Source: Verrucomicrobiaceae bacterium
Lineage (GTDB): Bacteria; Verrucomicrobiota; Verrucomicrobiia; Verrucomicrobiales; Verrucomicrobiaceae
NCBI GenBank assembly: GCA_019694165.1
Contig: JAIBCL010000020.1
Span: 1 to 64,000 of the forward strand
DNA: 64,000 nucleotides
Reading direction: 5' to 3'
In this document: one piece after another, positions 1 to 64,000 of the stretch
Layout of the letters: each line of letters starts with the position of its first letter
Numbering within the stretch: the first letter of the stretch is position 1
Made by a program: the position numbers and the translations under genes
Notes under the pieces: generated by a model
Database searches by the model: none
Seen by the model: the letters and a program-made list of their open reading frames with translations, nothing else
Told to the model about the DNA's origin: nothing

Positions 1-72
1 TTCGAGCAGCGCGACGGCGTCACGTTTGAACTGCTCGTCATAGGTGCGTTTTTTCGTTCCTGTCGTGTTCAT
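1..72 (-). CDS. IS3-family transposase OrfA, N-terminus only (runs off the window)
   Basis: The first 24 codons of an IS3/IS911-type OrfA start at an ATG at 72 and read off the left edge. The visible protein begins MNTTGTKKRTYDEQF and continues with KRDAVALLE. This is the usual start of the helix-turn-helix domain that binds the IS ends (K-R-x-Y-x-x-E/Q-F-K-x-x-A-V). The catalytic OrfB (DDE) would lie to the left, outside the window. A likely element end sits 23 bp upstream at 95-126, the normal spacing for IS3 elements. The family call rests on a short segment. Confidence 0.7.
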   Translation of the reverse strand, partial: MNTTGTKKRTYDEQFKRDAVALLE

Positions 73-94
73 GCTGATTTGGGTGGTTACCCAA

Positions 95-126
95 CTTTTG
101 CTGTCCACGAAAACGAAGAAGGCTCA
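95..126 (-). repeat. Putative terminal inverted repeat of the IS3-type element
   Basis: Read on the minus strand this 32-bp stretch begins TGAGCCTTCTTCG, and the OrfA start follows 23 bp later. An IS3 end usually begins with TG and lies just upstream of orfA. The same 32 bp occurs in the opposite orientation at 192-223 with a single mismatch. Confidence 0.55.
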
Positions 127-155
127 AATCGCTGGTGATTGAAGTGCCCCCGAGC

Positions 156-288
156 GGGGGAATGGGGTCGGGGGGAATGGGGTCGGGGGGATGAGCCTTC
201 TTCGTTTACGTGGACAGCAAAAGGGTCATGGGAATGGGGTCAGGGGTCATGGGAATGGCATGGGAATGGGGTCAGTGGGCATGGGAAT
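156..288. repeat. Short G-rich tandem and dispersed repeats
   Basis: A 15-bp unit (GGGGGAATGGGGTCG) occurs twice in tandem at 156-170 and 171-185. After the solitary IS end, the words CATGGGAATGG and GGGGTCAG recur several times up to 288, where the first REP-like repeat starts. The region has no credible gene. The units look like degenerate pieces of the REP-like repeat around the RAYT gene. Confidence 0.6.
192..223 (+). repeat. Solitary second copy of the IS end, facing the first
   Basis: This is a 31/32 match to the 95-126 IS end, on the other strand. The sequence after 223 turns at once into short G-rich direct repeats rather than IS sequence, so only the end survives. The two ends point away from each other across 65 bp. 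This suggests a second, almost completely deleted insertion or an aberrant transposition product. Confidence 0.5.
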
Positions 289-346
289 GGGGTCAGTGTG
301 CAACTGCTTGACAAATGCGCGGCTCTCGCTGAAAACGGGGCATGGC
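289..346 (+). repeat. REP-like repeat upstream of the RAYT gene (copy 1)
   Basis: The repeat starts GGGGTCAGTGTGCAACTGC and contains TTGACAAATGCGCGG. The same unit recurs at 2185 and, with a few changes, at 2353-2402. An inverted and diverged version lies downstream of the transposase in the 1405-1500 tandem pair. The repeat runs into the ATG of the transposase at 342. Confidence 0.7.
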
Positions 347-1403
347 ACGCAGCATTCGCATTCAATCCGCCGGGGCCTATTACCACGTCATGGCCCGCGG
401 CAACAGGCGCGAGGACATTTTCCATGCTGATGACGACCGGCGCTTCTTCCTGCACACGCTGGGCCAGGCCTGTGAGATGACGGGCTGGCGGGTGCAGGCG
501 TGGGTGCTGATGAGCAACCACTATCATCTCTTTCTCCAGACGCCGGAGCCGAACCTGGTGGCGGGGATGTCCTGGCTGCAAAACACCCTAACCCGCCGCT
601 ACAACGTGCGGCACCGGAAGTGGGGGCGGTTGTTTGGCGACCGCTACAAGGCGGTGGTGGTGGAGGGAGAGGATCGTTACCACTACCAGACGCTGATGGA
701 TTACATCCATCTCAACCCGGTGCGCGCGCGGATGATCCGCCCGAAAGCAGGGCAAAGCGTGCTGGATTACCCATGGAGCAGTGTGGCGGGTGGTTACGCT
801 TTGCCTGCGGCGAAGCGGGCGAAATGGCTGGACGCGGGGGCAGGCTTGAAGGCATTCAACCTGGCGGACACGGCGGCGGGCCGCAGAGGGATGGTGGAGC
901 GGCTGGACAAGCGGGCGGTGAGCGAGGAGACGAAGAGCTGCGGGGTGCCGCCGCAATCCGAGGAGGTGGATGCGCGGGCGAGCCACCTGAGGCGCGGATG
1001 GTATTGGGGCACGCAGGGCTTTGGCGAGGCGATACGCAAGCTGGGGCGGAAGCTCCTCAAGCAGGCCGCGCCTGTGTCGCGGGCCTATCAGAAGCATGAG
1101 CTGGTGCGGGAGCACGGGGAGCGGCAGGCGCGGGAATGGCTGGTACGGGGACTTAAGGCGGGAGGCATGAAATCGTCCGCGCTCTCCAAGGTGAAAGGTT
1201 CCGATTCACGGAAGGTGCTGCTGGCGGATCTGCTATGGCGGCGGACGGTGGTGTCGCAGGAGTGGCTGGCGGAGAAACTGGAGATGAAATCAGCGGCGAA
1301 TGTGAGCCAGCAGCTTCGCCGGCTTGACGTGAAGGAGGCGCTCAAGAAGGTGCCTGAGGAGTTGAAAACCTTTCTTGCCGAAGCCGATGCCACCAGACAA
1401 TGA
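342..1403 (+). CDS. REP-associated tyrosine transposase (RAYT, Y1/HUH family) with C-terminal HTH extension
   Basis: This is an intact 353-residue member of the Y1_Tnp family, single-strand DNA transposases that act on REP-type hairpins. The HUH metal motif is NHYHLF (His60, His62). The likely catalytic tyrosine is Tyr121 in YIHLNPVRA, preceded by the family's A-Y-Y-H-V start. Ordinary RAYTs end near residue 180. This one has about 170 further residues that include a helix-turn-helix-like stretch (WLAEKLEMKSAANVSQQLRR, near 310), probably DNA binding. The flanks carry REP-like repeats in opposite orientations. A 37-codon duplicate of the gene's 5' end lies at 2238. The start ATG sits inside the duplicated repeat and matches the family N-terminus. 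Confidence 0.92.
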   Translation: MARSIRIQSAGAYYHVMARGNRREDIFHADDDRRFFLHTLGQACEMTGWRVQAWVLMSNHYHLFLQTPEPNLVAGMSWLQNTLTRRYNVRHRKWGRLFGDRYKAVVVEGEDRYHYQTLMDYIHLNPVRARMIRPKAGQSVLDYPWSSVAGGYALPAAKRAKWLDAGAGLKAFNLADTAAGRRGMVERLDKRAVSEETKSCGVPPQSEEVDARASHLRRGWYWGTQGFGEAIRKLGRKLLKQAAPVSRAYQKHELVREHGERQAREWLVRGLKAGGMKSSALSKVKGSDSRKVLLADLLWRRTVVSQEWLAEKLEMKSAANVSQQLRRLDVKEALKKVPEELKTFLAEADATRQ

Positions 1404-1404
1404 G

Positions 1405-1500
1405 CGCCAATAGTTTGTCAGCCAGTTGCAGCCTGACCCCGTTTCCCGGGGTCGCCAATAGTTTGTCAGCCAGTTGCAGCCTGACCCCGTTTCCCGGGGT
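1405..1500 (-). repeat. Two tandem 48-bp REP-like repeats downstream of RAYT, inverted relative to the upstream copies
   Basis: Two identical 48-bp units (1405-1452, 1453-1500) start right after the transposase stop codon. Each ends in a hairpin, GACCCCG / CGGGGTC around a 5-nt loop. On the minus strand the unit reads GGGGTCAGGCTGCAACTGG and then CTGACAAA. Over 27 positions this differs from the upstream repeats at about four. Inverted REP units on both sides of a RAYT gene are the expected architecture for a REP-mobilising locus. Confidence 0.75.
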
Positions 1501-1503
1501 CGG

Positions 1504-1785
1504 ACATCCTTCTCGCCGATCCGCGTCCCTGGGCGACCCACACGAAACAGCGAAGACCCAAAGATTCTCGACATCGCCAAAGGAACAGGAACAGCTTCCG
1601 AGAAGTGTTCAGCTTGGGCAAAAGGGGCGAGAGGAGAGACGGATGTTTACATCGACAAAAGTCTGCTACAGGACATTGCAGACTCGAAAACGCGGACGGG
1701 TGATCATTTTTGGAAAGACGAATTGCCCGATCTACTGGAGTCGGTCCGAAACGGCTTAGTAACGATAAAATATCACTTCGAATGA
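1504..1785 (+). pseudogene. Unrecognised coding fragment, 5' end replaced by the repeat
   Basis: The frame is open from inside the tandem repeat, where a TTG at 1474 is the only upstream start, to a TGA at 1785. The last 50 residues (from TDVYIDKSLLQDIADSK through HFWKDELPDLLESVRNG) have normal protein composition and are the credible part. I do not recognise the family. Base composition drops well below that of neighbouring genes from about 1620. The absence of a native start makes this the 3' end of a gene cut by repeat insertion. The short, acidic, cargo-like C-terminus would fit a polymorphic-toxin tip, but that is a guess. Confidence 0.4.
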
Positions 1786-1817
1786 ACGGATCAATGGTGA
1801 TCGTATGATGAGATGCA

Positions 1818-2168
1818 ATGAACAACGCATCGATCAAGTTTTTTTCAGTCAGCCTGTCACGGATCGCGCAAGTCGTTCGATATCGCGATGAAATTGGCGA
1901 CCTTGAATTCGTTTTCGACGGGAGCGATCGGGAACCAAAGCCGGGTTGGGAGATTGATACCAGTCCGTTTCGAAGTTGTCGCGACAACCCCAATCAAGAT
2001 GTTTGTGATCCCCAGCGAATTGCCTTCGCGCTCGTGAAAGTGCGCGAGTTTCTTGACTCTCCGGACGCAAGAGCCTTTCTGGGTGTCAAATCACATCATC
2101 CAATCGACATTGGATGGAGGCCGGCACGTGAAAAACGGAAAGTTCCTGTGATGGGAGCCTTGGATTAG
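1818..2168 (+). CDS. Hypothetical protein (possible immunity-type partner of the preceding fragment)
   Basis: This 116-residue frame starts at an ATG 32 bp after the preceding fragment and ends at 2168. It contains plausible secondary-structure patterns (GWEIDTSPF, then RIAFALVKVREFLDSPDAR) and no recognisable domain, signal peptide or membrane segment. GC is visibly lower than in the housekeeping genes, as in the fragment upstream. Both are bracketed by REP-like repeats (1405-1500 and 2185-2402), so the pair probably arrived together. A toxin-tip and immunity arrangement is one explanation, with no motif support. Confidence 0.45.
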   Translation: MNNASIKFFSVSLSRIAQVVRYRDEIGDLEFVFDGSDREPKPGWEIDTSPFRSCRDNPNQDVCDPQRIAFALVKVREFLDSPDARAFLGVKSHHPIDIGWRPAREKRKVPVMGALD

Positions 2169-2184
2169 ATCTTTGGCTTGAAAC

Positions 2185-2348
2185 GGGGTCAGTGTGCAAC
2201 TGCTTGACAAATGCGCGGCTCTCGCTGAAAACGGGGCATGGCACGCAGCATTCGCATTCAATCCGCCGGGGCCTATTACCACGTCATGGCCCGCGGCAAC
2301 AGGCGCGAGGACATTTTCCATGCTGATGACGACCGGCGCTTCTTCCTG
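2185..2348 (+). repeat. 164-bp exact duplicate of 289-452 (REP-like repeat plus RAYT 5' end)
   Basis: Every base from 2185 to 2348 matches 289-452. The copy covers the upstream repeat and the first 37 codons of the transposase, then stops abruptly at 2348. A further repeat unit begins five bases later. Perfect identity means the copy is recent or maintained by conversion. Confidence 0.9.
2238..2348 (+). pseudogene. Truncated 5' fragment of the RAYT transposase
   Basis: The fragment encodes the first 37 residues of the intact 342-1403 protein (MARSIRIQSAG and on to DDRRFFL). It then reads out of homology into repeat sequence. It lacks the HUH motif and the catalytic tyrosine, so it cannot be functional. 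Confidence 0.85.
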
Positions 2349-2352
2349 GAAC

Positions 2353-2402
2353 GGGGTCAGTGTGCAACGGCTTGACAAATGCGCGGCTCTCACTGAAAAC
2401 GG
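2353..2402 (+). repeat. REP-like repeat, diverged copy
   Basis: The unit starts GGGGTCAGTGTGCAACGGC and differs at only two or three positions from the copies at 289 and 2185. It sits between the RAYT fragment and the second RAYT gene. Confidence 0.7.
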
Positions 2403-2463
2403 ACACAAACAGGGGTCAGGGAACGATTCATGAGAAACTTATGATAAATGGATAGATCGGCCC

Positions 2464-2856
2464 ATGCCGAGACAGTTGAGAATTCAATATGCCGGGGCCG
2501 TTTATCATGTGCTGGCTCGCGGAGATCGGAGGGAAGACATCGTCCAGGATGATGAAGACCGTGAGCTGTTTGTGGCGACGCTGGCCGAGGCGTGCAAGAA
2601 GACGGGCTGGGAAGTGCTGGCCTGGGTGCTGATGGACAACCATTACCACTGCTGGCTGATCCGCACGCCGGAGCCGAATCTCGTCGAAGGAATGAAGTGG
2701 TTTCAGAATGCCTACACCCGGCGCTTCAATGCACGGCACAAGCTCTGGGGGGGGAGCTGTTTGGCGGCAGGTGCAAGACGATTTCGGTGCAGGCGGACGG
2801 CGCGGGCGCGGGTGATTGCCGCGAGATGCTGATGGATCACATTCATCTCGATCCGC
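2464..2856 (+). pseudogene. Second RAYT transposase, frameshifted and truncated
   Basis: The frame from ATG 2464 gives a second Y1 transposase start (MPRQLRIQYAGAVYHVLARG) with an intact HUH motif NHYHCW (His60, His62). A run of eight G at about 2747-2754 shifts the frame. The family continues in another frame as GELFGGRCK and MLMDHIHLDP. The position of the catalytic tyrosine (D-Y-I-H-L-N-P in the intact copy) reads D-H-I-H-L-D-P. Homology ends near 2856. Two separate defects, the frameshift and the lost tyrosine, mark a dead gene. It is not a duplicate of the first RAYT; the two have diverged considerably. Confidence 0.85.
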
Positions 2857-2884
2857 GAAAACGGTTTCAATGCACGACGATTGA

Positions 2885-3034
2885 CGGCATGTCGTCTGTC
2901 ATGGGTGTGCCGTGTTCAGCGCCCCGATTCGCGATCTATCCGACGCCGGTTTCCAAGACGGCGGGCGTGTGAACCACAATGGTGTCGTCACGATCACCCA
3001 GGCGCTGGCGGAAGCGCTCGCGGAGCACGATTGA
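2885..3034 (+). pseudogene. 3' remnant of an unidentified gene
   Basis: One frame is open from about 2885 to a TGA at 3032-3034. It encodes FSAPIRDLSDAGFQDGGRV, followed by NHNGVVTITQALAEALAEHD. The composition is normal for this genome, but there is no start codon and no upstream continuation. The piece looks like the last 40-50 residues of a gene whose rest was removed during events at the RAYT locus. No family is recognised. Confidence 0.3.
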
Positions 3035-3052
3035 GTCTTGCAAGCCCAAGGA

Positions 3053-3132
3053 GCAGGGACATTGCTGTCGCGTCCGACGCGCGTCGTGCCCCTCAGCATT
3101 GAGAACGTCCGACGGGACAACAATGTCCCTGC
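3053..3132. repeat. Inverted repeat with 12-bp perfect arms in the gap before the ligase gene
   Basis: GCAGGGACATTG at 3053-3064 pairs with CAATGTCCCTGC at 3121-3132 across 56 nt. The loop holds a self-complementary GACGCGCGTC at 3076-3085. The GGGACA/TGTCCC theme recurs in other gaps of the window (16643, 45546). It is probably an intergenic REP-type element. Otherwise I see nothing in 3035-3151. Confidence 0.55.
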
Positions 3133-3151
3133 CTCTTGATCCAGCCGTCCG

Positions 3152-4675
3152 TTGCCGCCCGTGTCGAATCCTTTTGCCAGCCGAGTTCTCGCCAGCTTTG
3201 AGAAGCATCGCGCCTTGCCGGCGCTGCGGATCGAAGGCGGGGAGTGGACGTATGGGGATCTGCTCTCCGCTGCGGAAGTCCAGGCGGGGGCGTGGGTCAG
3301 GTCGCTGCCACCCGGCCCTGTGGGAGTGCTCGCCGCGCGGTCACACGCGGGCTTCGCCGCGATCCTGGCATGCGTGGGTGCTGGGCGCGCCTATGTGCCG
3401 CTGCACCCGAAGTTTCCAGTCGCGCGGCTCGCCACGATGGCCGCTGCCGCGGGGTGCGCGGGCATCATCGCGCACGACGAGGCGCTCGCGACGCTGCAGG
3501 AGCTTCAACGCGTTCTCGGCGGTGGGTGGCGGCGGGAGGGGGGGAGGCTGGTGCATCAGCCAGAGCTGGACCTGGACTCCGGTCATCATGCGCGTGGCAC
3601 GGTGAACGGTGGCTTCGCGTACATTCTTTTTACCTCGGGCACCACGGGGCGCCCGAAGGGCATCGGCATCACGCCGTGCAATGTCTGCGCCTATCTGGAT
3701 CACGCCACGAGGACGTTCGGCGTGCAGCCCGGCGACCGTGCCTCGCAGATGTTCGAGCTGACCTTCGACCTCAGCGTGCACGACCTGTTTGTGACATGGC
3801 TCGGCGGTGGTCTGCTGTGCGTGCCACCCGCGGGCGCGGTGATGGCACCCGCGCGCTTCATCATCGACGAGCGCATCACGCACTGGTTCTCCGTGCCATC
3901 GACCGCGTCGATCCTCTCGAGACTGCGGCTGCTGCGGGAGGGGGCGTTTCCCTCCCTGCGGCAGAGCCTTTTCTGCGGCGAAGCGCTGCCGTCCGCCATC
4001 GCCGCGCAATGGTGCGGTGCCGCGCCCGGCTCCTCGCTGACAAATCTTTACGGCCCCACCGAAGCCACCATTGCGATCACTGCGCACGCCTGGGCGCCAG
4101 ATGCCGGCCAGGCGCACGCTGTGGTGCCCATCGGCAGGGCTTTCCCCGGCCAGCGTACGCGCATCGTCATCGACGGGTGCGATGCGCCGCCCGGTCAGGC
4201 GGGTGAACTGTGGCTCGGCGGCACGCAGGTCTCGCCGGGCTATCTGGACGATCCGGAAAAGACGGCCGCTGCCTTTGTCACGTCCGATGACTCCGGCGCG
4301 GTGTGGTATCGGACCGGTGATCTGGTGCGCGAAGACGCGCGCGGCGTCCTGCATTTCCTGGGCCGGCTCGACACCCAGGTGCAACTCCACGGGCACCGGG
4401 TGGAACTCGGCGAAGTCGAAGGTACGGTGCGGAATGTGTGCGGCGGCAGGATGTGCGCGGTGGTTCCCTGGCCGCCGCGCCAGTCTGCGGTCGAGAGCCT
4501 CGTGGCCTTCGTCGAAGGTGCCGGGGGTGCTGCGGACGCCGCAGCTTTGCGTGCGGCGCTCGGCAAGGTTCTGCCGGACTATATGGTGCCGGCCCGGATT
4601 GTTTACCTGCCTGCCTTGCCGCTGAATGCCAACGGCAAGATCGACCGTGTCACCCTCGCTTCCTCGATTCCATGA
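3152..4675 (+). CDS. AMP-forming amino-acid adenylating ligase (NRPS A-domain / DltA-like)
   Basis: This stand-alone adenylation protein of 507 residues should activate a carboxylate with ATP and load it on the phosphopantetheine of a carrier protein. Core motifs are all present: LFTSGTTGRPKG at 159-170, NLYGPTEATI near 299, RTGDL near 386, GRLDTQVQLHGHRVELGE near 403 and the catalytic-lysine motif NGKIDR near 493. The segment FDLSVHDLF (205-213) has the aspartate that holds the alpha-amino group in amino-acid-specific A domains, as in DltA, so an amino acid is the likely substrate. Start is TTG 3152 or GTG 3161. The stop overlaps the next gene's ATG by 4 bp, and that gene encodes the carrier. 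There is no condensation or thioesterase domain nearby. The exact substrate cannot be read from the sequence. Confidence 0.88.
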   Translation: MPPVSNPFASRVLASFEKHRALPALRIEGGEWTYGDLLSAAEVQAGAWVRSLPPGPVGVLAARSHAGFAAILACVGAGRAYVPLHPKFPVARLATMAAAAGCAGIIAHDEALATLQELQRVLGGGWRREGGRLVHQPELDLDSGHHARGTVNGGFAYILFTSGTTGRPKGIGITPCNVCAYLDHATRTFGVQPGDRASQMFELTFDLSVHDLFVTWLGGGLLCVPPAGAVMAPARFIIDERITHWFSVPSTASILSRLRLLREGAFPSLRQSLFCGEALPSAIAAQWCGAAPGSSLTNLYGPTEATIAITAHAWAPDAGQAHAVVPIGRAFPGQRTRIVIDGCDAPPGQAGELWLGGTQVSPGYLDDPEKTAAAFVTSDDSGAVWYRTGDLVREDARGVLHFLGRLDTQVQLHGHRVELGEVEGTVRNVCGGRMCAVVPWPPRQSAVESLVAFVEGAGGAADAAALRAALGKVLPDYMVPARIVYLPALPLNANGKIDRVTLASSIP

Positions 4676-5472
4676 GTGCTTCCGACCTGCAGAACCAAGT
4701 CCGCGATTTTCTCATCCAGAAGACTGGTGCCGGGGGCATCGGCCCGGATGAAGACCGTGCACTGATGGGGGCGGGGCTGCTTGATTCCTTCGGACTCGTG
4801 ACGCTGCTGGCGGAGGTCGAGGCGAGGTTCGGTGTGTTTCCTGATCTGATGGTGCACGACCCCGGCGACTACAGCACGCTGAATGGTCTCACGAACATCA
4901 TTCTGCAGAACCTCGGCGTCGCGCCGGTCAGCACACAGGCGAAGCAGCCTTCGCACGCGTCGTCGCCGGTTCACGCGCGCCCGGACCTCGTGCGAATCGA
5001 ACGGCTTCACGCCGCGCATCCGCTTTGGGCCGCGCTGCCGCCGCTCTTCAAGCAGATGTTTGATGACTTCGCGTCCACCGGCCTGCGGCTGCCCCTCGTC
5101 GATGGCGGCGAGCACCTGTGGCTCAAGAGCATCGAGGGTCTGCCAGACAATGTGTTCTTCGTCGCCGGCGCGGTGCGTGACGATGCGCTTCAAGGCTTCA
5201 TCACCGCCAGGATGAAACTGCTGCCCGCTTATCTCGGCGGACAGCATGTCGGCGAGGTGGCGCATCTTTGCGTCCGGCCTGCCGCGCGACGCCACGGGGT
5301 TGCCACCGGGCTTGCCTCGGCGGCGACGGCCTGGTGCCGCGACCGTGGTGCCGCCAGCGTGGAATTGCAGGTGCTGAGCCATAATGCCGGCGCGCTGGCA
5401 TTCTGGCGGCAACAGGGCTTCGAACCGGAACTCATTCAGCTTCGACGGAATCGCGGTGACGCGAGCTTCTAA
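4672..5472 (+). CDS. Acyl/peptidyl carrier protein fused to a GNAT acetyltransferase
   Basis: This 266-residue protein starts at an ATG that overlaps the ligase stop (ATGA). Residues 1-85 form a carrier domain with the phosphopantetheine serine in GAGLLDSFGLV (Ser39). A linker at about 86-110 leads to a GNAT domain (about 110-266). The acetyl-CoA-binding motif A is HLCVRPAARRHGVATG (about 199-213), and the LSHNAGALAFWRQQGFEP segment near 235 is typical of GNAT enzymes. The ligase presumably loads an amino acid onto Ser39. The GNAT domain may then acylate that amine, or move the loaded group to another acceptor. The chemistry is inference; the fusion and coupling are visible. Holo-ACP synthase (acpS) is encoded at 14806. 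Confidence 0.88.
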   Translation: MSASDLQNQVRDFLIQKTGAGGIGPDEDRALMGAGLLDSFGLVTLLAEVEARFGVFPDLMVHDPGDYSTLNGLTNIILQNLGVAPVSTQAKQPSHASSPVHARPDLVRIERLHAAHPLWAALPPLFKQMFDDFASTGLRLPLVDGGEHLWLKSIEGLPDNVFFVAGAVRDDALQGFITARMKLLPAYLGGQHVGEVAHLCVRPAARRHGVATGLASAATAWCRDRGAASVELQVLSHNAGALAFWRQQGFEPELIQLRRNRGDASF

Positions 5473-5519
5473 GAAGCCTGACTACGAAGCGAAGCGCGGT
5501 TGAAAAGCCGGACGACTCG

Positions 5520-5549
5520 TTGACGCGGAAGGAAACATTCCAATAATAC
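5520..5549 (+). promoter_or_regulatory. Possible sigma-70-type promoter for the rodZ-like gene
   Basis: TTGACG at 5520-5525 and TAATAC at 5544-5549 are separated by 18 bp and lie about 58 bp ahead of the ATG at 5608. Both hexamers are one or two changes from consensus. This is the only gap before the five-gene run up to pyrB. Confidence 0.35.
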
Positions 5550-5607
5550 ACCGCACCCGGTCTGCCGGAGACGGGTTCAACTTCACTTCCTTCCGAACGC
5601 CAGCCCC

Positions 5608-6318
5608 ATGTATCGGACCATCGGCCAGAATCTGCGCGCAGCACGTGAGTCAGCGGGACTTACGCTGCTGGACGTCGCGCACCGGACCCGCATCCCGCCG
5701 GGGCGGCTCCAACTGCTCGAGGACGGGAATTTCGCCGCGTTCGGCAGCATGGCGTATGCGCGGTCGTTCTTGAAGAGCTACAGCCGCTTTCTCGAAGTGG
5801 ATGCCAGCGAGGCACTGGAAGGGCTGCCTCCGCCCGTGCTCGGCGGTCCGGCTGACTACCGCTACCTCACCGAAAGCCAGGGCCCTTGGATCGACAAAAG
5901 CGAACGTCTGCCCCGGCGGCGTGAACCTCTGAAGCGGGTCGCGCTTTCGCCCGTGCCGTCGCTGGTGTTCATGCTCGCTCTCTTCCTGGTGGCGGGCGCT
6001 CTGCTCGCCGCGCGTCTCGTGGACATCAAGAAGACCGAACACAAGGCGGCGGAAAAAGGTGCGGCCGTCACCACGCAGAGCGAGAACGCCATGGCGACAA
6101 CCGACCCCCAGCACCTCGTGGTGAACGCCCAGGCTCTTGAATCAGATGTCGGTGCGTCCGTGAAATCTGCGTCTTCCGACGGCTCCGGTGGAGGGGCTGC
6201 CAGCGCCCGGCAGCCATTGCCGAAGGAGACGATCGTCCGACCCGCGGTGCTGCCGAAGAACATCCCGGCACCAGTCAGTCCGAACACACCCGTGCGCCGG
6301 CCGCAGATCGTGGAATGA
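5608..6318 (+). CDS. rodZ: RodZ-like membrane protein (N-terminal HTH, one membrane segment)
   Basis: Residues 5-65 form a Xre/HTH_25-type helix-turn-helix (IGQNLRAARESAGLTLLDVA, then RIPPGRLQLLEDGNFAAFGS). A basic stretch (LPRRREPLKR, 101-110) precedes a membrane segment at about 117-137, and the C-terminal part is low-complexity and periplasmic. This is the RodZ layout: the cytoplasmic HTH binds MreB and links it to the wall-elongation complex. The C-terminal beta domain of classical RodZ is not obvious, and at 236 residues the protein is short. The next gene overlaps by 4 bp. Confidence 0.75.
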   Translation: MYRTIGQNLRAARESAGLTLLDVAHRTRIPPGRLQLLEDGNFAAFGSMAYARSFLKSYSRFLEVDASEALEGLPPPVLGGPADYRYLTESQGPWIDKSERLPRRREPLKRVALSPVPSLVFMLALFLVAGALLAARLVDIKKTEHKAAEKGAAVTTQSENAMATTDPQHLVVNAQALESDVGASVKSASSDGSGGGAASARQPLPKETIVRPAVLPKNIPAPVSPNTPVRRPQIVE

Positions 6319-7082
6319 CGCGCCCCTCGAGTGACCCGTCTCCGGTGACCCGTCTGGGTGCTGGCGGCGACAGAAAAAAGCGCGGCTGGCTCGCACCGGT
6401 GTCCTGGAGCGTGGCGGCAGTCTTTGCCGCCGCCGCCGCCCTTTATTCGAGTGCGACGGCCCGCGAGGTGGCGGCGGAGTCCGCGCGCACGATTTTTCAG
6501 ATCGTCACGTCGCCTTTTGTCCTGGAGGCTACGCTCGCCATCCTCGGCTTGTGCATCGTCATTGCCATCAATCAACGGCGCATTCAGAAGGAAGGGGACG
6601 GGTGGGTTTTCCTGGAGACCCACGAGCCTGCCACGGATGCGTCGGAAGCGTCGGATCCCCCTCATCGTCATGACGGCGTGGTCTGGCAGGAAAAGCCCGG
6701 CGCTTTTGACGATGCAGGCACCTCGCTCGAAGTGGCGGAGGGCTACCTCGACCTGGGGCTCGGCGAGGATGCCCTTCGCGAGCTGGAGTCCATGCCGGCG
6801 GCGGCGCGCGAGCAGGAAAAAGCCGTTGGTCTGCGAATCCGTGCGCTCGTGATGACGGGGCAGGGCACGGCTGCCGCAACAGCCTTCACCGACTGGATGC
6901 GGGGCCACGGCGGGGGCGGCACATTTCTGGCAGAGGCCGCTCTCGCTTCCGCGCTCTGGCTGCACGGGAATGTTCCAGGTGCCGAGGCCGGCACCTGGCT
7001 GGCACGGGCGCGCGACGCGGACGGAGCAGTCGTCGAAAAGCTGCCCCGGCAGCATCCGCTGCGCGGGTTTCTTGTCCCCTGA
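6315..7082 (+). CDS. Membrane protein with TPR-like C-terminal half, function unknown
   Basis: The start overlaps the rodZ-like stop (ATGA), so the two are translationally coupled. Two hydrophobic segments, about 28-46 and 66-86, anchor the N-terminus. The rest is soluble and Ala/Glu/Leu-rich, with helical repeats that resemble TPRs (SLEVAEGYLDLGLGEDALRE near 139). No catalytic motif is seen. Coupling to a RodZ-like protein suggests a scaffold role in envelope or cell-shape work, by context only. Confidence 0.75.
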   Translation: MTRPSSDPSPVTRLGAGGDRKKRGWLAPVSWSVAAVFAAAAALYSSATAREVAAESARTIFQIVTSPFVLEATLAILGLCIVIAINQRRIQKEGDGWVFLETHEPATDASEASDPPHRHDGVVWQEKPGAFDDAGTSLEVAEGYLDLGLGEDALRELESMPAAAREQEKAVGLRIRALVMTGQGTAAATAFTDWMRGHGGGGTFLAEAALASALWLHGNVPGAEAGTWLARARDADGAVVEKLPRQHPLRGFLVP

Positions 7083-7189
7083 GCATCAGACGGGACGCAT
7101 CGGCAAGCGGGCGGCAGTCGTGCCGCGCACACGCGCGGAAAAGCTGTTTGCATCCAGCGGGCGCTTTGCTACTGGACGCGCCGCTATCT

Positions 7190-7597
7190 ATGAAAGTAGT
7201 GATGATTTACGGCAGCGCGAACGACCAGGGCTTCATGAAGCCGGGTCGTGATTATCTGGACGAGCAGAAGGTGGCCTACTCGGAGCATGTGCTCTCGGCG
7301 CACCGCAACCTGCCGGAGCTGATCGACTTCCTGCGCGAGCTGGACAAAAGCACCGAGAAGATCGTCGTCCTCGCCATCGCCGGCCTGGCGGCTGCGCTCC
7401 CGGGCGTGGTGACGGTGACGACGAGATTCCCCGTCGTCGGCGTGCCGGTGCCGGGAGGTCCGCTCAACGGCATCGACGCACTGCTCTCCATCTCGCAGCT
7501 TCCCGGCGGTGTGCCCTGCGGCACGGTCGGCCTGCACAGCAAGGCGGGACTGAATGCTTGCATGTTCGCGCATCGAATTCTTAAATTGGCCGAGTGA
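7190..7597 (+). CDS. purE: N5-carboxyaminoimidazole ribonucleotide mutase (PurE, class I type)
   Basis: PurE moves the carboxylate from N5-CAIR to give CAIR in purine synthesis. The start MKVVMIYGSANDQGFMKPGR carries the substrate-binding G-S-x-x-D motif. LSAHR follows near residue 36 and GVPVPGGPLNGIDALLSI near 85, as in the family. The protein has 135 residues against about 160 in E. coli, with the difference mostly at the C-terminus. I chose ATG 7190; an upstream in-frame start adds non-homologous residues. The stop overlaps the GTG of pyrR. purK is not in the window. Confidence 0.86.
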   Translation: MKVVMIYGSANDQGFMKPGRDYLDEQKVAYSEHVLSAHRNLPELIDFLRELDKSTEKIVVLAIAGLAAALPGVVTVTTRFPVVGVPVPGGPLNGIDALLSISQLPGGVPCGTVGLHSKAGLNACMFAHRILKLAE

Positions 7598-8151
7598 GTT
7601 CCGATCCCAACCAACGCCTCCTGCTCGACAAGGCCGCCATGGCCGGGGCGGTGAAGCGTTTGGCGAAGGAAATCTGCGAGAAAAACCGCGGCGCGCGGCA
7701 GCTCGCGCTCATCGGCATTCACAAGCGCGGCGTGCCGCTCGCCTGGCGCATCGCCGATGAAATGCGTGGCATGGACTGCACGGAAGTGCTCGTCGGCACC
7801 GTGGACATCACGCAGTATCGCGACGATCTCGCGATGATGAAAATGGTGCCGAAGCTCGAAGGCTCGGACATTCCCTTCGACATCGACGATGCGCAGGTCG
7901 TGCTTTGCGACGAGGTGCTCTTCACCGGCCGCAGTGTGCGCGCGGCGATCAATGAACTGCTCGATCACGGACGGCCCGCGCGCGTGCAGCTCGCCGTGCT
8001 CATCGATCGCGACGGGCGAGAGTTTCCGATCCAGCCCGACTACATCGGCGAGCGTGTGACCATCGGCCCCGAAGAACGCGTGGCCGTGCGCTTTGAAGAA
8101 GTCGATGGCGACGACGCCGTGCATGTGCAAACCTCGAAAGCCGTGAAATGA
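7594..8151 (+). CDS. pyrR: PyrR: pyrimidine regulatory protein / uracil phosphoribosyltransferase
   Basis: This 185-residue phosphoribosyltransferase-fold protein has the PRPP loop VVLCDEVLFTGRS at about 102-114. The PyrR-type VGTVDITQYRDDL (67-79) and the C-terminal Asp/Glu-rich tail are also present. In Firmicutes PyrR binds pyr mRNA attenuators and also makes UMP from uracil and PRPP. It starts at a GTG overlapping purE by 4 bp and overlaps pyrB by 4 bp, so no attenuator leader fits between these genes. Confidence 0.9.
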   Translation: MSSDPNQRLLLDKAAMAGAVKRLAKEICEKNRGARQLALIGIHKRGVPLAWRIADEMRGMDCTEVLVGTVDITQYRDDLAMMKMVPKLEGSDIPFDIDDAQVVLCDEVLFTGRSVRAAINELLDHGRPARVQLAVLIDRDGREFPIQPDYIGERVTIGPEERVAVRFEEVDGDDAVHVQTSKAVK

Positions 8152-9068
8152 ATCCACGCAAGGACCTGCTCGACATCCAATCCCTGACGGACGAGGAAAT
8201 CACCTTCGTCCTCGAGAACGCAGTTCCTTTCAAAGATCTCTTCCGCCGCTCGGTGAAGAAGGTGCCCACGCTGAAGGGCCGCACGATGCTCACGCTCTTT
8301 TATGAGCCATCGACGCGCACGCGCTCGTCCTTCGAAGTCGCCGCCAGCCGCCTGTCCGCCGACGTCACGCACTTCGATGTCGAATCCTCCAGTGTCGTGA
8401 AAGGTGAGAGCGTGCTCGACACGGTGGAGACGCTCGAAGCCATGCGCGTGGACTACATCGTCGTGCGCCACAAGCAGGCGGGCATACCGAATCTCATCGC
8501 CAAAAACACCGCCGCCTCTGTCATCAATGCCGGCGATGGCTGGCACGCGCATCCCACTCAGGCGCTGCTCGACGGCTTCACGCTGCGCGAGGTTTTCAAG
8601 GACACGCGGGGCGCGCGTTGCCTCATCGTCGGCGACATCCAGCACTCGCGCGTCGCCCGCAGCACCAGCCTTCTTTTGCGCCGCCTCGGCATGAACATGG
8701 CCTACCTCGCGCCCGGCTCCCTCATGCCGCGCGAGGTGCCGCAAGAAGTCGCGCAGTTCGGCAACTGGACCGATGCGCTCGAGTGGAAGCCTGACGTGGT
8801 CTATCTCCTCCGCGTGCAGAGCGAGCGACTCGAAGAGCCCTTCTTCCCCAGCGCCGCCGAGTATCACAAAAACTACGGCCTCACCGACGCCCGCGTGCAG
8901 ATTCTCCGCGAGCGCGGCATCTACCTCATGCATCCCGGCCCCGTGAACCGCGGCGTCGAGATCACCGACAAAGGCATGGACTACGAGCGCAGCCTCATCA
9001 ATGCCCAGGTCGAGAACGGCATCGCCGTCCGCATGAGTGTGCTCTACTGGTTGCGGCCGGGGGCGTAG
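8148..9068 (+). CDS. pyrB: Aspartate carbamoyltransferase catalytic subunit
   Basis: PyrB joins carbamoyl phosphate to aspartate, the first committed step of pyrimidine synthesis. The carbamoyl-phosphate loop YEPSTRTRSSFE is at 52-63, HPTQALLD at about 135-142 and the C-terminal HPGPVNRG near 260. The length of 306 residues is normal. The ATG overlaps the pyrR stop. No pyrI or pyrC follows. Confidence 0.95.
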   Translation: MNPRKDLLDIQSLTDEEITFVLENAVPFKDLFRRSVKKVPTLKGRTMLTLFYEPSTRTRSSFEVAASRLSADVTHFDVESSSVVKGESVLDTVETLEAMRVDYIVVRHKQAGIPNLIAKNTAASVINAGDGWHAHPTQALLDGFTLREVFKDTRGARCLIVGDIQHSRVARSTSLLLRRLGMNMAYLAPGSLMPREVPQEVAQFGNWTDALEWKPDVVYLLRVQSERLEEPFFPSAAEYHKNYGLTDARVQILRERGIYLMHPGPVNRGVEITDKGMDYERSLINAQVENGIAVRMSVLYWLRPGA

Positions 9069-9143
9069 GCGGCCAGGGCGATCGCGACGAGGGGCACCTC
9101 AGGCAAAGACGCATCTTCCGACCTCGTAGTGTACACAGTTTCC

Positions 9144-10583
9144 ATGCCGATACTCACCCGCCGACAACTTCTGCAAACCGCCGGGCAAGGCTTTGGCTCG
9201 CTCGCGCTTGGATCCCTCGAAGCGGCGGAGACTTCGCATCGCGCGCAAATCGTAGCGCCCAAGGCGAAGCGGGTGGTGCAGCTTTTCATGGGCGGTGCGG
9301 CGAGCCACATTGATCTCTTCGATTTCAAACCTGCGCTCGTGAAGCATCACGGCGAGGCTTCCGACTTTGGCGAAGCCGTGGAGGCGTTTCAAAATGGGCT
9401 CGGACCCTGGAAGAAACCGGTGTGGGACTTCAAGCCCTACGGCCAGTGCCGCAAGATGCTCAGTGATGTCGTCGCACCGCTTGGTGCGTGTGCGGACGAC
9501 ATGGCGTTCGTGCACAACCTGGTGGGGAAGACGGGCGTGCATTCGCAGGGAACTCTGCTGCAAGCGACGGGCTTCAACTTGCCAGGCTTCCCTGGCATGG
9601 GCTGCTGGGTCAGCTACGCGCTCGGTTCGATGAGCGACAATCTGCCGACGTTCGTTGTGCTGCCTGATCATCGCGGCTTCGCGTCGAACGGACCAAAGAA
9701 CTGGGACAGCGCCTTCCTTCCATCGCAACACGCGGGCACGATCATCTATCCCGGAGCCGATACGCCGATCAGCGATTTGTTTCCTCACAAGGCTGGTCGC
9801 TACATCAGCGCGAAGTCGGATCGCGAAGGCTTCGCTTTGCTGGAGCAACTCAATCGCAAACATCAGCAACAGCGCGAGGAGGATTCGCGCCTCGACTCGC
9901 GCATCAAGAGCTACGAACTCGCCGCGAAGATGCAGCTCGCTGCGCCCGAGGCTCTCGACATCTCGAAGGAGCCTGCGCATGTGAAGGCGATGTACGGCAT
10001 CCAGGAGCATCGCAAGGAATGGCCCACCGAGATCAATCCCGCCGAGGAAGCCGATTACATGGGCCGCAAGTGCCTGGCTGCGCGCCGCCTGCTCGAACGC
10101 GGCGTGCGCTTCGTGCAAATCTGGAGCGGCAATGACAACGGCTTCCCGCGCCGCAACTGGGACTCGCATGAAGATGTGGAGCGCGACCACGGCCCGCTCG
10201 CCTGGGGCATGGCGAAGGCGGTGAGCGCGCTGATCCTCGATTTGAAACAGCGAGGTCTGCTCGACGAGACGATCATTCTCTGGACCACAGAGTTTGGTCG
10301 CATGCCCAGCACGCAAGGTGGCAAAGGCCGCGACCACAATCCCTACGTCTTCACGAACTGGCTTTGCGGCGGCGGCATCAAGGGCGGCGTCATCGCCGGC
10401 GAGTCGGATCAGTGGGGCTACAAGCCGCTCGACCGCACCAACCCGACGATGGTCTATGACATCCACGCCACGATCCTGCACCTCCTCGGCATCGACCACA
10501 CCAAGCTCACCTGGCGGCACAACGGCCTCGACCGCCGGCTCACCGATGTACATGGGCGGGTGATCCGCGAGCTGGCGGGGTGA
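9144..10583 (+). CDS. DUF1501 family protein, Tat-exported
   Basis: This 479-residue member of DUF1501 belongs to the alkaline-phosphatase/sulfatase fold group, which is abundant in Planctomycetes and Verrucomicrobia. The N-terminus MPILTRRQLLQTAGQGFGSL is a twin-arginine signal. Family motifs include FMGGAASHIDLFDFKP near 50 and TTEFGRMPSTQGGKGRDHNP near 385. A GTG at 9129 is a less likely start because it puts five residues before the Tat signal. DUF1501 genes usually follow a DUF1549/DUF1553 gene; here it stands alone, and the only such gene is 16 kb away on the other strand. The function of the family is not established. Confidence 0.9.
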   Translation: MPILTRRQLLQTAGQGFGSLALGSLEAAETSHRAQIVAPKAKRVVQLFMGGAASHIDLFDFKPALVKHHGEASDFGEAVEAFQNGLGPWKKPVWDFKPYGQCRKMLSDVVAPLGACADDMAFVHNLVGKTGVHSQGTLLQATGFNLPGFPGMGCWVSYALGSMSDNLPTFVVLPDHRGFASNGPKNWDSAFLPSQHAGTIIYPGADTPISDLFPHKAGRYISAKSDREGFALLEQLNRKHQQQREEDSRLDSRIKSYELAAKMQLAAPEALDISKEPAHVKAMYGIQEHRKEWPTEINPAEEADYMGRKCLAARRLLERGVRFVQIWSGNDNGFPRRNWDSHEDVERDHGPLAWGMAKAVSALILDLKQRGLLDETIILWTTEFGRMPSTQGGKGRDHNPYVFTNWLCGGGIKGGVIAGESDQWGYKPLDRTNPTMVYDIHATILHLLGIDHTKLTWRHNGLDRRLTDVHGRVIRELAG

Positions 10584-10750
10584 TGTCCCGTCTCAAACGC
10601 AGGGGCGGAAATCACCGTCCTAAGAAGGCGCGCCTGCCCGGAGCGACCCGGCCCAGAGGAACGCGAGGAACAATGGCGGCGAGCAAAATCACCTTGGCAT
10701 CACCCGATTCCATCCTTTAATCCCCGCCCGCCCATCCGGGCACACCTCTC

Positions 10751-12289
<1,539 letters not shown>

Positions 12290-12328
12290 CGCACGGTGCA
12301 TCCCGCGCCGTGTCAGCCAGCCTTTCTC

Positions 12329-13498
12329 ATGAAAAGATTCGTTGCAGCACTGGTCGCGGGTTTGGGCTTCGCGGCATCCTTTCTCCACGCAGAAGATCGT
12401 GAGCCATCGGAAACGTGGCGTCGATTCGACGGCACCATCGGCAAGGACCTGGGCATCACGCTCTATCTGTCCGAGAACTCGGACTTCGACGGCGGAGCGG
12501 AGCTGTCGGGCGCCTATCACTATCATCGCAGCGGCCTGCCGATCGATTTGGAAATCGAGCGCGTGGATCGCTCCGAGCACTTGAAGGCCCGCGAGGCAAA
12601 ATGGGACACGGCGAAGGGCGAAGACATCGTCACCGGCCTCTGGGACGTCACGCTGAAGGACAAGACCATCGACGGCACATGGAAGTCGCCCGATGGCAAG
12701 AAGTCGCTGCCGCTGCATCTCGACGAGAGCTATCCGAAAGGCTCCGTGCCGCTACGCATCATCCGTCTGCATTTTGCGAACACGATGCAGCGCGATACTC
12801 AGCGCACCGGCTACGAGCGCACGCTCAGCTACCCGCAGGTCGTCGGCAAAGGCAAGGTGTTCGAGAGGCTCAACGAAGCGCTTCGGCAGGAGGTGCTCAG
12901 CTTTTTCTCCGACGACGACGGCAAGCATCGCAAGAAGCACAAAAGCGCCACGATCGCTGACATCGAGAAACAAATGTTCGCGCCGCCGGATGAAGCGGTC
13001 GAATTCGACGGCGACTTCAACTACGTGGATACCAGCAGCCACGAGGCGCACGTCGTCACGAACGGCGACGGCTTTCTCACCATCGAGTTCGCCCACTCGT
13101 CCTACTCCGGCGGCGCGCATGGAAACTTCGGTTCCAACTACCTCGTGCTCGATCTCACGACCGGCGATCCCGTGGAACTCGAAAGCCAGGTCGTGAAAGG
13201 TTTCGAGAAACATTGGATCGAACTCGGTGCCGCTGCTCTCCGCAAAAGCGCAGGTGTCGGCCCGAAGGCACCGCTCACCGACGCCGGCCTCTTCGAAGAC
13301 AAACTCGAACTCAACAAGAACTGGTATCTCATGCCCGGCGGCATCGGCTACAGCTACGACCCCTACGAGATCGGCCCCTACGCCGCCGGCCAGATCACCT
13401 TCGAACTCGAATGGAAAGACATCGCCGCCGATCTGAAACCCGGCTCCGCCTTCGCTGAATTTGCCAGCCGCTTTGCGATGAAGCCTTCTGCCAAATAG
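12329..13498 (+). CDS. Secreted DUF3298-like (RsiV-type) protein
   Basis: The ATG at 12329 gives a clean signal peptide (MKRFVAALVAGLGFAASFLHA). Upstream in-frame codons would bury it. The C-terminal half matches the DUF4163/DUF3298 pattern of RsiV-like proteins: GYERTLSYPQV near 170, the YSGGAHG motif near 250 and YDPYEIGPYAAGQITFELEW near 340. Such domains can bind ligands such as lysozyme in RsiV, but here the protein is fully exported with no anti-sigma part. Its role is unknown. It lies 39 bp after purH. Confidence 0.75.
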   Translation: MKRFVAALVAGLGFAASFLHAEDREPSETWRRFDGTIGKDLGITLYLSENSDFDGGAELSGAYHYHRSGLPIDLEIERVDRSEHLKAREAKWDTAKGEDIVTGLWDVTLKDKTIDGTWKSPDGKKSLPLHLDESYPKGSVPLRIIRLHFANTMQRDTQRTGYERTLSYPQVVGKGKVFERLNEALRQEVLSFFSDDDGKHRKKHKSATIADIEKQMFAPPDEAVEFDGDFNYVDTSSHEAHVVTNGDGFLTIEFAHSSYSGGAHGNFGSNYLVLDLTTGDPVELESQVVKGFEKHWIELGAAALRKSAGVGPKAPLTDAGLFEDKLELNKNWYLMPGGIGYSYDPYEIGPYAAGQITFELEWKDIAADLKPGSAFAEFASRFAMKPSAK

Positions 13499-13564
13499 TG
13501 ACCCGCTTCTGTATTCAATGAATCGCAGGTTGTCCTGCTATTCGAGCGTGATACCATACCCGTC

Positions 13565-14035
13565 ATGAGCACCGCCGTTCTTGAACGCCCACTGAGCTAC
13601 GAGGAAGAGAGGGGAAAGCCTATGCCTAGTCACAATCATGGTCTGGTTCAGATGAGGCTCGGAGTTGAGCTTTCGAAGGAAAAAAAGCGTGAGGTGTTCA
13701 GCGAACTGACGCTCTCAATTCTGGGCACCAATTACACGCCCGACCTGAGTGTGTATCCCAGGCGCCCGGTGGACTTCCGACACGACACGATCCGGATGAC
13801 CGAGCTGCCCTTGATGGCGGTCGAAATCTTTTCGCCGTCGCAGGGGACGCAGGAGGTCATGAACAAGGTGAACGTGTATTTGGAGAACGGCATCAAGTCC
13901 TGCTGGGTGGTCACGCCGCCGCTCAAGAACATCACCATCTATTTGCCGGACGGAAAACAGGTTTCAGCCTCCGAGGGGATCATTGCTGATCCGGCAACCG
14001 GGATCTCCGCTGATCTCGGTGAAGTGTTCGAGTAA
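13565..14035 (+). CDS. Uma2 (DUF820) family putative nuclease
   Basis: This 156-residue protein has the PD-(D/E)XK-like Uma2 pattern: YTPDLSVYPRRP (the D) near 58, LMAVEIFSPSQ (the E) near 80 and K94 in EVMNKVNVYLENGIKSCWVV. Uma2 genes are scattered, often many per genome, in Verrucomicrobia and cyanobacteria, and their biological role is unclear. It stands alone between purH/DUF3298 and pdxJ with a 66-bp gap in front. Confidence 0.85.
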   Translation: MSTAVLERPLSYEEERGKPMPSHNHGLVQMRLGVELSKEKKREVFSELTLSILGTNYTPDLSVYPRRPVDFRHDTIRMTELPLMAVEIFSPSQGTQEVMNKVNVYLENGIKSCWVVTPPLKNITIYLPDGKQVSASEGIIADPATGISADLGEVFE

Positions 14036-14062
14036 GGCGCCACCAGTCGCACGGACACTGCC

Positions 14063-14809
14063 ATGCCCATCCACCTCGGCGTCAATATCGACCACGTCGT
14101 CACCCTTCGTCAGGCGCGCTACCGCGAGATGCTCGACTCTCCGAACGCCGAACCTTCGGTGCTTCAGGCCGCCCTCGAAGCGGAGGCCGCAGGCGCGCAC
14201 TCGATCACCGTTCACCTTCGCGCGGATCGCCGGCATATTCAGGATGCCGACGTGCGTCTGCTGCGGAAGGAGATCGCCACGAAGCTCAATCTCGAAATGG
14301 GCAACACGCCCGAGATTCTCGCCATCGCGCTCGATGTACGGCCCGACTTCGTCTGCATGGTGCCCGAGCATCGCCAGGAAGTGACGACCGAAGGTGGTCT
14401 CGATGTCGCCGGACAAAAAGAAGTGCTGCGCGACACCGTCTCGAAGCTGCAAGCGAACGGCACCAACGTCAGCATGTTCATCGATCCCGATCTCGATCAA
14501 GTCCGCGCCTCCGCCGAGATCGGTGCTCGCATGATCGAGCTTCACACCGGCACTTTCGCCAATCACCTCGGCGCCGAGCGCGCGAAGGAAGTCGCGCGAC
14601 TCAAGGCAGCGGCCGAACTTGGTCACTCGCTCGGTCTTCAAATCAACGCCGGCCACGGTCTAACGACGAAGAACATCGCGGACCTCTTCGTCGTTCCGCA
14701 TCTCGCCGAGCTGAACATTGGCCATCACATCGTTTCACGAGCCGTCTTCATCGGTCTGCGCACCGCCGTGAAGGAAATGCTCGATGCCATCACCCCTTAT
14801 CGCGGATGA
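14063..14809 (+). CDS. pdxJ: Pyridoxine 5'-phosphate synthase
   Basis: PdxJ condenses 1-deoxyxylulose 5-phosphate with aminoacetone phosphate to pyridoxine 5'-phosphate. The start MPIHLGVNIDHVVTLRQARY is diagnostic. MVPEHRQEVTTEGGLDV near 107, FIDPDLDQ near 140 and INAGHGLT near 195 are family motifs of this TIM barrel. The length is 248 residues. It overlaps acpS by 4 bp, the pdxJ-acpS pairing known from many bacteria. Confidence 0.96.
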   Translation: MPIHLGVNIDHVVTLRQARYREMLDSPNAEPSVLQAALEAEAAGAHSITVHLRADRRHIQDADVRLLRKEIATKLNLEMGNTPEILAIALDVRPDFVCMVPEHRQEVTTEGGLDVAGQKEVLRDTVSKLQANGTNVSMFIDPDLDQVRASAEIGARMIELHTGTFANHLGAERAKEVARLKAAAELGHSLGLQINAGHGLTTKNIADLFVVPHLAELNIGHHIVSRAVFIGLRTAVKEMLDAITPYRG

Positions 14810-15231
14810 GCCTCAGCGCGATTTTGCACAAGAACTCTGGCGTGATCGGCATCGGCCTCGATCTCATCGAAGTCTCCCGCATCCGTGATCTGCTGGAGCG
14901 TCACGGTGAACGGTTCAAGGCCCGCACCTTCACGGTTGACGAGATCGCCTACTGTGACCGCTGCGCCGATCCCGCGATGCACTACGCCGCCCGCTTCGCT
15001 GCCAAAGAAGCCGCCGCCAAGGCGCTGAGCACCGGATTCGCCGATGGCGTGAGCTGGCAGGACATCGAGATCGCTCGCGCGGAAAACGGCGCGCCGCGCC
15101 TCGTGCTGCACGGTGGCGCGTTGTCGCTGGCGCAGGCCCGGGGCATCACCCAGATGCTGGTCTCGCTCACGCATGTGAAGGAAATGGCGGCCGCGCAGGT
15201 GGTGCTGGGAGCCGGCCCGGCGGCGGGATGA
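14806..15231 (+). CDS. acpS: Holo-[acyl-carrier-protein] synthase
   Basis: AcpS transfers 4'-phosphopantetheine from CoA to carrier-protein serines. GIGLDLIEVSRIRDLLER (with the Mg-binding Asp) near 16 and FAAKEAAAKALSTGF (with the catalytic Glu) near 64 are the two family signatures. The length of 141 residues is slightly long. It is translationally coupled to pdxJ. It is a natural candidate to activate the carrier-GNAT protein at 4672 as well as fatty-acid ACP. Confidence 0.95.
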   Translation: MSLSAILHKNSGVIGIGLDLIEVSRIRDLLERHGERFKARTFTVDEIAYCDRCADPAMHYAARFAAKEAAAKALSTGFADGVSWQDIEIARAENGAPRLVLHGGALSLAQARGITQMLVSLTHVKEMAAAQVVLGAGPAAG

Positions 15232-15291
15232 CAAATAGCGCTTGTGAATGACGAACCCGGCTCCGACGCGCCGTAGTTCCCGCGCCACCCC

Positions 15292-16638
15292 ATGAACAAG
15301 CTCCTCATTCTCCTATGCTGCCTCGCGGCATCCACCTTCGCCTCCGGCTCCGGCCTGAAACTCGCCGCTTTCCGGGCCGATGTCACCCCGCCGATGGGAT
15401 CACCCTTGTGCGGCGGCCTGGTGAAGCCGGTCGCGGGCGTCACGGAGCCGTTGTTTGCTTTGGGTGTGGTGATTCTTGGTGACGACAAGCCGGTGGTTTT
15501 GTGTGCCTTTGACTGGTGTGAGATTCGCGCCGCCGATCATGTGCGTGTGCGCGAGGTGCTGGCGAAGGCGGCAGGCACCACGTCCGAGCGCGTGGCGGTG
15601 CAGAGTTTGCATCAGCACAATGCGCCGCTGGCGGATCGCGATGCGACGAAGATCATGGAGCCGCACAAGATCGAGGTGACCGACATCGAGTGGACGGAGC
15701 GCGCGTTTCAAGCGGTGGCGCAAAGCATTGAAGTTGCGATCAAAGACGCGAAGCCGCTCACGCATCTCACCATCGGCGAGGGCAAGGTGGAGCAGGTGGC
15801 ATCGAACCGCCGCATTCTCGGTGACAACGGGAAGATCGCGAAGATGCGCCTCAGCTCGACGAAGGACCCGGCCTTGCGCGAGCTGCCGGAGGGGCAGATC
15901 GATCCGATGCTGAAGACGATCGGCTTCTGGAGCGGTGACGCGAAGCTCGCGTCGCTGCACTACTACGCCACGCACCCGATGAGCTTCTACGGCGACGGCA
16001 TGGTGACGCACGACTTTGTCGGCATCGCGCGCGAACGTCGCACGAAGGATGAAGGCGTGCCGCACATCTACTTCACCGGCTGCGGCGGCAATATCGCCGC
16101 AGGCAAATACAACGACGGCACACCCGAAAGCCGTGCGCGTCTCGGCGAGCACATCTACGCGGCGATGGTCGAGTCCGAGAAGCAAACGAAGCGCACGCCG
16201 CTGACGCACATCGAGTGGCGCGCGAAGCCGGTGCTCTTCAAACCCGATCCTGAGTTTCCAGAGGAGCGCGTGATGAAGGTGATCGAGAACACGCAGACTG
16301 CGAACTCCACGCGCATCGCTGCGGCACTGCGCGTCGGCTTCATCCGCCACTGCGCGGCGGGCATTCCCATTCAACTGACGAGCCTTCACCTCGGCGACGA
16401 TGTGCGTCTGCTGCATCTCCCCGGCGAGAGTTTCATCGAGTATCAACTCTTCGCGCAGCAGCAGTGCCCGGGTGCATTCGTGGCGACGGCGAGCTACGGC
16501 GACGGCAGCACGGGCTATGTCCCCCTGGAAAAATCCTTCGCCGAGGGCGGTTACGAACCGACGCAGGCCTACGCCGCGCCGGAGTCCGAGAAGCTGATGA
16601 AGCAGACGATCTCCGAGCTGCTGCGCGCTGACCATTGA
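15292..16638 (+). CDS. Secreted neutral/alkaline ceramidase-like protein
   Basis: The signal peptide MNKLLILLCCLAASTFASG is followed by the neutral-ceramidase N-terminal pattern (FRADVTPPMGSPLCGG). A metal-binding-type cluster, LHQHNAPLADRD, lies near 105, and YYATHPMSFYGDG lies near 222. Family enzymes hydrolyse N-acyl amide bonds of ceramides, but the C-terminal immunoglobulin-like domain of true ceramidases is absent at 448 residues. Verrucomicrobia carry many such proteins of unknown substrate; a second lies at 24702. Confidence 0.78.
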   Translation: MNKLLILLCCLAASTFASGSGLKLAAFRADVTPPMGSPLCGGLVKPVAGVTEPLFALGVVILGDDKPVVLCAFDWCEIRAADHVRVREVLAKAAGTTSERVAVQSLHQHNAPLADRDATKIMEPHKIEVTDIEWTERAFQAVAQSIEVAIKDAKPLTHLTIGEGKVEQVASNRRILGDNGKIAKMRLSSTKDPALRELPEGQIDPMLKTIGFWSGDAKLASLHYYATHPMSFYGDGMVTHDFVGIARERRTKDEGVPHIYFTGCGGNIAAGKYNDGTPESRARLGEHIYAAMVESEKQTKRTPLTHIEWRAKPVLFKPDPEFPEERVMKVIENTQTANSTRIAAALRVGFIRHCAAGIPIQLTSLHLGDDVRLLHLPGESFIEYQLFAQQQCPGAFVATASYGDGSTGYVPLEKSFAEGGYEPTQAYAAPESEKLMKQTISELLRADH

Positions 16639-16642
16639 GCGC

Positions 16643-16668
16643 CGGACACATGTGGGACATGCTGTCCG
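16643..16668 (+). terminator. Stem-loop just after the ceramidase-like gene
   Basis: CGGACA pairs with TGTCCG, and inside it CATGT pairs with ACATG around a GGG loop, with one bulged base. It starts 4 bp after the stop codon. There is no T run, so it may be a REP-type hairpin acting as an mRNA 3' end rather than a classical terminator. Confidence 0.45.
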
Positions 16669-16736
16669 CGGGAAATGAAGCTCACGCCGCGTCCGGCCCT
16701 GCTTGTGGCCCGGCGTAGTCGGCGTCCGTGCACGGT

Positions 16737-16888
16737 CAGGGCTTACGCATGAACCGAAAGCGCAAGCCTCAAATCTATGATTTGCCCCGCAGATTCAGAA
16801 TTCCACAAATGGGTTCAGAAGAACTCCAATCCGTGGTTGTCCTGAATCCGTGGGAATTCACTCAGAAGCAATTCATGCGTAAACCCTG
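16737..16888. repeat. MITE-like element with 17-bp imperfect terminal inverted repeats
   Basis: CAGGGCTTACGCATGAA at 16737-16753 is repeated in inverse at 16872-16888 (TTCATGCGTAAACCCTG, 16/17). The interior is AT-richer than its surroundings and has no credible gene. The same 17-mer, with one change, appears at 37405-37421 in another gap. The element occupies most of the 377-bp space before transketolase (16639-17015); the remainder shows no further signal. Confidence 0.55.
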
Positions 16889-17015
16889 GTGTACGGTGGC
16901 GCTGAGGGCAAATCGCCCTTGCATCCCTCGTCCCCGCCGCGATGATGCGCGCCTCATTTTCCGGGCTGTTCCACCACCGTTCAGCCCCTTTTCAAACTTG
17001 ATCTGTCCGCCTGTC

Positions 17016-19010
17016 ATGCCTGCCCTCAACAAAGACATCCTCGCCAAAGCCGCCAATGAAGCCCGGGGAATTGCGATGGACGCAGTGCACAAATGCTCGT
17101 CCGGCCACCTCGGCCTGCCGCTCGGTGCGGCGGAGATCGGCGCAGTGCTCTTCGGTCATGCGCTTCAATGCGATCCCGCCGATCCGATCTGGCTGAATCG
17201 CGATCGTTTCATCCTCAGCGCCGGCCACGGGTCGATGTTCCTTTACAGCTGGCTGCATCTCGCCGGTTATGACCTGCCGATGGACCAGGTGGCAAACTTC
17301 CGCCAGCTCCACTCGACCACCCCCGGCCACCCAGAGTTTGGCGAGACGCCGGGCGTCGAATGCACCACCGGCCCGCTCGGCCAGGGCGTGGCGAATGCCG
17401 TGGGCTACGCGCTCAGCGGCAAGATGGCGGCGGCGAAGTGGAACACCGACGCACACAGGATCATCGACAATCACGTCATCGCGCTCGCCGGTGACGGCTG
17501 TCTCCAGGAAGGCGTCGCGCGGGAGGCCGCTGCGTTTGCCGCGCACAACGGACTCGACAATCTCATCCTCGTTTTCGACTCCAACGACGTCACGCTCGAC
17601 GCGATGGCGAAGGTCACGCAGAGCGAGGACACGCAGAAGCTCTTCCGCGCGCTCGGCTGGGACGCGGTGTCCATCGACGGCCACGATCTCGACGCGATCA
17701 CGAAGGCCGTCGTGCGCGCCAAAAAGCAGGACAACGGCAGGCCGAAGCTCATCATCGCCCGCACGCTCATCGGCAAAGGCATCCCCGAAGTGGCCGGCAC
17801 CGCCAAGGCGCACGGCGAGGGCGGCGCGAAGTTTGTCGATGCCGCGAAGAAAGCGCTCGGCATTCCCGAGGGCACACACTTCCACGTCAGCGACGACGTG
17901 CGCTCATATTTCGCCGATCTCAAATCCCGCCGCGGGCGCATTCACAAGCGCTGGACGAAGCTTTTCAGTGAATGGGCCGCCGCGAATCCCGCGCTCAAGG
18001 CCGAACTCGACGCCGCGCTCGCGCACAACTACAGCGCCGGGGATTTGCTCGGGCTCGTGCCCGAGTATCCCGCCGAGGGCAAGGCTGCCACGCGCAACAG
18101 CGGCGGCGAGATTTTCAATCACCTCGCCAAAGCCGTGCCACACGTCATCACCGGCAGCGCCGACCTCTACGGCTCGACGAAGAACTACATCAAGGACGGC
18201 GGCGACTTCTCCGCGCAGAATCCAAAGGGTCGCAACATCTGGTTCGGCATCCGCGAGCACGCCATGGGCGCGATCTGCAACGGCATCGCCTACGATGGCA
18301 TCTTCCGCGCCAGCGGCGCCACGTTCCTTGTATTTGCTGACTACTGCCGCCCGAGCATCCGCCTCGCCGCGCTCGCGAAGCTGCCGGTCACCTACATCTT
18401 CACGCACGACAGCGTCGGCGTCGGCGAAGACGGCCCCACGCACCAGCCCGTTGAGACCGTCAGCGGCCTGCGCGTGATCCCAAACCTCGACGTCATCCGT
18501 CCCGGCGACGCCGAAGAGACTGCCGCCGCTTTCGCGCTGGCATTCTCACGCAAAGACGGCCCCACTCTCCTCGCGCTCACTCGCCAGGACATCCCACATC
18601 AGGGATCCGTCTCCTCATCCGTCCGCCGCGAAGGCACGCTGAAGGGTGGCTACGTTCTGAGAAAAGAAGCCGCCGCGCTCTCCACCATCCTGATCGCCAC
18701 CGGCTCCGAAGTGCAGCACGCGATGGAAGCTGCGGAGCAGCTTGGCGGCGGCACCCGCGTCGTCTCCATGCCCTGCACGGAAATCTTCGACCGCCAGCCG
18801 CAAAGCTACCGCGACGAAGTGCTGCCACCCTCCTGCACCAACCGCATCGCCATCGAAGCCGGCGTCACCGGCCTGTGGTGGAAGTACGTCGGCACGCACG
18901 GGAAGGTGATTGGCATCGACCGCTTCGGCATCAGCGCGCCTGGCGGAACCGTCATGAAGGAGTTGGGGATGACGGCCGAGAATGTGGTGGCGGTGGCGCA
19001 CGGGACGTGA
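17016..19010 (+). CDS. tkt: Transketolase
   Basis: This thiamine-diphosphate enzyme of the pentose phosphate pathway has 664 residues, the E. coli size. Motifs are [15 protein letters not shown] near 120, the ThDP-binding [13 protein letters not shown] near 158 and [16 protein letters not shown] near 465. I chose ATG 17016 ([20 protein letters not shown]) because homology begins there. The frame stays open 96 codons further upstream, but those codons translate the palindromic element, not protein. Confidence 0.95.
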
Positions 19011-19083
19011 TTCTACCGGGCAGACCACGCCATTGTCCGGATGCGCGGAGCCGCACGGATTCAGATGCCGTGACCGTCCGACA

Positions 19084-19100
19084 GGTGCCCAACTGGCACC
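19084..19100. terminator. Hairpin between convergent tkt and the M15 peptidase gene
   Basis: GGTGCC pairs perfectly with GGCACC around a five-base loop, midway between two convergent genes. No T run follows on either strand, so intrinsic termination is only possible. Confidence 0.35.
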
Positions 19101-19123
19101 CGAGATTCTTGGCACGCTGCTGT

Positions 19124-20002
19124 TTATGTTCCCGCCCGCTCCAGCGCCGCAGCGATCTCGAGCTCGATCACCTGTAGCGGATTGAGCAGCTCCAGCGGGT
19201 TCTCCACCGGCGTGACCTCGTTCGTTCGTGGGTCCCAGTTCACCGGACCGAACCGGCAGGGCGCGGGATTGCCGGTGAGGATGTGCATGCCGGCGTCGTG
19301 TTTGTCGAAGTGCCAGAACTCGAAGGGGAAGTGGATGAAGCCGTGTTTCTCCATCATCGCGCAGATCTCCAGCCGCGTGGCGACATGCTCGGGCGCGACA
19401 AAAGGCGAACGCATCGGCGTGTGCTCGCTCATTTCGAGATACGGGTAACCGCGCCAGACCTCCGTGCCGTCATCGCGACGAAACACCGAGATGTCGATGG
19501 CCGAGCCGGACATGTGTGCGCCGATCTTCGGCATGTTCGCCGTGAGCACGATGGCACGGCGAAACATCATCTCCGGCGACGGGATTTGCCCGCCGAGTTC
19601 CCACATGGTCTTCTTGAGCACGTTGTCGAAGACCGACGGCTTCCGCACGAGCTGCCGCTGCATGTCGAGCGAGCGGAAGCCGTCCTCGATCTTCAATATC
19701 CAGCCGCGCTCATTCATCTCGCGACCGATCGTGATGACATCGCGCACCAGGCTCTCGCGCAGGAAGTAAACGCGGTCGAGATCACCGGCGATCTTCGAGG
19801 TGGAGAACAGCATCTCCACGCCTGCGTCGGCTGCGGCATCGGGAATCGAGGCAAAGCGCTCGCCGCATTCATTCACGGGAAATGTAATGAGCTTCTGCAC
19901 GATGGCATAGCCTGCTTCCATCTGCTCGGCCCAGTAGGCGCGGCGTGCTTGGTCGTCTTTGTGATCGGTGGTTGACATTGGAAGTGTTTGGAAGCTGGTC
20001 AT
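19124..20002 (-). CDS. M15D-family D-Ala-D-Ala dipeptidase-like protein (VanX/DdpX type)
   Basis: This is a zinc peptidase of the VanX group, about 290 residues. Zinc ligands are in GAHMSGSAIDIS (His and Asp near 165-172) and the general base and third ligand in FEFWHFD (Glu and His near 238). No signal peptide is seen, so it should act in the cytoplasm on D-Ala-D-Ala or similar dipeptides from wall turnover. ATG 20002 overlaps the stop of the upstream HNH frame by 4 bp; ATG 19978 is an alternative. No vanHA or dpp transport genes are nearby, so resistance should not be assumed. Confidence 0.82.
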   Translation of the reverse strand: MTSFQTLPMSTTDHKDDQARRAYWAEQMEAGYAIVQKLITFPVNECGERFASIPDAAADAGVEMLFSTSKIAGDLDRVYFLRESLVRDVITIGREMNERGWILKIEDGFRSLDMQRQLVRKPSVFDNVLKKTMWELGGQIPSPEMMFRRAIVLTANMPKIGAHMSGSAIDISVFRRDDGTEVWRGYPYLEMSEHTPMRSPFVAPEHVATRLEICAMMEKHGFIHFPFEFWHFDKHDAGMHILTGNPAPCRFGPVNWDPRTNEVTPVENPLELLNPLQVIELEIAAALERAGT

Positions 20003-20396
20003 CCTAGTGACATCGTCGCCCGGCGCTCCTCGATTCGATGCTCGTCGTTGAATCGCAAGAGGGTGACTGTTGCCCGTCCGACAGAAGTCGAGCCTTCGAT
20101 GCGCACGCCGTTGAATCGGAAGTGCTCATCCCAGCGGTCTGATCGGGGATTGAACAAACGGGTGAAGACCCCGGCGTCCAGAGAGCCAATGTCGCTGCCT
20201 TTGTGATGTTACAAAACAGGCACGCAAGTGCGAGGTTGTCGTCCACCGTAAGCCCGCCGTGCTTTTCGCTGATGATGTGATCAATCTGAAAACCCAGATA
20301 GGTGTCGTCCTCAAAAACGAGGCAGTATTCGCAGCGGCGGCGCGCACGCGATACGACCAGCCTGCGGAGTTCCGCGCTGATGTAGGTCTCACTCAC
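19999..20396 (-). pseudogene. HNH endonuclease, broken by a one-base frameshift
   Basis: From GTG 20396 the protein reads MSETYISAELRRLVVSRARR, then CEYCLVFEDDTYLGFQIDHI and CLFCN, a normal HNH nuclease start with zinc-type CxxC pairs. After CN the family continues in another frame as HHKGSDIGSLDAGVFTRLFN and NPRSDRWDEHFRFNGVRIEG to a TGA at 19999-20001. One missing C near 20213 explains the shift. The second frame's stop overlaps the peptidase ATG by 4 bp, supporting the reading. It may be a real lesion or a sequencing or assembly error in an otherwise intact gene. Confidence 0.8.
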
Positions 20397-20625
20397 GTCC
20401 GAGCAGGGTCCTCGCCCGCGCTTTGGCCTGACGCATTAGCTTTTCGAGTTGAACGAAATCCGACAATTCCTCGGCCTCATCTGGCAGCAGTCCCTCACGC
20501 TTTTGCTTTCGGATCAGCTCCTCCACACGCTGTTGCGCTTCCTCTGATGCCATGAATCCCGTCACAGCCTTTGAACTGGGCCCGGAGGCAATGAAGTTGA
20601 TGATTTCTTCGTGGGCCTTGGTCAT
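20389..20625 (-). CDS. Small protein paired with the HNH endonuclease
   Basis: This 78-residue, highly charged, helical protein (MTKAHEEIINFIASGPSSKA at the start) overlaps the HNH start by 8 bp. I chose ATG 20625; a longer frame would run into the gap. It is predicted alpha-helical (EEAQQRVEELIRKQKREGLL) without a membrane segment. The tight coupling suggests an accessory, possibly antitoxin-like, partner of the HNH protein, by context only. Confidence 0.65.
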   Translation of the reverse strand: MTKAHEEIINFIASGPSSKAVTGFMASEEAQQRVEELIRKQKREGLLPDEAEELSDFVQLEKLMRQAKARARTLLGRE

Positions 20626-20677
20626 GGCTCGAAAATGACACGTTGAACATGGAATGCAACCGCATGGCGATTGGGCT

Positions 20678-21988
20678 TCATGGGGCAGAACCGGCATCAT
20701 CCGGCATCAGCTTCTTCGTCGCATCCATCGGCAGCACGACGAGGCCTGCGAGCACGAAGGCTCCGGCGAGGGTGAAGAAGACGAACTCCTTGCCAGCAGT
20801 GCCGCCGAGTTTCATCAGCAGCGGGATCAACATGCCGGTGACGCTCGCGCCGAAGTTGCCCCACATGTTGCCCCAGCCTCCGGCAGCGGCGGTCGCGCGT
20901 CCGCCTACGTCGCCCATGAAGGCCCAGAGCGCGGGATTGGCGAGATCGACGCAGAACGAAACCGTGGCGCAGCACGCGATGAGCAGCCACGTCGAGTCGA
21001 GGAAAGGACACGCGGCATACGCGGCGGCGCAGACGAACATGGAGCTGCACATCGGGATCAAACGACCGAGCCGCAGTCCGAAGCGTCGTGTGGTCCAATC
21101 GCAAAAGTAGCCGCCCGCGACCTGGCCGAGCATTCCAAACGCGAGCACATACGTCACCATGCGTCCGCCTTCGATCTCGCCGACGTGACGCTCTTCCACG
21201 AGATACGTCGGCAGCCAGGTGACGAGGAAACCCCAGCTCAAGTTAACGAGCAGTTGATTGATCGAGTTCGCCCACAGGCTGATGCTTCTGCAGAAACGCC
21301 AGAGCGCGGAGGCGAGTTCGCGACCACTCAGCACCGGCTCCTTTTCCACGCGACCGATGAGCGCGAGTTCCGCTGCATTCACTTTCGGATGCTCATGAGG
21401 ATTCGACCGCACGACGATCCAGAACACGAGCGCAACGATGACTCCGATCGCGCCATCGACCCACAACGACATGCGCCAGTGTCCCATCGTGACGATCATC
21501 CAAATCGTGAGCACCGGCGCGAGCGTGCCACCGATGCGACCACCAAACGCCACGAGTCCCGCTGCGCCCGCGCGTCCGTCCAGCGGTATCCATTTACGCA
21601 CGAGCGCCATGCACGTCGGATACGCGCCCGCCTCCGCGACACCGCACAGCAACCGAGCTGTGAGCAAACCGACGAAGCTCGACATGAATCCCGTGAGCAT
21701 CGTGCAGAGCGACCACAGCACGATGTAGAGCGTCAAGGTCGTGCGCGCGCCGAAGCGATCGCTCGCCCAGCCAGCAGGCACCTGACAGAGCGCATACGTG
21801 AAGAAGAACGCGCTGAGGATGCTGCCGATCTGTTCCTTCGTGAGTTTCAGATCGTTGTTGAACGACACCGACTTCACGATCTCCGCCATGCAGATGCGAT
21901 CGAGATACAAGATGAACGCCATCAACATCGTGACGCCGATGATGCGGTAGCGGATGGTGGTGGGCGTCATGGCTTCGAGTGGCTTCAC
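20678..21988 (-). CDS. MFS transporter of the anion/sugar-acid (ACS) type
   Basis: This 436-residue protein has about twelve hydrophobic segments. It carries the MFS loop motif after segment 2 (GWASDRFGARTT near 73) and its weaker repeat (GGYFCDWTTRRFG near 304). The sequence resembles hexuronate/glucarate-type ACS transporters (FILYLDRICMAEI near 20). The start overlaps the upstream beta-helix/subtilase stop by 4 bp, making it the third gene of an operon and the likely importer of the released product. Confidence 0.85.
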   Translation of the reverse strand: MKPLEAMTPTTIRYRIIGVTMLMAFILYLDRICMAEIVKSVSFNNDLKLTKEQIGSILSAFFFTYALCQVPAGWASDRFGARTTLTLYIVLWSLCTMLTGFMSSFVGLLTARLLCGVAEAGAYPTCMALVRKWIPLDGRAGAAGLVAFGGRIGGTLAPVLTIWMIVTMGHWRMSLWVDGAIGVIVALVFWIVVRSNPHEHPKVNAAELALIGRVEKEPVLSGRELASALWRFCRSISLWANSINQLLVNLSWGFLVTWLPTYLVEERHVGEIEGGRMVTYVLAFGMLGQVAGGYFCDWTTRRFGLRLGRLIPMCSSMFVCAAAYAACPFLDSTWLLIACCATVSFCVDLANPALWAFMGDVGGRATAAAGGWGNMWGNFGASVTGMLIPLLMKLGGTAGKEFVFFTLAGAFVLAGLVVLPMDATKKLMPDDAGSAP

Positions 21989-24705
21989 CTCTTCATCACA
22001 CGCTTCAGCGCTGCGATGAGATCGAGCCGGCGGAAGGTGTGGCCGCTGACTTTGTCTTCGACTTGGGCGCCGGTCCTTTGGAAGATGCTCATCATGGCTT
22101 CGGCGATTGTCTTGCCATCGGCTTTCCAGTCGTAGCCGCTCTTCTCAATGGCTTCGCGCAGGATCATCGCGGAACCGCAAAGGATGGCGTTCGACGAACT
22201 GGTCGCTCTCGCTGGCACGAGCAGGTCGATCTTGGCGCTCCGGTCCAGGATGACCACATCCTTGCCTGGAGTGACCGCGCCGATGGCAAAGCAGTTCGGC
22301 TGGCTCGCGGGCCAGGAGATGCCTTTGGTGAAGCCGTGATTGCCTGCGGGCGCGCTGACCCAGATGCCGAGTTCGCGGAGCTTCGCGAGCTTCTCGTCGA
22401 TCTCAGTGGAAACAGGCTCCGCATGCTCTTGATCGTCCACGGGCGCAAGGTTCACGGTGGTGATGCGATGCTCGGCGTGATGGTCGATGACCCATTGCAG
22501 TGCTCTTGCGAGCGGAGCCGCATCCGCGAGCTTGCCGTGGCAGCATTCGAGGCTGCGCACGATGGCGACTTGGTCGTTGAAGGCCACGCCGCGTCTGCCG
22601 CCGTAGTTCACGGATGATGGGATGCCGATGGTGCTGCCGTGGTAGCCTTTGCCTTCATGTTTCGGATCGTTGTCGCCGTCCACGGCGTCGTAGGTGACTT
22701 TCACTTTATCGCCCTGCCACTCGGGTCGCGAGATCGTGCAGCCATCATCGAGCAAGGCGAGCGTCTGGCCTTTTCCGAAGGTCAAAACGTCCGAGTATGT
22801 CTTCCAGGCACCGAGAATACCAGCGTGCTCAAACTCCTCCGGCTGTGCTGCTCCGCGTGCTGCGAGGATCCACTCCAGCGGAGGGCCGTCATCAATTCGC
22901 GGACCGTAATGCGGAGCAGAGAAGCCGAGTTCGAGAGCGCCGAGGTCGGGGGCTTTGCCGTCGAAGCTCTCGGCGATGTTGGGCAGGCGCACACCCGCAT
23001 CTTTTGCCGCACTGGTGTTGCTGAGACGAAGAAGAGGCGCCAGGGCTCCGGGCATGTCTTTGCTCACATCGAAGGGCAAGAAGTCTCGCGCGCGATCCAG
23101 CACAACGCCGTGCTTTTCGATGCCGATGGTGGCGCTGAGATCGGCGATGCTCGTGAAGCGTTGATTGAGCCAGACCCACGGATTGGGCTTGCCGATCTTC
23201 CTGTTCACGGTTGCAGCACTGAACTCGAAGCCGTCGTAATCCACATCCGTCTTCCAGTTCGCGATGGGTGAGTCATGCACGACATACTTCACCTGATAGC
23301 TGCGATACTTTTCGGCCTCTGATGCGGAGCAGGACCATAGCGTCTCTGATCCGCCGAGGTGCATCCAGAGGTTGTTCCGAGAGAATGACGTGAGCATCCC
23401 ATGCGCATGCGGTGCCGCCGTGCCGTAGGCGGCGAGCGTGTTGTTCACGCACACGAAGCGATCCTGCACGCGCAGCTTGAACACGTTGCCCTGCGAGATG
23501 CAGTGATTGCGCACGAGATACCACGGGCCGCAGAACATGGGCTGAAAGGTGATGCCGGTGAAGCCATGCAGCCGGTTCCCCCAGATGCGGATGTTCGCGT
23601 AGCCGTAGTCGGGCTCCACGGGATCATCGGACATGTTCATGATGTCATTGCCGAAGATGTCGCAGTCCGCGTGCGGATACGACACGCCATCCGCGCTGCG
23701 ATCCATGCGGTTGTAGCACACCGTGTGTCCGCTGCTGTGGTTCAACTCAACGCATTCGCCGCTGATGCCCTTGTTGGTGTCGCCGACGATGTCGTTGTCC
23801 GCGATGTGCCAGCCACGGCATTCTTTGTTCAGGAAGATCGAGTAATGGAAGTCGCGAAACGTGCAGCGCTTCACCACCACGTTCTCGCACGCGCCATCGG
23901 GCCGCAGTCCATTCGGCGACTCACGGCGCTTCAAACTCAGCCCTTCAATCCAAAGGTGATTCCCGCGCGGACGAATCTGCTCAAACACCGCTGGCACGCT
24001 GCCTGCCGATTTGAAGCCGATGTAGCGTGTGGTGTCGCTCGCTGAATCGACGCTCCCGGCCTCGCCGCTGAGTTCGAAGTTGGCCACGCCGTAGTTGCCC
24101 GTGCGCAGAAGGAGCATGTCTCCGGGTTTCGCGACAGCGAGCGCGTCTTTGATCCCAAGAAAGGGCTTCGCAGCCGATCCATCACCGCCACCATTGCCCG
24201 GCATCACATGCAAGGTGCGCAGCGGCTTGAAACTCGGCCAAGGCTTGGTGCGGACGCGCTTCACTTGCTCCACCGGCTTCGAGTTGTCGGGATCGGTCAG
24301 AGTCAGCTTTAGCTCATAAGCCGCGCCGGGCTGAAGAAACATCACACTGCCCGCCAGCATGTTGAAGGGCCGCTCGGCGACCTGCTTGTCATACCAGCCC
24401 GCATAGTCCACGCGCATCAGAGGCATCGCCTCCAGCCACTTCTCCTTGCCCACCAGTCGATAGCTAACCGCGCACGTCGCATCGTGATCCGTGTCGCCGT
24501 CGATGTTCCACTCCACGCCGATGCTTTGATGCGTGGCGGTGACTTTGAGGTCTTTCGTCGTGCTCTTTGGCTCCGGTTTCGCCTGATCGGTCGCGCTACG
24601 GGCATTGAAGTATCCAGGCGGCCATGCGAGCGGCTCAGCGAATGAGATCGTGGCGAGACAGAGGAAGATCAGAGGCTTCATGGATGCTCGGCAGTGAGAG
24701 ATCAT
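21985..24705 (-). CDS. Secreted right-handed beta-helix protein with C-terminal subtilisin-like domain
   Basis: This is a large exported protein of 906 residues. A hydrophobic signal (MKPLIFLCLATISFA, starting at residue 9) is followed by an Ig/fibronectin-like region (about 45-150). Next comes a parallel beta-helix of the polysaccharide-lyase/chondroitinase B type (GNGGGDGSAAKPFLGIKDAL near 170, then repeated right-handed-turn patterns to about 480). The C-terminal 280 residues carry a subtilase triad: Asp in LLDDGC, His in KGYHGSTIG and Ser in ARATSSSNAILCGSAMI. ATG 24705 overlaps the upstream gene by 4 bp; ATG 24681 would give a tighter signal peptide. Combining a glycan-binding or -cleaving helix with a protease is unusual. 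Confidence 0.82.
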   Translation of the reverse strand: MISHCRASMKPLIFLCLATISFAEPLAWPPGYFNARSATDQAKPEPKSTTKDLKVTATHQSIGVEWNIDGDTDHDATCAVSYRLVGKEKWLEAMPLMRVDYAGWYDKQVAERPFNMLAGSVMFLQPGAAYELKLTLTDPDNSKPVEQVKRVRTKPWPSFKPLRTLHVMPGNGGGDGSAAKPFLGIKDALAVAKPGDMLLLRTGNYGVANFELSGEAGSVDSASDTTRYIGFKSAGSVPAVFEQIRPRGNHLWIEGLSLKRRESPNGLRPDGACENVVVKRCTFRDFHYSIFLNKECRGWHIADNDIVGDTNKGISGECVELNHSSGHTVCYNRMDRSADGVSYPHADCDIFGNDIMNMSDDPVEPDYGYANIRIWGNRLHGFTGITFQPMFCGPWYLVRNHCISQGNVFKLRVQDRFVCVNNTLAAYGTAAPHAHGMLTSFSRNNLWMHLGGSETLWSCSASEAEKYRSYQVKYVVHDSPIANWKTDVDYDGFEFSAATVNRKIGKPNPWVWLNQRFTSIADLSATIGIEKHGVVLDRARDFLPFDVSKDMPGALAPLLRLSNTSAAKDAGVRLPNIAESFDGKAPDLGALELGFSAPHYGPRIDDGPPLEWILAARGAAQPEEFEHAGILGAWKTYSDVLTFGKGQTLALLDDGCTISRPEWQGDKVKVTYDAVDGDNDPKHEGKGYHGSTIGIPSSVNYGGRRGVAFNDQVAIVRSLECCHGKLADAAPLARALQWVIDHHAEHRITTVNLAPVDDQEHAEPVSTEIDEKLAKLRELGIWVSAPAGNHGFTKGISWPASQPNCFAIGAVTPGKDVVILDRSAKIDLLVPARATSSSNAILCGSAMILREAIEKSGYDWKADGKTIAEAMMSIFQRTGAQVEDKVSGHTFRRLDLIAALKRVMKR

Positions 24706-26057
24706 GGCTTCTCTTGCTTCGCTGTATTCAGTCTCGCCTTCTCCTCCGCCTCGCGTTTCTGCATGTCCTTCGGATGCTTCGAGAACGACGCGAAGACATC
24801 ACCGACGACGCGATCGGCGAGTTCGCCGAGCTTTTTCAGAATGATGGCCTCGGCCTCGGGCTTGAGTTTGGAGAGGTTGGGCTCGTAGCCGCCGACTTTG
24901 TGCGCATCGGCGGTGGCGATGTAGCCGATGTTACCGTTCGCGTAGCCGACGATGACCGGCGTGGCGCGGTCGGCGATGGCTTTTTCCAATTTGAAGCCGT
25001 ATTCGACCATCGGCTCGCCGGGCATGGTGAGGAGCAGGTAGGGGCCGATCTTCATCGCCATGAGTTCGGCTTTGATCGGCTGTTCTTTGCCGGGAAGCTC
25101 GATGACTTCGCTGGCGACGCGGATGGGATAGTAGGTGGCGCGTTTGGCGAGTTGCTCGCGCGTGAGGCTGAAGGCCGCCGCACGCACGACGGCTCCACCG
25201 AGGTCGCGACCGGCCCACTGGATGTCCGCTTCATCCGCGCAGCGATACGGATAGCCGGGCAAATTCGGCCTGATGTCGCCCGCGCAGCCCTGGATGAACA
25301 TCGAGGCCGTTTTGCCGCCGTAGATCGACTCGACAAAGGTCTGCGCCTCGCCGGGAAAATCGGCGGTCATCATCGGGAAGCCTTTCGGGTGCGGCTGCGA
25401 ACCTTTGTCGCCCCAGGTGAAGAAGCAGGGATGACAGATCGCGTGCATCAAGATCGCCACCGGGGTGAGCGACTGGCCGTCATCGAAGCGCAGCACCTTC
25501 ACGCGGGTGTCGTTCGGGCCGTCGGGATTCAAACTCACCACCGCACGACCATCGTAGGTCTTGCGTCGGTTGATGCTGAAGCTGATGCGATCCTCCGCGA
25601 GGCCGATGCTCGTCGTGCGCAGGTTAGCGGCGGCTTCCTTGGCGGCAGCGGTGAGCTTTTTGATCACGTCCGAGGCCCAACGCATGTTTTCCACCCAACC
25701 GGGGCCGGAGTGATTGTGCGAGGCGCAGATCATGATGTTCGCCGCGGGCACGCCGGTCTCTTTTTCAATCGCCGCACGCGCCAGCGCCACCATGTCCTCC
25801 CACGCGCCGATGACATCCATCGTCACGATGGCTGCCTTTGTCTCGCCATCGTCCAAAACGAGGACGCCAGCACGCAACGGATCACGCACTCCATTCACCA
25901 CCCGCGTGTGCCCGGCCACGGTGATGTCCTTCACCTCCGCCGGTGTGATGTCCACCTTCGCCGCACCGGCTTTGAGATTCGATACGACGGGAAACTTGCC
26001 GTCGATGACCTGCGCGTGAGCAGCGATGGCGAAGAGGAAGAATAGGAGATGTTTCAT
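24702..26057 (-). CDS. Secreted neutral-ceramidase-like hydrolase
   Basis: The signal peptide MKHLLFFLFAIAAHA is followed by the family start AAKVDITPAEVKD, and ASHNHSGPGWVENMRW near 105 supplies the metal-type HxH. HAICHPCFFTWGDKGSQP near 205 and GCAGDIRPNLPG near 255 also match the neutral-ceramidase N-terminal domain. It has 451 residues and lacks the C-terminal beta domain. It heads a three-gene minus-strand operon with the beta-helix/subtilase and MFS genes. Confidence 0.8.
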   Translation of the reverse strand: MKHLLFFLFAIAAHAQVIDGKFPVVSNLKAGAAKVDITPAEVKDITVAGHTRVVNGVRDPLRAGVLVLDDGETKAAIVTMDVIGAWEDMVALARAAIEKETGVPAANIMICASHNHSGPGWVENMRWASDVIKKLTAAAKEAAANLRTTSIGLAEDRISFSINRRKTYDGRAVVSLNPDGPNDTRVKVLRFDDGQSLTPVAILMHAICHPCFFTWGDKGSQPHPKGFPMMTADFPGEAQTFVESIYGGKTASMFIQGCAGDIRPNLPGYPYRCADEADIQWAGRDLGGAVVRAAAFSLTREQLAKRATYYPIRVASEVIELPGKEQPIKAELMAMKIGPYLLLTMPGEPMVEYGFKLEKAIADRATPVIVGYANGNIGYIATADAHKVGGYEPNLSKLKPEAEAIILKKLGELADRVVGDVFASFSKHPKDMQKREAEEKARLNTAKQEKP

Positions 26058-26077
26058 GCGTGGCTGCTCTTACGGAA

Positions 26078-26196
26078 GCTGGCGGGAGAATCGCTCAGAG
26101 CGATTGGATGAAGTACGGTCAGGCCTCGCCTCGCTCAACCCCGGAAACCGCCAGGCATCCCGCCCCCTCGCATAGGGCGGGAAATTCTCCGCCAGC
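26078..26196. repeat. Palindromic intergenic element with internal 8-bp hairpin
   Basis: GCTGGCGGGAGAAT (26078-26091) is matched in inverse by ATTCTCCGCCAGC (26184-26196) with one extra base. Inside, TCCCGCCC (26158-26165) pairs perfectly with GGGCGGGA (26175-26182) around nine bases. It lies after the DUF1549/DUF1553 stop and before the ceramidase-like gene. It may serve as a transcript end; the ends look MITE-like. Confidence 0.5.
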
Positions 26197-26309
26197 GCGT
26201 GATAATCGGTGCTCGTGAACTGGCGCTGCGCCTCATGCACATGCGCGGGCGGGGGATATGCCTGTCTTTTCGAGCGCGAGGGTTTTCAACTCAAGACTGC
26301 GCGCGAAGG

Positions 26310-28271
26310 CTACTGCACCGTGATGAACTCGCTGCTGTTGAAGATGACGTGCGCGAGATCGGTGAGGGCCTCAGTTTTGCCGGATGCGAGCGAGCGCTCG
26401 GCAACGAATGCGAGCGCTTGCTCCAGGCGCACCTCGGTAGGCTGACGCGACAGCGCGAGCATGAACATCCGACGAATGGCCGCCCTCAAATCAGCGCCAG
26501 CCTCCCGCATGGCGCGCTTCGCGAGAAATGCGGCCTGGTCTTCCACGAACTCGTCATTCATCAGCACGAGCGCCTGCGTGGGCACGGTGCTCTGAGTGCG
26601 CAGGGCGCAACTGTCGGTGGTCGTGGGTGCGTCGAAGAGTTCGAGGGCCGGCATGAGCAATTGACGCTTCACGTAGATGTAAACACTGCGCCGCCATTGC
26701 TCCGGTCCCTCCTGTTTGATCGCGGGCCACTTGTTTCTTTGGCTCGCTTCGAGCAGGTCGGCACGAATGCGCGGCTTGAAGCCGGGGCCGCCGGGCTCGA
26801 GGTTCAGCTTGCCGCTTGCGGCGAGAATGGTGTCGCGGATGACCTCGGCTTCCATGCGCTGGAGGGAGTCATAACGAAGGGCGTGCGGCTGGGCGCGAGA
26901 TTGCCGGTACGTCGCGCTCATTACCATCAGCTTGTGCAACGGCTTCAGGTGGCCGCCGTTCTCGATGAGGCTTGAGGCGAGCCAGTCGAGCAATTCCGGA
27001 TGCGTCGGCTTTGCTCCCGTGAATCCGAAATTGCTCGGCGTGGCGACGATGCCGGCGCCGAAATGATGTTGCCAAAGCCGGTTCGCCATCACCCGCCACG
27101 TCAGCGGATTCTCCGGGGACGCGAGCCACCCGGCCAGCGCGCGACGACGCAATGACGTCTTTGCCGCCGGCTGCTGAAACGCGAACGACTTGGCGCCGAG
27201 CACGACGGGTGCCACTGGCCGCACTTCCTCGCCCTTGTTCGCCGCGCTGCCACGCAGCAGGATGTGCGTCGTCGGCACCTGCGGTTTTGTCTCGATGAGC
27301 GCCATGACTTTGTTCGCGTCTTTGATGTCCTTGTCGTTCACATCCTTCGCGCCTTTGCCGAGTCCGAGCTTCTCGGCGCCGTTGAAGACCGCCATCAGTC
27401 CGTAGTAGTCGCGCTGCAGCAGCGGATCGGTTTTGTGATCGTGACAGCGCGCGCAACCGATCGTGAGGCCGAGGAAAACACTGCCAGTGGTCGAGATCAC
27501 GTCGTCGAGTTGATCCACGCGATACTGCTCCAAGGCTTCCTTCGTCTTGCCCATGTTGTCGTCGTTGCTCTGTCCGTTTCGGCAGAAGCCGGTGGCGATG
27601 AGCGACTGCTCGTCCGCTCCCTCCACCTCATCGCCCGCAAGCTGCTCGGCAATGAAGCGCGCGTAGGGCTTGTCGTCATTGAAGCTGGCGATGACGTAAT
27701 CGCGATACTTCCACGCGTAAGGCCGGTCGAGATCGTTGTGCACGCCTCCCGTGTCCGCGTAGCGAGCGAGATCCAGCCAGTGGCGCCCCCAGCGCTCGCC
27801 GTAGCGCGGACTGTCGAGCAGGCGATCGACGAGGCGTTCGTAAGAAGAGACAGAAGACAAAAGACTGGAAGACAGAAGACCCGATTGGCCCGACGCCTCA
27901 TGTTTGCTGTCTTGTGTCTTCTCGTCTTCTGTCTCTTTCACGAACGCAGTGACCTCCTCTGGAGTCGGCGGCAGCCCGATGAGATCCAAATACACCCGTC
28001 GTATCAATGTGGCCGCATCCGCTTCCGGTGACGGCTCCAAGCCCGCGCCTTCCAGCTTTGCGAGGACAAACCGGTCCACCTCGTTCCTCGGCCACGCGCC
28101 GTTTTTCACGATCGGCAGCGCCGCCCGGCCCAACGGCTGAAACGCCCAATGCTTCCGGCCCTCTTCGATCGACGGCGGCTTCGCCGCAAAACAAGCGCCG
28201 CACATCACTGTGAGCAAGGCGGCAGCAAGGTTGAGCGGAACTGGAGGGCGAACCATGACGAGCGCATTCAT
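26310..28271 (-). CDS. DUF1549/DUF1553 (PSD1-type) secreted protein
   Basis: The 653-residue protein begins with a signal peptide (MNALVMVRPPVPLNLAAALL). DUF1549 follows (AFQPLGRAALP, RVYLDLIGLPPTPEEV, SPRYGERWGRHWLDLARYAD), with a haem-type CARCHDHK near 275. The C-terminal DUF1553 includes VMANRLWQHHFGAGIV near 395 and STVPTQALVLMND near 580. The N-terminal cytochrome-like PSC domain found in many relatives is missing. Residues about 112-141 are a Ser/Lys-rich insertion encoded by a palindromic DNA segment. The usual DUF1501 neighbour is absent. Function is unproven; relatives occur with sulfatase clusters. Confidence 0.9.
   Translation of the reverse strand: MNALVMVRPPVPLNLAAALLTVMCGACFAAKPPSIEEGRKHWAFQPLGRAALPIVKNGAWPRNEVDRFVLAKLEGAGLEPSPEADAATLIRRVYLDLIGLPPTPEEVTAFVKETEDEKTQDSKHEASGQSGLLSSSLLSSVSSYERLVDRLLDSPRYGERWGRHWLDLARYADTGGVHNDLDRPYAWKYRDYVIASFNDDKPYARFIAEQLAGDEVEGADEQSLIATGFCRNGQSNDDNMGKTKEALEQYRVDQLDDVISTTGSVFLGLTIGCARCHDHKTDPLLQRDYYGLMAVFNGAEKLGLGKGAKDVNDKDIKDANKVMALIETKPQVPTTHILLRGSAANKGEEVRPVAPVVLGAKSFAFQQPAAKTSLRRRALAGWLASPENPLTWRVMANRLWQHHFGAGIVATPSNFGFTGAKPTHPELLDWLASSLIENGGHLKPLHKLMVMSATYRQSRAQPHALRYDSLQRMEAEVIRDTILAASGKLNLEPGGPGFKPRIRADLLEASQRNKWPAIKQEGPEQWRRSVYIYVKRQLLMPALELFDAPTTTDSCALRTQSTVPTQALVLMNDEFVEDQAAFLAKRAMREAGADLRAAIRRMFMLALSRQPTEVRLEQALAFVAERSLASGKTEALTDLAHVIFNSSEFITVQ
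27847..27935. repeat. Palindromic insertion inside the DUF1549/DUF1553 reading frame
   Basis: GAGACAGAAGAC at 27847-27858 has its exact inverse GTCTTCTGTCTC at 27924-27935. Both arms continue with imperfect copies of the GAAGAC word. The stretch is in frame and encodes residues about 112-141 (KETEDEKTQDSKHEASG and a Ser/Leu run), between two conserved DUF1549 blocks. Composition differs sharply from the rest of the gene. Confidence 0.6.
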
Positions 28272-28390
28272 AACGCATGGTCATCAGCACGCCTCGCACG
28301 AAACACACGCCCGGCCAGCATCCGTGATTGATGCAGCCCGGCTTTCAAGCTATCAACCGTGCTCTCTCCACCCTCAACCAACGCCAGCCC

Positions 28391-28660
28391 ATGCCCACCG
28401 TGGAGTTTACGCCCAACCTCGCGCGCCAGACGACGACCCGCAGTTGCCGCGTCGAGGGTGCGACGGTGGCCGATGCGCTGCGTGCCGTGTTCGAGGAACT
28501 GCCCGCGCTGCGCGGCTACGTGCTCGACGACCAGGGCGCCGTGCGCACGCATGTGGTGATTTTTGTCGATGCGGTCGCGGTTTGCGATCGCAAGAACCTC
28601 TCGGATCCGCTGCGCCCGGACTCCGAGGTCTTCGTCATGCAGGCGCTTTCAGGAGGATGA
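28391..28660 (+). CDS. MoaD/ThiS-like beta-grasp protein ending in Gly-Gly
   Basis: This small protein of 89 residues starts MPTVEFTPNLARQ and ends in LSGG. The VEGATVADALRAVFEELPAL stretch and the terminal diglycine are those of MoaD/ThiS sulfur carriers, which are adenylated and thiocarboxylated at the last glycine. No moaE, thiG or E1-like enzyme is adjacent. Its stop is 4 bp from the next gene, and the AGGAGG of its glycine codons serves as that gene's Shine-Dalgarno. I chose ATG 28391 because upstream in-frame codons are non-homologous. Confidence 0.78.
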   Translation: MPTVEFTPNLARQTTTRSCRVEGATVADALRAVFEELPALRGYVLDDQGAVRTHVVIFVDAVAVCDRKNLSDPLRPDSEVFVMQALSGG

Positions 28661-28664
28661 GATC

Positions 28665-29777
28665 ATGAGCGGCAGATTGTTTCTTGGCACCCGAAAGGCA
28701 CTCATCGAAGTGGAGCGTGCATCGAAAGGCTGGCGCATCAAGCGCGCCTCATTCAGCGGTGTTCAGGTCCCGATGCTGCTGCCCGATGCGCGTGACGGCA
28801 CTCTCTACGCAGCCGTCGAGCACGGGCACTACGGCGCCAAATTCCACGCTTCGCGCGATGGCGGCTCGACATGGGAGGAACGCGTTTCGCCCGCCTATCC
28901 GCCGAAGCCGGCGGATGCGCCCGACATCATCTGCTCCATGCGGCAGAAGCCGGTGCCGTGGTCGCTGGAAAAAATCTGGTCGCTCGAAGCCGGCGGCAAA
29001 GACCAGCCCGGCACGCTGTGGTGCGGCACGATTCCCGGGGGCCTGTTCAAATCGAGCGATGCGGGCGCAAGCTGGTCGCTCGTCGAGTCGCTCTGGAACG
29101 AGCCGTCGCGCGCGAAGTGGTTCGGCGGCGGCTACGACTGGCCGGGCATTCACTCCATCGTCGTCGATCCGCGCGATCCGCATCGCATCCTCGTCGCCAT
29201 TTCCTGCGGCGGCGTGTGGGAGACGCTCGATGCCGGCGCGTCGTGGTCTTGCCACGGCAAAGGCATAGTGAATGACTACATGCCGCCTGAACTGGCTGAA
29301 GATCCGGTCGTGCAAGACCCGCACCGCATCGCCATCTGTGCAGCCGCGCCCGACACGATCTGGATGCAGCACCACAACGGCATCTTCCGCTCCACGGACG
29401 GCGGCCGTGCGTGGACTCGCTTCATGAATGCGAATCCCTCGCACTTCGGCTTCGCCGTCGCCGTGCATCCGTGCGATCCGCGGACCGCCTGGTTCGTGCC
29501 CGGCATCAAAGACGAGCAGCGTCTCCCATCCGGCAGGGCTCTCTGCGTCATGCGCACGCGTGATGGTGGCGAGACCTTCGAGCCATGCCGCAAAGGCCTG
29601 CCGCAGGAGCACGCCTATCATCTCGTCTATCGACATTGCCTCGATGTGACGGGAGATGGCCGCACGCTCGCCTTCGGCAGCACCACCGGCTCCGTCTGGA
29701 TCAGCGAGGACGGCGGCGATTCGTGGGGACGCCTCAGCGCCGAGCTGCCGCCGATCTATTGTGTGAGGTTTGAGTAA
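28665..29777 (+). CDS. BNR/WD40-like beta-propeller protein (sialidase-type repeats)
   Basis: This 370-residue protein is built from repeats with Asp-box motifs (SRDGGSTWEE, SSDAGASWSL, TLDAGASWSC, STDGGRAWTR, TRDGGETFEP, SEDGGDSWGR). These define a photosystem-stability/BNR-type propeller. There is no signal peptide, so it should be cytoplasmic, unlike secreted sialidases. No catalytic Arg triad is apparent. Spacing of 4 bp to the MoaD-like gene and a perfect SD at 28651-28656 inside that gene imply coupled expression. Confidence 0.8.
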   Translation: MSGRLFLGTRKALIEVERASKGWRIKRASFSGVQVPMLLPDARDGTLYAAVEHGHYGAKFHASRDGGSTWEERVSPAYPPKPADAPDIICSMRQKPVPWSLEKIWSLEAGGKDQPGTLWCGTIPGGLFKSSDAGASWSLVESLWNEPSRAKWFGGGYDWPGIHSIVVDPRDPHRILVAISCGGVWETLDAGASWSCHGKGIVNDYMPPELAEDPVVQDPHRIAICAAAPDTIWMQHHNGIFRSTDGGRAWTRFMNANPSHFGFAVAVHPCDPRTAWFVPGIKDEQRLPSGRALCVMRTRDGGETFEPCRKGLPQEHAYHLVYRHCLDVTGDGRTLAFGSTTGSVWISEDGGDSWGRLSAELPPIYCVRFE

Positions 29778-29811
29778 CAAGTATTGCGAACGCCCGGCGT
29801 TTGGTGACCGT

Positions 29812-30684
29812 ATGTCCGCTGTGCCTATCGAAAACTCTTCATCGCCCGTTGGCCTCATCGGCCTCGGCTTGATGGGCGGCGCGATGGCTTCACGGCTTCA
29901 GCGAGCGGCGTTCCGATTGCTCGGCTGGGATCGCGATGCAAAGCGCGTGGAGGAGTTCGTGCAAGCCGGCCATGGACGCGCGGGAACAAGCGAAGACGAC
30001 ATCTTTGCGCAATGCACTCGCGTCATATTGAGTCTGCCTGACTCCAATGTCGTGAATGCCGTGCTGCAAAACGGCAACCGCCTGCTGACTGTCGGGCAAG
30101 TCATCGTCGACACATCGACTGGCGATCCGGCGAGTGCTGAAGCGCTGGGGGCAGTGTTGGCGAAGCAAGGTGCTCACTATCTGGATGCGACGGTCTCGGG
30201 CAGCAGCGTGCAGGTGGCTGACGGCTCGGCGGTGCTGATGGTGGGAGGCGATCGTGTGGCGTTCGCGGCTTGCAGCGATTTGTTCGCGCAACTCGGCGCG
30301 AAGACGTTTCACACGGGGCCGTGCGGCAGCGGAGCGAAGGTTAAGCTCGTCACCAATCTCGTGCTCGGACTCAATCGCGCGGCGCTGGCGGAAGGCCTTG
30401 TGTTTGCACGCCAACTCGATCTCGATTCGGTGCTCACACTCGAGATCATGCGCGGCAGCATGGCGTATTCGCGGATCATGGACACGAAGGGCGAGAAAAT
30501 GCTGCGCGAGGATTTCACGCCGCAGGCTCGCTTGTCGCAGCACTTGAAGGACGTGCGGCTCATGCTGGCTGCGAGCGCGAAGAAACTGCCGCTCAGCGAA
30601 GCGCATCGCACGCTGTTGGAAAGAGCGGAGTCGCTCGGCTGCGGCGATCTCGACAACAGCGCAATCATCAAAGCCTATGAGTAG
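29812..30684 (+). CDS. NAD(P)-dependent beta-hydroxyacid dehydrogenase (3-hydroxyisobutyrate dehydrogenase family)
   Basis: The Rossmann motif is GLIGLGLMGGAMASRL near residue 13. DTSTGDPASAEALG near 105 and DATVSGSSVQVADGSAVLMV near 130 are the family's substrate blocks, and KVKLVTNLVLG near 175 contains the catalytic lysine. It has 290 residues from ATG 29812. The next gene, an MFS transporter, overlaps by 8 bp, suggesting uptake and oxidation of a hydroxy acid. The substrate is not deducible. Confidence 0.87.
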   Translation: MSAVPIENSSSPVGLIGLGLMGGAMASRLQRAAFRLLGWDRDAKRVEEFVQAGHGRAGTSEDDIFAQCTRVILSLPDSNVVNAVLQNGNRLLTVGQVIVDTSTGDPASAEALGAVLAKQGAHYLDATVSGSSVQVADGSAVLMVGGDRVAFAACSDLFAQLGAKTFHTGPCGSGAKVKLVTNLVLGLNRAALAEGLVFARQLDLDSVLTLEIMRGSMAYSRIMDTKGEKMLREDFTPQARLSQHLKDVRLMLAASAKKLPLSEAHRTLLERAESLGCGDLDNSAIIKAYE

Positions 30685-31891
30685 CCGCATACTGACGCTG
30701 CTCGCGGCGCTCCTCGGCCTCATCTTCGCGGGAGTGCAGCTCGGGCTGATGCCCATCGCGTCGCTGTCGGTGTCGAAGTCGCTCATGGGATCCGCCTTCT
30801 CCGCCGGTGCGGGCGGCGACTGGGTGGCGCGCTACACTGCGGCAATGATGCTCGGCGGCGCATTTGGCGGCATTTGGCTCGGAGCGCTCGGTGATCGCAT
30901 CGGTCGAGCGAAGGCCGGCGCGGTGTGCGTGCTGGTTTACTCGGTGTTCGGCGGCGCGGGCGTGTTCGTGCAGTCGCAGGAGCAATTGATCGTGCTGCGC
31001 TTTCTCGCCGGACTCGGCGTCGGTGGCATCTGGCCGAATGGTGTCGCGCTGGTGGCGGAATCTTGGAACAACGCCTCGCGCCCGATGGTCGCCGGCGTGG
31101 CGGGCACGGGATTGAATGTCGGCATCTTCGGCGTGTCGCAGCTCGGTCGCATCTTCACCGTCACGGCAGATTCCTGGCGATGGCTCTTTGAAGTGAGCGC
31201 GGTGTCGATCCTGCTTGGCCTCGCGATGTGGTTTGCCCTGCCGGAATCACCGCGGTGGCAAAGCGCGGGGGCGAAGAAAAGCGGCACCCGCGAGTTGTTT
31301 GGTGCTGCGCTGCGACGTCGCACGCTCATCGGCATCGCCGTCGGCTCGATCCCGATCATCGGTGCGTGGGCCGCGAGCAAGTGGATGATCCCTTGGGCCG
31401 ATGCCGTCGGTGGCGTGGTGCGACCTGGCCTCAAAGCGCTCACGCAGCAGTGGTGGGCCGTCGGTGCCATCCTCGGCAGCTTCTTTGGCGCGCATCTCGC
31501 GGACCTGCTCGGTCGTCGCCTCACCTACGCGCTCATCAGCCTCGGCTCCGTGACGATGACCTGCGGCATCTTCGTGTGGTCGCATCCTGCGCATACGGCC
31601 TTTCTGCCGCTCGTGTTTGTTCAAGGCTTCGTCACCACGCTCTTCTTCGGCTGGTTGCCGCTGTATCTGCCCGAGCTTTTCCCCACTCGCGTGCGCGCCA
31701 GCGGGGCAGGTATGGCGTACAACGCAGGACGATTCATCTCCGCCGCGTGCGTGCTGATGGCCGGTGCCTTTATGGCCTGGAGCGGCGGCGACTACGCAAA
31801 AGTCGGCACCATGACCGGCCTCGTCTATGCGCTCGGGCTCCTTGCCATCTGGTGGGCGCCGGAGACGAAAGGCAAGCCGCTGGAGGATTGA
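30677..31891 (+). CDS. MFS transporter
   Basis: This 404-residue transporter of about twelve segments has the MFS signature GALGDRIGRAKAG near 71 and its second-half equivalent ADLLGRRLTY near 275. LPELFPTRVRASGAG near 330 resembles the sugar/metabolite-H+ symporter group (SP/AAHS type). It overlaps the dehydrogenase gene by 8 bp and is likely its substrate importer. Confidence 0.85.
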   Translation: MSSRILTLLAALLGLIFAGVQLGLMPIASLSVSKSLMGSAFSAGAGGDWVARYTAAMMLGGAFGGIWLGALGDRIGRAKAGAVCVLVYSVFGGAGVFVQSQEQLIVLRFLAGLGVGGIWPNGVALVAESWNNASRPMVAGVAGTGLNVGIFGVSQLGRIFTVTADSWRWLFEVSAVSILLGLAMWFALPESPRWQSAGAKKSGTRELFGAALRRRTLIGIAVGSIPIIGAWAASKWMIPWADAVGGVVRPGLKALTQQWWAVGAILGSFFGAHLADLLGRRLTYALISLGSVTMTCGIFVWSHPAHTAFLPLVFVQGFVTTLFFGWLPLYLPELFPTRVRASGAGMAYNAGRFISAACVLMAGAFMAWSGGDYAKVGTMTGLVYALGLLAIWWAPETKGKPLED

Positions 31892-32047
31892 TTGCCCGGA
31901 TGATCGTGCCGCGTCCCCCTTCCCATTCCGCGAGGCCGAGGAATCGTTCATTTTGCGTGGGGGTTCGCGCTCAAGCCTTTCCCCTTGCCAGTCAGGACCA
32001 TCCCGCTAGCGTTGGGCCTCGCTTACCCACTCAACCATCCCGACTCA

Positions 32048-32593
32048 ATGGCAGTCTCCAAGAAACCGGCGGCCAAGGCCGCGCCGAAGTCTGATCTGAC
32101 CGTCGATCTCAAAGAGATCACGCAGATCGTGGACCTGATGGCGAAGAATGATCTGACTCTTTTCCACTGGGAGCGCGGCTCCGTGAAGCTGGAACTTCGT
32201 CGCGGTGCCGACTTGGACGCGATCAAGGACATCTTCGGACGTATGCCCGCCCCGGCGCCCGTACCTGTCGCCATGACGGCCGCACCCGCCGCAGGGCCTG
32301 CCGCGCCCGCTGCCGTGTCCGCCCCGGCGCCCTCCGCAGGCGCGAACGAGCCGATGGGGCCGACGATCAATTCGCCCATGGTGGGCACTTTCTACCGTTC
32401 CTCGTCGCCGGGCGAGAAGTCCTTCGTGAGCGTGGGCGACCCGGTGGATGAGAACACCACCGTCTGCATCATCGAGGCGATGAAAGTGATGAACGAAATC
32501 AAAGCCGAGATGCGCGGTACCGTGGCCAAGGTCCTCGTCGAAGATGGCAAACCGGTGCAGTACGGGCAGCCGTTGTTTGAATTGAGAGCCTGA
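32048..32593 (+). CDS. accB: Biotin carboxyl carrier protein of acetyl-CoA carboxylase
   Basis: The C-terminal biotinyl domain has the biotinylated lysine in EAMKVMNE. An Ala/Pro-rich linker (about 77-110) joins it to the N-terminal region. It has 181 residues from ATG 32048. It carries biotin between AccC and the carboxyltransferase (accAD not seen here) in malonyl-CoA formation. accC follows after 113 bp that hold interlocking inverted repeats. Confidence 0.95.
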
Positions 32594-32622
32594 AGCAACG
32601 CCCGTGCCCGCCTTGACTCTGA

Positions 32623-32683
32623 CTTGACGGCTCCCTGACCTCTCCATGCGTCAGGGCAGTCAAGCGGGCAAGGAGCCGTCAAG
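32623..32683. repeat. Interlocking inverted repeats between accB and accC
   Basis: CTTGACGGCTCC (32623-32634) pairs perfectly with GGAGCCGTCAAG (32672-32683). Within it CCCTGAC (32633-32639) pairs with GTCAGGG (32650-32656) around ten bases, and the two stems share two bases. Mutually exclusive folds are possible, so this may be a control structure for accC or a REP-type element. Confidence 0.4.
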
Positions 32684-32706
32684 CAAACCACCGCACCGCA
32701 TCCCCC

Positions 32707-34068
<1,362 letters not shown>

Positions 34069-34189
34069 AGCAGAAGCCGGAGATCAATCTTTCCGGGCGC
34101 AGTGTGGGGGAGATCAGGTTGACGCATTCGTTTGCGTCCTGTTTGTCCTTCGTGTCCCTTGGGGACTTCTTCCCGCATACACCGCTGCC

Positions 34190-35125
34190 ATGAACCGTCG
34201 AACCTGGCTCAAGCAAACCGCCGCCGCCCTGGCCGCACCGGCCGCGTTCGGTGCGCCGCCATCGCCGCCCGCCACGCGCATCATTGACTGCCATGTGCAT
34301 TTCTACGACCCCGCGCGACCCGGCGGCGTGCCGTGGCCGGGCAAAGGCACAAAGCTCTACCGCACAGTCCTGCCGCGGGACTGGTTGGCCGTCGCGTCGC
34401 CGCATGGTGTTCGAGAGACGGTTGTCGTCGAGGCAAGTCCGCTGCTGGAGGACAACCAGTGGATTCTCGACCTCGCGGCGAAGGAGAAATCCGTCGTCGG
34501 CTTCGCCGGCAATCTTGATCTCATAGATCCCGAGTTTGCGGAGCATGTGAAGCGTTTTGCCGGGAACCCGATCTTCCGCGGAATCCGCGCGCGCGGCGGA
34601 CTGGCCAAGTTTGGCGAGGCGCGCGACCAGATCGTGCAGTCGGCCAAGGTGCTGGCCCTGCATGGCCTCGAACTCGATCTCAACGGCCCGTCATCGATGC
34701 TCCCGGCCGCCGCGGAGATCGCGAAGGCTGTGCCTGAACTGCGCATCGTCATCAACCACCTCGGCGGCTCCGGCGACCCACGGGAGATAAACACCGGCTG
34801 GAAGGACAATATCAGGCTCGTCGCCGCGCGGAGGAACGTGTTCATGAAAGTCTCCGCCCTCGTCGAGCAGGTGAAGTGCGGGTGGGGCGCGGCACCGCGC
34901 GATGCCGGCTATTACCTCCCGGTGCTCGATCACCTCTGGGAGAACTTCGGTGCAGACCGCCTCATTTACGGCAGCAACTGGCCCGTGTCCGACAAAGGCG
35001 CGCCTTACGACGTGGTGTTCAGGATTGTGAGCGAGTACTTCAGCGGCAAAGGCCGCGAGGCTTGTGAGAAGTACTTTTGGAAAAACTCGCTGGCAGCGTA
35101 CCAGTGGAGAGAGCGGACTTCCTGA
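34190..35125 (+). CDS. Tat-exported amidohydrolase (amidohydrolase_2 family)
   Basis: The N-terminus MNRRTWLKQTAAALAAPAAF is a Tat-like signal (one RR pair). The TIM-barrel amidohydrolase_2 fold follows: DCHVHFYD (metal-type HxH) near 35, INHLGGSGDP near 190 and LIYGSNWPVS near 265. Relatives include fuconolactonase and other lactone or decarboxylating hydrolases. It has 311 residues. It is a lone gene after accC. Confidence 0.8.
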   Translation: MNRRTWLKQTAAALAAPAAFGAPPSPPATRIIDCHVHFYDPARPGGVPWPGKGTKLYRTVLPRDWLAVASPHGVRETVVVEASPLLEDNQWILDLAAKEKSVVGFAGNLDLIDPEFAEHVKRFAGNPIFRGIRARGGLAKFGEARDQIVQSAKVLALHGLELDLNGPSSMLPAAAEIAKAVPELRIVINHLGGSGDPREINTGWKDNIRLVAARRNVFMKVSALVEQVKCGWGAAPRDAGYYLPVLDHLWENFGADRLIYGSNWPVSDKGAPYDVVFRIVSEYFSGKGREACEKYFWKNSLAAYQWRERTS

Positions 35126-35161
35126 CGGGCCTGTGCTCCGCATCGCCCGGCTCACCGCATC

Positions 35162-37336
35162 TCAAACCTTCTCCGTCCGCGGGATGTGCGGCACGAGCAC
35201 ATCGGGGGACTGCGAGCGCTGGCGGGAGCGTCTGGCGGCTTCCTTGGTAAAGGCTTCCTGGGAACGCAAGGGTTTCGCACCGTCGGGCGCGAGCAGCGTA
35301 TAGCGGCCATCGGAGCCGAGGAGCCGGGCCTGCTGGTTGTCCGAGAAGCCGGTCTCGAGAATCTGGACGAGCCGCTTGCGCGCGGCGGAGTCTTCGACGG
35401 GAATGAGGAGTTCCACGCGCTTTGACAGATTTCGCGTCATGAAGTCGGCGCTGGCGATGAACACGGCGGGCCGGCCGCCCTGCCGGAAGAAGAAAATGCG
35501 CGCGTGCTCCAGGTAGCGGTCGATCACGCTGATGACGCGGATGTTCTCGCTGACGCCTTTCACGCCGGGGCGGAAGCAGCAGATGCCGCGCACGGCGAGA
35601 CGGATATTCACGCCGGCGCACGAGGCCTCACAGAGGGCCTCGATCATCTCGCGATCTTCCAGCGCGTTCATCTTGAGCATGATTTCGGCCTCCTCGCCCT
35701 GGCGCGCGCGCTCAGTCTCGCTGCGGATCAAGGAGACGAGCCGGTCGCGCAGGCCGAAGGGAGCCATGGAGATTTTCTCGAAATGCACGAAGCGCGAGCG
35801 GCCGCTCACGGTGTTGAAGAAGGCGGAGGCATCGGCGCCGTAGTTCTGCCGGCAGGTGAGGTAGCTGATGTCGGTGTAGAGCTTTGCGGTGGCCTCGTTG
35901 TAGTTGCCGGTGGCGAAGTGCATGTAGCGCATCATGTGCCCGGCCTCGCGGCGCATCACGAGGCAGATCTTGGCGTGCGTCTTCAAGCCGCGCACGCCGT
36001 AGATGATCTGCGCGCCGGCGTTCAGCAGCTCCTCGGCGCGCTCGAGATTGCGCGCCTCGTCGAAGCGGGCCTTGAGTTCGACGAGCACCGTCACGTGCTT
36101 CCCGGCCTCGGCGGCGCGGATGAGCGCGGAGATGATGCGGCTGTTCTTTGCGGTGCGGTAAAGGATTTGTTTGATGGCGACGACGTTCGGGTCACCCGCG
36201 GCCTCCTCGACGAGCTGCAGCACGGGATCGAACGCCTCATACGGATGGTGCAGGAGGATGTCCTGCCGCTTGATCGCATCGAAGATGCTCTCGTCGGGAT
36301 CGATGAGGGGACTGGAATGCACCTCCCAGGGCTCGACCTTCAACTGCTCGAAACCTGACAGGCCCGCGATGATGAAATACACGCGCAGGTCCAGCTCGCC
36401 GGGCACCAGGTAATGTTGCGCCCCCTTCGATCCGAACATGTCACGGATCAGCTTCTGCAGGTCGCGCGGAGCGCCTTCTTCGATCTCGACACGGATCGTG
36501 GGGCTCATGCGCCGCGCTTCGAGGATGTCCTCCATCTCGCTCGCGAGGTCCGTGGCGCTTTCATCATCGACGGCGATGTCGCTGTTCCGGCTGAGGCGGA
36601 AGCGCGCGCACGCCGTGACCTGTTCGGCGGGGAAATAGTGGCGCAGGAAGTGTTCGAGCAGGTCTTCGAGATTGATGTAGGTGTGAAGGCCGGGTTCCGC
36701 CTCGGGGATGAGCACCTGGCGCGGCAGGTTCGATGGCAGCGTGAAGAGCACCAGCCGTTTTGACTCGGGCTTGTCCGGCTCGGCGAGGACCGAGCACAAC
36801 AGCGCAATCTGCAACGCCGGCACGACGGACGGCGACTCCGCGTCCACGGCGACCGGAGTGAGCACGGGATAGATGTGCTCAAGAAAGTACTCTTCCAGAT
36901 GCGTGCGCTGCGCCGGAGTGAGTTCGTCCGGCCTCAGGCGGCGGATGCCGCTTTCCTTCAGGGCGGGCAGCAACTGGCCGGTCAGTATGGAATACTGCCG
37001 TGCGACGAAGTCCTTCACCCGCTCCTGAATCGCATCGAGCTGCTGGGTGGCCGTGAGGCCGGCGTCGTCTCGCACCTTGCGGCCCTGCTCCTTCAGGAAT
37101 TGCAGGCCGCCTACGCGGACCATGATGAATTCATCGAGGTTCGACGCCGTGATGGCGAGGAATTTGGCGCGCTCGAGCAGCGGAAGATCTGCGCGCGCAG
37201 CCTCGTCGAGCACGCGCTCGTTGAAGGCCAGCCAGCTCATCTCGCGGTTGATGAAATGCTCTTCGGAGAGTTCGCAACGAGGGGGTGAAACGGGCGGTGA
37301 CTCTGCTGGCTCTGCTCCTGGGGATGACGGTTTCAT
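35162..37336 (-). CDS. ppk1: Polyphosphate kinase 1
   Basis: PPK1 builds polyphosphate from ATP. The N-terminal FINREMSWLAFNERVLDEA and ASNLDEFIMVRVGGLQ blocks and the central HHPYEAF are present. GLKTHAKICLV (phosphorylated His) and MHFATGNYNEATAKLYTD are the two HKD-like active-site segments. It has 724 residues from ATG 37336. The frame is open 60 codons further upstream, but those pass through the palindrome at 37405-37441 and are not conserved. It is divergent from the patatin gene. Confidence 0.95.
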   Translation of the reverse strand: MKPSSPGAEPAESPPVSPPRCELSEEHFINREMSWLAFNERVLDEAARADLPLLERAKFLAITASNLDEFIMVRVGGLQFLKEQGRKVRDDAGLTATQQLDAIQERVKDFVARQYSILTGQLLPALKESGIRRLRPDELTPAQRTHLEEYFLEHIYPVLTPVAVDAESPSVVPALQIALLCSVLAEPDKPESKRLVLFTLPSNLPRQVLIPEAEPGLHTYINLEDLLEHFLRHYFPAEQVTACARFRLSRNSDIAVDDESATDLASEMEDILEARRMSPTIRVEIEEGAPRDLQKLIRDMFGSKGAQHYLVPGELDLRVYFIIAGLSGFEQLKVEPWEVHSSPLIDPDESIFDAIKRQDILLHHPYEAFDPVLQLVEEAAGDPNVVAIKQILYRTAKNSRIISALIRAAEAGKHVTVLVELKARFDEARNLERAEELLNAGAQIIYGVRGLKTHAKICLVMRREAGHMMRYMHFATGNYNEATAKLYTDISYLTCRQNYGADASAFFNTVSGRSRFVHFEKISMAPFGLRDRLVSLIRSETERARQGEEAEIMLKMNALEDREMIEALCEASCAGVNIRLAVRGICCFRPGVKGVSENIRVISVIDRYLEHARIFFFRQGGRPAVFIASADFMTRNLSKRVELLIPVEDSAARKRLVQILETGFSDNQQARLLGSDGRYTLLAPDGAKPLRSQEAFTKEAARRSRQRSQSPDVLVPHIPRTEKV

Positions 37337-37404
37337 GGCCTTCACAGACAAGACCGAGGGCGGAGCCACATTCAACCGGCGATTCAGCCTGTCCGCCATC
37401 CAGC

Positions 37405-37441
37405 CAGGGCTTACGCGTGAAGACATTTGAAGCAAGCCCTG
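37405..37441. repeat. Hairpin with the window's dispersed 17-mer
   Basis: CAGGGCTT (37405-37412) pairs with AAGCCCTG (37434-37441). The left arm continues as CAGGGCTTACGCGTGAA, which matches the ends of the 16737-16888 element with one change. It lies between ppk1 and the patatin gene. Confidence 0.5.
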
Positions 37442-37606
37442 AATGGTAACCAAGCTCGCGATCGAAATCGTTGACGATGGCCTGCCGCCGGGGCGCCGCA
37501 TTTGAATCGCCGACACACGATGGTGGCCCGCATTCGCAATTCGCGCAGCACATTGAACACGATGAGGGGTGTACCAAGTCTAATCCGCTGAACAACCTCC
37601 AAGACA

Positions 37607-38671
37607 ATGATCGCCACCCTTCGCCATTCTTGCGCGAAATGGTTTCGGGCGACAAACCAGGAAGCTCCCGAAACCAGCAGCGGGGAGGCTTTTTCCAGAG
37701 AGTCCTTCCCGTCGTCGCGCTCACCGACCATTGGACTCGCCCTCTCATGCGGCGGTGCACGAGGGCTGGCGCATGTGGGCGTGATCCAGGTGCTGGAGGA
37801 AGAAGGCATTCCCATCAGCGCCATTGCCGGCACGAGCATGGGAGCGTATGTCGGCTCGCTGTGGGCGGCAGGTTTGCACGGCAGGAAGCTGGAAGAACTG
37901 GCGCGCGAGATCAAAGATCGCAAAACGCTGCTGCGCCTGATGGATCCCGTTTTTCCGCCGTCCGAAGGTTTGATCCGCGGCGACAAGATCCGGCTGCATC
38001 TGGAGCGTTCGCTTGGTACGCTGGACTTCTCGGAGTTGCCGAAACCGCTGCTCGTGATCGCCACGGATCTCGACGACCTCACGGCGCATGTGTTTGACTC
38101 CGGTCCCGTCGCGACGGCGGTTCATGCCAGCTCCGCGATCCCCGGTGTCTGTGCGCCCGTGCGGCTGAATGGCCGTCGGCTTGTGGATGGTGGCGCGAGC
38201 GAGCCGCTGCCCGTGAGCCTGCTGAAGATGCGCTTCGGCGTGGACGCGGTGATCGCGGTGAATGTGATGCCCACGCCGGCCGACATCGGCGCGTGCCGCG
38301 CGAAGGATGTCGATGCCGCAAAAGCCGGACCGAGAAACGCGCTCGCTCGCTGGGCAAGTCGCTTTTGGCGGTCCATCAACCTGCTCGCCTACGGGAATGT
38401 GATGGACACGTTCCAGCGTTCGTTGATGTCCGCGCAGCTCCGGCTGGTGCAAAAGGAATCCGAGCGAGCCGACATCGTGATCCATCCGTGGTTCTGCGAG
38501 AGCACCTGGTTCGACTACGAGAATTTCGATCGCTACATCGCGGCGGGCCGCGCCGCCGCACATGCGGCGCTGCCGGAGATCCGCGCGCTGCTAAACCAAC
38601 CGACCCTCGAAGGAGGTGGCCACCATGAAACTTATCAATCCAATCCCGCCGTGGGACTCCACGCCGCCTGA
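37607..38671 (+). CDS. Patatin-like phospholipase (RssA/YchK type)
   Basis: The serine lipase dyad is complete: oxyanion loop GLALSCGGARGLAHVG near 43, nucleophile elbow GTSMG (Ser77), and DGGASEP (Asp194). The length is 354 residues, without a signal peptide or membrane segment. Its last 47 bp overlap the start of the next gene, and it is the first gene of an acyl-catabolism operon. A job releasing fatty acids for the downstream ligase and beta-oxidation enzymes is inferred. Confidence 0.9.
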   Translation: MIATLRHSCAKWFRATNQEAPETSSGEAFSRESFPSSRSPTIGLALSCGGARGLAHVGVIQVLEEEGIPISAIAGTSMGAYVGSLWAAGLHGRKLEELAREIKDRKTLLRLMDPVFPPSEGLIRGDKIRLHLERSLGTLDFSELPKPLLVIATDLDDLTAHVFDSGPVATAVHASSAIPGVCAPVRLNGRRLVDGGASEPLPVSLLKMRFGVDAVIAVNVMPTPADIGACRAKDVDAAKAGPRNALARWASRFWRSINLLAYGNVMDTFQRSLMSAQLRLVQKESERADIVIHPWFCESTWFDYENFDRYIAAGRAAAHAALPEIRALLNQPTLEGGGHHETYQSNPAVGLHAA

Positions 38672-40199
38672 AGTCTGGAGGTACTGGCAGACCCGCAGGC
38701 TGCGCCACTACCTCGCGCATCGTGTGCTGCCCTTCAGCGCGCACTACCGGCGCGTGTTCGAGGCACACGGCATCACGGCCGATGACATCGACACGCTCGA
38801 CGACTGGGCGCGCGTGCCATTCTCCGCCAAGAGCGATCTTTCAGTTCCACGCGACCAGCAGCGCGACTTCATCCTACTGCCGAACGAAGCCATCCTGAAA
38901 AGAGAGCCGGCGGTGATGTGGGACGCGCTGCTGCATGGTCGCCGCGCGGCGAAGTCGCACCTCGAAGCGGAGTTCCGCCCCGTGCTGCTCACCAGCACCA
39001 CGGGCCGATCCGCCGAGCCGGTGCCCTTCCTCTATACCGCGCATGATTTGAAAAACCTCGAAGAGACCGGCCGCCGCATCATGGAGGTGGGCCGCTCGCA
39101 GCGCGATTTCCGTCATGTGAATCTCTTCCCGTATGCGCCGCATCTCGCCTTCTGGCAGACGCACTACGCGAGCCTGGGCTTCGACACCTTCATGGTTAGC
39201 TCGGGCGGCGGCAAGACGCTCGGCACCGAAGGCAACATCGCGCTGATCGACAGAATTCAGCCCGACATCATCATCGGCATGCCGACCTTCATCTACCATG
39301 TGCTGCACGAGGCCGCGTCGCATGGCAGGCACTGGCCGAACCTGAAGCGCGTCGTGCTCGGTGGAGAAAAAGTGGCCGAGGGGCTGCGTGCGAAACTGCG
39401 TGATCTCTGCGCGGAGGTCGGCAGCCACGAGGTGTCCGTGCTCAGCACGTATGGCTTCACCGAGGCGAAGATGGCAATTCCGGAATGCCCAACGGTTTCC
39501 GGCGTCGGGGGCAGCGGATTTCACTTGTCGCCTGATCTTGGGATCGTCGAGATCGTAGATCCCAAATCAGGCCGCGTCATGCCCGACGGCCAGCCGGGCG
39601 AAATCGTCTTCACGCCGCTCGATGCGCGCGGCACCGTCGTGCTGCGCTACCGCACTGGCGACATCGCCGAAGGCGGCATCACATGGGAACAATGTCCGCA
39701 CTGCGGTCGTAAGTGCCCGCGCATCCTTGGTCCCATCTCGCGCGTGAGCGAGGTCCGGGAGATGAAGCTCGACAAGGTCAAAGGCACGCTGGTCGATTTC
39801 AATCTGCTGGAGCATCTCCTCGACGATCAAAAAGGCGTCGCCGCCTGGCAGCTCGAGTTGAGGAAGCGAAACGACGACCCGCTCGAGATCGATGAGATGA
39901 TCCTGCATCTCACCCCGGACGAAGGCATCGCGGCGAACGACATCGCGCGCGTGGTCACCCGCCGCTTCAGCGAGGCCACGGAACTCTCGCCGAACGAGAT
40001 TCGCTTCCACACCATGCCCGAGATGCGCCAGCGTCTCGGCATCGGACGCCTCTTGAAGGAGGAAAAGCTCATCGACCTCCGGCCCAAAGTGGTGCGACCC
40101 GCTGGGTCGCACTCACAAATTCAAATCGACCAAAGGGTGCCACTCGATCACACGCCCGAACTCTCACTTCAAGCCGGCGGCTTGCACCACATCATATGA
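38625..40199 (+). CDS. PaaK-like acyl/aryl-CoA ligase (AMP-forming)
   Basis: This 524-residue member of the phenylacetate-CoA ligase / F390 synthetase group of adenylating enzymes has a P-loop-like LLTSTTGRSAEPVPF near 123. GMPTFIYHVLHEAA near 220, STYGFTEAKM near 270 and YRTGDIAEGG near 340 follow, with a cysteine cluster CPHCGRKCPR just after. A strong SD, AAGGAGG (38610-38616), lies inside the end of the patatin gene and fixes ATG 38625. The stop overlaps the thiolase ATG. The acyl group activated is unknown; a fatty or aromatic acid fits the operon. Confidence 0.85.
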   Translation: MKLINPIPPWDSTPPEVWRYWQTRRLRHYLAHRVLPFSAHYRRVFEAHGITADDIDTLDDWARVPFSAKSDLSVPRDQQRDFILLPNEAILKREPAVMWDALLHGRRAAKSHLEAEFRPVLLTSTTGRSAEPVPFLYTAHDLKNLEETGRRIMEVGRSQRDFRHVNLFPYAPHLAFWQTHYASLGFDTFMVSSGGGKTLGTEGNIALIDRIQPDIIIGMPTFIYHVLHEAASHGRHWPNLKRVVLGGEKVAEGLRAKLRDLCAEVGSHEVSVLSTYGFTEAKMAIPECPTVSGVGGSGFHLSPDLGIVEIVDPKSGRVMPDGQPGEIVFTPLDARGTVVLRYRTGDIAEGGITWEQCPHCGRKCPRILGPISRVSEVREMKLDKVKGTLVDFNLLEHLLDDQKGVAAWQLELRKRNDDPLEIDEMILHLTPDEGIAANDIARVVTRRFSEATELSPNEIRFHTMPEMRQRLGIGRLLKEEKLIDLRPKVVRPAGSHSQIQIDQRVPLDHTPELSLQAGGLHHII

Positions 40200-41473
40200 A
40201 AACGCTCTTCATCATCGACGGCATCCGCACGCCGTTCTGCAAAATGGGATCCACGCTCGCAGATTTCGACGCCGTGGAACTCGGCCGCGCAGCCGTCTCC
40301 GCGCTTCTGACAAAAACCGGCATCGATTCGAACGCGATCGACGAAACCATCTTCGGCTGCGTCGGCCAGCCGGCGAACGCACAGAACATCGCGCGCGTCA
40401 TCGCGCTGCGTGCCGGCATTCCCATCACAAAGCCGGCCATGACCGTGCATCGCAACTGTGCCTCCGGTCTTGAAGCGATCACCACCGCGCACCAGCGGAT
40501 GGCCGCAGGTCATGGCGACGTGTTCGTCGTTGGCGGAACCGAGAGCATGTCAAACATGCCGCTCTACTTCTCGCGATCGGCGGCGATGAAATTCAGCATG
40601 TTGTCTCGCGCCCGCGGCTTCGGTCATCGCCTCTCCGCGATGAGCAGATTCCGAGCGCGCGACTTCGCGCCCGTGATCGGCCTCAAGCTCGGCCTCACCG
40701 ACCCCGTCTCCGAATTGAACATGGGCCAGACGGCCGAGGTCCTCGCCCGCGAATTCAACGTCAGCCGCGATGCGCAGGATGCCTTCGCCGCGCGCTCGCA
40801 CCTTCGTGCGACTCAGGCCGCGTGGGCGGTCGCTCATGAAATCACGCCGCTTTATCCCGGCGGCACGAGCCGCACCGCCGTCCTCGCCGACAACGGCATC
40901 CGCTCCGACTCGTCGATGGAAAAGCTCGCCAGGCTGCCCACGCTCTTCGATCCGCAAAACGGCAGTGTGACCGCAGGCAATTCGTCGCAAGTCACCGACG
41001 GAGCAGTCGCCTTGCTCGTCGCAAGCGAAGAGGCCGTGACGCGCCATGGATGGAAGCCTCTTGGCCGGCTCGTGGATTACGCGTTCACCGGTTGCGATCC
41101 CGCGCGCATGGGCCTCGGCCCCGTCCGCGCCATCGACGCCGTATTGCATCGCGCGCACACGAAACTCGACGCGATGGACCTGATCGAGATCAACGAAGCC
41201 TTCGCCGCGCAGGTGCTCACCGTCTTGAAGTGCCTCAAAGATCCCGCCAGCGCGCGCAGGGCCGGACTCGATGAGCCGCTCGGCGAGATCGACGACCATC
41301 GTCTCAATCCCTGCGGGGGCGCCATCGCGCTCGGCCATCCCGTCGGCGCGACCGGCGCGCGCCTCGTGCTCACCGCGCTCCGCCAGCTTCACGATACCGA
41401 CAAGAAGCGCGCCCTCGTCTCCCTCTGCGTCGGCGGCGGCCAGGGCGGCGCCGCGATTCTCGAAGCCTTCTGA
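40196..41473 (+). CDS. Acetyl-CoA acyltransferase (thiolase, FadA/FadI type)
   Basis: Thiolase of 425 residues. The nucleophilic cysteine is in TVHRNCASGLEAI near 85, NPCGGAIALGHPVGATGAR holds the catalytic His near 380, and the second cysteine is in SLCVGGGQGGA near the end. It carries out the last step of beta-oxidation, cleaving 3-ketoacyl-CoA. The ATG overlaps the ligase stop by 4 bp. It pairs with the FadB-like gene 21 bp downstream. Confidence 0.93.
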   Translation: MKTLFIIDGIRTPFCKMGSTLADFDAVELGRAAVSALLTKTGIDSNAIDETIFGCVGQPANAQNIARVIALRAGIPITKPAMTVHRNCASGLEAITTAHQRMAAGHGDVFVVGGTESMSNMPLYFSRSAAMKFSMLSRARGFGHRLSAMSRFRARDFAPVIGLKLGLTDPVSELNMGQTAEVLAREFNVSRDAQDAFAARSHLRATQAAWAVAHEITPLYPGGTSRTAVLADNGIRSDSSMEKLARLPTLFDPQNGSVTAGNSSQVTDGAVALLVASEEAVTRHGWKPLGRLVDYAFTGCDPARMGLGPVRAIDAVLHRAHTKLDAMDLIEINEAFAAQVLTVLKCLKDPASARRAGLDEPLGEIDDHRLNPCGGAIALGHPVGATGARLVLTALRQLHDTDKKRALVSLCVGGGQGGAAILEAF

Positions 41474-41494
41474 AATTTGAAATCTCCTCCTGCC

Positions 41495-43531
41495 ATGAAC
41501 TCCATCGTCCTCGATCCCACCCAAGATCCCGGTCAGGATATCGCCCTGCGCCGGGTTCATGAACACAAAACTGCTTCTGCTCCCGCCGCGTTTCGATTCG
41601 AGGCGGACGGAGACGGCATCGGCTGGCTGACGTTCGACGCGCCGAATGGGAGCGTGAACGTCTTCAACGAGGCCACGCTGCGCGAACTCGACGCCCGTCT
41701 CGAAGCCATCGAATCAGACCCTTCGCTCAAGGCACTCGTGATCCGCAGCGCCAAGGAAAAGGTCTTCATCGCTGGTGCGGACTTGAAGGCCATACGTGCG
41801 CTGCCACCGGCGAGGCTCGAAACCTTCATCCAGCTGGGTCAGTCCGTCTTCAGCCGGCTCGCAGCACTGCCGATGCCGAAGATTGCCGCGATTCACGGTG
41901 CATGCGTAGGCGGCGGCATGGAACTCGCGCTGGCGTGCGACTATCGCATCGCGAGCGACACCGACTGCACGCGTCTCGGTCTGCCTGAGGTGCAACTCGG
42001 TCTCATTCCCGGCTGGGGCGGCACGACGCGCCTGCCGAGAATGATCGGCCTGCCGAAGGCACTCGATCTCATTGTCAGCGGCAGGCTGCTGAAGCCCGAT
42101 CACGCGAGGAAAGTCGGCATCGTCGATGAAGTGGTGCCGAGGGAGCACTTGGAGGCCGTCGCCAAGAAGTGGTGCGAGCCGCTGGCTCGCAATCAGAAAA
42201 AAGACTCCAGGCCAGCGGCTTGGACCACCTTTCCCATCATCCGCCGCTTCATTTGCTGCAAGGCGCGGCGTGACCTCATTGCAAAGACACGCGGCCTCTA
42301 CGCCGCGCCGCTCATGGCGTTGAAAGTGGCGACGCGGGGTCTGGGCATGAGCATCGACCAGTCGCTGCGCTTCGAGCGCGAGGCATTGCTCGAACTCGCA
42401 AAGACCGGAGAGGCGGCTCGCTTGATCGATCTCTTCTTCCGCAAAGAAGAAGCCTCGAAGAAGCTGCCCGCCACTGGCACCGCGCTGCCCGTGCATCATG
42501 CGACCGTTGTTGGCGCGGGTGTGATGGGTGCAGGCATCGCGCAGTGGCTCGCTTCGCGCGGAGTTCATGCCTTGTTGACCGACATCTCGACGGACGCCGT
42601 CGCGAAAGGCCTGTCGAAAGTATCGTCACTCACCGACGAAGGCGTTAAGCGCCGCGTCATCACCAAGAAGGAAGCGCGCGAGACGCTGGATCGCGTGGCT
42701 GCCACCCATGAAAAGGTGCCGCTGCATCATCACCAGATCGTCATCGAGGCGGCCACCGAGAGCATGGAAGTGAAGAAAAAGATCTTCGCCGATCTCGCCA
42801 GCCGCAGCGCGCCTGACACGATTCTCGCGACGAACACGTCGGCGCTCTCGGTCACGGAACTCGCGAAGAGCGTGCCGCATTCCGAGCGGGTGATCGGCCT
42901 GCATTTCTTCAATCCCGTGCACCGGATGCCACTCGTCGAGATCATCACGCACGCCGGCAACACTCCCGATGTCATCGCCACAGCCGTCGCCTTCGTGCAG
43001 CGCATCGGCAAGACACCGGTCGTCGTGAAGGACAGTCCCGGCTTTGTCGTGAACCGAGTGCTGATGCCGTATCTGCTCGAAGCGGTGCGGCTTCACGAGA
43101 GCGGCGTGCGGGTCGAGGAAATCGATCTGGCGATGCTGGAGTTCGGCATGCCGATGGGACCGCTGCGCCTGCTCGACGAGATCGGTCTCGATGTGGCTGC
43201 GCATGTCGGAAGGACGATGATGGCCGCGTTTCCGGATCGTCTGCCGAAAACCGATCTGCTCGACCGCATGGTCGCCGAAGGAAAGCTCGGCAAAAAATCG
43301 GGGCGCGGCTTTTACGATCATACGACGAAGCAACGCCCGCATGTGAGCGGCGAGTTGAATACAGAAATCCAGGAGCGTCTCGCGATGCTGCTCAGCGAGG
43401 AAGCGAAGCGCTGCCTCGATGAGGGCGTCGCCGCGAGCGATGGCGAGATCGATCTCGCGATGGTTCTCGGCACCGGCTACCCGCCATTCCGCGGCGGACC
43501 GCTCCAGTATTTGCTGGAGTCCCGCCTTTAG
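41495..43531 (+). CDS. Enoyl-CoA hydratase / 3-hydroxyacyl-CoA dehydrogenase, multifunctional (FadB/FadJ-like)
   Basis: The N-terminal crotonase domain has IAGADLKAIR near 90 and GACVGGGMELALACDYRIAS near 130. The NAD-binding domain follows (VVGAGVMGAGIAQWLASRG near 338) with the 3HCDH C-terminal part (KDSPGFVVNRVLMPYLLEA near 515). At 678 residues it is a full bifunctional alpha subunit. I chose ATG 41495; an in-frame TTG at 41477 is weaker. The last residues (ESRL) and the TAG stop lie inside a REP-type hairpin. Confidence 0.93.
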   Translation: MNSIVLDPTQDPGQDIALRRVHEHKTASAPAAFRFEADGDGIGWLTFDAPNGSVNVFNEATLRELDARLEAIESDPSLKALVIRSAKEKVFIAGADLKAIRALPPARLETFIQLGQSVFSRLAALPMPKIAAIHGACVGGGMELALACDYRIASDTDCTRLGLPEVQLGLIPGWGGTTRLPRMIGLPKALDLIVSGRLLKPDHARKVGIVDEVVPREHLEAVAKKWCEPLARNQKKDSRPAAWTTFPIIRRFICCKARRDLIAKTRGLYAAPLMALKVATRGLGMSIDQSLRFEREALLELAKTGEAARLIDLFFRKEEASKKLPATGTALPVHHATVVGAGVMGAGIAQWLASRGVHALLTDISTDAVAKGLSKVSSLTDEGVKRRVITKKEARETLDRVAATHEKVPLHHHQIVIEAATESMEVKKKIFADLASRSAPDTILATNTSALSVTELAKSVPHSERVIGLHFFNPVHRMPLVEIITHAGNTPDVIATAVAFVQRIGKTPVVVKDSPGFVVNRVLMPYLLEAVRLHESGVRVEEIDLAMLEFGMPMGPLRLLDEIGLDVAAHVGRTMMAAFPDRLPKTDLLDRMVAEGKLGKKSGRGFYDHTTKQRPHVSGELNTEIQERLAMLLSEEAKRCLDEGVAASDGEIDLAMVLGTGYPPFRGGPLQYLLESRL

Positions 43532-43627
43532 GCGGTCAGGAAAGCGCACGAAATCCAAACCCCTTCTTCTCACAACAACATGTCCCGAACTCCGAACACC
43601 TCTGAATGACCGGCTGAAGCCGGGACT
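43518..43627. repeat. Facing pair of REP-type hairpins; the first contains the fadB-like stop codon
   Basis: The 21-bp arm at 43518-43538 is matched in inverse by 43607-43627 (18/21). Each arm is itself a hairpin: CCGCC-TTTA-GGCGG and CCGGCT-GA-AGCCGG. The fadB-like TAG (43529-43531) is in the loop of the first. Nothing else is seen in the 132-bp gap. Confidence 0.65.
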
Positions 43628-43663
43628 TCACAAGTGTCCACGAACAGCTAACTCCGCAACACC

Positions 43664-45514
43664 ATGAATACTCCATCCGACACCAACACCTCGCTCATCG
43701 ACACCTCCAAGATGTCGGCGGGCCAGCGCGCCGCGCTCGAAATGGCGGAGGCCGCGCGTGATGAGCGCCAGAACACCGGGCTCGCCGCCGGCATCTTTTT
43801 TGGCGAACCGGACTTCGCCCCACTTCTGCCGTTCCCGAAGCAGAGCGTCGAAGATCGTGATCAAGGCGACGCGTTTCTCTCGCGACTGAAGCGCCTGCTC
43901 GATGAGCATGCCGATCCGGATGCGATCGACCGTGACGGAGAAATTCCAAACGAACTGCTTCGCCAGCTCGCCGAACTCGGCGCGTTCGGCATCAAGATTC
44001 CAATCAAGTATGGCGGCCTCGGCTTGTCGCAGACGAACTATTCTCGCGCAGCGATCCTGCTCGGCGGCGTGTGCGGCAATCTCACCGCAATGCTTTCCGC
44101 GCATCAGTCGATCGGTGCGCCGCAGCCGCTCATCCTTTTCGGCACCGAAGAGCAAAAGGAGAAATATCTTCCGCGCTGCGCGATGGGCGAGATCTCAGCC
44201 TTCGCACTCACCGAGTCTGATGTCGGCAGCGATCCCGCGCGCATGAGCACCACGGCCACGCTCGATGCTGATGGCGAGCACTACGTCATCAACGGCGAAA
44301 AGCTCTGGTGCACGAACGGCACCAAGGCCGGGCTGATCGTCGTGATGGCGAAGACGCCTACACCGCAGAAGCCAAATGCGACCACGGCTTTCATCGTGGA
44401 AACGAAGTGGCCGGGCGTCGAAGTCGTGCATCGCTGCCGCTTCATGGGACTGCGCGCGCTCTACAACGGCGTGATTCGCTTCAAAAACGTGCGGGTGCCG
44501 AAGGCGAACATCCTCGGCGGCGAAGGCAAGGGCCTTAAGGTTGCGCTCACGACGCTGAACACGGGCCGCATCACGTTGCCCGCCGCGTGCGCGGGCCTGG
44601 CGAAGCGCTGCCTCGACATCTCGACGCGCTGGGCCAGGAAGCGCGAGCAATGGGGCCAGCCCATCGGCAAACACGCTGCTATCGCCGGCAAACTCGCGCG
44701 CATGGCGGCGAACACTTTCGCCATCGAATCCACCGTCCGCTACGTCTCCGCGCTCGTGGACCGAGACAAACACGCCGATGTGCGCCTCGAAGCCGCCATT
44801 GCCAAGCTCTGGGGCAGCGAACGCGCGTGGGAGATCGTCGATGATGCGATGCAGATCCGTGGTGGTCGCGGTTACGAGACGGCTGATTCGCTTCATGAAC
44901 GCGGCGAGGCCGCAGAGCCGGTCGAGCGATTGATGCGCGACTCACGCATCAACACCATCTTCGAAGGCAGCAGCGAGATCATGCGGCTCTTCATCGCCCG
45001 CGAGGCGCTCGACCCACATCTAAAGGTTGGTGCCGCCGCTGTGAACACCTCACTGCCGCTGAAAGTCCGCGCTGCCGCCGCGATGAAAGCCGCGCGCTTC
45101 TATGCCAAGTGGTATCCGCTCAAGTGGCTGCCGCTCGGAGCCAAAACCCACGGTGCGGCGACGCATCCCGCGCTTCGCCGCGAGATGAACGCCATCGCCC
45201 GACAAAGCCGCAAACTTGCCCGCACGCTTTTCCATGCGATGGCCCTGAATGGTCCGAAGCTGGAGAAGATGCAGCTCACGCTGGGACGCTTCGTCGATAT
45301 CGGAGCCGAGCTGTTCGTGTGGTCATGCGCCGCCGCGCACGCGAGTTCGAAGCTCATCGACCTCGGCGCCAACTCCGAGGAGGGTGAGAAGCTGCTGAAA
45401 CTTGTGCGCTACTTCGGCAAGATCGCCCGCTGCCGCATCGCCGACCTGTTCCGCGCGCTGCATGCGAACGCGGACAGGGAAGGGTATGCGCTGGTGAAAG
45501 GAATGATGGAGTGA
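43664..45514 (+). CDS. Acyl-CoA dehydrogenase (long form, FadE/VLCAD-like)
   Basis: FAD-dependent enzyme of 616 residues that puts the first double bond into acyl-CoA. The FAD/substrate motif ALTESDVGSDPARM lies near 185, and MQIRGGRGYETADSLHERGE near 404 and NTIFEGSSEIMRLFIAREA near 428 are the C-terminal signatures. The extra C-terminal domain of about 160 residues is typical of the VLCAD/ACAD9 group. It completes the beta-oxidation set with the preceding ligase, thiolase and FadB-like enzymes, though a palindrome separates it from them. Confidence 0.93.
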   Translation: MNTPSDTNTSLIDTSKMSAGQRAALEMAEAARDERQNTGLAAGIFFGEPDFAPLLPFPKQSVEDRDQGDAFLSRLKRLLDEHADPDAIDRDGEIPNELLRQLAELGAFGIKIPIKYGGLGLSQTNYSRAAILLGGVCGNLTAMLSAHQSIGAPQPLILFGTEEQKEKYLPRCAMGEISAFALTESDVGSDPARMSTTATLDADGEHYVINGEKLWCTNGTKAGLIVVMAKTPTPQKPNATTAFIVETKWPGVEVVHRCRFMGLRALYNGVIRFKNVRVPKANILGGEGKGLKVALTTLNTGRITLPAACAGLAKRCLDISTRWARKREQWGQPIGKHAAIAGKLARMAANTFAIESTVRYVSALVDRDKHADVRLEAAIAKLWGSERAWEIVDDAMQIRGGRGYETADSLHERGEAAEPVERLMRDSRINTIFEGSSEIMRLFIAREALDPHLKVGAAAVNTSLPLKVRAAAAMKAARFYAKWYPLKWLPLGAKTHGAATHPALRREMNAIARQSRKLARTLFHAMALNGPKLEKMQLTLGRFVDIGAELFVWSCAAAHASSKLIDLGANSEEGEKLLKLVRYFGKIARCRIADLFRALHANADREGYALVKGMME

Positions 45515-45515
45515 T

Positions 45516-45563
45516 GCGGACACAGGTGCCCGCAACCCGCAGCATCCGGACAAGAGTGTCCGG
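45516..45563. terminator. Two adjacent hairpins between convergent acyl-CoA dehydrogenase and queD
   Basis: TGCGGACAC/GTGCCCGCA (45516-45535, one mismatch) is followed by a perfect stem CCGGACA-AGAG-TGTCCGG (45546-45563). They lie exactly between two convergent stop codons. No T run is present, but the position fits a bidirectional transcript end. Confidence 0.5.
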
Positions 45564-45564
45564 G

Positions 45565-45930
45565 TTACAGTTCCCCGCGAAACACGCACCGCGCGTTCGG
45601 TGTCTCGTGAATCACGATCTCAGCGAGGCCCGGGAGCTGAGGGGCGAGTTTGCGCCAGAGCCATGCTCCCATGTTCTCGATCGTCGGGTTCTCGAGGCCT
45701 TCGATCTCGTTGAGGTAAGCGTGATCGACCTGCTCCAGGATCGGCGCCATGGCGCGCGAGATTTCCGCGTGGTCATAGACCCAGCCGATGCGCGGATCGA
45801 CCTCGCCCTCGATGGCGACTTCCACCTTGAAGCTGTGGCCGTGCATTTTCGTGCACTTGTGGGTGCCGGGCAGGTTTGGCAGCGTCTGCGCTGCTTCAAA
45901 ACGGAAGTCTTTGACGATTCGGGCTCGCAT
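45565..45930 (-). CDS. queD: 6-carboxy-tetrahydropterin synthase (QueD) with an altered zinc site
   Basis: QueD converts 7,8-dihydroneopterin triphosphate to 6-carboxy-tetrahydropterin on the queuosine path. The 121-residue length, the catalytic cysteine in GTHKCTKMHGHSF (Cys26, His30, His32) and GWVYDHAEI, VDHAYLNEI and GLENPTIENM match. The first zinc histidine of the E. coli enzyme (FEAAH) is glutamine here (FEAAQ, residue 15). No queC, queE or queF is near. It lies 11 bp after a sulfatase gene. Confidence 0.88.
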   Translation of the reverse strand: MRARIVKDFRFEAAQTLPNLPGTHKCTKMHGHSFKVEVAIEGEVDPRIGWVYDHAEISRAMAPILEQVDHAYLNEIEGLENPTIENMGAWLWRKLAPQLPGLAEIVIHETPNARCVFRGEL

Positions 45931-45941
45931 GGCTGGATGGA

Positions 45942-48071
45942 TCAATTCTTGATACGATTGCTCGTGGCTTTTTTCGGGCGTGGATTCAGGGGCAGGACCG
46001 GCGGTGAGTCTTTTTGCGGAGGGAAGACGGTGAGCAGCATGCGCCGAATCGCGCCATCGAACGGAGTGCTGTTCGGGTAGTTTTTCGAACTGAGAATGCC
46101 GAAGCTTTGGCCCACGCGCAACCCCTCGGCGGGCTGCACGGGAAATCCGCCGCTGAATGGTGCCGCGATGGCGATCTCCCCGCCGCCGGTGGCAGAGAGC
46201 GAAATCGTGCCGTCAGTTCCGATGATGCCGCGCACATTCAGGCGGCCGGACCTGGCTGGTCCGAGGCTCGCGATGGCGGCCTTGCCTTCGAGAAACAGGC
46301 TCAATGTCGGCTGGCCGGACACGAAATGAAGGACGTAGCCTGCTTTTGAGTCGCCGTGCGCAAGCAGCGTGCTGTCAGCATCCACGGCGGAGACGAAATC
46401 GACAGTCGCGTCGATGTAAACGCCCTTGCCGCTGATCCGCGGTGAATCGGACACGGAGAGTTCGTCGCCACCCTGCAGCATGAAATCCTCTCCGCCGTCA
46501 GGCGATCTTCCGGGCGCGACTTCGGCGATGGTGCGCGAGGCGGACTTGAATTCCTTCGGGAAAAAGCTCGCGAGCTTCTGTATGACAGCCTGGTGTTCCG
46601 GCCTGCCTGCGAGGTTCGTCCACTCATGCGGATCGCTCCGATGATCGTAGAGTTCCTCGCCGCCGTCGGCATAGCGGATGTAGCGCCAGTGCTCGTCGCG
46701 TGCGGCATGGCCTGCCTTTGTACCGCCGCCCATCGTGGTGATCGCAGGTCTGGAGCGCGCGAGCGCGGGATCATTGAGCAGCGGCAGGAGCGACTCGCCA
46801 TCGAGGTGGGATGGCTTCGGCAGCAGCGCGAGGTCACAGAGCGTCGGGTAGAGATCGATCAGCGAGACGGGCTGGGAGCTGACGGAGTCCGGTCTCGTCA
46901 CGCCGGGCGCGAGTATAGTGAGGGGAACATGAGTGGCCTCCTCCCACAGCCTGCCCTTGTGCCACATCTGCTTCTGTCCGAGATACCAGCCGTGATCCGA
47001 GGTGAAGACGATCACGGTGTTCTTCGCGTGCGGTCCGGCGAGCAGCGCATCGAGCACGCGGCCGAGCATGGCATCGCAAAACGTGATGTTTGCCAGGTAG
47101 GCGCGCACGGCGTCCTTCCACAGGTCCTTTGCGACGATCTTCGCGTGGTAGTTCTCGCCGCCTTTGAGGTGGCCGCGCGCGGACTCGGGTACGTCGTCGA
47201 GATCGTCGGCCTTCACCTCGGGCAGCACGACCCGATCGAGCGGGCGCTCGTCGAAGAATTTTTCCGGCACATACCATGGCGAGTGAGGGCGGTAGAGGCC
47301 GATGGCGAGAAGGAAGGGCTTGTCCTGCGGCTGGTTCAAAAACTGCGCGGCCCATGACGTGACCTTGCCATCATCCGTTTCGTCCTCCGGAACATTGATG
47401 CCGCCCCAGTCCCAGTGCCAGATGTCGAGTCCGTTGAAGTTGCGGCCTGTGTGCACAGGCAGATCGGAAATCTGCACGCCGGCTACCGGAAACCGCTGCG
47501 ACCAGGCGGCATCACTTTCGAAGCCACGACGGCCACCATGCCAGCCGGCGAGCCGTCCGTCCGGCCCGCCGTGATTCGCGTGGAAGATCTTGCCGCCGGC
47601 CGCGGTGACGAAGCCGTTGGCGCGGAAGTGTTCCGGCAGTGTGGCCTTGCCCTGAACCTGGACCGAGCGCCGCCAGTCCTGCTCGTTTCCAAACACACCG
47701 CTCGATGATGGCAGCATCCCCGTGAGCAGGGAGGTGCGCGACGGGTTGCACAGCGCGTAGTTGCAGTGCGCATTCGTGAAACGCATGCCCATCTTCGCCA
47801 GCCGGTCCATGTTTGGCGTGCGCGCCTGCGGATGGCCGCCGAGCCAGCCCACCCAGTCATTGAGATCATCGGCGATGATGAAGAGCACGTTCGGCGCGCC
47901 CTCCGGAGCCGCGACCACGGGTCGATCTTCGACCACTTCCGCCTTCGGTGCGGTGACGGGAGCGGCAGGCTTCTTTTTTTTCACCGCCGCGATCACGGGA
48001 CTCCCCGCGAAGACGCAGACACCCCATGCAATAGCAGGCAGTGTTCGGGCAAGGAAGCGGTGGCGGATCAT
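45942..48071 (-). CDS. Secreted sulfatase (iduronate-2-sulfatase-like) with C-terminal jelly-roll domain
   Basis: ATG 48071 gives a signal peptide (MIRHRFLARTLPAIAWGVCV, on to PVIAA). The sulfatase domain starts NVLFIIADDLNDW (metal Asp pair). CNPSRTS (Cys108) is the formylglycine site, followed by LLTGMLPSS, and VIVFTSDHGWYLGQ holds further metal ligands. Residues from about 540 form a concanavalin/LamG-like domain (ISGKGVYIDATVDF). It has 709 residues. It would cleave a sulfate ester of a polysaccharide after export; the substrate is unknown. It follows the other sulfatase by 92 bp. Confidence 0.9.
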   Translation of the reverse strand: MIRHRFLARTLPAIAWGVCVFAGSPVIAAVKKKKPAAPVTAPKAEVVEDRPVVAAPEGAPNVLFIIADDLNDWVGWLGGHPQARTPNMDRLAKMGMRFTNAHCNYALCNPSRTSLLTGMLPSSSGVFGNEQDWRRSVQVQGKATLPEHFRANGFVTAAGGKIFHANHGGPDGRLAGWHGGRRGFESDAAWSQRFPVAGVQISDLPVHTGRNFNGLDIWHWDWGGINVPEDETDDGKVTSWAAQFLNQPQDKPFLLAIGLYRPHSPWYVPEKFFDERPLDRVVLPEVKADDLDDVPESARGHLKGGENYHAKIVAKDLWKDAVRAYLANITFCDAMLGRVLDALLAGPHAKNTVIVFTSDHGWYLGQKQMWHKGRLWEEATHVPLTILAPGVTRPDSVSSQPVSLIDLYPTLCDLALLPKPSHLDGESLLPLLNDPALARSRPAITTMGGGTKAGHAARDEHWRYIRYADGGEELYDHRSDPHEWTNLAGRPEHQAVIQKLASFFPKEFKSASRTIAEVAPGRSPDGGEDFMLQGGDELSVSDSPRISGKGVYIDATVDFVSAVDADSTLLAHGDSKAGYVLHFVSGQPTLSLFLEGKAAIASLGPARSGRLNVRGIIGTDGTISLSATGGGEIAIAAPFSGGFPVQPAEGLRVGQSFGILSSKNYPNSTPFDGAIRRMLLTVFPPQKDSPPVLPLNPRPKKATSNRIKN

Positions 48072-48163
48072 CTGGCCGAAAGGAGCATGGAGGCCGCGAC
48101 TTGCCAAGCGGCGACTCGGGGTGACGCACCGGCCGCTCCCGGCGCACCGCCGTGGCACCGTGC

Positions 48164-49573
48164 TCAATAGTCGCGAAACGGCCCGCGTGGCTCAGCCTCG
48201 TCCATCTCCCTGCGCCACGCGGCGAATTTGCCGCGCATCATCTTGAGCACGTCGGGCTTCTCCTTCGAGAGATCGTGCACCTCGCCGGCGTCGGTGGCCA
48301 GGTCGAACAGGCCGCCTCCCTTGTTCTTGCCCGCCGGCGCATCCACCCACTTCCAGTTTTCGAATCGTGCAGCCTTGTCGCCGCGGCGCTGCCAGAACAT
48401 TTGTTGACGCGGCGATTTCACATCGCCGCGCAGCACGGGCAGCATGTCAAAGCCGTCGAGCTTCACGCCATCGGGCGCCTTCGCGCTGGTGGCGGCGAGA
48501 ATGGTGGGCACGAGCTCGAGCGAGGTGAGAAATTCATCCGTCACCCGGCCCGCGGGTAGCTTCCCCGGCCAGCGCGCGATGAAGGGCACGCGCAGGCCGC
48601 CTTCCCACATCGACGACTTCGCGCCGCGCAGCGGAGCATTGCCACCATTGCCGCTGCCGCCGTTGTCGGAGAGAAACATCACCAGCGTGTTGCCCGCCGT
48701 CTTCGTTTCATCGAGCCGCTTCAAGAGCGCGCCGATGGCCTCGTCCATGCACGTCAGTGCGCCGCAGTAGCGCGCGAGCCGCTCGTCCTTCACCTTGCCG
48801 CGGTACATCGCGACGTACTTTTCCGGCGCCTGCACGCCTTCGGCCACTTTCTTTTCGCCCGTGGTCGTGCCTTCGCCAAAGGACGACGCGCCGTGCGGTG
48901 CATTGAACGGCAGGTAGAGGAAGAAAGGTGTCCTGCCCACATGCTCTTCCACGAAGCGCAGCGCCTCGCGTCTGAACACGTCGGTCACATACGTGCCCTT
49001 GTCCTCCTCCGTGCGCTCATTGCCGCGGAAGAGCGACGGCACGCCGTAGCGCTCATGCGTGTAGTAATCGATGCCGTTGTTCCCGTGCCCGTAAAAGAAA
49101 TCAAAGCCGCGCTGCAGCGGCAGGAAGCGCCGCGCCTGGCCCATGTCCCACTTGCCCACGATGCCGGTCGCGCAGCCCGCGGCGCGCAGCATGTCGCCGA
49201 TGGTTTTCTCCCGCACGTCGAGGCCCAGAGTCATCTCGGGCGAGACGGCGTACTCTTCCCGATCATAGCGGTGGCCGTAGTTCACCATGTCGTTGCGGAT
49301 CATGTCGTAGAGTCCGTTCCGCTGCGGATAACGGCCGGTGAGAATGCTGCCGCGCGAAGGCGTGCAGGCCGGCCAGGTGACGTAGAAGCTGGTCGCGCGC
49401 ACGCCTTCCGCGGCCAGCCGGTCGAGATTCGGCGTGATCAGCGGTTTCGCGCCGATGCACCCGAGGTCCGGCCAGCCCTGGTCATCGCTGACGATGAGCA
49501 CGACATTTGGCGGCGCGGCATGGATGGCGGCGGCGCAAAGGATGAGGAGGAAGCTGATGAGCCGGAGTTTCAT
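48164..49573 (-). CDS. Secreted sulfatase
   Basis: The signal peptide MKLRLISFLLILCAAAIHA precedes NVVLIVSDDQGWPDLG and the formylglycine motif CTPSRGS (Cys70), with ILTGRYPQRNGLY after it. GKWDMG, APHGASSF and VMFLSDNGGSGN complete the type I sulfatase site. It has 469 residues. It is the promoter-proximal gene of the sulfatase-sulfatase-queD run. Formylglycine would need an FGE elsewhere; the only SUMF1-type domain here is in a kinase fusion (53962). Confidence 0.92.
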   Translation of the reverse strand: MKLRLISFLLILCAAAIHAAPPNVVLIVSDDQGWPDLGCIGAKPLITPNLDRLAAEGVRATSFYVTWPACTPSRGSILTGRYPQRNGLYDMIRNDMVNYGHRYDREEYAVSPEMTLGLDVREKTIGDMLRAAGCATGIVGKWDMGQARRFLPLQRGFDFFYGHGNNGIDYYTHERYGVPSLFRGNERTEEDKGTYVTDVFRREALRFVEEHVGRTPFFLYLPFNAPHGASSFGEGTTTGEKKVAEGVQAPEKYVAMYRGKVKDERLARYCGALTCMDEAIGALLKRLDETKTAGNTLVMFLSDNGGSGNGGNAPLRGAKSSMWEGGLRVPFIARWPGKLPAGRVTDEFLTSLELVPTILAATSAKAPDGVKLDGFDMLPVLRGDVKSPRQQMFWQRRGDKAARFENWKWVDAPAGKNKGGGLFDLATDAGEVHDLSKEKPDVLKMMRGKFAAWRREMDEAEPRGPFRDY

Positions 49574-49729
49574 GTCCGCCTTCAACGTCGTTCCGTGCGC
49601 CAGTCCATCACGCCGATGGACGCCGGGTGGAAGCGGCATCCTTCCGGCGACAAGCGACGCGCAGCCAATGCCATCATGTGTGTCTTGCTCGTGGCGACGT
49701 TGAAGCCATCCTTTGCACCGCCCACGGCC

Positions 49730-50941
49730 ATGTCATTCCCAGCCTGCAAACACAAGAAGCACAAGAGCAAAGCGCCGCGCAAACACGGCCTGCGCTGGCT
49801 TGCGGCGGAGCCTTATCGTCTGTTCTTCTTCAGCGGCGCGGTGTGGAGCGTGATCGGCGTGTCGCTCTGGCCGCTGTTTTACGCGCACATGATCGGCTTC
49901 TATCCGTCCGTCGTGCACGCGCGGCTGATGATCGAGGCGTTCGGCGCGGCCTTTGCCGCCGGCTTTCTCGGCACGGCGGGACCGCGGATGGCGACGGCCC
50001 CGAAGTTCACGCCGCCGGAGTTGATCTGGCTTTTTGCGCTGCATCAGGCTTCCGCCGTGAGCCATCTGTGCCTGCGGCAGACGTGGGGGGATGCGCTCTT
50101 CATCGGGCTGCTCGGCTCGCTCGTGCTCTGCCTCGTGCTCCGCGTGATAAAATTCCGCAGGGACTGGCCGCCGCCGCAGATGCTCCTGGCTCTCACCGGC
50201 CTGCTCTGCGGAATCGGTGGAGCGGCGCTGTGGCTGTGGCCTGCGACGGTGAATGAGCCGCGCATCTTCCGCCTCGCGGGACTGCTGCTCTATCAGGGGC
50301 TGCTGCTGCCGCCGGTGCTAGGCATCGGCTCCTTCCTCTTCCCGCGGATGCTGGGCGGAGACTTCGGCGAGCCGAAGACGCCCGCGCAGACGCGCGTAAA
50401 GCTCGTCCGCTCCGCCGCCGCTGCGGTGCTGCTCGTCGGCAGCTTCGTGATCGAAGTGCAGGGTTTCGCCGCCGCCGGATATGCGCTGCGCGCGGCGGTC
50501 GCGGCCGGCTACCTGCTCATTGAAGTCCGCTGGAGGAAGTCGCCGGACGATGAACCCCGCGGCACTCTCACGGCGGGGCTGAAGTGGGCGTTGTGCACCG
50601 GCCTTCTGGGGCTGGTGCTCGCGCCGTTCTTCTACGGCCAGCATGTGTCGGTGGAGCACCTGTTGTACGTCGGGGGCTTCGGCCTGCTGGTGCTCATCGT
50701 CGCCAGCCGTGTGCTCTTCGGCCACAGCGGGGACCTCGACGGATTCTTCGTGCGCAGCAAGTGGACGCGCTTCCTTGTCTTTCTCGGCGTGCTCGCCGCC
50801 GTGACGCGTGCCACGCCCGCATGGGTGCCGTCCACCACCGTTTCGCATCACATCTATGCGTCCGTCACCTGGGCGCTGCTCGTCGTCTGCTGGCTCGCGT
50901 GGCACCGGCGCAGATTCATCAAACGTGACGAGGAGGGATGA
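49730..50941 (+). CDS. NnrS-like multi-pass membrane protein
   Basis: This 403-residue protein has about eleven or twelve hydrophobic segments, starting after a basic, Lys/His-rich N-terminus. PYRLFFFSGAVWSVIGVSLW and MIEAFGAAFAAGFLGTAGPR match the NnrS family of haem-and-copper membrane proteins linked to nitric oxide stress. GIGSFLFPRMLGG near 200 is also conserved. I chose ATG 49730; ATG 49676 is in frame too. The long open frame further left crosses the divergent sulfatase and is not real. A truncated haemoglobin gene starts 10 bp later. Confidence 0.85.
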   Translation: MSFPACKHKKHKSKAPRKHGLRWLAAEPYRLFFFSGAVWSVIGVSLWPLFYAHMIGFYPSVVHARLMIEAFGAAFAAGFLGTAGPRMATAPKFTPPELIWLFALHQASAVSHLCLRQTWGDALFIGLLGSLVLCLVLRVIKFRRDWPPPQMLLALTGLLCGIGGAALWLWPATVNEPRIFRLAGLLLYQGLLLPPVLGIGSFLFPRMLGGDFGEPKTPAQTRVKLVRSAAAAVLLVGSFVIEVQGFAAAGYALRAAVAAGYLLIEVRWRKSPDDEPRGTLTAGLKWALCTGLLGLVLAPFFYGQHVSVEHLLYVGGFGLLVLIVASRVLFGHSGDLDGFFVRSKWTRFLVFLGVLAAVTRATPAWVPSTTVSHHIYASVTWALLVVCWLAWHRRRFIKRDEEG

Positions 50942-50951
50942 TCACCGCACC

Positions 50952-51419
50952 ATGAACACCACAGCACCCGCGCGCGACCTCGAGGGTCGCGCTGAGATCG
51001 AGCAGCTCGTGAACCGCTTCTACACCCGCGTGCGCGCCGACGAGGTGCTCGGTTTCATCTTCGACGAGGTGGCGAAGACGAACTGGGACACGCATCTGCC
51101 GAAGATGTACGCCTTCTGGGAGACGGTGATGTTCCGCAGCGGCGGCTACACTGGCAATCCGCTGGCTGCGCATGCGAAGCTCGTGCCGCTCACGACGATG
51201 GGCCGTGCCCAGTTCGACCACTGGCTCAGTCTGTTCCGCGAGACCGTCGATGAACTCTTCACCGGTCCCAAGGCCGGGCATATCAAGAACTGCGCAGCCG
51301 ACATGGCGAACGTCATCTACGCCCGCATCAACGATGTCCCCGATCCCCGCTTTGATCCCGCGAATCTCACGCCGGAGCAGAAGGCGCGGTATGCACAGTA
51401 CCGGGCGGCTGCAGAGTGA
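50952..51419 (+). CDS. Group III truncated haemoglobin
   Basis: This 155-residue globin has the group III pattern: IEQLVNRFYTRVRADEVLGFIF near 16, MYAFWETVMF near 52 and the proximal histidine in NPLAAHAKL (His74). The FDHWLSLFRETVDELFTGPKA stretch near 92 is conserved. Pairing with an NnrS-like gene suggests NO or reactive nitrogen handling. No signal peptide is present. Confidence 0.88.
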   Translation: MNTTAPARDLEGRAEIEQLVNRFYTRVRADEVLGFIFDEVAKTNWDTHLPKMYAFWETVMFRSGGYTGNPLAAHAKLVPLTTMGRAQFDHWLSLFRETVDELFTGPKAGHIKNCAADMANVIYARINDVPDPRFDPANLTPEQKARYAQYRAAAE

Positions 51420-51435
51420 TGTGACGCCGCGTGGG

Positions 51436-51493
51436 GAAAACAAAACGGGGCCGGCTCTCGCCGACCCCGCTCGTCTGCCGGGTTTGTTTTCGT
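51436..51493. terminator. Bidirectional terminator-like structure
   Basis: GGGGCCGGC and GCCGACCCC (8/9) form a stem with a TCTC loop. The flanks AAAACAAAACGG and CGGGTTTGTTTTC add an A-rich and a T-rich arm. It lies between convergent stops at 51419 and 51506, and gives a T-containing tail on both strands. Confidence 0.6.
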
Positions 51494-51505
51494 TGTGCAC
51501 TTGGC

Positions 51506-52990
51506 TCACGGCGTCACCGACGTCCGCTGCGCGGTGAAGAGCGCGCCGTTGAGCGAGTTGCCGCTGGTGAAGACGCTCGCCATGCCGCCGGCGGTGTAGA
51601 TCACGCCGTTGCCGTAGCACTCGGCGTAGCCGGCGGGCAGCTTGTCACCGCTGACGAATCCGGCGTTGTCGATGCGCATGATCTGCTCGCAGTTCGAGGC
51701 GGCCATCGCGTCCCAGATTTGTCCCGTGGCATACACGATGCCGTTCGCCGCGCCGCTGCCGATGGTGAGATCGCACACTTCATCCGTGGCCGCCGCGCCG
51801 TAGCCGAAGCTGGCCGCGCCGGCGATGGCTCCTACATTGGTGCTCACGCAGCGGGTGACGAATCCGGCGGCCACGTTGTTGCCGCCGAAGCTGAAGGTGT
51901 AGGTGCCGGCGTTGTCGAAGGCTTCGATGTCGTTCGAGTATGAGCCGAGCACTCCCATGATCGGCGTGCCGCCACGGTTCGCGCCGTTGGCGAGGAGCGA
52001 GATGGTCATCGCGGTGGGCACGGCGCCGCCGTTCACGCTCGAGCCGGTGGCATACGCGTAGTCGCCGATGGCGGCGAGGCCGAACATGCAGTCGCGCTGG
52101 TTCACATTGTCACGCCAGGCCGGGAAGCCGGCGGGCACCGTGCCGATGAAGCCGCCGCCTTTGACGACGCGCAGCACCGCCATGTCTTCGAGCGAAATCG
52201 CCGCGCGGTTCAGCGTGCCGCCGAGGAAGACGCTGGTGCCCGTGACGCGCACGAACGACTGGCGCACGGCCTGGAAGATGCCGCCCGTGACGCTGCCAGG
52301 CATGAGGAGCGGAGGGCAGGTCCAGTTCGCACCGATCAAGTAGCGCACACCGGCCACGGCGGGTGCGACGGCAGGCCACGCGGGGCTGAGAGCGCCCGTC
52401 GCCGGCACGATCTTGGTGACGACGATGCCGTTGTTCAGGCAGCCGGAGGCGTACACATCAAGGCCGTCAAAGGCGAGCGTGCCGCCGTAGCTGTGTGTGA
52501 TGCCGATGCCGAGCACGGCCGGCGTCAGGTAGGTGATCCATTGCTGCGCGCCGATGCCCACGCCGGGATTCACCGCCAGGCAGCGCACGAACCATGTGTT
52601 CGTGCCACCGACGACGGTGCGCGTGCCGCTGAGGTAGAGACGGTTCGCGGCGGGATCAAAGACGCCGCCGGTGTAAACATACTGGTCCGCCGTGGGTCGG
52701 AAGAAGTTGTCCGGCAAGGCACCGCCGCCGTTGGTGCGATACGTGACGAGCGCCTGCACATTGCCCGCGCCGTAGTCGCGGTAGCCGGCGGAGAAGACAT
52801 TGCCCGCTGCATCGGTGGCGATGGCGGCCTTGGCGTATTCGACGCGTTGCCCGGCGGGCACGGCGGCTGGGGTGTCCCAGTTCACGGCGGCCTGCGAGGT
52901 CGAAGTCGAGGCCAGCGTGGTGGTGATGGCGAGCAGCGCGCCGAGGTTTTTCAGACTGCGACGGCTGATGGATGTGAGTTTCGTTTTCAT
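51506..52990 (-). CDS. Secreted repeat protein, beta-propeller-like, function unknown
   Basis: ATG 52990 gives a signal peptide (MKTKLTSISRRSLKNLGALL, then ALA-rich to SQAA). The remaining 470 residues are Gly/Ala/Thr/Asn-rich with short repeated blocks (GNVFSAGYRDYGAGNVQALV, NRLYLSGTRTVVGGTNTWFV, DYAYATGSSVNGGAVPTAM, NGIVYATGQIWDAMAAS). These look like blades of a propeller. Five cysteines are present. No enzyme motif or C-terminal sorting signal is visible. The leader upstream is CA-rich and lacks an SD. Confidence 0.78.
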   Translation of the reverse strand: MKTKLTSISRRSLKNLGALLAITTTLASTSTSQAAVNWDTPAAVPAGQRVEYAKAAIATDAAGNVFSAGYRDYGAGNVQALVTYRTNGGGALPDNFFRPTADQYVYTGGVFDPAANRLYLSGTRTVVGGTNTWFVRCLAVNPGVGIGAQQWITYLTPAVLGIGITHSYGGTLAFDGLDVYASGCLNNGIVVTKIVPATGALSPAWPAVAPAVAGVRYLIGANWTCPPLLMPGSVTGGIFQAVRQSFVRVTGTSVFLGGTLNRAAISLEDMAVLRVVKGGGFIGTVPAGFPAWRDNVNQRDCMFGLAAIGDYAYATGSSVNGGAVPTAMTISLLANGANRGGTPIMGVLGSYSNDIEAFDNAGTYTFSFGGNNVAAGFVTRCVSTNVGAIAGAASFGYGAAATDEVCDLTIGSGAANGIVYATGQIWDAMAASNCEQIMRIDNAGFVSGDKLPAGYAECYGNGVIYTAGGMASVFTSGNSLNGALFTAQRTSVTP

Positions 52991-53039
52991 GGTGTTGATC
53001 GGATTTGTTGTTGAGTTTTGGATTTGAGATTTGGTTTTG
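52991..53039 (-). promoter_or_regulatory. CA-rich leader without Shine-Dalgarno, upstream of the secreted repeat protein
   Basis: The 49 bases before the ATG, read on the minus strand, contain a single G and are built of CAAA/CAAC words. There is no SD. Such unstructured leaders support start-site accessibility rather than anti-SD pairing. Confidence 0.45.
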
Positions 53040-53234
53040 CTCCGCAGTGCCGGGGGCTTTTCAGCGATTGGCACCGCGGGGCTTCAATCACAGGTGCCGG
53101 ATTCGCCGCGCCCGATTTCACCCGGTTGAAATTTTTTTTCGTTTTTCTTCCGGCCACCGTGTTTTGCCTTCGCCGGGACGTTGTTGACGCGGCCATTCCG
53201 CCCGCGAGAGTTCCCGTGCGCGCGTTCCCGAACC

Positions 53235-53978
53235 ATGCCGAAAACCGCCGTCAGCAAGCAGCACTCGATGCCTTTCCCCGCCACGTCGTGGACGCGCGTG
53301 ATGCGCTATCAGGCCGGCGAGGAAAAATCCGCGCGCGCCGCGCTCGAGGATCTCTGCCGCACCTACTGGCAACCGATCGTGAATTACTTCCAGGCGCTCG
53401 GTTGCGGCGCGGAGGAGGCGCGCGATGCGGCGCAGGAGTTCATGGTGAAGTTTGCCACCCCGGGCGAGGGTTTCGCGCGGCTCGATCCCGCGAAGGGCCG
53501 GCTGCGCGCCTACATGAAGCAGGCCGCGCGTCACTTCATGAGCAAGCTGCGCGAGAAAAACCGCGCCCAACGCCGTGGCGGCGGACTCGAGGCCGTGTCT
53601 GTCGAAGAAAACGAAGAGGCGCTCGGCAGCGAGGACGAGGAAGCATCGTCCACCTACGATCAGAGCTGGGCGCTCGCCGTGCTCGAGGCCGCGTTCACGA
53701 AGCTGCGCGACGAATACGCCTCGCGAAACAAGGGCACGCTTTTCGAGCGCATCCGCCCATGCCTGCTCGAGCCGGAGGACGGCGGCGAGCTTTGCCACCG
53801 GCTGGCGGAGGAATTCAAAACCTCGAGCGCGGCGATGAGCCTCGAAATCCACCGCACGCGCAAGCGCCTCGCGCGTCACCTGCGTCAGCAGGTGCTCGCC
53901 ACGGTCGAGACGGAAGCCGAGGCCGAAGAAGAACTCAGATACCTCATGCGCATCCTCGCGAATGGCGGACGACAGTGA
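53235..53978 (+). CDS. ECF-type RNA polymerase sigma factor (Planctomycetes/Verrucomicrobia kinase-linked type)
   Basis: This 247-residue sigma-70-like factor has region 2 in LEDLCRTYWQPIVNYFQALG and GAEEARDAAQEFMVKF near 55. A region-4-like helix pair lies near 205 (LAEEFKTSSAAMSLEIHRTR). The W-x-P-I-V-N-Y block is typical of ECF factors encoded next to Ser/Thr kinases in this phylum. ATG 53235 starts MPKTAVSKQHSMPFPATSWT. The stop overlaps the kinase start by 17 bp. No anti-sigma factor gene is seen; the kinase may control it. Confidence 0.85.
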   Translation: MPKTAVSKQHSMPFPATSWTRVMRYQAGEEKSARAALEDLCRTYWQPIVNYFQALGCGAEEARDAAQEFMVKFATPGEGFARLDPAKGRLRAYMKQAARHFMSKLREKNRAQRRGGGLEAVSVEENEEALGSEDEEASSTYDQSWALAVLEAAFTKLRDEYASRNKGTLFERIRPCLLEPEDGGELCHRLAEEFKTSSAAMSLEIHRTRKRLARHLRQQVLATVETEAEAEEELRYLMRILANGGRQ

Positions 53979-55977
53979 CAGGACCACCTTCGTGCCCGCT
54001 CCGCCGCGCCAGCCGGAGCGGCGCTGCAGCTCGTGCGGCGGCGTGCTGCCGGATCGCGGCTCACTGAACGGCACATGCCCCGTCTGCATCGCGCGCTCGA
54101 TGACCTTCGCGCTCACCGACGAAGATGATGACGAAGGCGATGATCTGCTCGGTGTCTTCGATGCCGGCCTGCCTTCGGTGCCCGGCTACAAAATCGGCAC
54201 GCTCGCCGGCTCCGGCGGACTCGGCCTCGTCTTCCGCGCCACGCGCGAGAGCGACGGCACGACCGTCGCGCTCAAAATGCTCTCCAGCCGCTGGGTCGAG
54301 GACAAGGAACAGATCGCCCGCTTCGAACGCGAAGCACGCATGCTCTCGAAGCTCGACGATCCAAACATCGTCCGCTTCATCGACTCCGGAACCACGGCGG
54401 ACGGCCATCTCTACATGGCCACCGAGTTCGTCGAAGGCGTCGATCTCCGCCGCCGTCTCGTGCAGAAGCCGCTGCCGCCGAAGGAAGCGCTCGCCATCTT
54501 TGAAAAAATCTGCGCCGCCGTCGAGCACGCGCACGCGATGGAAATCGTGCATCGCGACCTGAAGCCCTCGAACGTCCTGCTCGGCGACGACGGCACCGTG
54601 AAGGTCGCCGACTTCGGCATCGCCAAGCCCGCGCGTGCCGGCTCCGCGGCGGTGTCGCTCACGCAGTCGAACTCCACCATCGGTACGCCTTACTACATGG
54701 CGCCCGAGTCCATCCGCAGTCTCTCCGCTGCCACGCAGCGCTCGGACATCTACTCGCTCGGCGTGATGCTTTACGAGCTGCTCACCGGCTCGCTGCCGAT
54801 GGGCAGCTTCATTCCCGCGTCGAAGAAAGCCGGGCTCGATCCGCGCTTCGATGCCGTGATTCAAAAGGCGCTCGCCGAGAATCCCGCGGACCGCTTTGCC
54901 TCGGTGAAGGCCTTCCGTGAAGCCGTGCAAAAGCTCACGTCACCGCGACCGCCGCGCATCTGGCTCCGCGCCGCCGCTGCGCTGCTCGTACTCGGGTGCG
55001 GAGCCGCTGCGTATGCGTGGCATCGGCATGAGACCGAACTGCGCTGCGGCCACCCCGAGCGCGCCGCCACGCGCGAGTCGCCGTATGTGAACGACCTCGG
55101 CATGAAGTTCGCGCCCGTGCCGGGTCACCACATTTTGATGAGCGTGTGGGAGACGCGCATTCGCGATTTCGTGGTCTTCGCCAGGGAGACAGGCTCCGCG
55201 CCGGCCGAGCCATCGAGCGAAGGCTTCAGCGTGATGGAGTTCACCTTCCGCGAGGCCGACGGCACCACCGTGAATGGTGACGCGACGAAGAGCGGCGCGC
55301 GGAAGAACAAGGCTCAGGCCGGTGCGAAGCCGCTCTTCTCACACGCCATGCTCGTACCCGGCCGCGAAGGCTGGACGGAAAACGGCGCGGCAAACTGGCG
55401 GAATCCGCCGTGGCCCGTCACGCCCGACCATCCGGTGTGCGGCGTCACCTTTGACGAGGCCAGCACGTTTTGCGCCTGGCTCACCACGCGCGAGCGCGCC
55501 GCCGGCCGCATCGGTGCCGCCCACAAATATCGCCTGCCCACTTCCGAGGAGTGGCAGGACGCAGCAGCGCATCCGTCTTCCACGACGACTGATGGCTCGC
55601 CCGCCGAATTCATCTGGGGTGAAGCGTGGCCGCCGCCGCGCGGCTGCGGCAATCTTGCCGGCCGGGAAGTGACCGAGCCGCCCTGGCCTGGCTGGGCCAC
55701 GCTCGACTACGAGGACGGCTACCCACGCACCGCACCCGCGGGACAGTTCGCGCCATCGGCGCTCGGCTTCTTCGACCTCGAAGGCAACGTGAAGGAATGG
55801 TGCGAACCCAAACCCGGCGGCGACCGGAAGCTCGCCCCGCTCCGCGGCGCCGCGTGGGGCACCAATGCGCAGCGCAATGTCTTCGGCCTGCGTTACCTCT
55901 CGCTGGCAAACCCGGCGGAGCGCCACTCGCTGCACGGCTTCCGCTGCGTACTCGAGCATCCGGCTGTGCGCAAGTGA
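53962..55977 (+). CDS. Ser/Thr protein kinase with zinc-ribbon, one membrane segment and SUMF1 domain
   Basis: Order in 671 residues: a zinc ribbon (CSSC at 22-25, CPVC at 39-42), a Pkn2-type kinase (GSGGLGLVFRATRESDGTTV, VALKML, HRDLKPSNVLL, VADFGIAKPA, APESIR), a membrane segment (about 333-352), and a C-terminal SUMF1/FGE-sulfatase domain (GMKFAPVPGHHI, PVCGVTFDEASTFCAWL, YRLPTSEEWQDAA, GNVKEWCEP, HGFRCV). In such fusions the SUMF1 domain is usually an extracytoplasmic sensor rather than a formylglycine enzyme. It overlaps the sigma gene by 17 bp, so kinase and sigma probably form one signalling pair. Confidence 0.9.
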   Translation: MADDSDRTTFVPAPPRQPERRCSSCGGVLPDRGSLNGTCPVCIARSMTFALTDEDDDEGDDLLGVFDAGLPSVPGYKIGTLAGSGGLGLVFRATRESDGTTVALKMLSSRWVEDKEQIARFEREARMLSKLDDPNIVRFIDSGTTADGHLYMATEFVEGVDLRRRLVQKPLPPKEALAIFEKICAAVEHAHAMEIVHRDLKPSNVLLGDDGTVKVADFGIAKPARAGSAAVSLTQSNSTIGTPYYMAPESIRSLSAATQRSDIYSLGVMLYELLTGSLPMGSFIPASKKAGLDPRFDAVIQKALAENPADRFASVKAFREAVQKLTSPRPPRIWLRAAAALLVLGCGAAAYAWHRHETELRCGHPERAATRESPYVNDLGMKFAPVPGHHILMSVWETRIRDFVVFARETGSAPAEPSSEGFSVMEFTFREADGTTVNGDATKSGARKNKAQAGAKPLFSHAMLVPGREGWTENGAANWRNPPWPVTPDHPVCGVTFDEASTFCAWLTTRERAAGRIGAAHKYRLPTSEEWQDAAAHPSSTTTDGSPAEFIWGEAWPPPRGCGNLAGREVTEPPWPGWATLDYEDGYPRTAPAGQFAPSALGFFDLEGNVKEWCEPKPGGDRKLAPLRGAAWGTNAQRNVFGLRYLSLANPAERHSLHGFRCVLEHPAVRK

Positions 55978-55994
55978 GCGGAGAGAGCTGGGCT

Positions 55995-57602
55995 TCACCG
56001 TCCCTCGCGTCCGAGATCCGGCATCGGCGGAAGAATCAGCACGCGCAACGAGTCGAAGGTGATCTCGCCCCGCTTGTTGTCGGTTTGGATGGAGATGGAG
56101 AGCCGGTCCGGAGCATCGGCTCCTCTCGCGGGCAGGCCGAAGGAAATTTCGTTTGGTCCCCCGTCCAGATTCAAGTGCAACGGCCAGGACGGCGCGGTGG
56201 CATCGCCGTTCCTTTGCTCGAGCTGCCACTTCAAGACCCCTGTGCACGGCATGGTGATGCGTGCTTGCACCACAGGCGCGGCGTGTGCATCGGCCTCGTG
56301 CAGAGCGAGCGGTACGAACAGCGCCACGCGGTCCTGGGTGGCGCGCAGCCGCAACGGGCCTCGCTCATTCACTGGCTGCCGCGGACGGGTGGTCACGCCG
56401 CTCCAGCCCCTCGTCGAATCGAACTGCACCTGTGCCCTGCCGCCTGCGTTCGCGACGCGCTCCTTCCACGCCGGGCTTTGGATCACCCGCGCCTCCTCGC
56501 CGGTGCACGGACGATTGTGGAAGAACAGGCGCTCGGCGCTCTCCAACAGTACGACCTGCGGTTTGAGTTCGAGAACCTTGGCTGGCGAAAAATACCTTCC
56601 CTGGAACAGGTCCACTGAAGAAAACGTCTGCGCGAGAAAAGGCAGCAGCGCCTCGGAAAACGAGTCCCCGAAGACCAGCACGCGCTGCTCGATGAGCGGT
56701 GCGCTGTTCGCGGTGCGGCGCATCCGCTGCACGGGATCGGCGGTGGTTTGAAACGTCCAACCGTTTGGCGGCGCGATCACGGGAGAGTCATTCGGCCAGT
56801 CACGGCGATACGTCTCCGTAATGCCAAGCATCGTGGCGAGATCGTGATACGGATGCGTCTCCGGATCTACGCGGCTTTGCAGCGTGGCGCCACTGAGACC
56901 GTGCGTTTCGAGGCTGAGCCGCTTCAGGATTTCACGATATGCGACGAGTGCTCCGGCATCGTTCCAATGGCTGTCACCGCGCAGGTAAAGCGGCTCACGC
57001 AACTTTCGGGCAGTCGTCAGCGGTGTGAGCAGATCGACCGGCTGGCCATCGCGTCCCTCCCCAAAACGCAGGAAATCCTCCATGGTCGAAGGTTGCTTCA
57101 CCCGTGGAATGCCGGTCGGCATGAACTCGGGATACACGGACTCTTTTGCAGGGGCGATCACATGTGCGCTTGCGATGCCTTGATTGCGCAGCCAGCGATG
57201 ACGCATCTCCAAGGCATCGGCGACATAAGCTGAGTCGGCGTCAGTGAAGCGGTCAATGCCTTGGAAGAGCGGCACGGAACGATCGCCGGTGAAGAACAGC
57301 CAGCCATCGCGGCCGACGATCACGCTGTCGGTGGTGGAGATGCCGAAGACTTTCCAGTTCAGCCACGCATCTGTCTTGATGAGCGCGTTGCGAAATGCGA
57401 AGCGATCGGAGAATGCGTTCTCAAATTGTTTCGCCGCACCTGCGGCATCCTTCTTCAGTTCGGCGAGAGTCGGCCAAGGCGTCGGCGTGCGCTTTTCCTC
57501 GATGCCGGCGTTGAACTGCCAGCCCGCGAGCCAACCCGCCGCCGGGATGAAGATCACGGCGAGGAAAAGGGTGACGAGCGAAGTCTGGCAAAAGCGCATC
57601 AT
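55995..57602 (-). CDS. AlgJ/AlgX-like SGNH-type acetyltransferase partner
   Basis: The N-terminus from ATG 57602 (MMRFCQTSLVTLFLAVIFIP) is a membrane anchor or signal. The body matches the ALGX/DHHW family: FENAFSDRFAFRNALIKTD near 60, GRDGWLFFTGD near 100, YLRGDSHWNDAGALVAY (catalytic His/Asp) near 205 and VFGDSFSEALLPFL (Ser) near 308. The C-terminal 130 residues are beta-rich and may bind carbohydrate. With the MBOAT gene upstream it forms an O-acetylation pair for an exported polysaccharide. A 180-bp palindromic element sits between the two genes. Confidence 0.85.
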   Translation of the reverse strand: MMRFCQTSLVTLFLAVIFIPAAGWLAGWQFNAGIEEKRTPTPWPTLAELKKDAAGAAKQFENAFSDRFAFRNALIKTDAWLNWKVFGISTTDSVIVGRDGWLFFTGDRSVPLFQGIDRFTDADSAYVADALEMRHRWLRNQGIASAHVIAPAKESVYPEFMPTGIPRVKQPSTMEDFLRFGEGRDGQPVDLLTPLTTARKLREPLYLRGDSHWNDAGALVAYREILKRLSLETHGLSGATLQSRVDPETHPYHDLATMLGITETYRRDWPNDSPVIAPPNGWTFQTTADPVQRMRRTANSAPLIEQRVLVFGDSFSEALLPFLAQTFSSVDLFQGRYFSPAKVLELKPQVVLLESAERLFFHNRPCTGEEARVIQSPAWKERVANAGGRAQVQFDSTRGWSGVTTRPRQPVNERGPLRLRATQDRVALFVPLALHEADAHAAPVVQARITMPCTGVLKWQLEQRNGDATAPSWPLHLNLDGGPNEISFGLPARGADAPDRLSISIQTDNKRGEITFDSLRVLILPPMPDLGREGR

Positions 57603-57645
57603 GATGATCTCGCTCTTCGCTTGTTCGAGACCGCCCGCCAAACTT

Positions 57646-57825
57646 CCCCCTCACCCCAGCCCTCTCCCCACGGGAGAGGGAGCCAGAGGCGCTGACGCGC
57701 CGAGCTGCTGAGCAGAACGAGTTCCTTTTGTATCGACCAATCCCATGCCGTTGGCTCCACCTTTGTCGTCGGCGCGGAGCGCCATCGTCTCCCTCTCCCG
57801 ATGGGAGAGGGATGGGGTGAGGGGG
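57646..57825. repeat. 180-bp element with 23-bp inverted ends
   Basis: The 23-bp end at 57646-57668 is matched in inverse at 57803-57825 with one mismatch (left end CCCCCTCACCCCAGCCC). Each end adjoins its own hairpin, CTCTCCC-CAC-GGGAGAG and CTCTCCC-GAT-GGGAGAG. No gene is seen inside. It is a MITE/REP-like element between the MBOAT and AlgJ-like genes. Confidence 0.65.
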
Positions 57826-57868
57826 ACAACGACTCGGTGTGCGGTTTTGATTTCATGAGCGCATCTCC

Positions 57869-59290
57869 CTAAAAGCGGAAATAGATGAACGGGTTGTAGG
57901 ACCGGTTCGCCAGCGAGGCGATGCACACGATGAACAAGCTCAATGCACACGCGAGCTTCAGCAGATTCACCGGCGCGCTGCCGCCAAGCTTTTCTTTGAG
58001 CCACGGCAACACGGGGAACATGCCGATGGCGCCGATGACGATCATCGTGAGCAAGCGAGCATCGAGCCAAGTCGCGGCATTGGCAGTCGGGATGATCGTC
58101 TCATTGCGACTCAATCCGATCATGCGCCCCATCAGCACACCAGCGTGATGAAAGGTGTCCGCACGGAAGAGCACCCAGCCAAAGATCCAGACGAGCATCG
58201 TGTAGCTCCAGCTCACGGCTTTGGGCAAGCGTTCCAGTTTGGCACCGAGCCCGACGCGTTCGATCACGAGAAACGCACCGTGATACAAGCCCCAAGCGAT
58301 GAAACTCCACGCCGCGCCGTGCCAGAGACCGCAGAGAAAAAACACGAGCAGCAGATTGAATCCGGTGCGCACGCTGCCGTGGCGATTGCCGCCGAGCGGG
58401 ATGTAGAGGTAGTCGCGAAACCAGGTCGAGAGCGAGATGTGCCAGCGCCGCCAGAACTCCTGCACGGAGCAGGCGACATACGGGTAATTGAAGTTCTCGC
58501 GGAAGTGGATGCCGAACATGCGGCCGAGGCCGAGCGCCATGTCGGAGTAGGCGGAGAAATCGAAGTAGATCTGCAGCGCGTAGCAAATCGCCGCCAGCCA
58601 CGCGAGCGGTGTCGTCACCTCGGCAAGCGGCAGCGCGTGAATGCCATCAACTGGCACGGCGACTGTGTTCGCGATCAGCACCTTTTTGCCGAGGCCGACG
58701 ATGAAGCGACTGACGCCTGCCGCGAAGTCGTCGAGCAAAGACCGGCGGGACTCGATCTCCTCGAAGATGTCCTTGTAGCGCACGATCGGCCCTGCGATGA
58801 GCTGCGGGAAAAGCGTGATGTAGAGCGCGAGATCGTGCAGCTTTCGCTGCGCAGGCACCTGGCCGCGGCTGACGTCGATGATGTAGCTGAGCGCGTGAAA
58901 CGTGTAGAAGGAGATGCCGATCGGCAGATGCACGGTCGGGATCGCGAGATCCTTCATGCCCATCGAGTGCAGCAGCGGGTTTAGCGCCTGCACAATGAAG
59001 CCAGCGTATTTGTAAAACGCGAGCAACGCCAGATTCACCGTCACCGCGACGACCACGATGGCCCGCCTGCCGTTCGCCTTCTCCGCCAGCAGGCCGAAGA
59101 CATAATTCAATCCGATGCTCGTCAGCATGAGCAGCGTGTAGCCGCCCTCGCCCCACGCGTAGAACAGCAGGCTCATCGCCAGCAGCACCATGTTCCGCGC
59201 ATCCGTCGAGCGCGCGAGCCAGTAAAGCACCAGCGTCAGCGGCAGGAAGAGAAACAGAAAGACGGGTGAGGCGAAGACCATGGAACGCAA
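57869..59290 (-). CDS. MBOAT-family O-acyltransferase (AlgI-like)
   Basis: This 473-residue multi-pass protein has the MBOAT motifs: FYTFHALSYIIDVSRGQ near 125, CSVQEFWRRWHISLSTWFRD near 270 and the catalytic histidine in LCGLWHGAAWSFIAWG near 315. AlgI-type proteins pass acetyl groups across the membrane to a periplasmic SGNH partner, here the AlgJ-like protein downstream. No alginate genes are present, so another polysaccharide is acetylated. Confidence 0.92.
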   Translation of the reverse strand: MRSMVFASPVFLFLFLPLTLVLYWLARSTDARNMVLLAMSLLFYAWGEGGYTLLMLTSIGLNYVFGLLAEKANGRRAIVVVAVTVNLALLAFYKYAGFIVQALNPLLHSMGMKDLAIPTVHLPIGISFYTFHALSYIIDVSRGQVPAQRKLHDLALYITLFPQLIAGPIVRYKDIFEEIESRRSLLDDFAAGVSRFIVGLGKKVLIANTVAVPVDGIHALPLAEVTTPLAWLAAICYALQIYFDFSAYSDMALGLGRMFGIHFRENFNYPYVACSVQEFWRRWHISLSTWFRDYLYIPLGGNRHGSVRTGFNLLLVFFLCGLWHGAAWSFIAWGLYHGAFLVIERVGLGAKLERLPKAVSWSYTMLVWIFGWVLFRADTFHHAGVLMGRMIGLSRNETIIPTANAATWLDARLLTMIVIGAIGMFPVLPWLKEKLGGSAPVNLLKLACALSLFIVCIASLANRSYNPFIYFRF

Positions 59291-59329
59291 CGAGACGACT
59301 ATTGCCCAAGCGGCAAAAATGATGAATGA

Positions 59330-59406
59330 GGAATGACGAATGCCGAAGCAATCATTGGCACCGCCACATCCTCACTCGTCATTCTGCATTCGACATTCGT
59401 CATTCC
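59330..59406. repeat. Inverted repeat with 13-bp perfect arms
   Basis: GGAATGACGAATG (59330-59342) and CATTCGTCATTCC (59394-59406) flank 51 bp between the HerA-like stop and the MBOAT start. The internal words ATTGCC and GCATTCGACATTCG are of the same AATG/GACG type. It is probably a small intergenic repeat. Confidence 0.5.
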
Positions 59407-59412
59407 ACCCGG

Positions 59413-61881
59413 TTACCACGCTTTCCTCAGCTCCTTCCCGCCCACGCGCTCGTGCGGCAGCCAGAGGATGCCGGTGGCGGCGGGCTGGATGTTTTTCTTC
59501 ACAGGCGTGAGCTTGACGGTTTCCAGCGCCATCGTGGCGGGGTCGTATTGATCGCGGATCTTTTGCGTTGCGTCGGCGATCTCCTTTTCCATCGCGTCCA
59601 TGTCGGCCTTGAGCCGCTCGACGTCTTGTTCCGCCGTCGCCGCATCCTGGGATTCCTTCATGGCGCGTGACACGCTCGTGACGGATGAGCCGCGCATCAG
59701 CGTGCTCGCTGCCCCGAGGCCGCTCTTTCGGCCGAGCAGCGCGCCGAGAATGCTGCTGCCGACTTGCACGGCAGTGGCGATCTTTGCGCTCGTCGCCTGA
59801 GCTTTCTGCTGCTCGACCTTTGCCAAGGCCTTGGCGGCCTTGTCTTCGAGATCTTTCTGCTTCTTTGCGTACTTTGCGCGCAGTTCGTCGAGCATCTTGT
59901 CACGAATCTCACGTGCGGTCTGCGCGATGCGCACGCGGAAGTCGCCTGCGCTTTCGCCGGGGTTTGAGAAACTCTCAAGCACCGGGCTGCTGCTGACTTC
60001 GAGCGTGTGATTCGAATAGACCCAGTCAACGAAATCCTTCTCGATGCTGTTGTAGGTCTGCGACTTCATCGCCGCGCCGGGCAAGTCGCCAAACTCCGCG
60101 CCTTCGTCGGCTTCGCGAGCGAGTTTCGACAAATCGATGTCGCGCGGGATGTCGTAGAACTTGTCCCAGTTCACCTTCTGCTGCTCTTCGTCGATCTCGT
60201 TCACGAGCGTGACCGATGCGCGGCCGGTGATCTTCCGTTTCGCGTCGTCGTAGTTCACCGTCGCCGAGCGGATGAGCGCGGGCATGAAGCAGAGTCGATC
60301 AGCGGAGACGGCTTCCTTGCAAGGCATGAAGTACTCTTCCACGCCGTCGGGAAGCTTCGGCTTCACCGTGTTGCGCGGCGCGGCGCTCTCGCGTTGCGGC
60401 GGAAGGAAGCCGGAGTCCTCACCACCCGCGTCGGCAGCGGCAGCGCAGGCCGATTTGCGAAGCGGATCCATGAGCTTCTTCACCTGCGCTTTGGCGAGCG
60501 GGCCGCTGAGGTAGCTGAGTATCCAGCGCACCTGGAACACGACGGGATGATCCTCATGCACGTTGTTCATGAGGAAAATGCGATTCCCGAGCGCCGAGAG
60601 CATGTTCTCCATCTGGCCACGATCAAACTTCGCGCCCGCGCTGCCGGCGGCGCCTTCGAGGCCATCGAGCACGCGCGCTTTGTCGCGCTCAGTCTGCAGG
60701 CGGCCGAGGAACCATGTGCCGATGTTCGAGAGCGCCTTGTAATCGAGATCGACCGGATTCTGCGTGCCGAGCAGGATGCCGAGGCCGAAGGCGCGCGCCT
60801 GCTTCAGCAGGATCATCATCGGCTTTTTCGACGGCGGATTCGCGGTCGGCGGCAGATAGCCGAAGATTTCATCCATGTAGAAGAGAGCGCGCAGGCTCGT
60901 CGTGCCCTGCTGCGCGCGCATCCAGCCGAGAAGCTGGTTCATGAGCAGCGACACGAAGAACATGCGCTCGTTGTCATTGAGATGCGCGATGTTGAAGATG
61001 GTCACGCGCGGCTTGCCGTCCGCCGTGTAATACATGCGCTGGATGTTCAGCGGCTCGCCCTCGAGCCACGCGCTGAAGCCGGGCGATGCGAGCAAATTGT
61101 TCAGCTTCATCGCGATGTCGTTCCGCTGCTTCTCCGGGCAGAAGGTGTCGATATCGACGACGCCGATCTTGCGGATCGGCGGCTGCTGGATGTGGCGCAC
61201 GAGATTCTCGAGCGACAAATTTTGGCCCTTCTTCCAGCAGTAGCTCACGATGTTCGAGAGCAGGATGTGCTCCGGCGATTGCACGGGATCCGCGTTCACG
61301 CCCATGAGGCCGAGCATCGACGACACGGTGCTGTCGATGCGATCCGCGAGCGTCTCCGCGTCATCCATCACCTCCGGCGGCGGACAATCGAGCGAGCTGA
61401 GGATCGACACCGACAATCCCGCGCTGCTGCCCGGCGTGTAGATCGCCATGTCCACCGTCTCGCGCAGCTTCTTGATGCGGTCCGCGCTCTGGCCCCACTC
61501 GCTGAGACCCTTCTGCCACAGCGCCGCCTGTGCCGCCGAGAAATCATCCACGCTCTGCCCCTTGCGCCGTGCGTCGTCTTCATTCACCCAAGGTTTGAAC
61601 TCGCCCGCGCTGAGATTCGGGAACTGCAGGAGAAAATTGCCAATGTCGCCCTTTGGATCGATCGCGATCACCGGGATGCCGTCGATGGCTGCTTCCTCGA
61701 GCAGCGCGAGGCAGAGGCCCGTCTTCCCCGATCCCGTCATGCCGAGCACCACGCCATGCGTGACGAGGTCCTTCGAGTCGTACAGCACGAGGCCGTCTCC
61801 CGTTTGTTTTTTGGCGATGTCGTAATCGCGACCGAGGTAAAAGGTGCCGAGCTTCTCGTATTGATCCGGTGTGATGGCCAT
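59413..61881 (-). CDS. HerA/VirB4-like ATPase (DUF853-type)
   Basis: This 822-residue P-loop ATPase has Walker A GMTGSGKTG at 47-55 and Walker B-like LRALFYMDEIFGYLPPT near 323. QARAFGLGILLGTQNPVDLDY near 355 and WFLGRLQTERDKARVL near 382 match bacterial HerA-like helicases/translocases. The C-terminal third includes a Lys/Glu-rich coiled coil (about 665-720), a short glycine-rich hydrophobic piece (SSILGALLGRKSG) and a second coiled coil. No NurA nuclease gene is adjacent, so its job cannot be assigned; cargo or DNA pumping is possible. Confidence 0.85.
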   Translation of the reverse strand: MAITPDQYEKLGTFYLGRDYDIAKKQTGDGLVLYDSKDLVTHGVVLGMTGSGKTGLCLALLEEAAIDGIPVIAIDPKGDIGNFLLQFPNLSAGEFKPWVNEDDARRKGQSVDDFSAAQAALWQKGLSEWGQSADRIKKLRETVDMAIYTPGSSAGLSVSILSSLDCPPPEVMDDAETLADRIDSTVSSMLGLMGVNADPVQSPEHILLSNIVSYCWKKGQNLSLENLVRHIQQPPIRKIGVVDIDTFCPEKQRNDIAMKLNNLLASPGFSAWLEGEPLNIQRMYYTADGKPRVTIFNIAHLNDNERMFFVSLLMNQLLGWMRAQQGTTSLRALFYMDEIFGYLPPTANPPSKKPMMILLKQARAFGLGILLGTQNPVDLDYKALSNIGTWFLGRLQTERDKARVLDGLEGAAGSAGAKFDRGQMENMLSALGNRIFLMNNVHEDHPVVFQVRWILSYLSGPLAKAQVKKLMDPLRKSACAAAADAGGEDSGFLPPQRESAAPRNTVKPKLPDGVEEYFMPCKEAVSADRLCFMPALIRSATVNYDDAKRKITGRASVTLVNEIDEEQQKVNWDKFYDIPRDIDLSKLAREADEGAEFGDLPGAAMKSQTYNSIEKDFVDWVYSNHTLEVSSSPVLESFSNPGESAGDFRVRIAQTAREIRDKMLDELRAKYAKKQKDLEDKAAKALAKVEQQKAQATSAKIATAVQVGSSILGALLGRKSGLGAASTLMRGSSVTSVSRAMKESQDAATAEQDVERLKADMDAMEKEIADATQKIRDQYDPATMALETVKLTPVKKNIQPAATGILWLPHERVGGKELRKAW

Positions 61882-62143
61882 GATGGTGGATGGTGGTGGT
61901 GTGGGTGAGAGCTGCGTTAGTTATTCCGACGCGCCGCGCGTTCACAAGGCAAAAATGAAATGGCGGACAGGTGGATGAGACGCGCTTGGTCCCTCGCTGG
62001 TCGAAAAGTGAACAAGTTTGCAGTTTCTTGAAAGCAGAAGAATGATCGGAAGAATACAGCGCCATTCCTTTTCCTCCATTCGTCCGCCTGTCGGCTCCGG
62101 ATTCGCCGGGTTGGAGTCAGGAGCGGCCGGTGTTCACAAGGCG

Positions 62144-62356
62144 AGGAACCTGCTGCGCCAGCCGCTGCTCGAGCGCGCCATCGGCGTGATTTACCGGCCC
62201 GAGACTGAGCGGCTCAGCCACTATTTCCACACGCGGCTGGCGGAGCAGTTCGACGCCGTGATTCACTTCGACGAGACGCGCGCCGTCGAGCCGCTGGAGC
62301 GCACCTCGCGCTGGGAGGCGGGCGAGGCACCGGAGACATTCCCTTTGGGATTCTGA
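62144..62356 (+). pseudogene. C-terminal remnant of an erythromycin-esterase-like gene
   Basis: The frame encodes [20 protein letters not shown], then [20 protein letters not shown] and [20 protein letters not shown] to a TGA at 62356. This is the conserved end of the erythromycin esterase family (several hundred residues when complete). The catalytic N-terminal part is missing and no start is present. The last 94 bp overlap the tail of the opposing histidine kinase gene. Confidence 0.75.
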
Positions 62357-64000
62357 GGCGGCAGGGGCAGGGAGCACACCACCTCGGTGCCGCCGCCTTT
62401 CCTGGCGCGCACCTCCAGCGTGCCGCCGATGATGTCCGCGCGGTAGCGCATGATGCGCAGGCCCATGCCGCCGTGCCGGTCGTTGGCAGGGTCGAAGCCG
62501 GAGCCATCGTCCGTGATGGCGAGTGTGAGCTTTCCGTCCCGCGCCGTGAGCTTGATCTCGACGTGTGATGCCTTGCCGTGCTTCATGGCATTGGTCACGG
62601 ACTCCTGGGCGATTCGGTGGAGGTTTGCCGCCACCGGACCGTCAAACGCGAACCCACGCCCGCTGCACCTGAAGCGGCAGGGCACGCCGAAGATTTCCCG
62701 CGTCTTCTGTGCGAGGTCGCCGAGCGCCGCCGGCAGCCCGCCGGCCTCGACGCCCAGCGGATGCAGGCCGCGCGCGAGGGTGCGTGTGAGGGTGAGCGCG
62801 CGGCCCAGCGTGGTGGATATGGACTCGGCATTGCCGGCCTCCGGTGACGCCTGGGAGCGCAGGCTTCCGGCCAGTGCGCCGCTCATCAGCCAGGCGCCGG
62901 CGATCTGCTGGCCCAGGTCGTCGTGCAGGTCCTGGCCGATGCGCTGACGTTCGAGATCGCTGATGGAGAGTATCTCTTGCTCGAGCCGGCGGCGTCCGGC
63001 CATTTCGTGTCGCAGGTGCTCATTGGCCTCCTGCAATGCGACGGTGCGCTCATGGACGCGATGCTCCAGCTCCTCGTTCAGCCGGCGGATGGCCTGCTCG
63101 GCCCTCTTGCGCGCGGTGACGTCCCGCACGACGGCGCACACCAGCCGTCCTGTCACCGTCTCCAGCGGGCTGAGGCTGATGTCGGCGGGGAACTCGCTGC
63201 CGTCCTTGCGCAGTGCGCGCAGTTCGCGGCCTTTTCCCATGTGGCGGGTGGCGGGCCGGGCCGTGAACTTCCGCCGTTCGGCGCTGTGAGCCTTGTGGAG
63301 GCCTGCGGGCACGAGTTTTTCCACCTTCGCGCCGATCAACTCGTCCCGCCTGAAACCGAAAAGCCTCTCGGCCTGAGCGTTCACGATGCGGATGATGCCG
63401 CGTTGATCGACAATCACCATCGCGTCGGGCGCCGACTCGACCACGGTGCGGAAGCGTTCCTCCGCGAGCTTCACGGCCGTGATGTTCACATGCGCCACCA
63501 CCATGCGACGGTCGCCCAACCCCCTGAAGGGGCTGACGTAGCCGGCGAACCACCGCTTCTCCGTCGGCGAGTGGCAGTCGTACTCCATCGAGAAGGCCTT
63601 CCGCTGTCCGGCGGCCACGGCGCGGACTCCGGCGGCGAAGCGCGCGGCGTCTTCCTTGCCCAGTCCATGCACATGATCGCATACGTCGAGATAGTTCACG
63701 CCGGGGGTCGTCTCGTGCTGCTTGTCGCCATTCGATCTGGCAAAGCGACGCCACGCCTGGTTCGTGTCGAGGATTGTGCCGTCGGCATCCAGCACGCACA
63801 CGATGGCCGGGATGGCCTCCACCGTGGCACGCGCGAGGAGTTGTGACTGGCGCAGTTCTTCCTCGGCCTGCTTGCGGTCGGAGATGTCAAAGACGGTGCC
63901 GATCATGTGAAGCGGGCGCCCTTTGCGATCACGCACCACGCGGAAGGACTCCGCCAGCCAGTGATAGGAGCCATCCTTGCAGCGGAAGCGATACTCCAGC
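62263..64000 (-). CDS. Multi-PAS sensor histidine kinase of the NarL type (5' end outside the window)
   Basis: The visible 579 residues hold a partial first PAS ([20 protein letters not shown]) with PAC ([16 protein letters not shown]). A second PAS follows ([20 protein letters not shown]), then a third ([20 protein letters not shown] with its PAC), a coiled coil, and a HisKA_3 dimerisation helix with the phospho-histidine in [15 protein letters not shown]. The ATPase domain has [10 protein letters not shown] (N box) and DDGSGFDP (G1). It is soluble as far as seen. The last ~28 residues after SLPLPPQ read antisense to the esterase remnant and are not conserved. No response regulator is in view. 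Confidence 0.92.

What the first reader, a model, noticed from the sequence alone, without database searches (positions are those of the whole stretch)
3152..5472. Amino-acid-type ligase coupled to a carrier-protein/GNAT fusion
A stand-alone A domain with the amino-group-binding aspartate (FDLSVHDLF) is followed, with an ATGA overlap, by one protein combining a carrier domain and a GNAT domain. There are no condensation or thioesterase domains. This could load an amino acid, modify it on the carrier and hand it on, as a minimal two-gene thiotemplate. I know of no described pathway with this exact layout.
Basis: partly seen in the sequence, partly recalled or inferred. Interest (0 to 1): 0.7.

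Follow-up and report, generated by a model that had tools for sequence, protein, structure and literature searches.

The report
Carrier-bound amino-acid cassette for surface acylation
Two bacterial genes probably load an amino acid onto a carrier protein and cap its nitrogen so that a membrane export pair can attach it to a cell-surface polymer, a new twist on the known D-alanine (Dlt) system, although the matching export genes next to them have been wrecked in this genome.

Summary
In detail: an amino-acid-type adenylation (A) protein (3161-4675) overlaps by ATGA a carrier-GNAT fusion (4672-5472), and all core motifs are intact. The same pair, with the same overlap and fusion, occurs in one of 56 related genomes searched (G033, another genus of the family; 58% and 47% identity). 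There it sits directly behind an MBOAT and an SGNH gene, so it is not a free-standing two-gene pathway but the loading half of a Dlt-like surface-acylation operon. In the window only a decayed C-terminal scrap of the SGNH gene (2912-3034) remains upstream, next to transposase debris. The genome's reciprocal-best MBOAT-SGNH pair lies on another contig.

In Bacteroidota the same parts recur with the GNAT unfused (A, GNAT, ACP, MBOAT; five loci). The GNAT there belongs to a different subfamily, so GNAT seems to have been recruited more than once.

Most likely reading: the A protein loads a small amino acid onto Ser39, GNAT N-acylates it on the carrier, and an MBOAT with a built-in FXYXXF acyl-shuttle motif plus SGNH pass it to an extracytoplasmic polymer. 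Substrate, acyl donor and acceptor are inferred, not shown. This is a new variant of the Dlt/MBOAT-SGNH kind. No description was found in the papers searched.

The parts
2912..3034 (+). Decayed 3' end of an SGNH (DltD/AlgJ-like) acyltransferase gene; reads ...FQDGGRVNHNGVVTITQALAEALAEHD*, with the catalytic-type DxxH changed to DGGR
   Evidence: 27-residue ungapped match to the C-terminus of the SGNH protein on contig C9 of the same genome, score 82 (best of 1000 shuffles 48; first among 1108 control peptides of the window, the next scoring 54); in frame with TGA 3034; same place in the operon as SGNH in G033
3161..4675 (+). Stand-alone adenylation protein (amino-acid type); probable start GTG 3161 rather than TTG 3152; pocket residues DLHTLCLIA-K
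4672..4929 (+). Carrier (ACP/PCP) domain; phosphopantetheine Ser39 = codon 4786-4788 (LLDSFGL)
4930..4986 (+). Ala/Pro/Ser-rich linker between carrier and GNAT domains, poorly conserved
4987..5469 (+). GNAT domain fused to the carrier; acyl-CoA P-loop RRHGVA at about 5287-5304
1..2832 (+). REP-associated (IS200-like) transposase genes and repeats (342-1403; truncated copy 2464-2832; duplicated block 286-452 / 2182-2348) found where the upstream half of the operon would be expected; the contig starts at window position 1

Best explanation
The two genes are the loading half of a Dlt-like MBOAT-SGNH acylation system. The A protein activates an amino acid with ATP and loads it onto the 4'-phosphopantetheine of Ser39. 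The fused GNAT N-acylates (most simply N-acetylates, from acetyl-CoA) the amino group of the carrier-bound amino acid in cis. The N-acyl-aminoacyl thioester is taken by an MBOAT to the Tyr of its own C-terminal FXYXXF motif, then by an SGNH protein to a polymer outside the cytoplasmic membrane. Shown here: the domains, the conserved pair and fusion, the physical link to MBOAT-SGNH in G033, the recurrence of A+GNAT+ACP+MBOAT in Bacteroidota, the FXYXXF motif, and the decayed SGNH scrap. Inferred: amino acid, acyl donor, order of steps, polymer, and that in this genome the pair works with the MBOAT-SGNH pair on contig C9.
For: G033: MBOAT (478 aa) - SGNH (327) - A (509) - ACP-GNAT (258), all on one strand with short or overlapping junctions. 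Bacteroidota: A-GNAT-ACP-MBOAT in L052 and L078 (SGNH-like gene next), L072, and L073 (GDSL-like gene between ACP and MBOAT); A-formyltransferase-ACP-GNAT-MBOAT in L071; A-ACP-MBOAT without GNAT in L077, L079. MBOATs of G033, C9, L071, L072, L073, L077, L078, L079 end in FXYXXF, the motif shown to carry the acyl group in PatA and DltX (PMC12148441). Reciprocal best match of the C9 and G033 MBOATs (62-63%; next 38% in the own genome and 50% in G033). SGNH remnant upstream of the pair. Asp235-type residue and DltA-like FCGE in the pocket. GNAT P-loop kept. N-acetyl-alanyl and N-acetylglycyl groups are known on bacterial polysaccharides (PMC3210612; there amide-linked).
Against: The fused form with MBOAT in place is seen in one genome only. 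No biochemistry. The A-domain code DLHTLCLIA matches no substrate that I know. A relatives also occur in clusters without MBOAT, some with GNAT (L074, L075, G538), so the cassette need not always feed an MBOAT. The window's own SGNH is a pseudogene fragment and no cognate MBOAT lies beside it, so the system may be dead here.
Confidence: 0.6

Rival explanations
1. The GNAT is the final transferase: it uses the aminoacyl-carrier thioester as donor and moves the amino acid onto an amine (an amino sugar or another small amine), and the MBOAT next door has its own acetyl-CoA-type job.
For: A-GNAT-ACP sets without MBOAT occur in Bacteroidota sugar clusters (L074, L075), and ACP, GNAT and A lie close together in an exopolysaccharide cluster (G538). 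GNAT-fold proteins that take acyl-ACP as donor exist (AHL synthases, FeeM; own knowledge). Most MBOAT-SGNH pairs of this family stand without any carrier protein.
Against: The acyl-CoA pyrophosphate loop is kept in most of these GNATs. Loci with A-ACP-MBOAT and no GNAT exist (L077, L079), so the MBOAT can probably take the carrier product directly. In cis fusion to the carrier fits modification of the bound group at least as well.
Confidence: 0.22
2. In this genome the pair is a non-functional or idle left-over of a broken operon (compatible with the best explanation for the intact relatives).
For: SGNH reduced to a C-terminal scrap whose DxxH has become DGGR; no MBOAT adjacent; transposase repeats and the contig edge upstream. 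No second SGNH fragment of this type found in the genome. No promoter-like site directly upstream in a simple consensus scan.
Against: Both reading frames are intact over 2.3 kb with all catalytic motifs and normal third-position GC. An orthologous MBOAT-SGNH pair survives on contig C9 and could serve in trans.
Confidence: 0.35
3. A free-standing small-molecule pathway: the pair makes a diffusible N-acyl amino acid or derivative.
For: No MBOAT beside the pair in the window.
Against: Operon context in G033 and Bacteroidota is MBOAT/SGNH, and no releasing enzyme is present.
Confidence: 0.08

Closest known systems
Dlt system (DltA, DltC, DltB, DltX, DltD)
   Same: A protein loads an amino acid on a small carrier; MBOAT and SGNH partners in the same operon in the relative; FXYXXF acyl-shuttle motif; FCGE in the A pocket
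   Different: A protein groups outside the genome's own DltA and scores 275 bits on TIGR01734 against a cut-off of 560; GNAT fused to the carrier; shuttle motif on the MBOAT itself instead of a DltX microprotein. A separate Dlt-type operon exists in the same genome.
AlmE-AlmF-AlmG (glycine on Vibrio cholerae lipid A)
   Same: Stand-alone A protein plus carrier feeding surface modification. The PDB chain 4oxi ('enterobactin synthetase component F-related protein'; from memory this is AlmE) scores 262 bits, above DltA chains at about 198
   Different: Final transferase is an LPLAT-type protein, no MBOAT/SGNH, no GNAT
PatA-PatB / AlgI-AlgJ type MBOAT-SGNH O-acetylation
   Same: MBOAT with C-terminal FXYXXF and a separate SGNH protein
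   Different: Those use acetyl-CoA and no carrier protein (PMC12148441)
Linear gramicidin synthetase initiation module (formyltransferase-A-PCP)
   Same: Amino group of a carrier-bound amino acid is acylated by a dedicated domain (own knowledge; best PDB sequence match of the A protein is LgrA)
   Different: Formyltransferase instead of GNAT, part of an NRPS. L071 has a free formyltransferase gene in this operon type.
GNAT-ACP loading modules of polyketide synthases (CurA type)
   Same: GNAT and ACP in one protein
   Different: Order GNAT-ACP, no A protein, loads acetyl from malonyl-CoA onto the ACP (own knowledge)

Membership tests
Dlt D-alanylation system | A protein is DltA (reaches the DltA model; D-Ala-specific) | tested here: not met
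   TIGR01734 275 bits vs cut-off 559.85; tree places it apart from the genome's own DltA; substrate not testable
Dlt D-alanylation system | DltC-like carrier with intact Ser | tested here: inconclusive
   TIGR01688 E 3.3e-6, 27.1 bits, below cut-off 52.35; DSF intact
Dlt D-alanylation system | MBOAT and SGNH partners in the operon | tested here: inconclusive
   Met in G033; in the window only a decayed SGNH end remains
Dlt D-alanylation system | Separate DltX microprotein; DltB without the shuttle motif | tested here: not met
   G033 and C9 MBOATs end in FIYFQF themselves. In G033 there is no room for a DltX gene between the four genes, whose junctions overlap or are about 30 nt
MBOAT-SGNH acyltransferases | MBOAT domain, FXYXXF C-terminus, SGNH partner | tested here: met
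   For G033: PF03062 E 7e-19, FIYFQF, adjacent SGNH-like protein with GNSS and DxxH by reading (Pfam GDSL only E 0.002). Not in the window itself
NRPS | Condensation or terminal release domain with A and PCP | tested here: not met
   None in either protein; none seen among the neighbours
AlmEFG | LPLAT-type AlmG partner | not tested
   No such gene was recognised by reading beside the pair in the window or in G033, but neither neighbourhood nor genome was searched with an LPLAT model
GNAT superfamily acyltransferase | GNAT domain with acyl-CoA P-loop | tested here: met
   PF00583 E 1.4e-15, RRHGVA; nearest PDB sequence match 3jvn, an acetyltransferase

The most novel reading that the evidence does not exclude
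A carrier-protein-fed MBOAT-SGNH system that exports and attaches an N-acylated amino acid, with the N-acyltransferase (GNAT, and in one locus also a formyltransferase) working on the carrier-bound residue. GNATs of different subfamilies were recruited to it more than once, and the MBOAT-SGNH pair is combined with interchangeable carrier-loading cassettes (A/ACP-GNAT; FkbH/ACP/MaoC-SDR; none).
Probability: 0.45. Interest if true: 0.72.

Novelty: new variant of a known kind. Interest (0 to 1): 0.55.

Why it matters
[quoted passage not shown] The loci here are carrier-protein-fed MBOAT-SGNH operons outside Dlt, with the shuttle motif built into the MBOAT and a GNAT added. If right, bacteria can build quite different acyl groups on a carrier and export them through a common membrane pair. 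That would widen the chemistry of surface modification and give a simple test bed for which acyl groups an MBOAT accepts.

Tried and rejected
Scan of genome contigs with the ACP-GNAT protein: no relative. Phylum sample of 388 genomes with the ACP-GNAT profile: only the own genome and a lone GNAT in G067 that is not linked to a carrier. Plasmids by tblastn: no match. Single-sequence AlphaFold2 of the fusion failed (mean pLDDT 40), so no fold comparison was made; relatives from the genome search are not among the permitted inputs, so no deeper model was tried. Orthology of the window GNAT with the Bacteroidota GNATs: not supported beyond the common fold (phmmer no hit at E<=10; hhalign probability 32%), so those are treated as a probable separate recruitment. 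Assigning a substrate from the pocket residues: given up, as the code matches nothing I know. That the C9 MBOAT-SGNH was once directly joined to the pair: not provable, since the C9 SGNH has its own complete tail and the linking repeats are multicopy. 'A free two-gene pathway' was set aside after the G033 operon was found.

Full report
What is there. The window begins at the first base of contig C23 of a 7.8 Mb genome in 66 contigs; the group is probably Verrucomicrobiota, but that is my inference and is not shown by a tool. The first protein is a stand-alone adenylation protein of the amino-acid type. The second begins in the ATGA overlap at 4672 and carries a carrier domain (Ser39 in LLDSFGL) and, after an Ala/Pro/Ser-rich linker, a GNAT domain with the loop RRHGVA. 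The start of the first gene is more likely GTG 3161 than TTG 3152. Third-position GC is normal for the window.

Relatives. Among the own genome and 56 relatives one other genome, G033 of another genus in the family, has the pair: A protein 58-59%, ACP-GNAT 47%, same fusion, same 4-base overlap. In G033 the pair is preceded, on the same strand, by an MBOAT gene (L041 5593-7029) and an SGNH-like gene (7004-7987; GNSS and DKAH by reading) that ends about 30 bases before the A gene. The MBOAT ends in FIYFQF, the FXYXXF acyl-shuttle motif whose Tyr is acylated in PatA and in DltX (PMC12148441).

What happened in the window. Directly upstream of the A gene, in frame with TGA 3034, is a 40-residue scrap. 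Its last 27 residues match the C-terminus of the SGNH protein encoded on contig C9 of the same genome (score 82; no shuffle above 48; the best of all 1108 comparable peptides of the window, the next being 54), and the catalytic-type His of DxxH has become Arg. Everything further upstream to the contig start is rich in REP-associated transposase genes and multicopy repeats. No other SGNH fragment of this type is found in the genome. The MBOAT on contig C9 is the reciprocal best match of the G033 MBOAT, but there it follows a different cassette: an FkbH-like protein, an ACP and a MaoC-SDR fusion. The pair may thus work in trans with the C9 MBOAT-SGNH, or be idle.

The same parts elsewhere. A scan of 84,980 species genomes with the A profile gave a Bacteroidota record (Flavipsychrobacter stenotrophus MAG, L052) with A - GNAT - ACP - MBOAT - SGNH-like (weak ALGX match) genes. 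In 299 genomes of that order, nine more had a near A protein: A-GNAT-ACP-MBOAT in L072 and L078, the same with a GDSL-like gene before the MBOAT in L073, A-formyltransferase-ACP-GNAT-MBOAT in L071, A-ACP-MBOAT without GNAT in L077 and L079, A-GNAT-ACP in sugar-gene clusters in L074 and L075, and A without carrier or MBOAT in L076. The GNATs of L071 and L078 have no Pfam match of their own and are called GNAT by homology to L052, L072 and L073. So six of the eight MBOAT-linked A loci examined have a GNAT. The five Bacteroidota GNATs are related to one another but not detectably to the window-G033 GNAT beyond the fold, and L074-L075 form a third group. GNAT therefore seems to have been joined to this loader more than once, which argues that it acts on the loaded group. 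These loci were picked for A-protein similarity, so their grouping apart from DltA and NRPS domains in the tree is partly a result of the choice; what the tree does show is that the window A protein is not the genome's DltA.

Mechanism. The pocket has the amino-group Asp and the FCGE seen in the genome's own DltA; the code DLHTLCLIA is shared by window and G033 and nearly by G538, but I cannot assign a substrate. The pocket positions were placed by motif, from memory of the GrsA numbering. The most economical scheme is: aminoacyl-AMP, aminoacyl-S-carrier, N-acylation by the fused GNAT, transfer by MBOAT to its own C-terminal Tyr, transfer by SGNH to a polymer. Steps one and two rest on family knowledge, step three on the recurrence and the kept P-loop, steps four and five on the G033 operon, the motif and PMC12148441. 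The chief rival is that GNAT itself moves the amino acid to an amine, which the clusters without MBOAT would allow. A candidate phosphopantetheinyl transferase (AcpS-like by reading) lies at 14806-15231, beside a PdxJ-like gene at 14063-14809; no special link is claimed.

Known or new. Dlt and AlmEFG are described two-protein amino-acid loaders for surface polymers (PMC3783018). PatAB and AlgIJ are MBOAT-SGNH pairs without carriers. In the family of the window most relatives of the C9 MBOAT likewise stand with an SGNH gene and no carrier, two with an ACP fusion next door. The combination of a carrier loader, a GNAT and a shuttle-bearing MBOAT was not found in the papers searched, which cover open-access text only. 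The genome's own Dlt-type operon has a DltX-like ORF ending in FVYQGF and an MBOAT without the motif, a useful contrast. I file the finding as a new variant of a known kind, with the caveat that in this particular genome the system is broken at its upstream end.

Noticed in passing
L050 (own genome, contig C9) 3269-8961, - strand: FkbH-like - ACP - MaoC-SDR fusion - MBOAT - SGNH operon: another carrier-fed MBOAT-SGNH system with quite different loading chemistry.
   Followed up: partly
L002 (own genome, contig C57) 7-4184: Dlt-type operon (SGNH/DltD-like, DltC, DltX-like ORF ending FVYQGF, DltA, MBOAT) in the same genome.
   Followed up: partly
L093 6021-12596 and L099 7297-13783: MBOAT-SGNH pairs followed by an ACP fused to a long stretch with no Pfam match; in L093 next come methylmalonyl-CoA-mutase-type subunits.
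   Followed up: partly
L071 5102-5950: A formyltransferase gene (PF00551) sits between the A and ACP genes of an A-ACP-GNAT-MBOAT operon, possibly a second N-modifier of the carrier-bound amino acid.
   Followed up: no
L058 7021-12733 and L059: Near relatives of the A protein in exopolysaccharide clusters: exosortase-like - A - ACP - KASIII-like - FkbH-like in G442; ACP, GNAT, LbH and A genes in G538.
   Followed up: partly
L074 4811-7381 and L075 1037-3583: A - GNAT - ACP trio inside Bacteroidota sugar-biosynthesis clusters without MBOAT; GNAT of a third subfamily.
   Followed up: partly
window 55995-59290, - strand: A separate MBOAT (ends FIYFRF) with an ALGX-type SGNH partner, an alginate-acetylation-like pair.
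   Followed up: partly
window 1-2832: REP-associated transposase genes with multicopy repeats (16 matches in the genome to the 2160-2450 block), also 3' of the SGNH gene on contig C9 (L050 2374-2834).
   Followed up: partly

Follow-up and report, generated by a model that had tools for sequence, protein, structure and literature searches.

Do a small MoaD-like protein ending in Gly-Gly and an Asp-box propeller belong together when their genes lie side by side, and what could the first do for the second? These questions are raised by a gene pair found in a stretch of 64,000 nt from a Verrucomicrobiaceae bacterium, which we call the window. The pair covers positions 28391-29777 and has the following features:

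28391-28660, + strand: ORF 1, a MoaD/SAMP1-like beta-grasp protein (ATG to TGA, 89 aa, C-terminus MQALSGG)
28652-28657, + strand: GGA GGA codons, both the terminal Gly-Gly of ORF 1 and the Shine-Dalgarno sequence (SD) of ORF 2
28665-29777, + strand: ORF 2, a seven-bladed Asp-box (BNR) propeller of the 3b7f family (ATG to stop, 370 aa)

The two genes are 4 bp apart (28661-28664, ORF 1 ending at 28660 and ORF 2 starting at 28665), as claimed in a preliminary description of this DNA. Its second claim, that the glycine codons of the first gene are the SD of the second, also stands: GGAGGA ends 7 nt upstream of the propeller ATG. This placement of an SD within the Gly-Gly codons recurs among pairs. 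In a count over 80 of the 81 pairs (window included, locus L068 left out), Gly-Gly is encoded as GGAGG in 26 of the 31 pairs whose gap does not exceed 8 nt and in 4 of the 49 with longer gaps. The Fisher p for this association is 4e-12, a value inflated by species relatedness, related species not being independent.

The nearest curated family for ORF 1 is SAMP1 (NCBIfam NF041918), which it matches with E 1.5e-11 and 44.6 bits. The curated cut-off of 60 is not reached, and membership in the family was rejected on these figures. Pfam ThiS (PF02597) gives E 6.8e-4 and 20.6 bits, below its cut-off of 22.5, and SAMP1 structures are weak matches.

ORF 2 is a 3b7f-family propeller by sequence and by fold match. 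PDB entry 3b7f is found by phmmer with E 1.5e-50 and is the best structural match of the AlphaFold model (Foldseek TM 0.86); a relative of ORF 2, from locus L048, matches the same entry with Z 48.9. The model has seven blades, counted from the strand list, with pLDDT 94 and pTM 0.92. Pfam detects BNR/Asp-box repeats, with BNR_2 below its cut-off, and no N-terminal hydrophobic stretch is seen by eye in the propeller. The 3b7f structure is that of Reut_B4987 from Ralstonia eutropha JMP134, whose function is given as not known; the available part of that report (PMC2716378) deals with structure only and mentions no link to a MoaD gene.

Relatives of the propeller are frequently annotated as exo-alpha-sialidase. 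GH33 exo-alpha-sialidases have a catalytic Tyr/Glu pair, an Asp and an Arg triad; this assignment was rejected, as neither Tyr nor Glu reaches 85% in any column of our alignment of 131 propellers and the sole invariant Arg is R323. GH74 xyloglucanases have two seven-bladed propellers with catalytic Asp residues. They were rejected too: ORF 2 is a single propeller of 370 aa, versus 685-778 residues in the listed GH74 chains. Another rejected candidate is Ycf48/HCF136 (PRK13684), with 18.3 bits versus a cut-off of 326.

Conservation of the pairing

Named genomes were scanned with a 13-row propeller profile. The best 80 loci, which are the closest relatives and not a random sample, all have a MoaD-like ORF directly upstream of the propeller on the same strand (80/80). 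According to their record titles, from which we have made the phylum assignments ourselves, they come from Verrucomicrobia, Planctomycetes, Pseudomonadota, Acidobacteria, Gemmatimonadetes, Chloroflexi (Anaerolineae), Actinobacteria (Acidimicrobiales) and Myxococcota-type records.

In Pseudomonadota, propeller matches are found in 16 of 299 genomes, 15 of them at family level (>270 bits). Among these 15, the MoaD gene is upstream in seven, downstream in six and missing in two, which makes 13 of 15 adjacent; this set includes the seed genome G314, whose locus is L078. Actinomycetota have propeller matches in 58 of 198 genomes, with 58 family-level places in 57 genomes: MoaD is upstream in 16, downstream in 23, fused in eight and absent in 11 (47/58 paired). 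The seed G325 (L084) is included here, and the weaker places L229-L233 are excluded as another family. Six of 288 Verrucomicrobiota genomes contain the propeller family, with MoaD upstream in one (the window), downstream in four and absent in one, so that five of the six are paired. Sixteen plasmid records matched; in the eight examined, MoaD is upstream in four, downstream without Gly-Gly in one and absent in three.

The preliminary description had called for such a neighbourhood survey and had raised two doubts: that the pair might not be conserved together, and that the terminal Gly-Gly might not be conserved. Across the named loci and the phylum samples the pair is kept together, and all 33 divergent partners considered in a later section have Gly-Gly. 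Since both doubts were dispelled in this way, the pairing goes beyond chance. Judging from these comparisons of sequence and gene order, the MoaD-like and propeller genes are a conserved module and belong together.

Gene order differs by clade, with MoaD either upstream or downstream of the propeller. On a propeller tree of 100 rows, in which clade A is represented by one row in three of the A4 set, the arrangement changes at least 11 times, or at least five times if unpaired rows are excluded. We have also compared the divergence of the two proteins in 44 pairs: Mantel r is 0.55, and none of 2000 permutations is as high, shared species history not having been removed from this correlation.

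Natural fusions in a single ORF are found in eight actinobacterial genomes (L201, L202, L204, L206, L207, L209, L211 and L221). Each begins with the MoaD-like domain and its ...SGG, which here is internal, and continues through a short linker into the propeller. On the tree, the fused label changes three times, all within one clade. A JAMM protein and an E1-like protein are each encoded in 8/8 of these genomes. In six of them (G630, G684, G718, G815, G804 and G761) the E1 and JAMM genes are neighbours by their coordinates, and a separate GG carrier adjoins them. Since the E1/JAMM pair sits with this other carrier, the machinery is not dedicated to the fusion.

Neighbouring genes and E1-like enzymes

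The absence of the usual E1 or MoaE partner beside the pair, noted in the preliminary description, holds in general: neither is a constant neighbour of the pair. No MoaE or molybdenum-cofactor gene is present among eight neighbouring proteins of the window, and the window's neighbour proteins have no match near the 80 loci. Clustering of 797 ORFs from the best 80 named loci gives no third conserved gene; the large clusters are apparently the pair itself and opposite-strand frames. No carrier-pathway family is found among the 25 of 88 Pfam matches listed, which cover 84 of 126 neighbouring ORFs at 14 of 20 loci (the other six were left out, the propeller being missing from the ORF calls). No substrate-pathway gene linked to the pair was seen in the neighbourhood surveys.

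A search for an E1-like enzyme elsewhere, also proposed at the outset, was successful: each of the 38 pair-bearing whole genomes that it covered has such a gene, and a plasmid item lacks one. In the window's genome the E1 is of the MoeB type, with a C-terminal rhodanese (G000:C22); a TcdA-like protein, a canonical-type MoaD (G000:C8) and ThiS are encoded in other places. Finding an E1 or a JAMM gene counts for little as evidence, both being widespread among bacteria.

Several other genes were observed near the pair or elsewhere in the genome. Immediately 3' of the pair, the window has a hydroxyacid-dehydrogenase-like gene and an MFS transporter (29770-31891), which are absent beside the pair in the 80 loci. 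At 32050-34068 there is a biotinyl-carrier-like ORF (by eye, about 32050-32593), followed by a biotin carboxylase. A gene of about 350 aa, metallo-beta-lactamase-like by eye, lies near the pair in seven Oxalobacteraceae-type loci (L042, L044, L051, L054, L056, L066 and L072) and is thus a lineage-specific neighbour. At G000:C19:65276-66465 (L013 and downstream) we have detected a 641-aa E1-like ORF with a partial match to the anti-phage 6A-MBL cap2_3 (150.5 bits, cut-off 320) and a JAMM match downstream on the same strand, possibly a defence-type ubiquitin-like system. A further E1-like ORF is found at G000:C34:43610-47224 (L012 and downstream); some 3 kb downstream of it there is a weak match to JAMM.

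The Gly-Gly tail and the conserved face of the propeller

The tail Q[AS]L[ST]GG terminates the MoaD-like protein in 79 of the best 80 named loci; in L068, QALSGG is followed by 11 further residues. M1, Y43, Q84, L86, G88 and G89 are invariant in 59 clade-A proteins (the window plus 58 of the 80 named loci). In 33 partners chosen for their divergence, the only invariant columns are R52, G88 and G89. Some actinobacterial partners have short tails beyond Gly-Gly. Partner tails in L155, L216 and L220 are GAMAGG, SITGGS and SITGGA, respectively.

One exception to Gly-Gly conservation is a Nonomuraea partner (L023:6084-6374), in which the stop codon comes after PALA, without Gly-Gly. Its adjoining propeller keeps all eight conserved residues described below, and groups on the tree with those of large-genome actinobacteria that have no MoaD neighbour. 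This branching makes a decay of the carrier, followed by its loss, possible in these actinobacteria.

In the 299 Pseudomonadota genomes, all seven MoaD matches above 90 bits adjoin a propeller, and the next match has 47.6 bits. Many small Pseudomonadota genomes also have a single copy of another GG carrier (such as MSVTVRIPTPLRKLTGG...IVPAIAGG). It belongs to a second family, has no adjoining propeller and usually bears at least one extra residue after Gly-Gly (L128, L131-L144, L146-L149 and others).

Eight polar residues of the propeller are near-invariant: T9, K11, H163, S180, H220, Q235, H237 and R323. All eight are kept in 126 of the 131 propellers. Some of their codons in the window are the following:

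29151-29153, + strand: His163 codon, conserved in 130/131
29316-29324, + strand: codons 218-220, with Asp218 (Asp in 61 and Cys in 70 of 131) and the invariant His220 (131/131)
29367-29375, + strand: codons 235-237, with Gln235 and His237 (each 131/131)
29631-29633, + strand: Arg323 codon (131/131)

The split between Asp and Cys at position 218 follows clade. Invariant Asp 132 and 189 are part of Asp-boxes. The eight polar residues lie outside these boxes. By the strand order of the model, they are in BC or DA loops or at those ends of strands A and B that border on such loops. In the predicted fold they map to one face, the DA/BC side, where three His and Asp/Cys218 possibly form a metal site.

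No MoaD neighbour was detected for 17 of the 131 aligned propellers, and all 17 keep the eight residues, which suggests that a dedicated carrier may not be needed for the propeller to work. No alignment position separates paired from unpaired propellers at the thresholds used. In 14 genomes with an unpaired propeller we have looked for MoaD elsewhere: AVAGG-tailed carriers are found in 11, and a MoaD of the partner profile is absent in three (G271, G587 and G424), so a propeller can outlive its carrier.

The window's two genes are in different frames, and locus L048 was therefore used for a structure prediction of the MoaD-like protein and the propeller as a readthrough product, its stop codon being read as Ser. 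The prediction has pTM 0.77, lower than the 0.92 of the propeller modelled alone, and tail pLDDT below 50, and thus gives no defined docking or fixed orientation. The alignment had 98 rows, with 14 paired readthrough rows; because the paired rows are few, this negative result is weak evidence either way.

Possible role of the pair

The preliminary description saw in the pair a sign of an uncharacterised sulfur-transfer or conjugation pathway, a view that is borne out in part. Adjacency, fusion, the kept Gly-Gly, the conserved face and the E1 and JAMM genes of the genomes examined are seen in the sequences; any part played by sulfur or conjugates is a prediction, as are docking, a metal and cleavage.

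The likeliest reading, to which we give a probability of about 0.5, is that the MoaD-like protein is to the propeller what MoaD is to MoaE: a carrier of its own, which the housekeeping MoeB-rhodanese would thiocarboxylate. The pair would then be a two-protein module, with a ubiquitin-like carrier on one side and a protein dedicated to it on the acceptor side. A housekeeping MoeB/MoeZ-type E1 with a rhodanese would adenylate the C-terminal glycine and make the thiocarboxylate. The QALSGG-COSH tail would dock into the conserved propeller face, and H163, H220, H237, Asp/Cys218, K11, S180, Q235 and R323 would pass the sulfur to some substrate. The actinobacterial fusions would be cut behind Gly-Gly by a protease, possibly the JAMM protein, in the manner of MoaX of M. 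tuberculosis. According to the available part of PMC4326299, this MoaD-MoaE fusion is cleaved between Gly82 and Ser83, and the cleavage is required for activity.

The MoaD-MoaE and MoaX systems, as far as the same part of that paper goes, resemble our pair in having a MoaD-fold GG protein beside a dedicated partner or fused N-terminally to it, with the internal Gly-Gly kept. They differ from it in the partner, which here is a seven-bladed propeller, and no molybdenum-cofactor gene adjoins the pair in the window. The MoaD subunit of molybdopterin synthase was considered for ORF 1 and rejected: the eight neighbouring window proteins include no MoaE, and a separate canonical-type MoaD is present at G000:C8. 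By analogy, the mode of action may be that of MoaD-MoaE or CysO-CysM, the fold of the partner being new.

A bolder version, which we offer tentatively and with some doubt, is that the propeller is a metallo-propeller (three His plus Asp/Cys) and a new class of acceptor. A dedicated thiocarboxylated protein would hand it the sulfur, or be taken up whole as the carrier, for the making of some product. About eight bacterial phyla would share this pathway, with the two genes kept as pairs of either order or as fusions that are processed.

Adjacency by itself is also compatible with conjugation or with a peptide-receptor role. In the first case, the MoaD-like protein would be conjugated to target proteins in a SAMP-like manner, and the propeller would be a receptor for the substrate or the tail, a transferase or a deconjugase. 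The SAMP1-UbaA-JAMM system (PMC4443979) is similar in that SAMP1 is the closest curated profile of the small protein and possible E1 and JAMM partners are present in the genome, but the small protein falls below the SAMP1 cut-off. The short tails after Gly-Gly in several actinobacterial partners resemble precursors, and the fusion genomes carry E1 and JAMM genes; however, no E2-like, JAMM or target gene is linked to the pair in the neighbourhoods examined. We know of no propeller in the SAMP1 system, and we consider conjugation unlikely.

The tail could also bear an adduct such as cysteine, as in an amino-acid or peptide carrier of the CysO kind, with the propeller forming or releasing the adduct. 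The CysO-CysM-Mec+ system has a GG carrier, a MoeZ-type E1 and a JAMM protease; its acceptor is a PLP synthase, whereas here the acceptor is a propeller. The partner profile also finds AVAGG-tailed carriers, which may be CysO-type, in actinobacterial genomes (64-93 bits), and in the fusion genomes it finds carriers next to genes for E1 and JAMM. Nevertheless, these carriers are encoded by genes separate from the propeller-linked ones, and the propeller bears no resemblance to a peptidase or a PLP enzyme. Such a role seems rather improbable to us.

An improbable alternative does without sulfur chemistry: the propeller would be a scaffold or chaperone and the Gly-Gly tail its structural or regulatory ligand, much as peptides are ligands of Ycf48 and sortilin. 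Foldseek matches include Ycf48 with the D1 peptide and sortilin with neurotensin or a PGRN peptide, and Gly-Gly stays internal in the fusions. In fact, Ycf48, sortilin and DAIP have the same type of Asp-box blade and, going by their titles, peptide or protein ligands in solved structures, but their identity with the window propeller is only 12-16%. Moreover, the joint conservation of T, K, S, Q, R and three His in 126/131 propellers resembles an active site, and a scaffold would need less than an exact Gly-Gly in the tail. Finally, a cytoplasmic glycosidase or sialidase sharing an operon with the MoaD gene by chance is very improbable: the exo-alpha-sialidase annotation and the GH74 enzymes among the fold neighbours point to it, but the propellers have no Tyr or Glu column at 85% or above, BNR_2 is below its cut-off, and the natural fusions and order changes argue against chance adjacency.

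In summary, the carrier-propeller module is real, widespread and apparently undescribed. We have found no description of a MoaD-propeller pair in the open-licence literature. The available part of Iyer 2006 (PMC1779556) does not mention propeller, BNR, sialidase, neuraminidase, glycosyl hydrolase or Asp-box, and the accessible portions of published work on COG4447 concern other contexts.

A propeller tied to its own carrier in many phyla would be a new fold among the acceptors. To our knowledge, few acceptor enzymes are known for ubiquitin-like sulfur carriers, and each of them has so far defined a biosynthetic route (MoaE, ThiG, CysM). The natural fusions provide one-chain material for studies of structure and processing. 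A carrier role would give a function to 3b7f, which is solved but unexplained, and to many proteins annotated as exo-alpha-sialidase, and the pair suggests an unrecognised cytoplasmic step of sulfur or protein chemistry.
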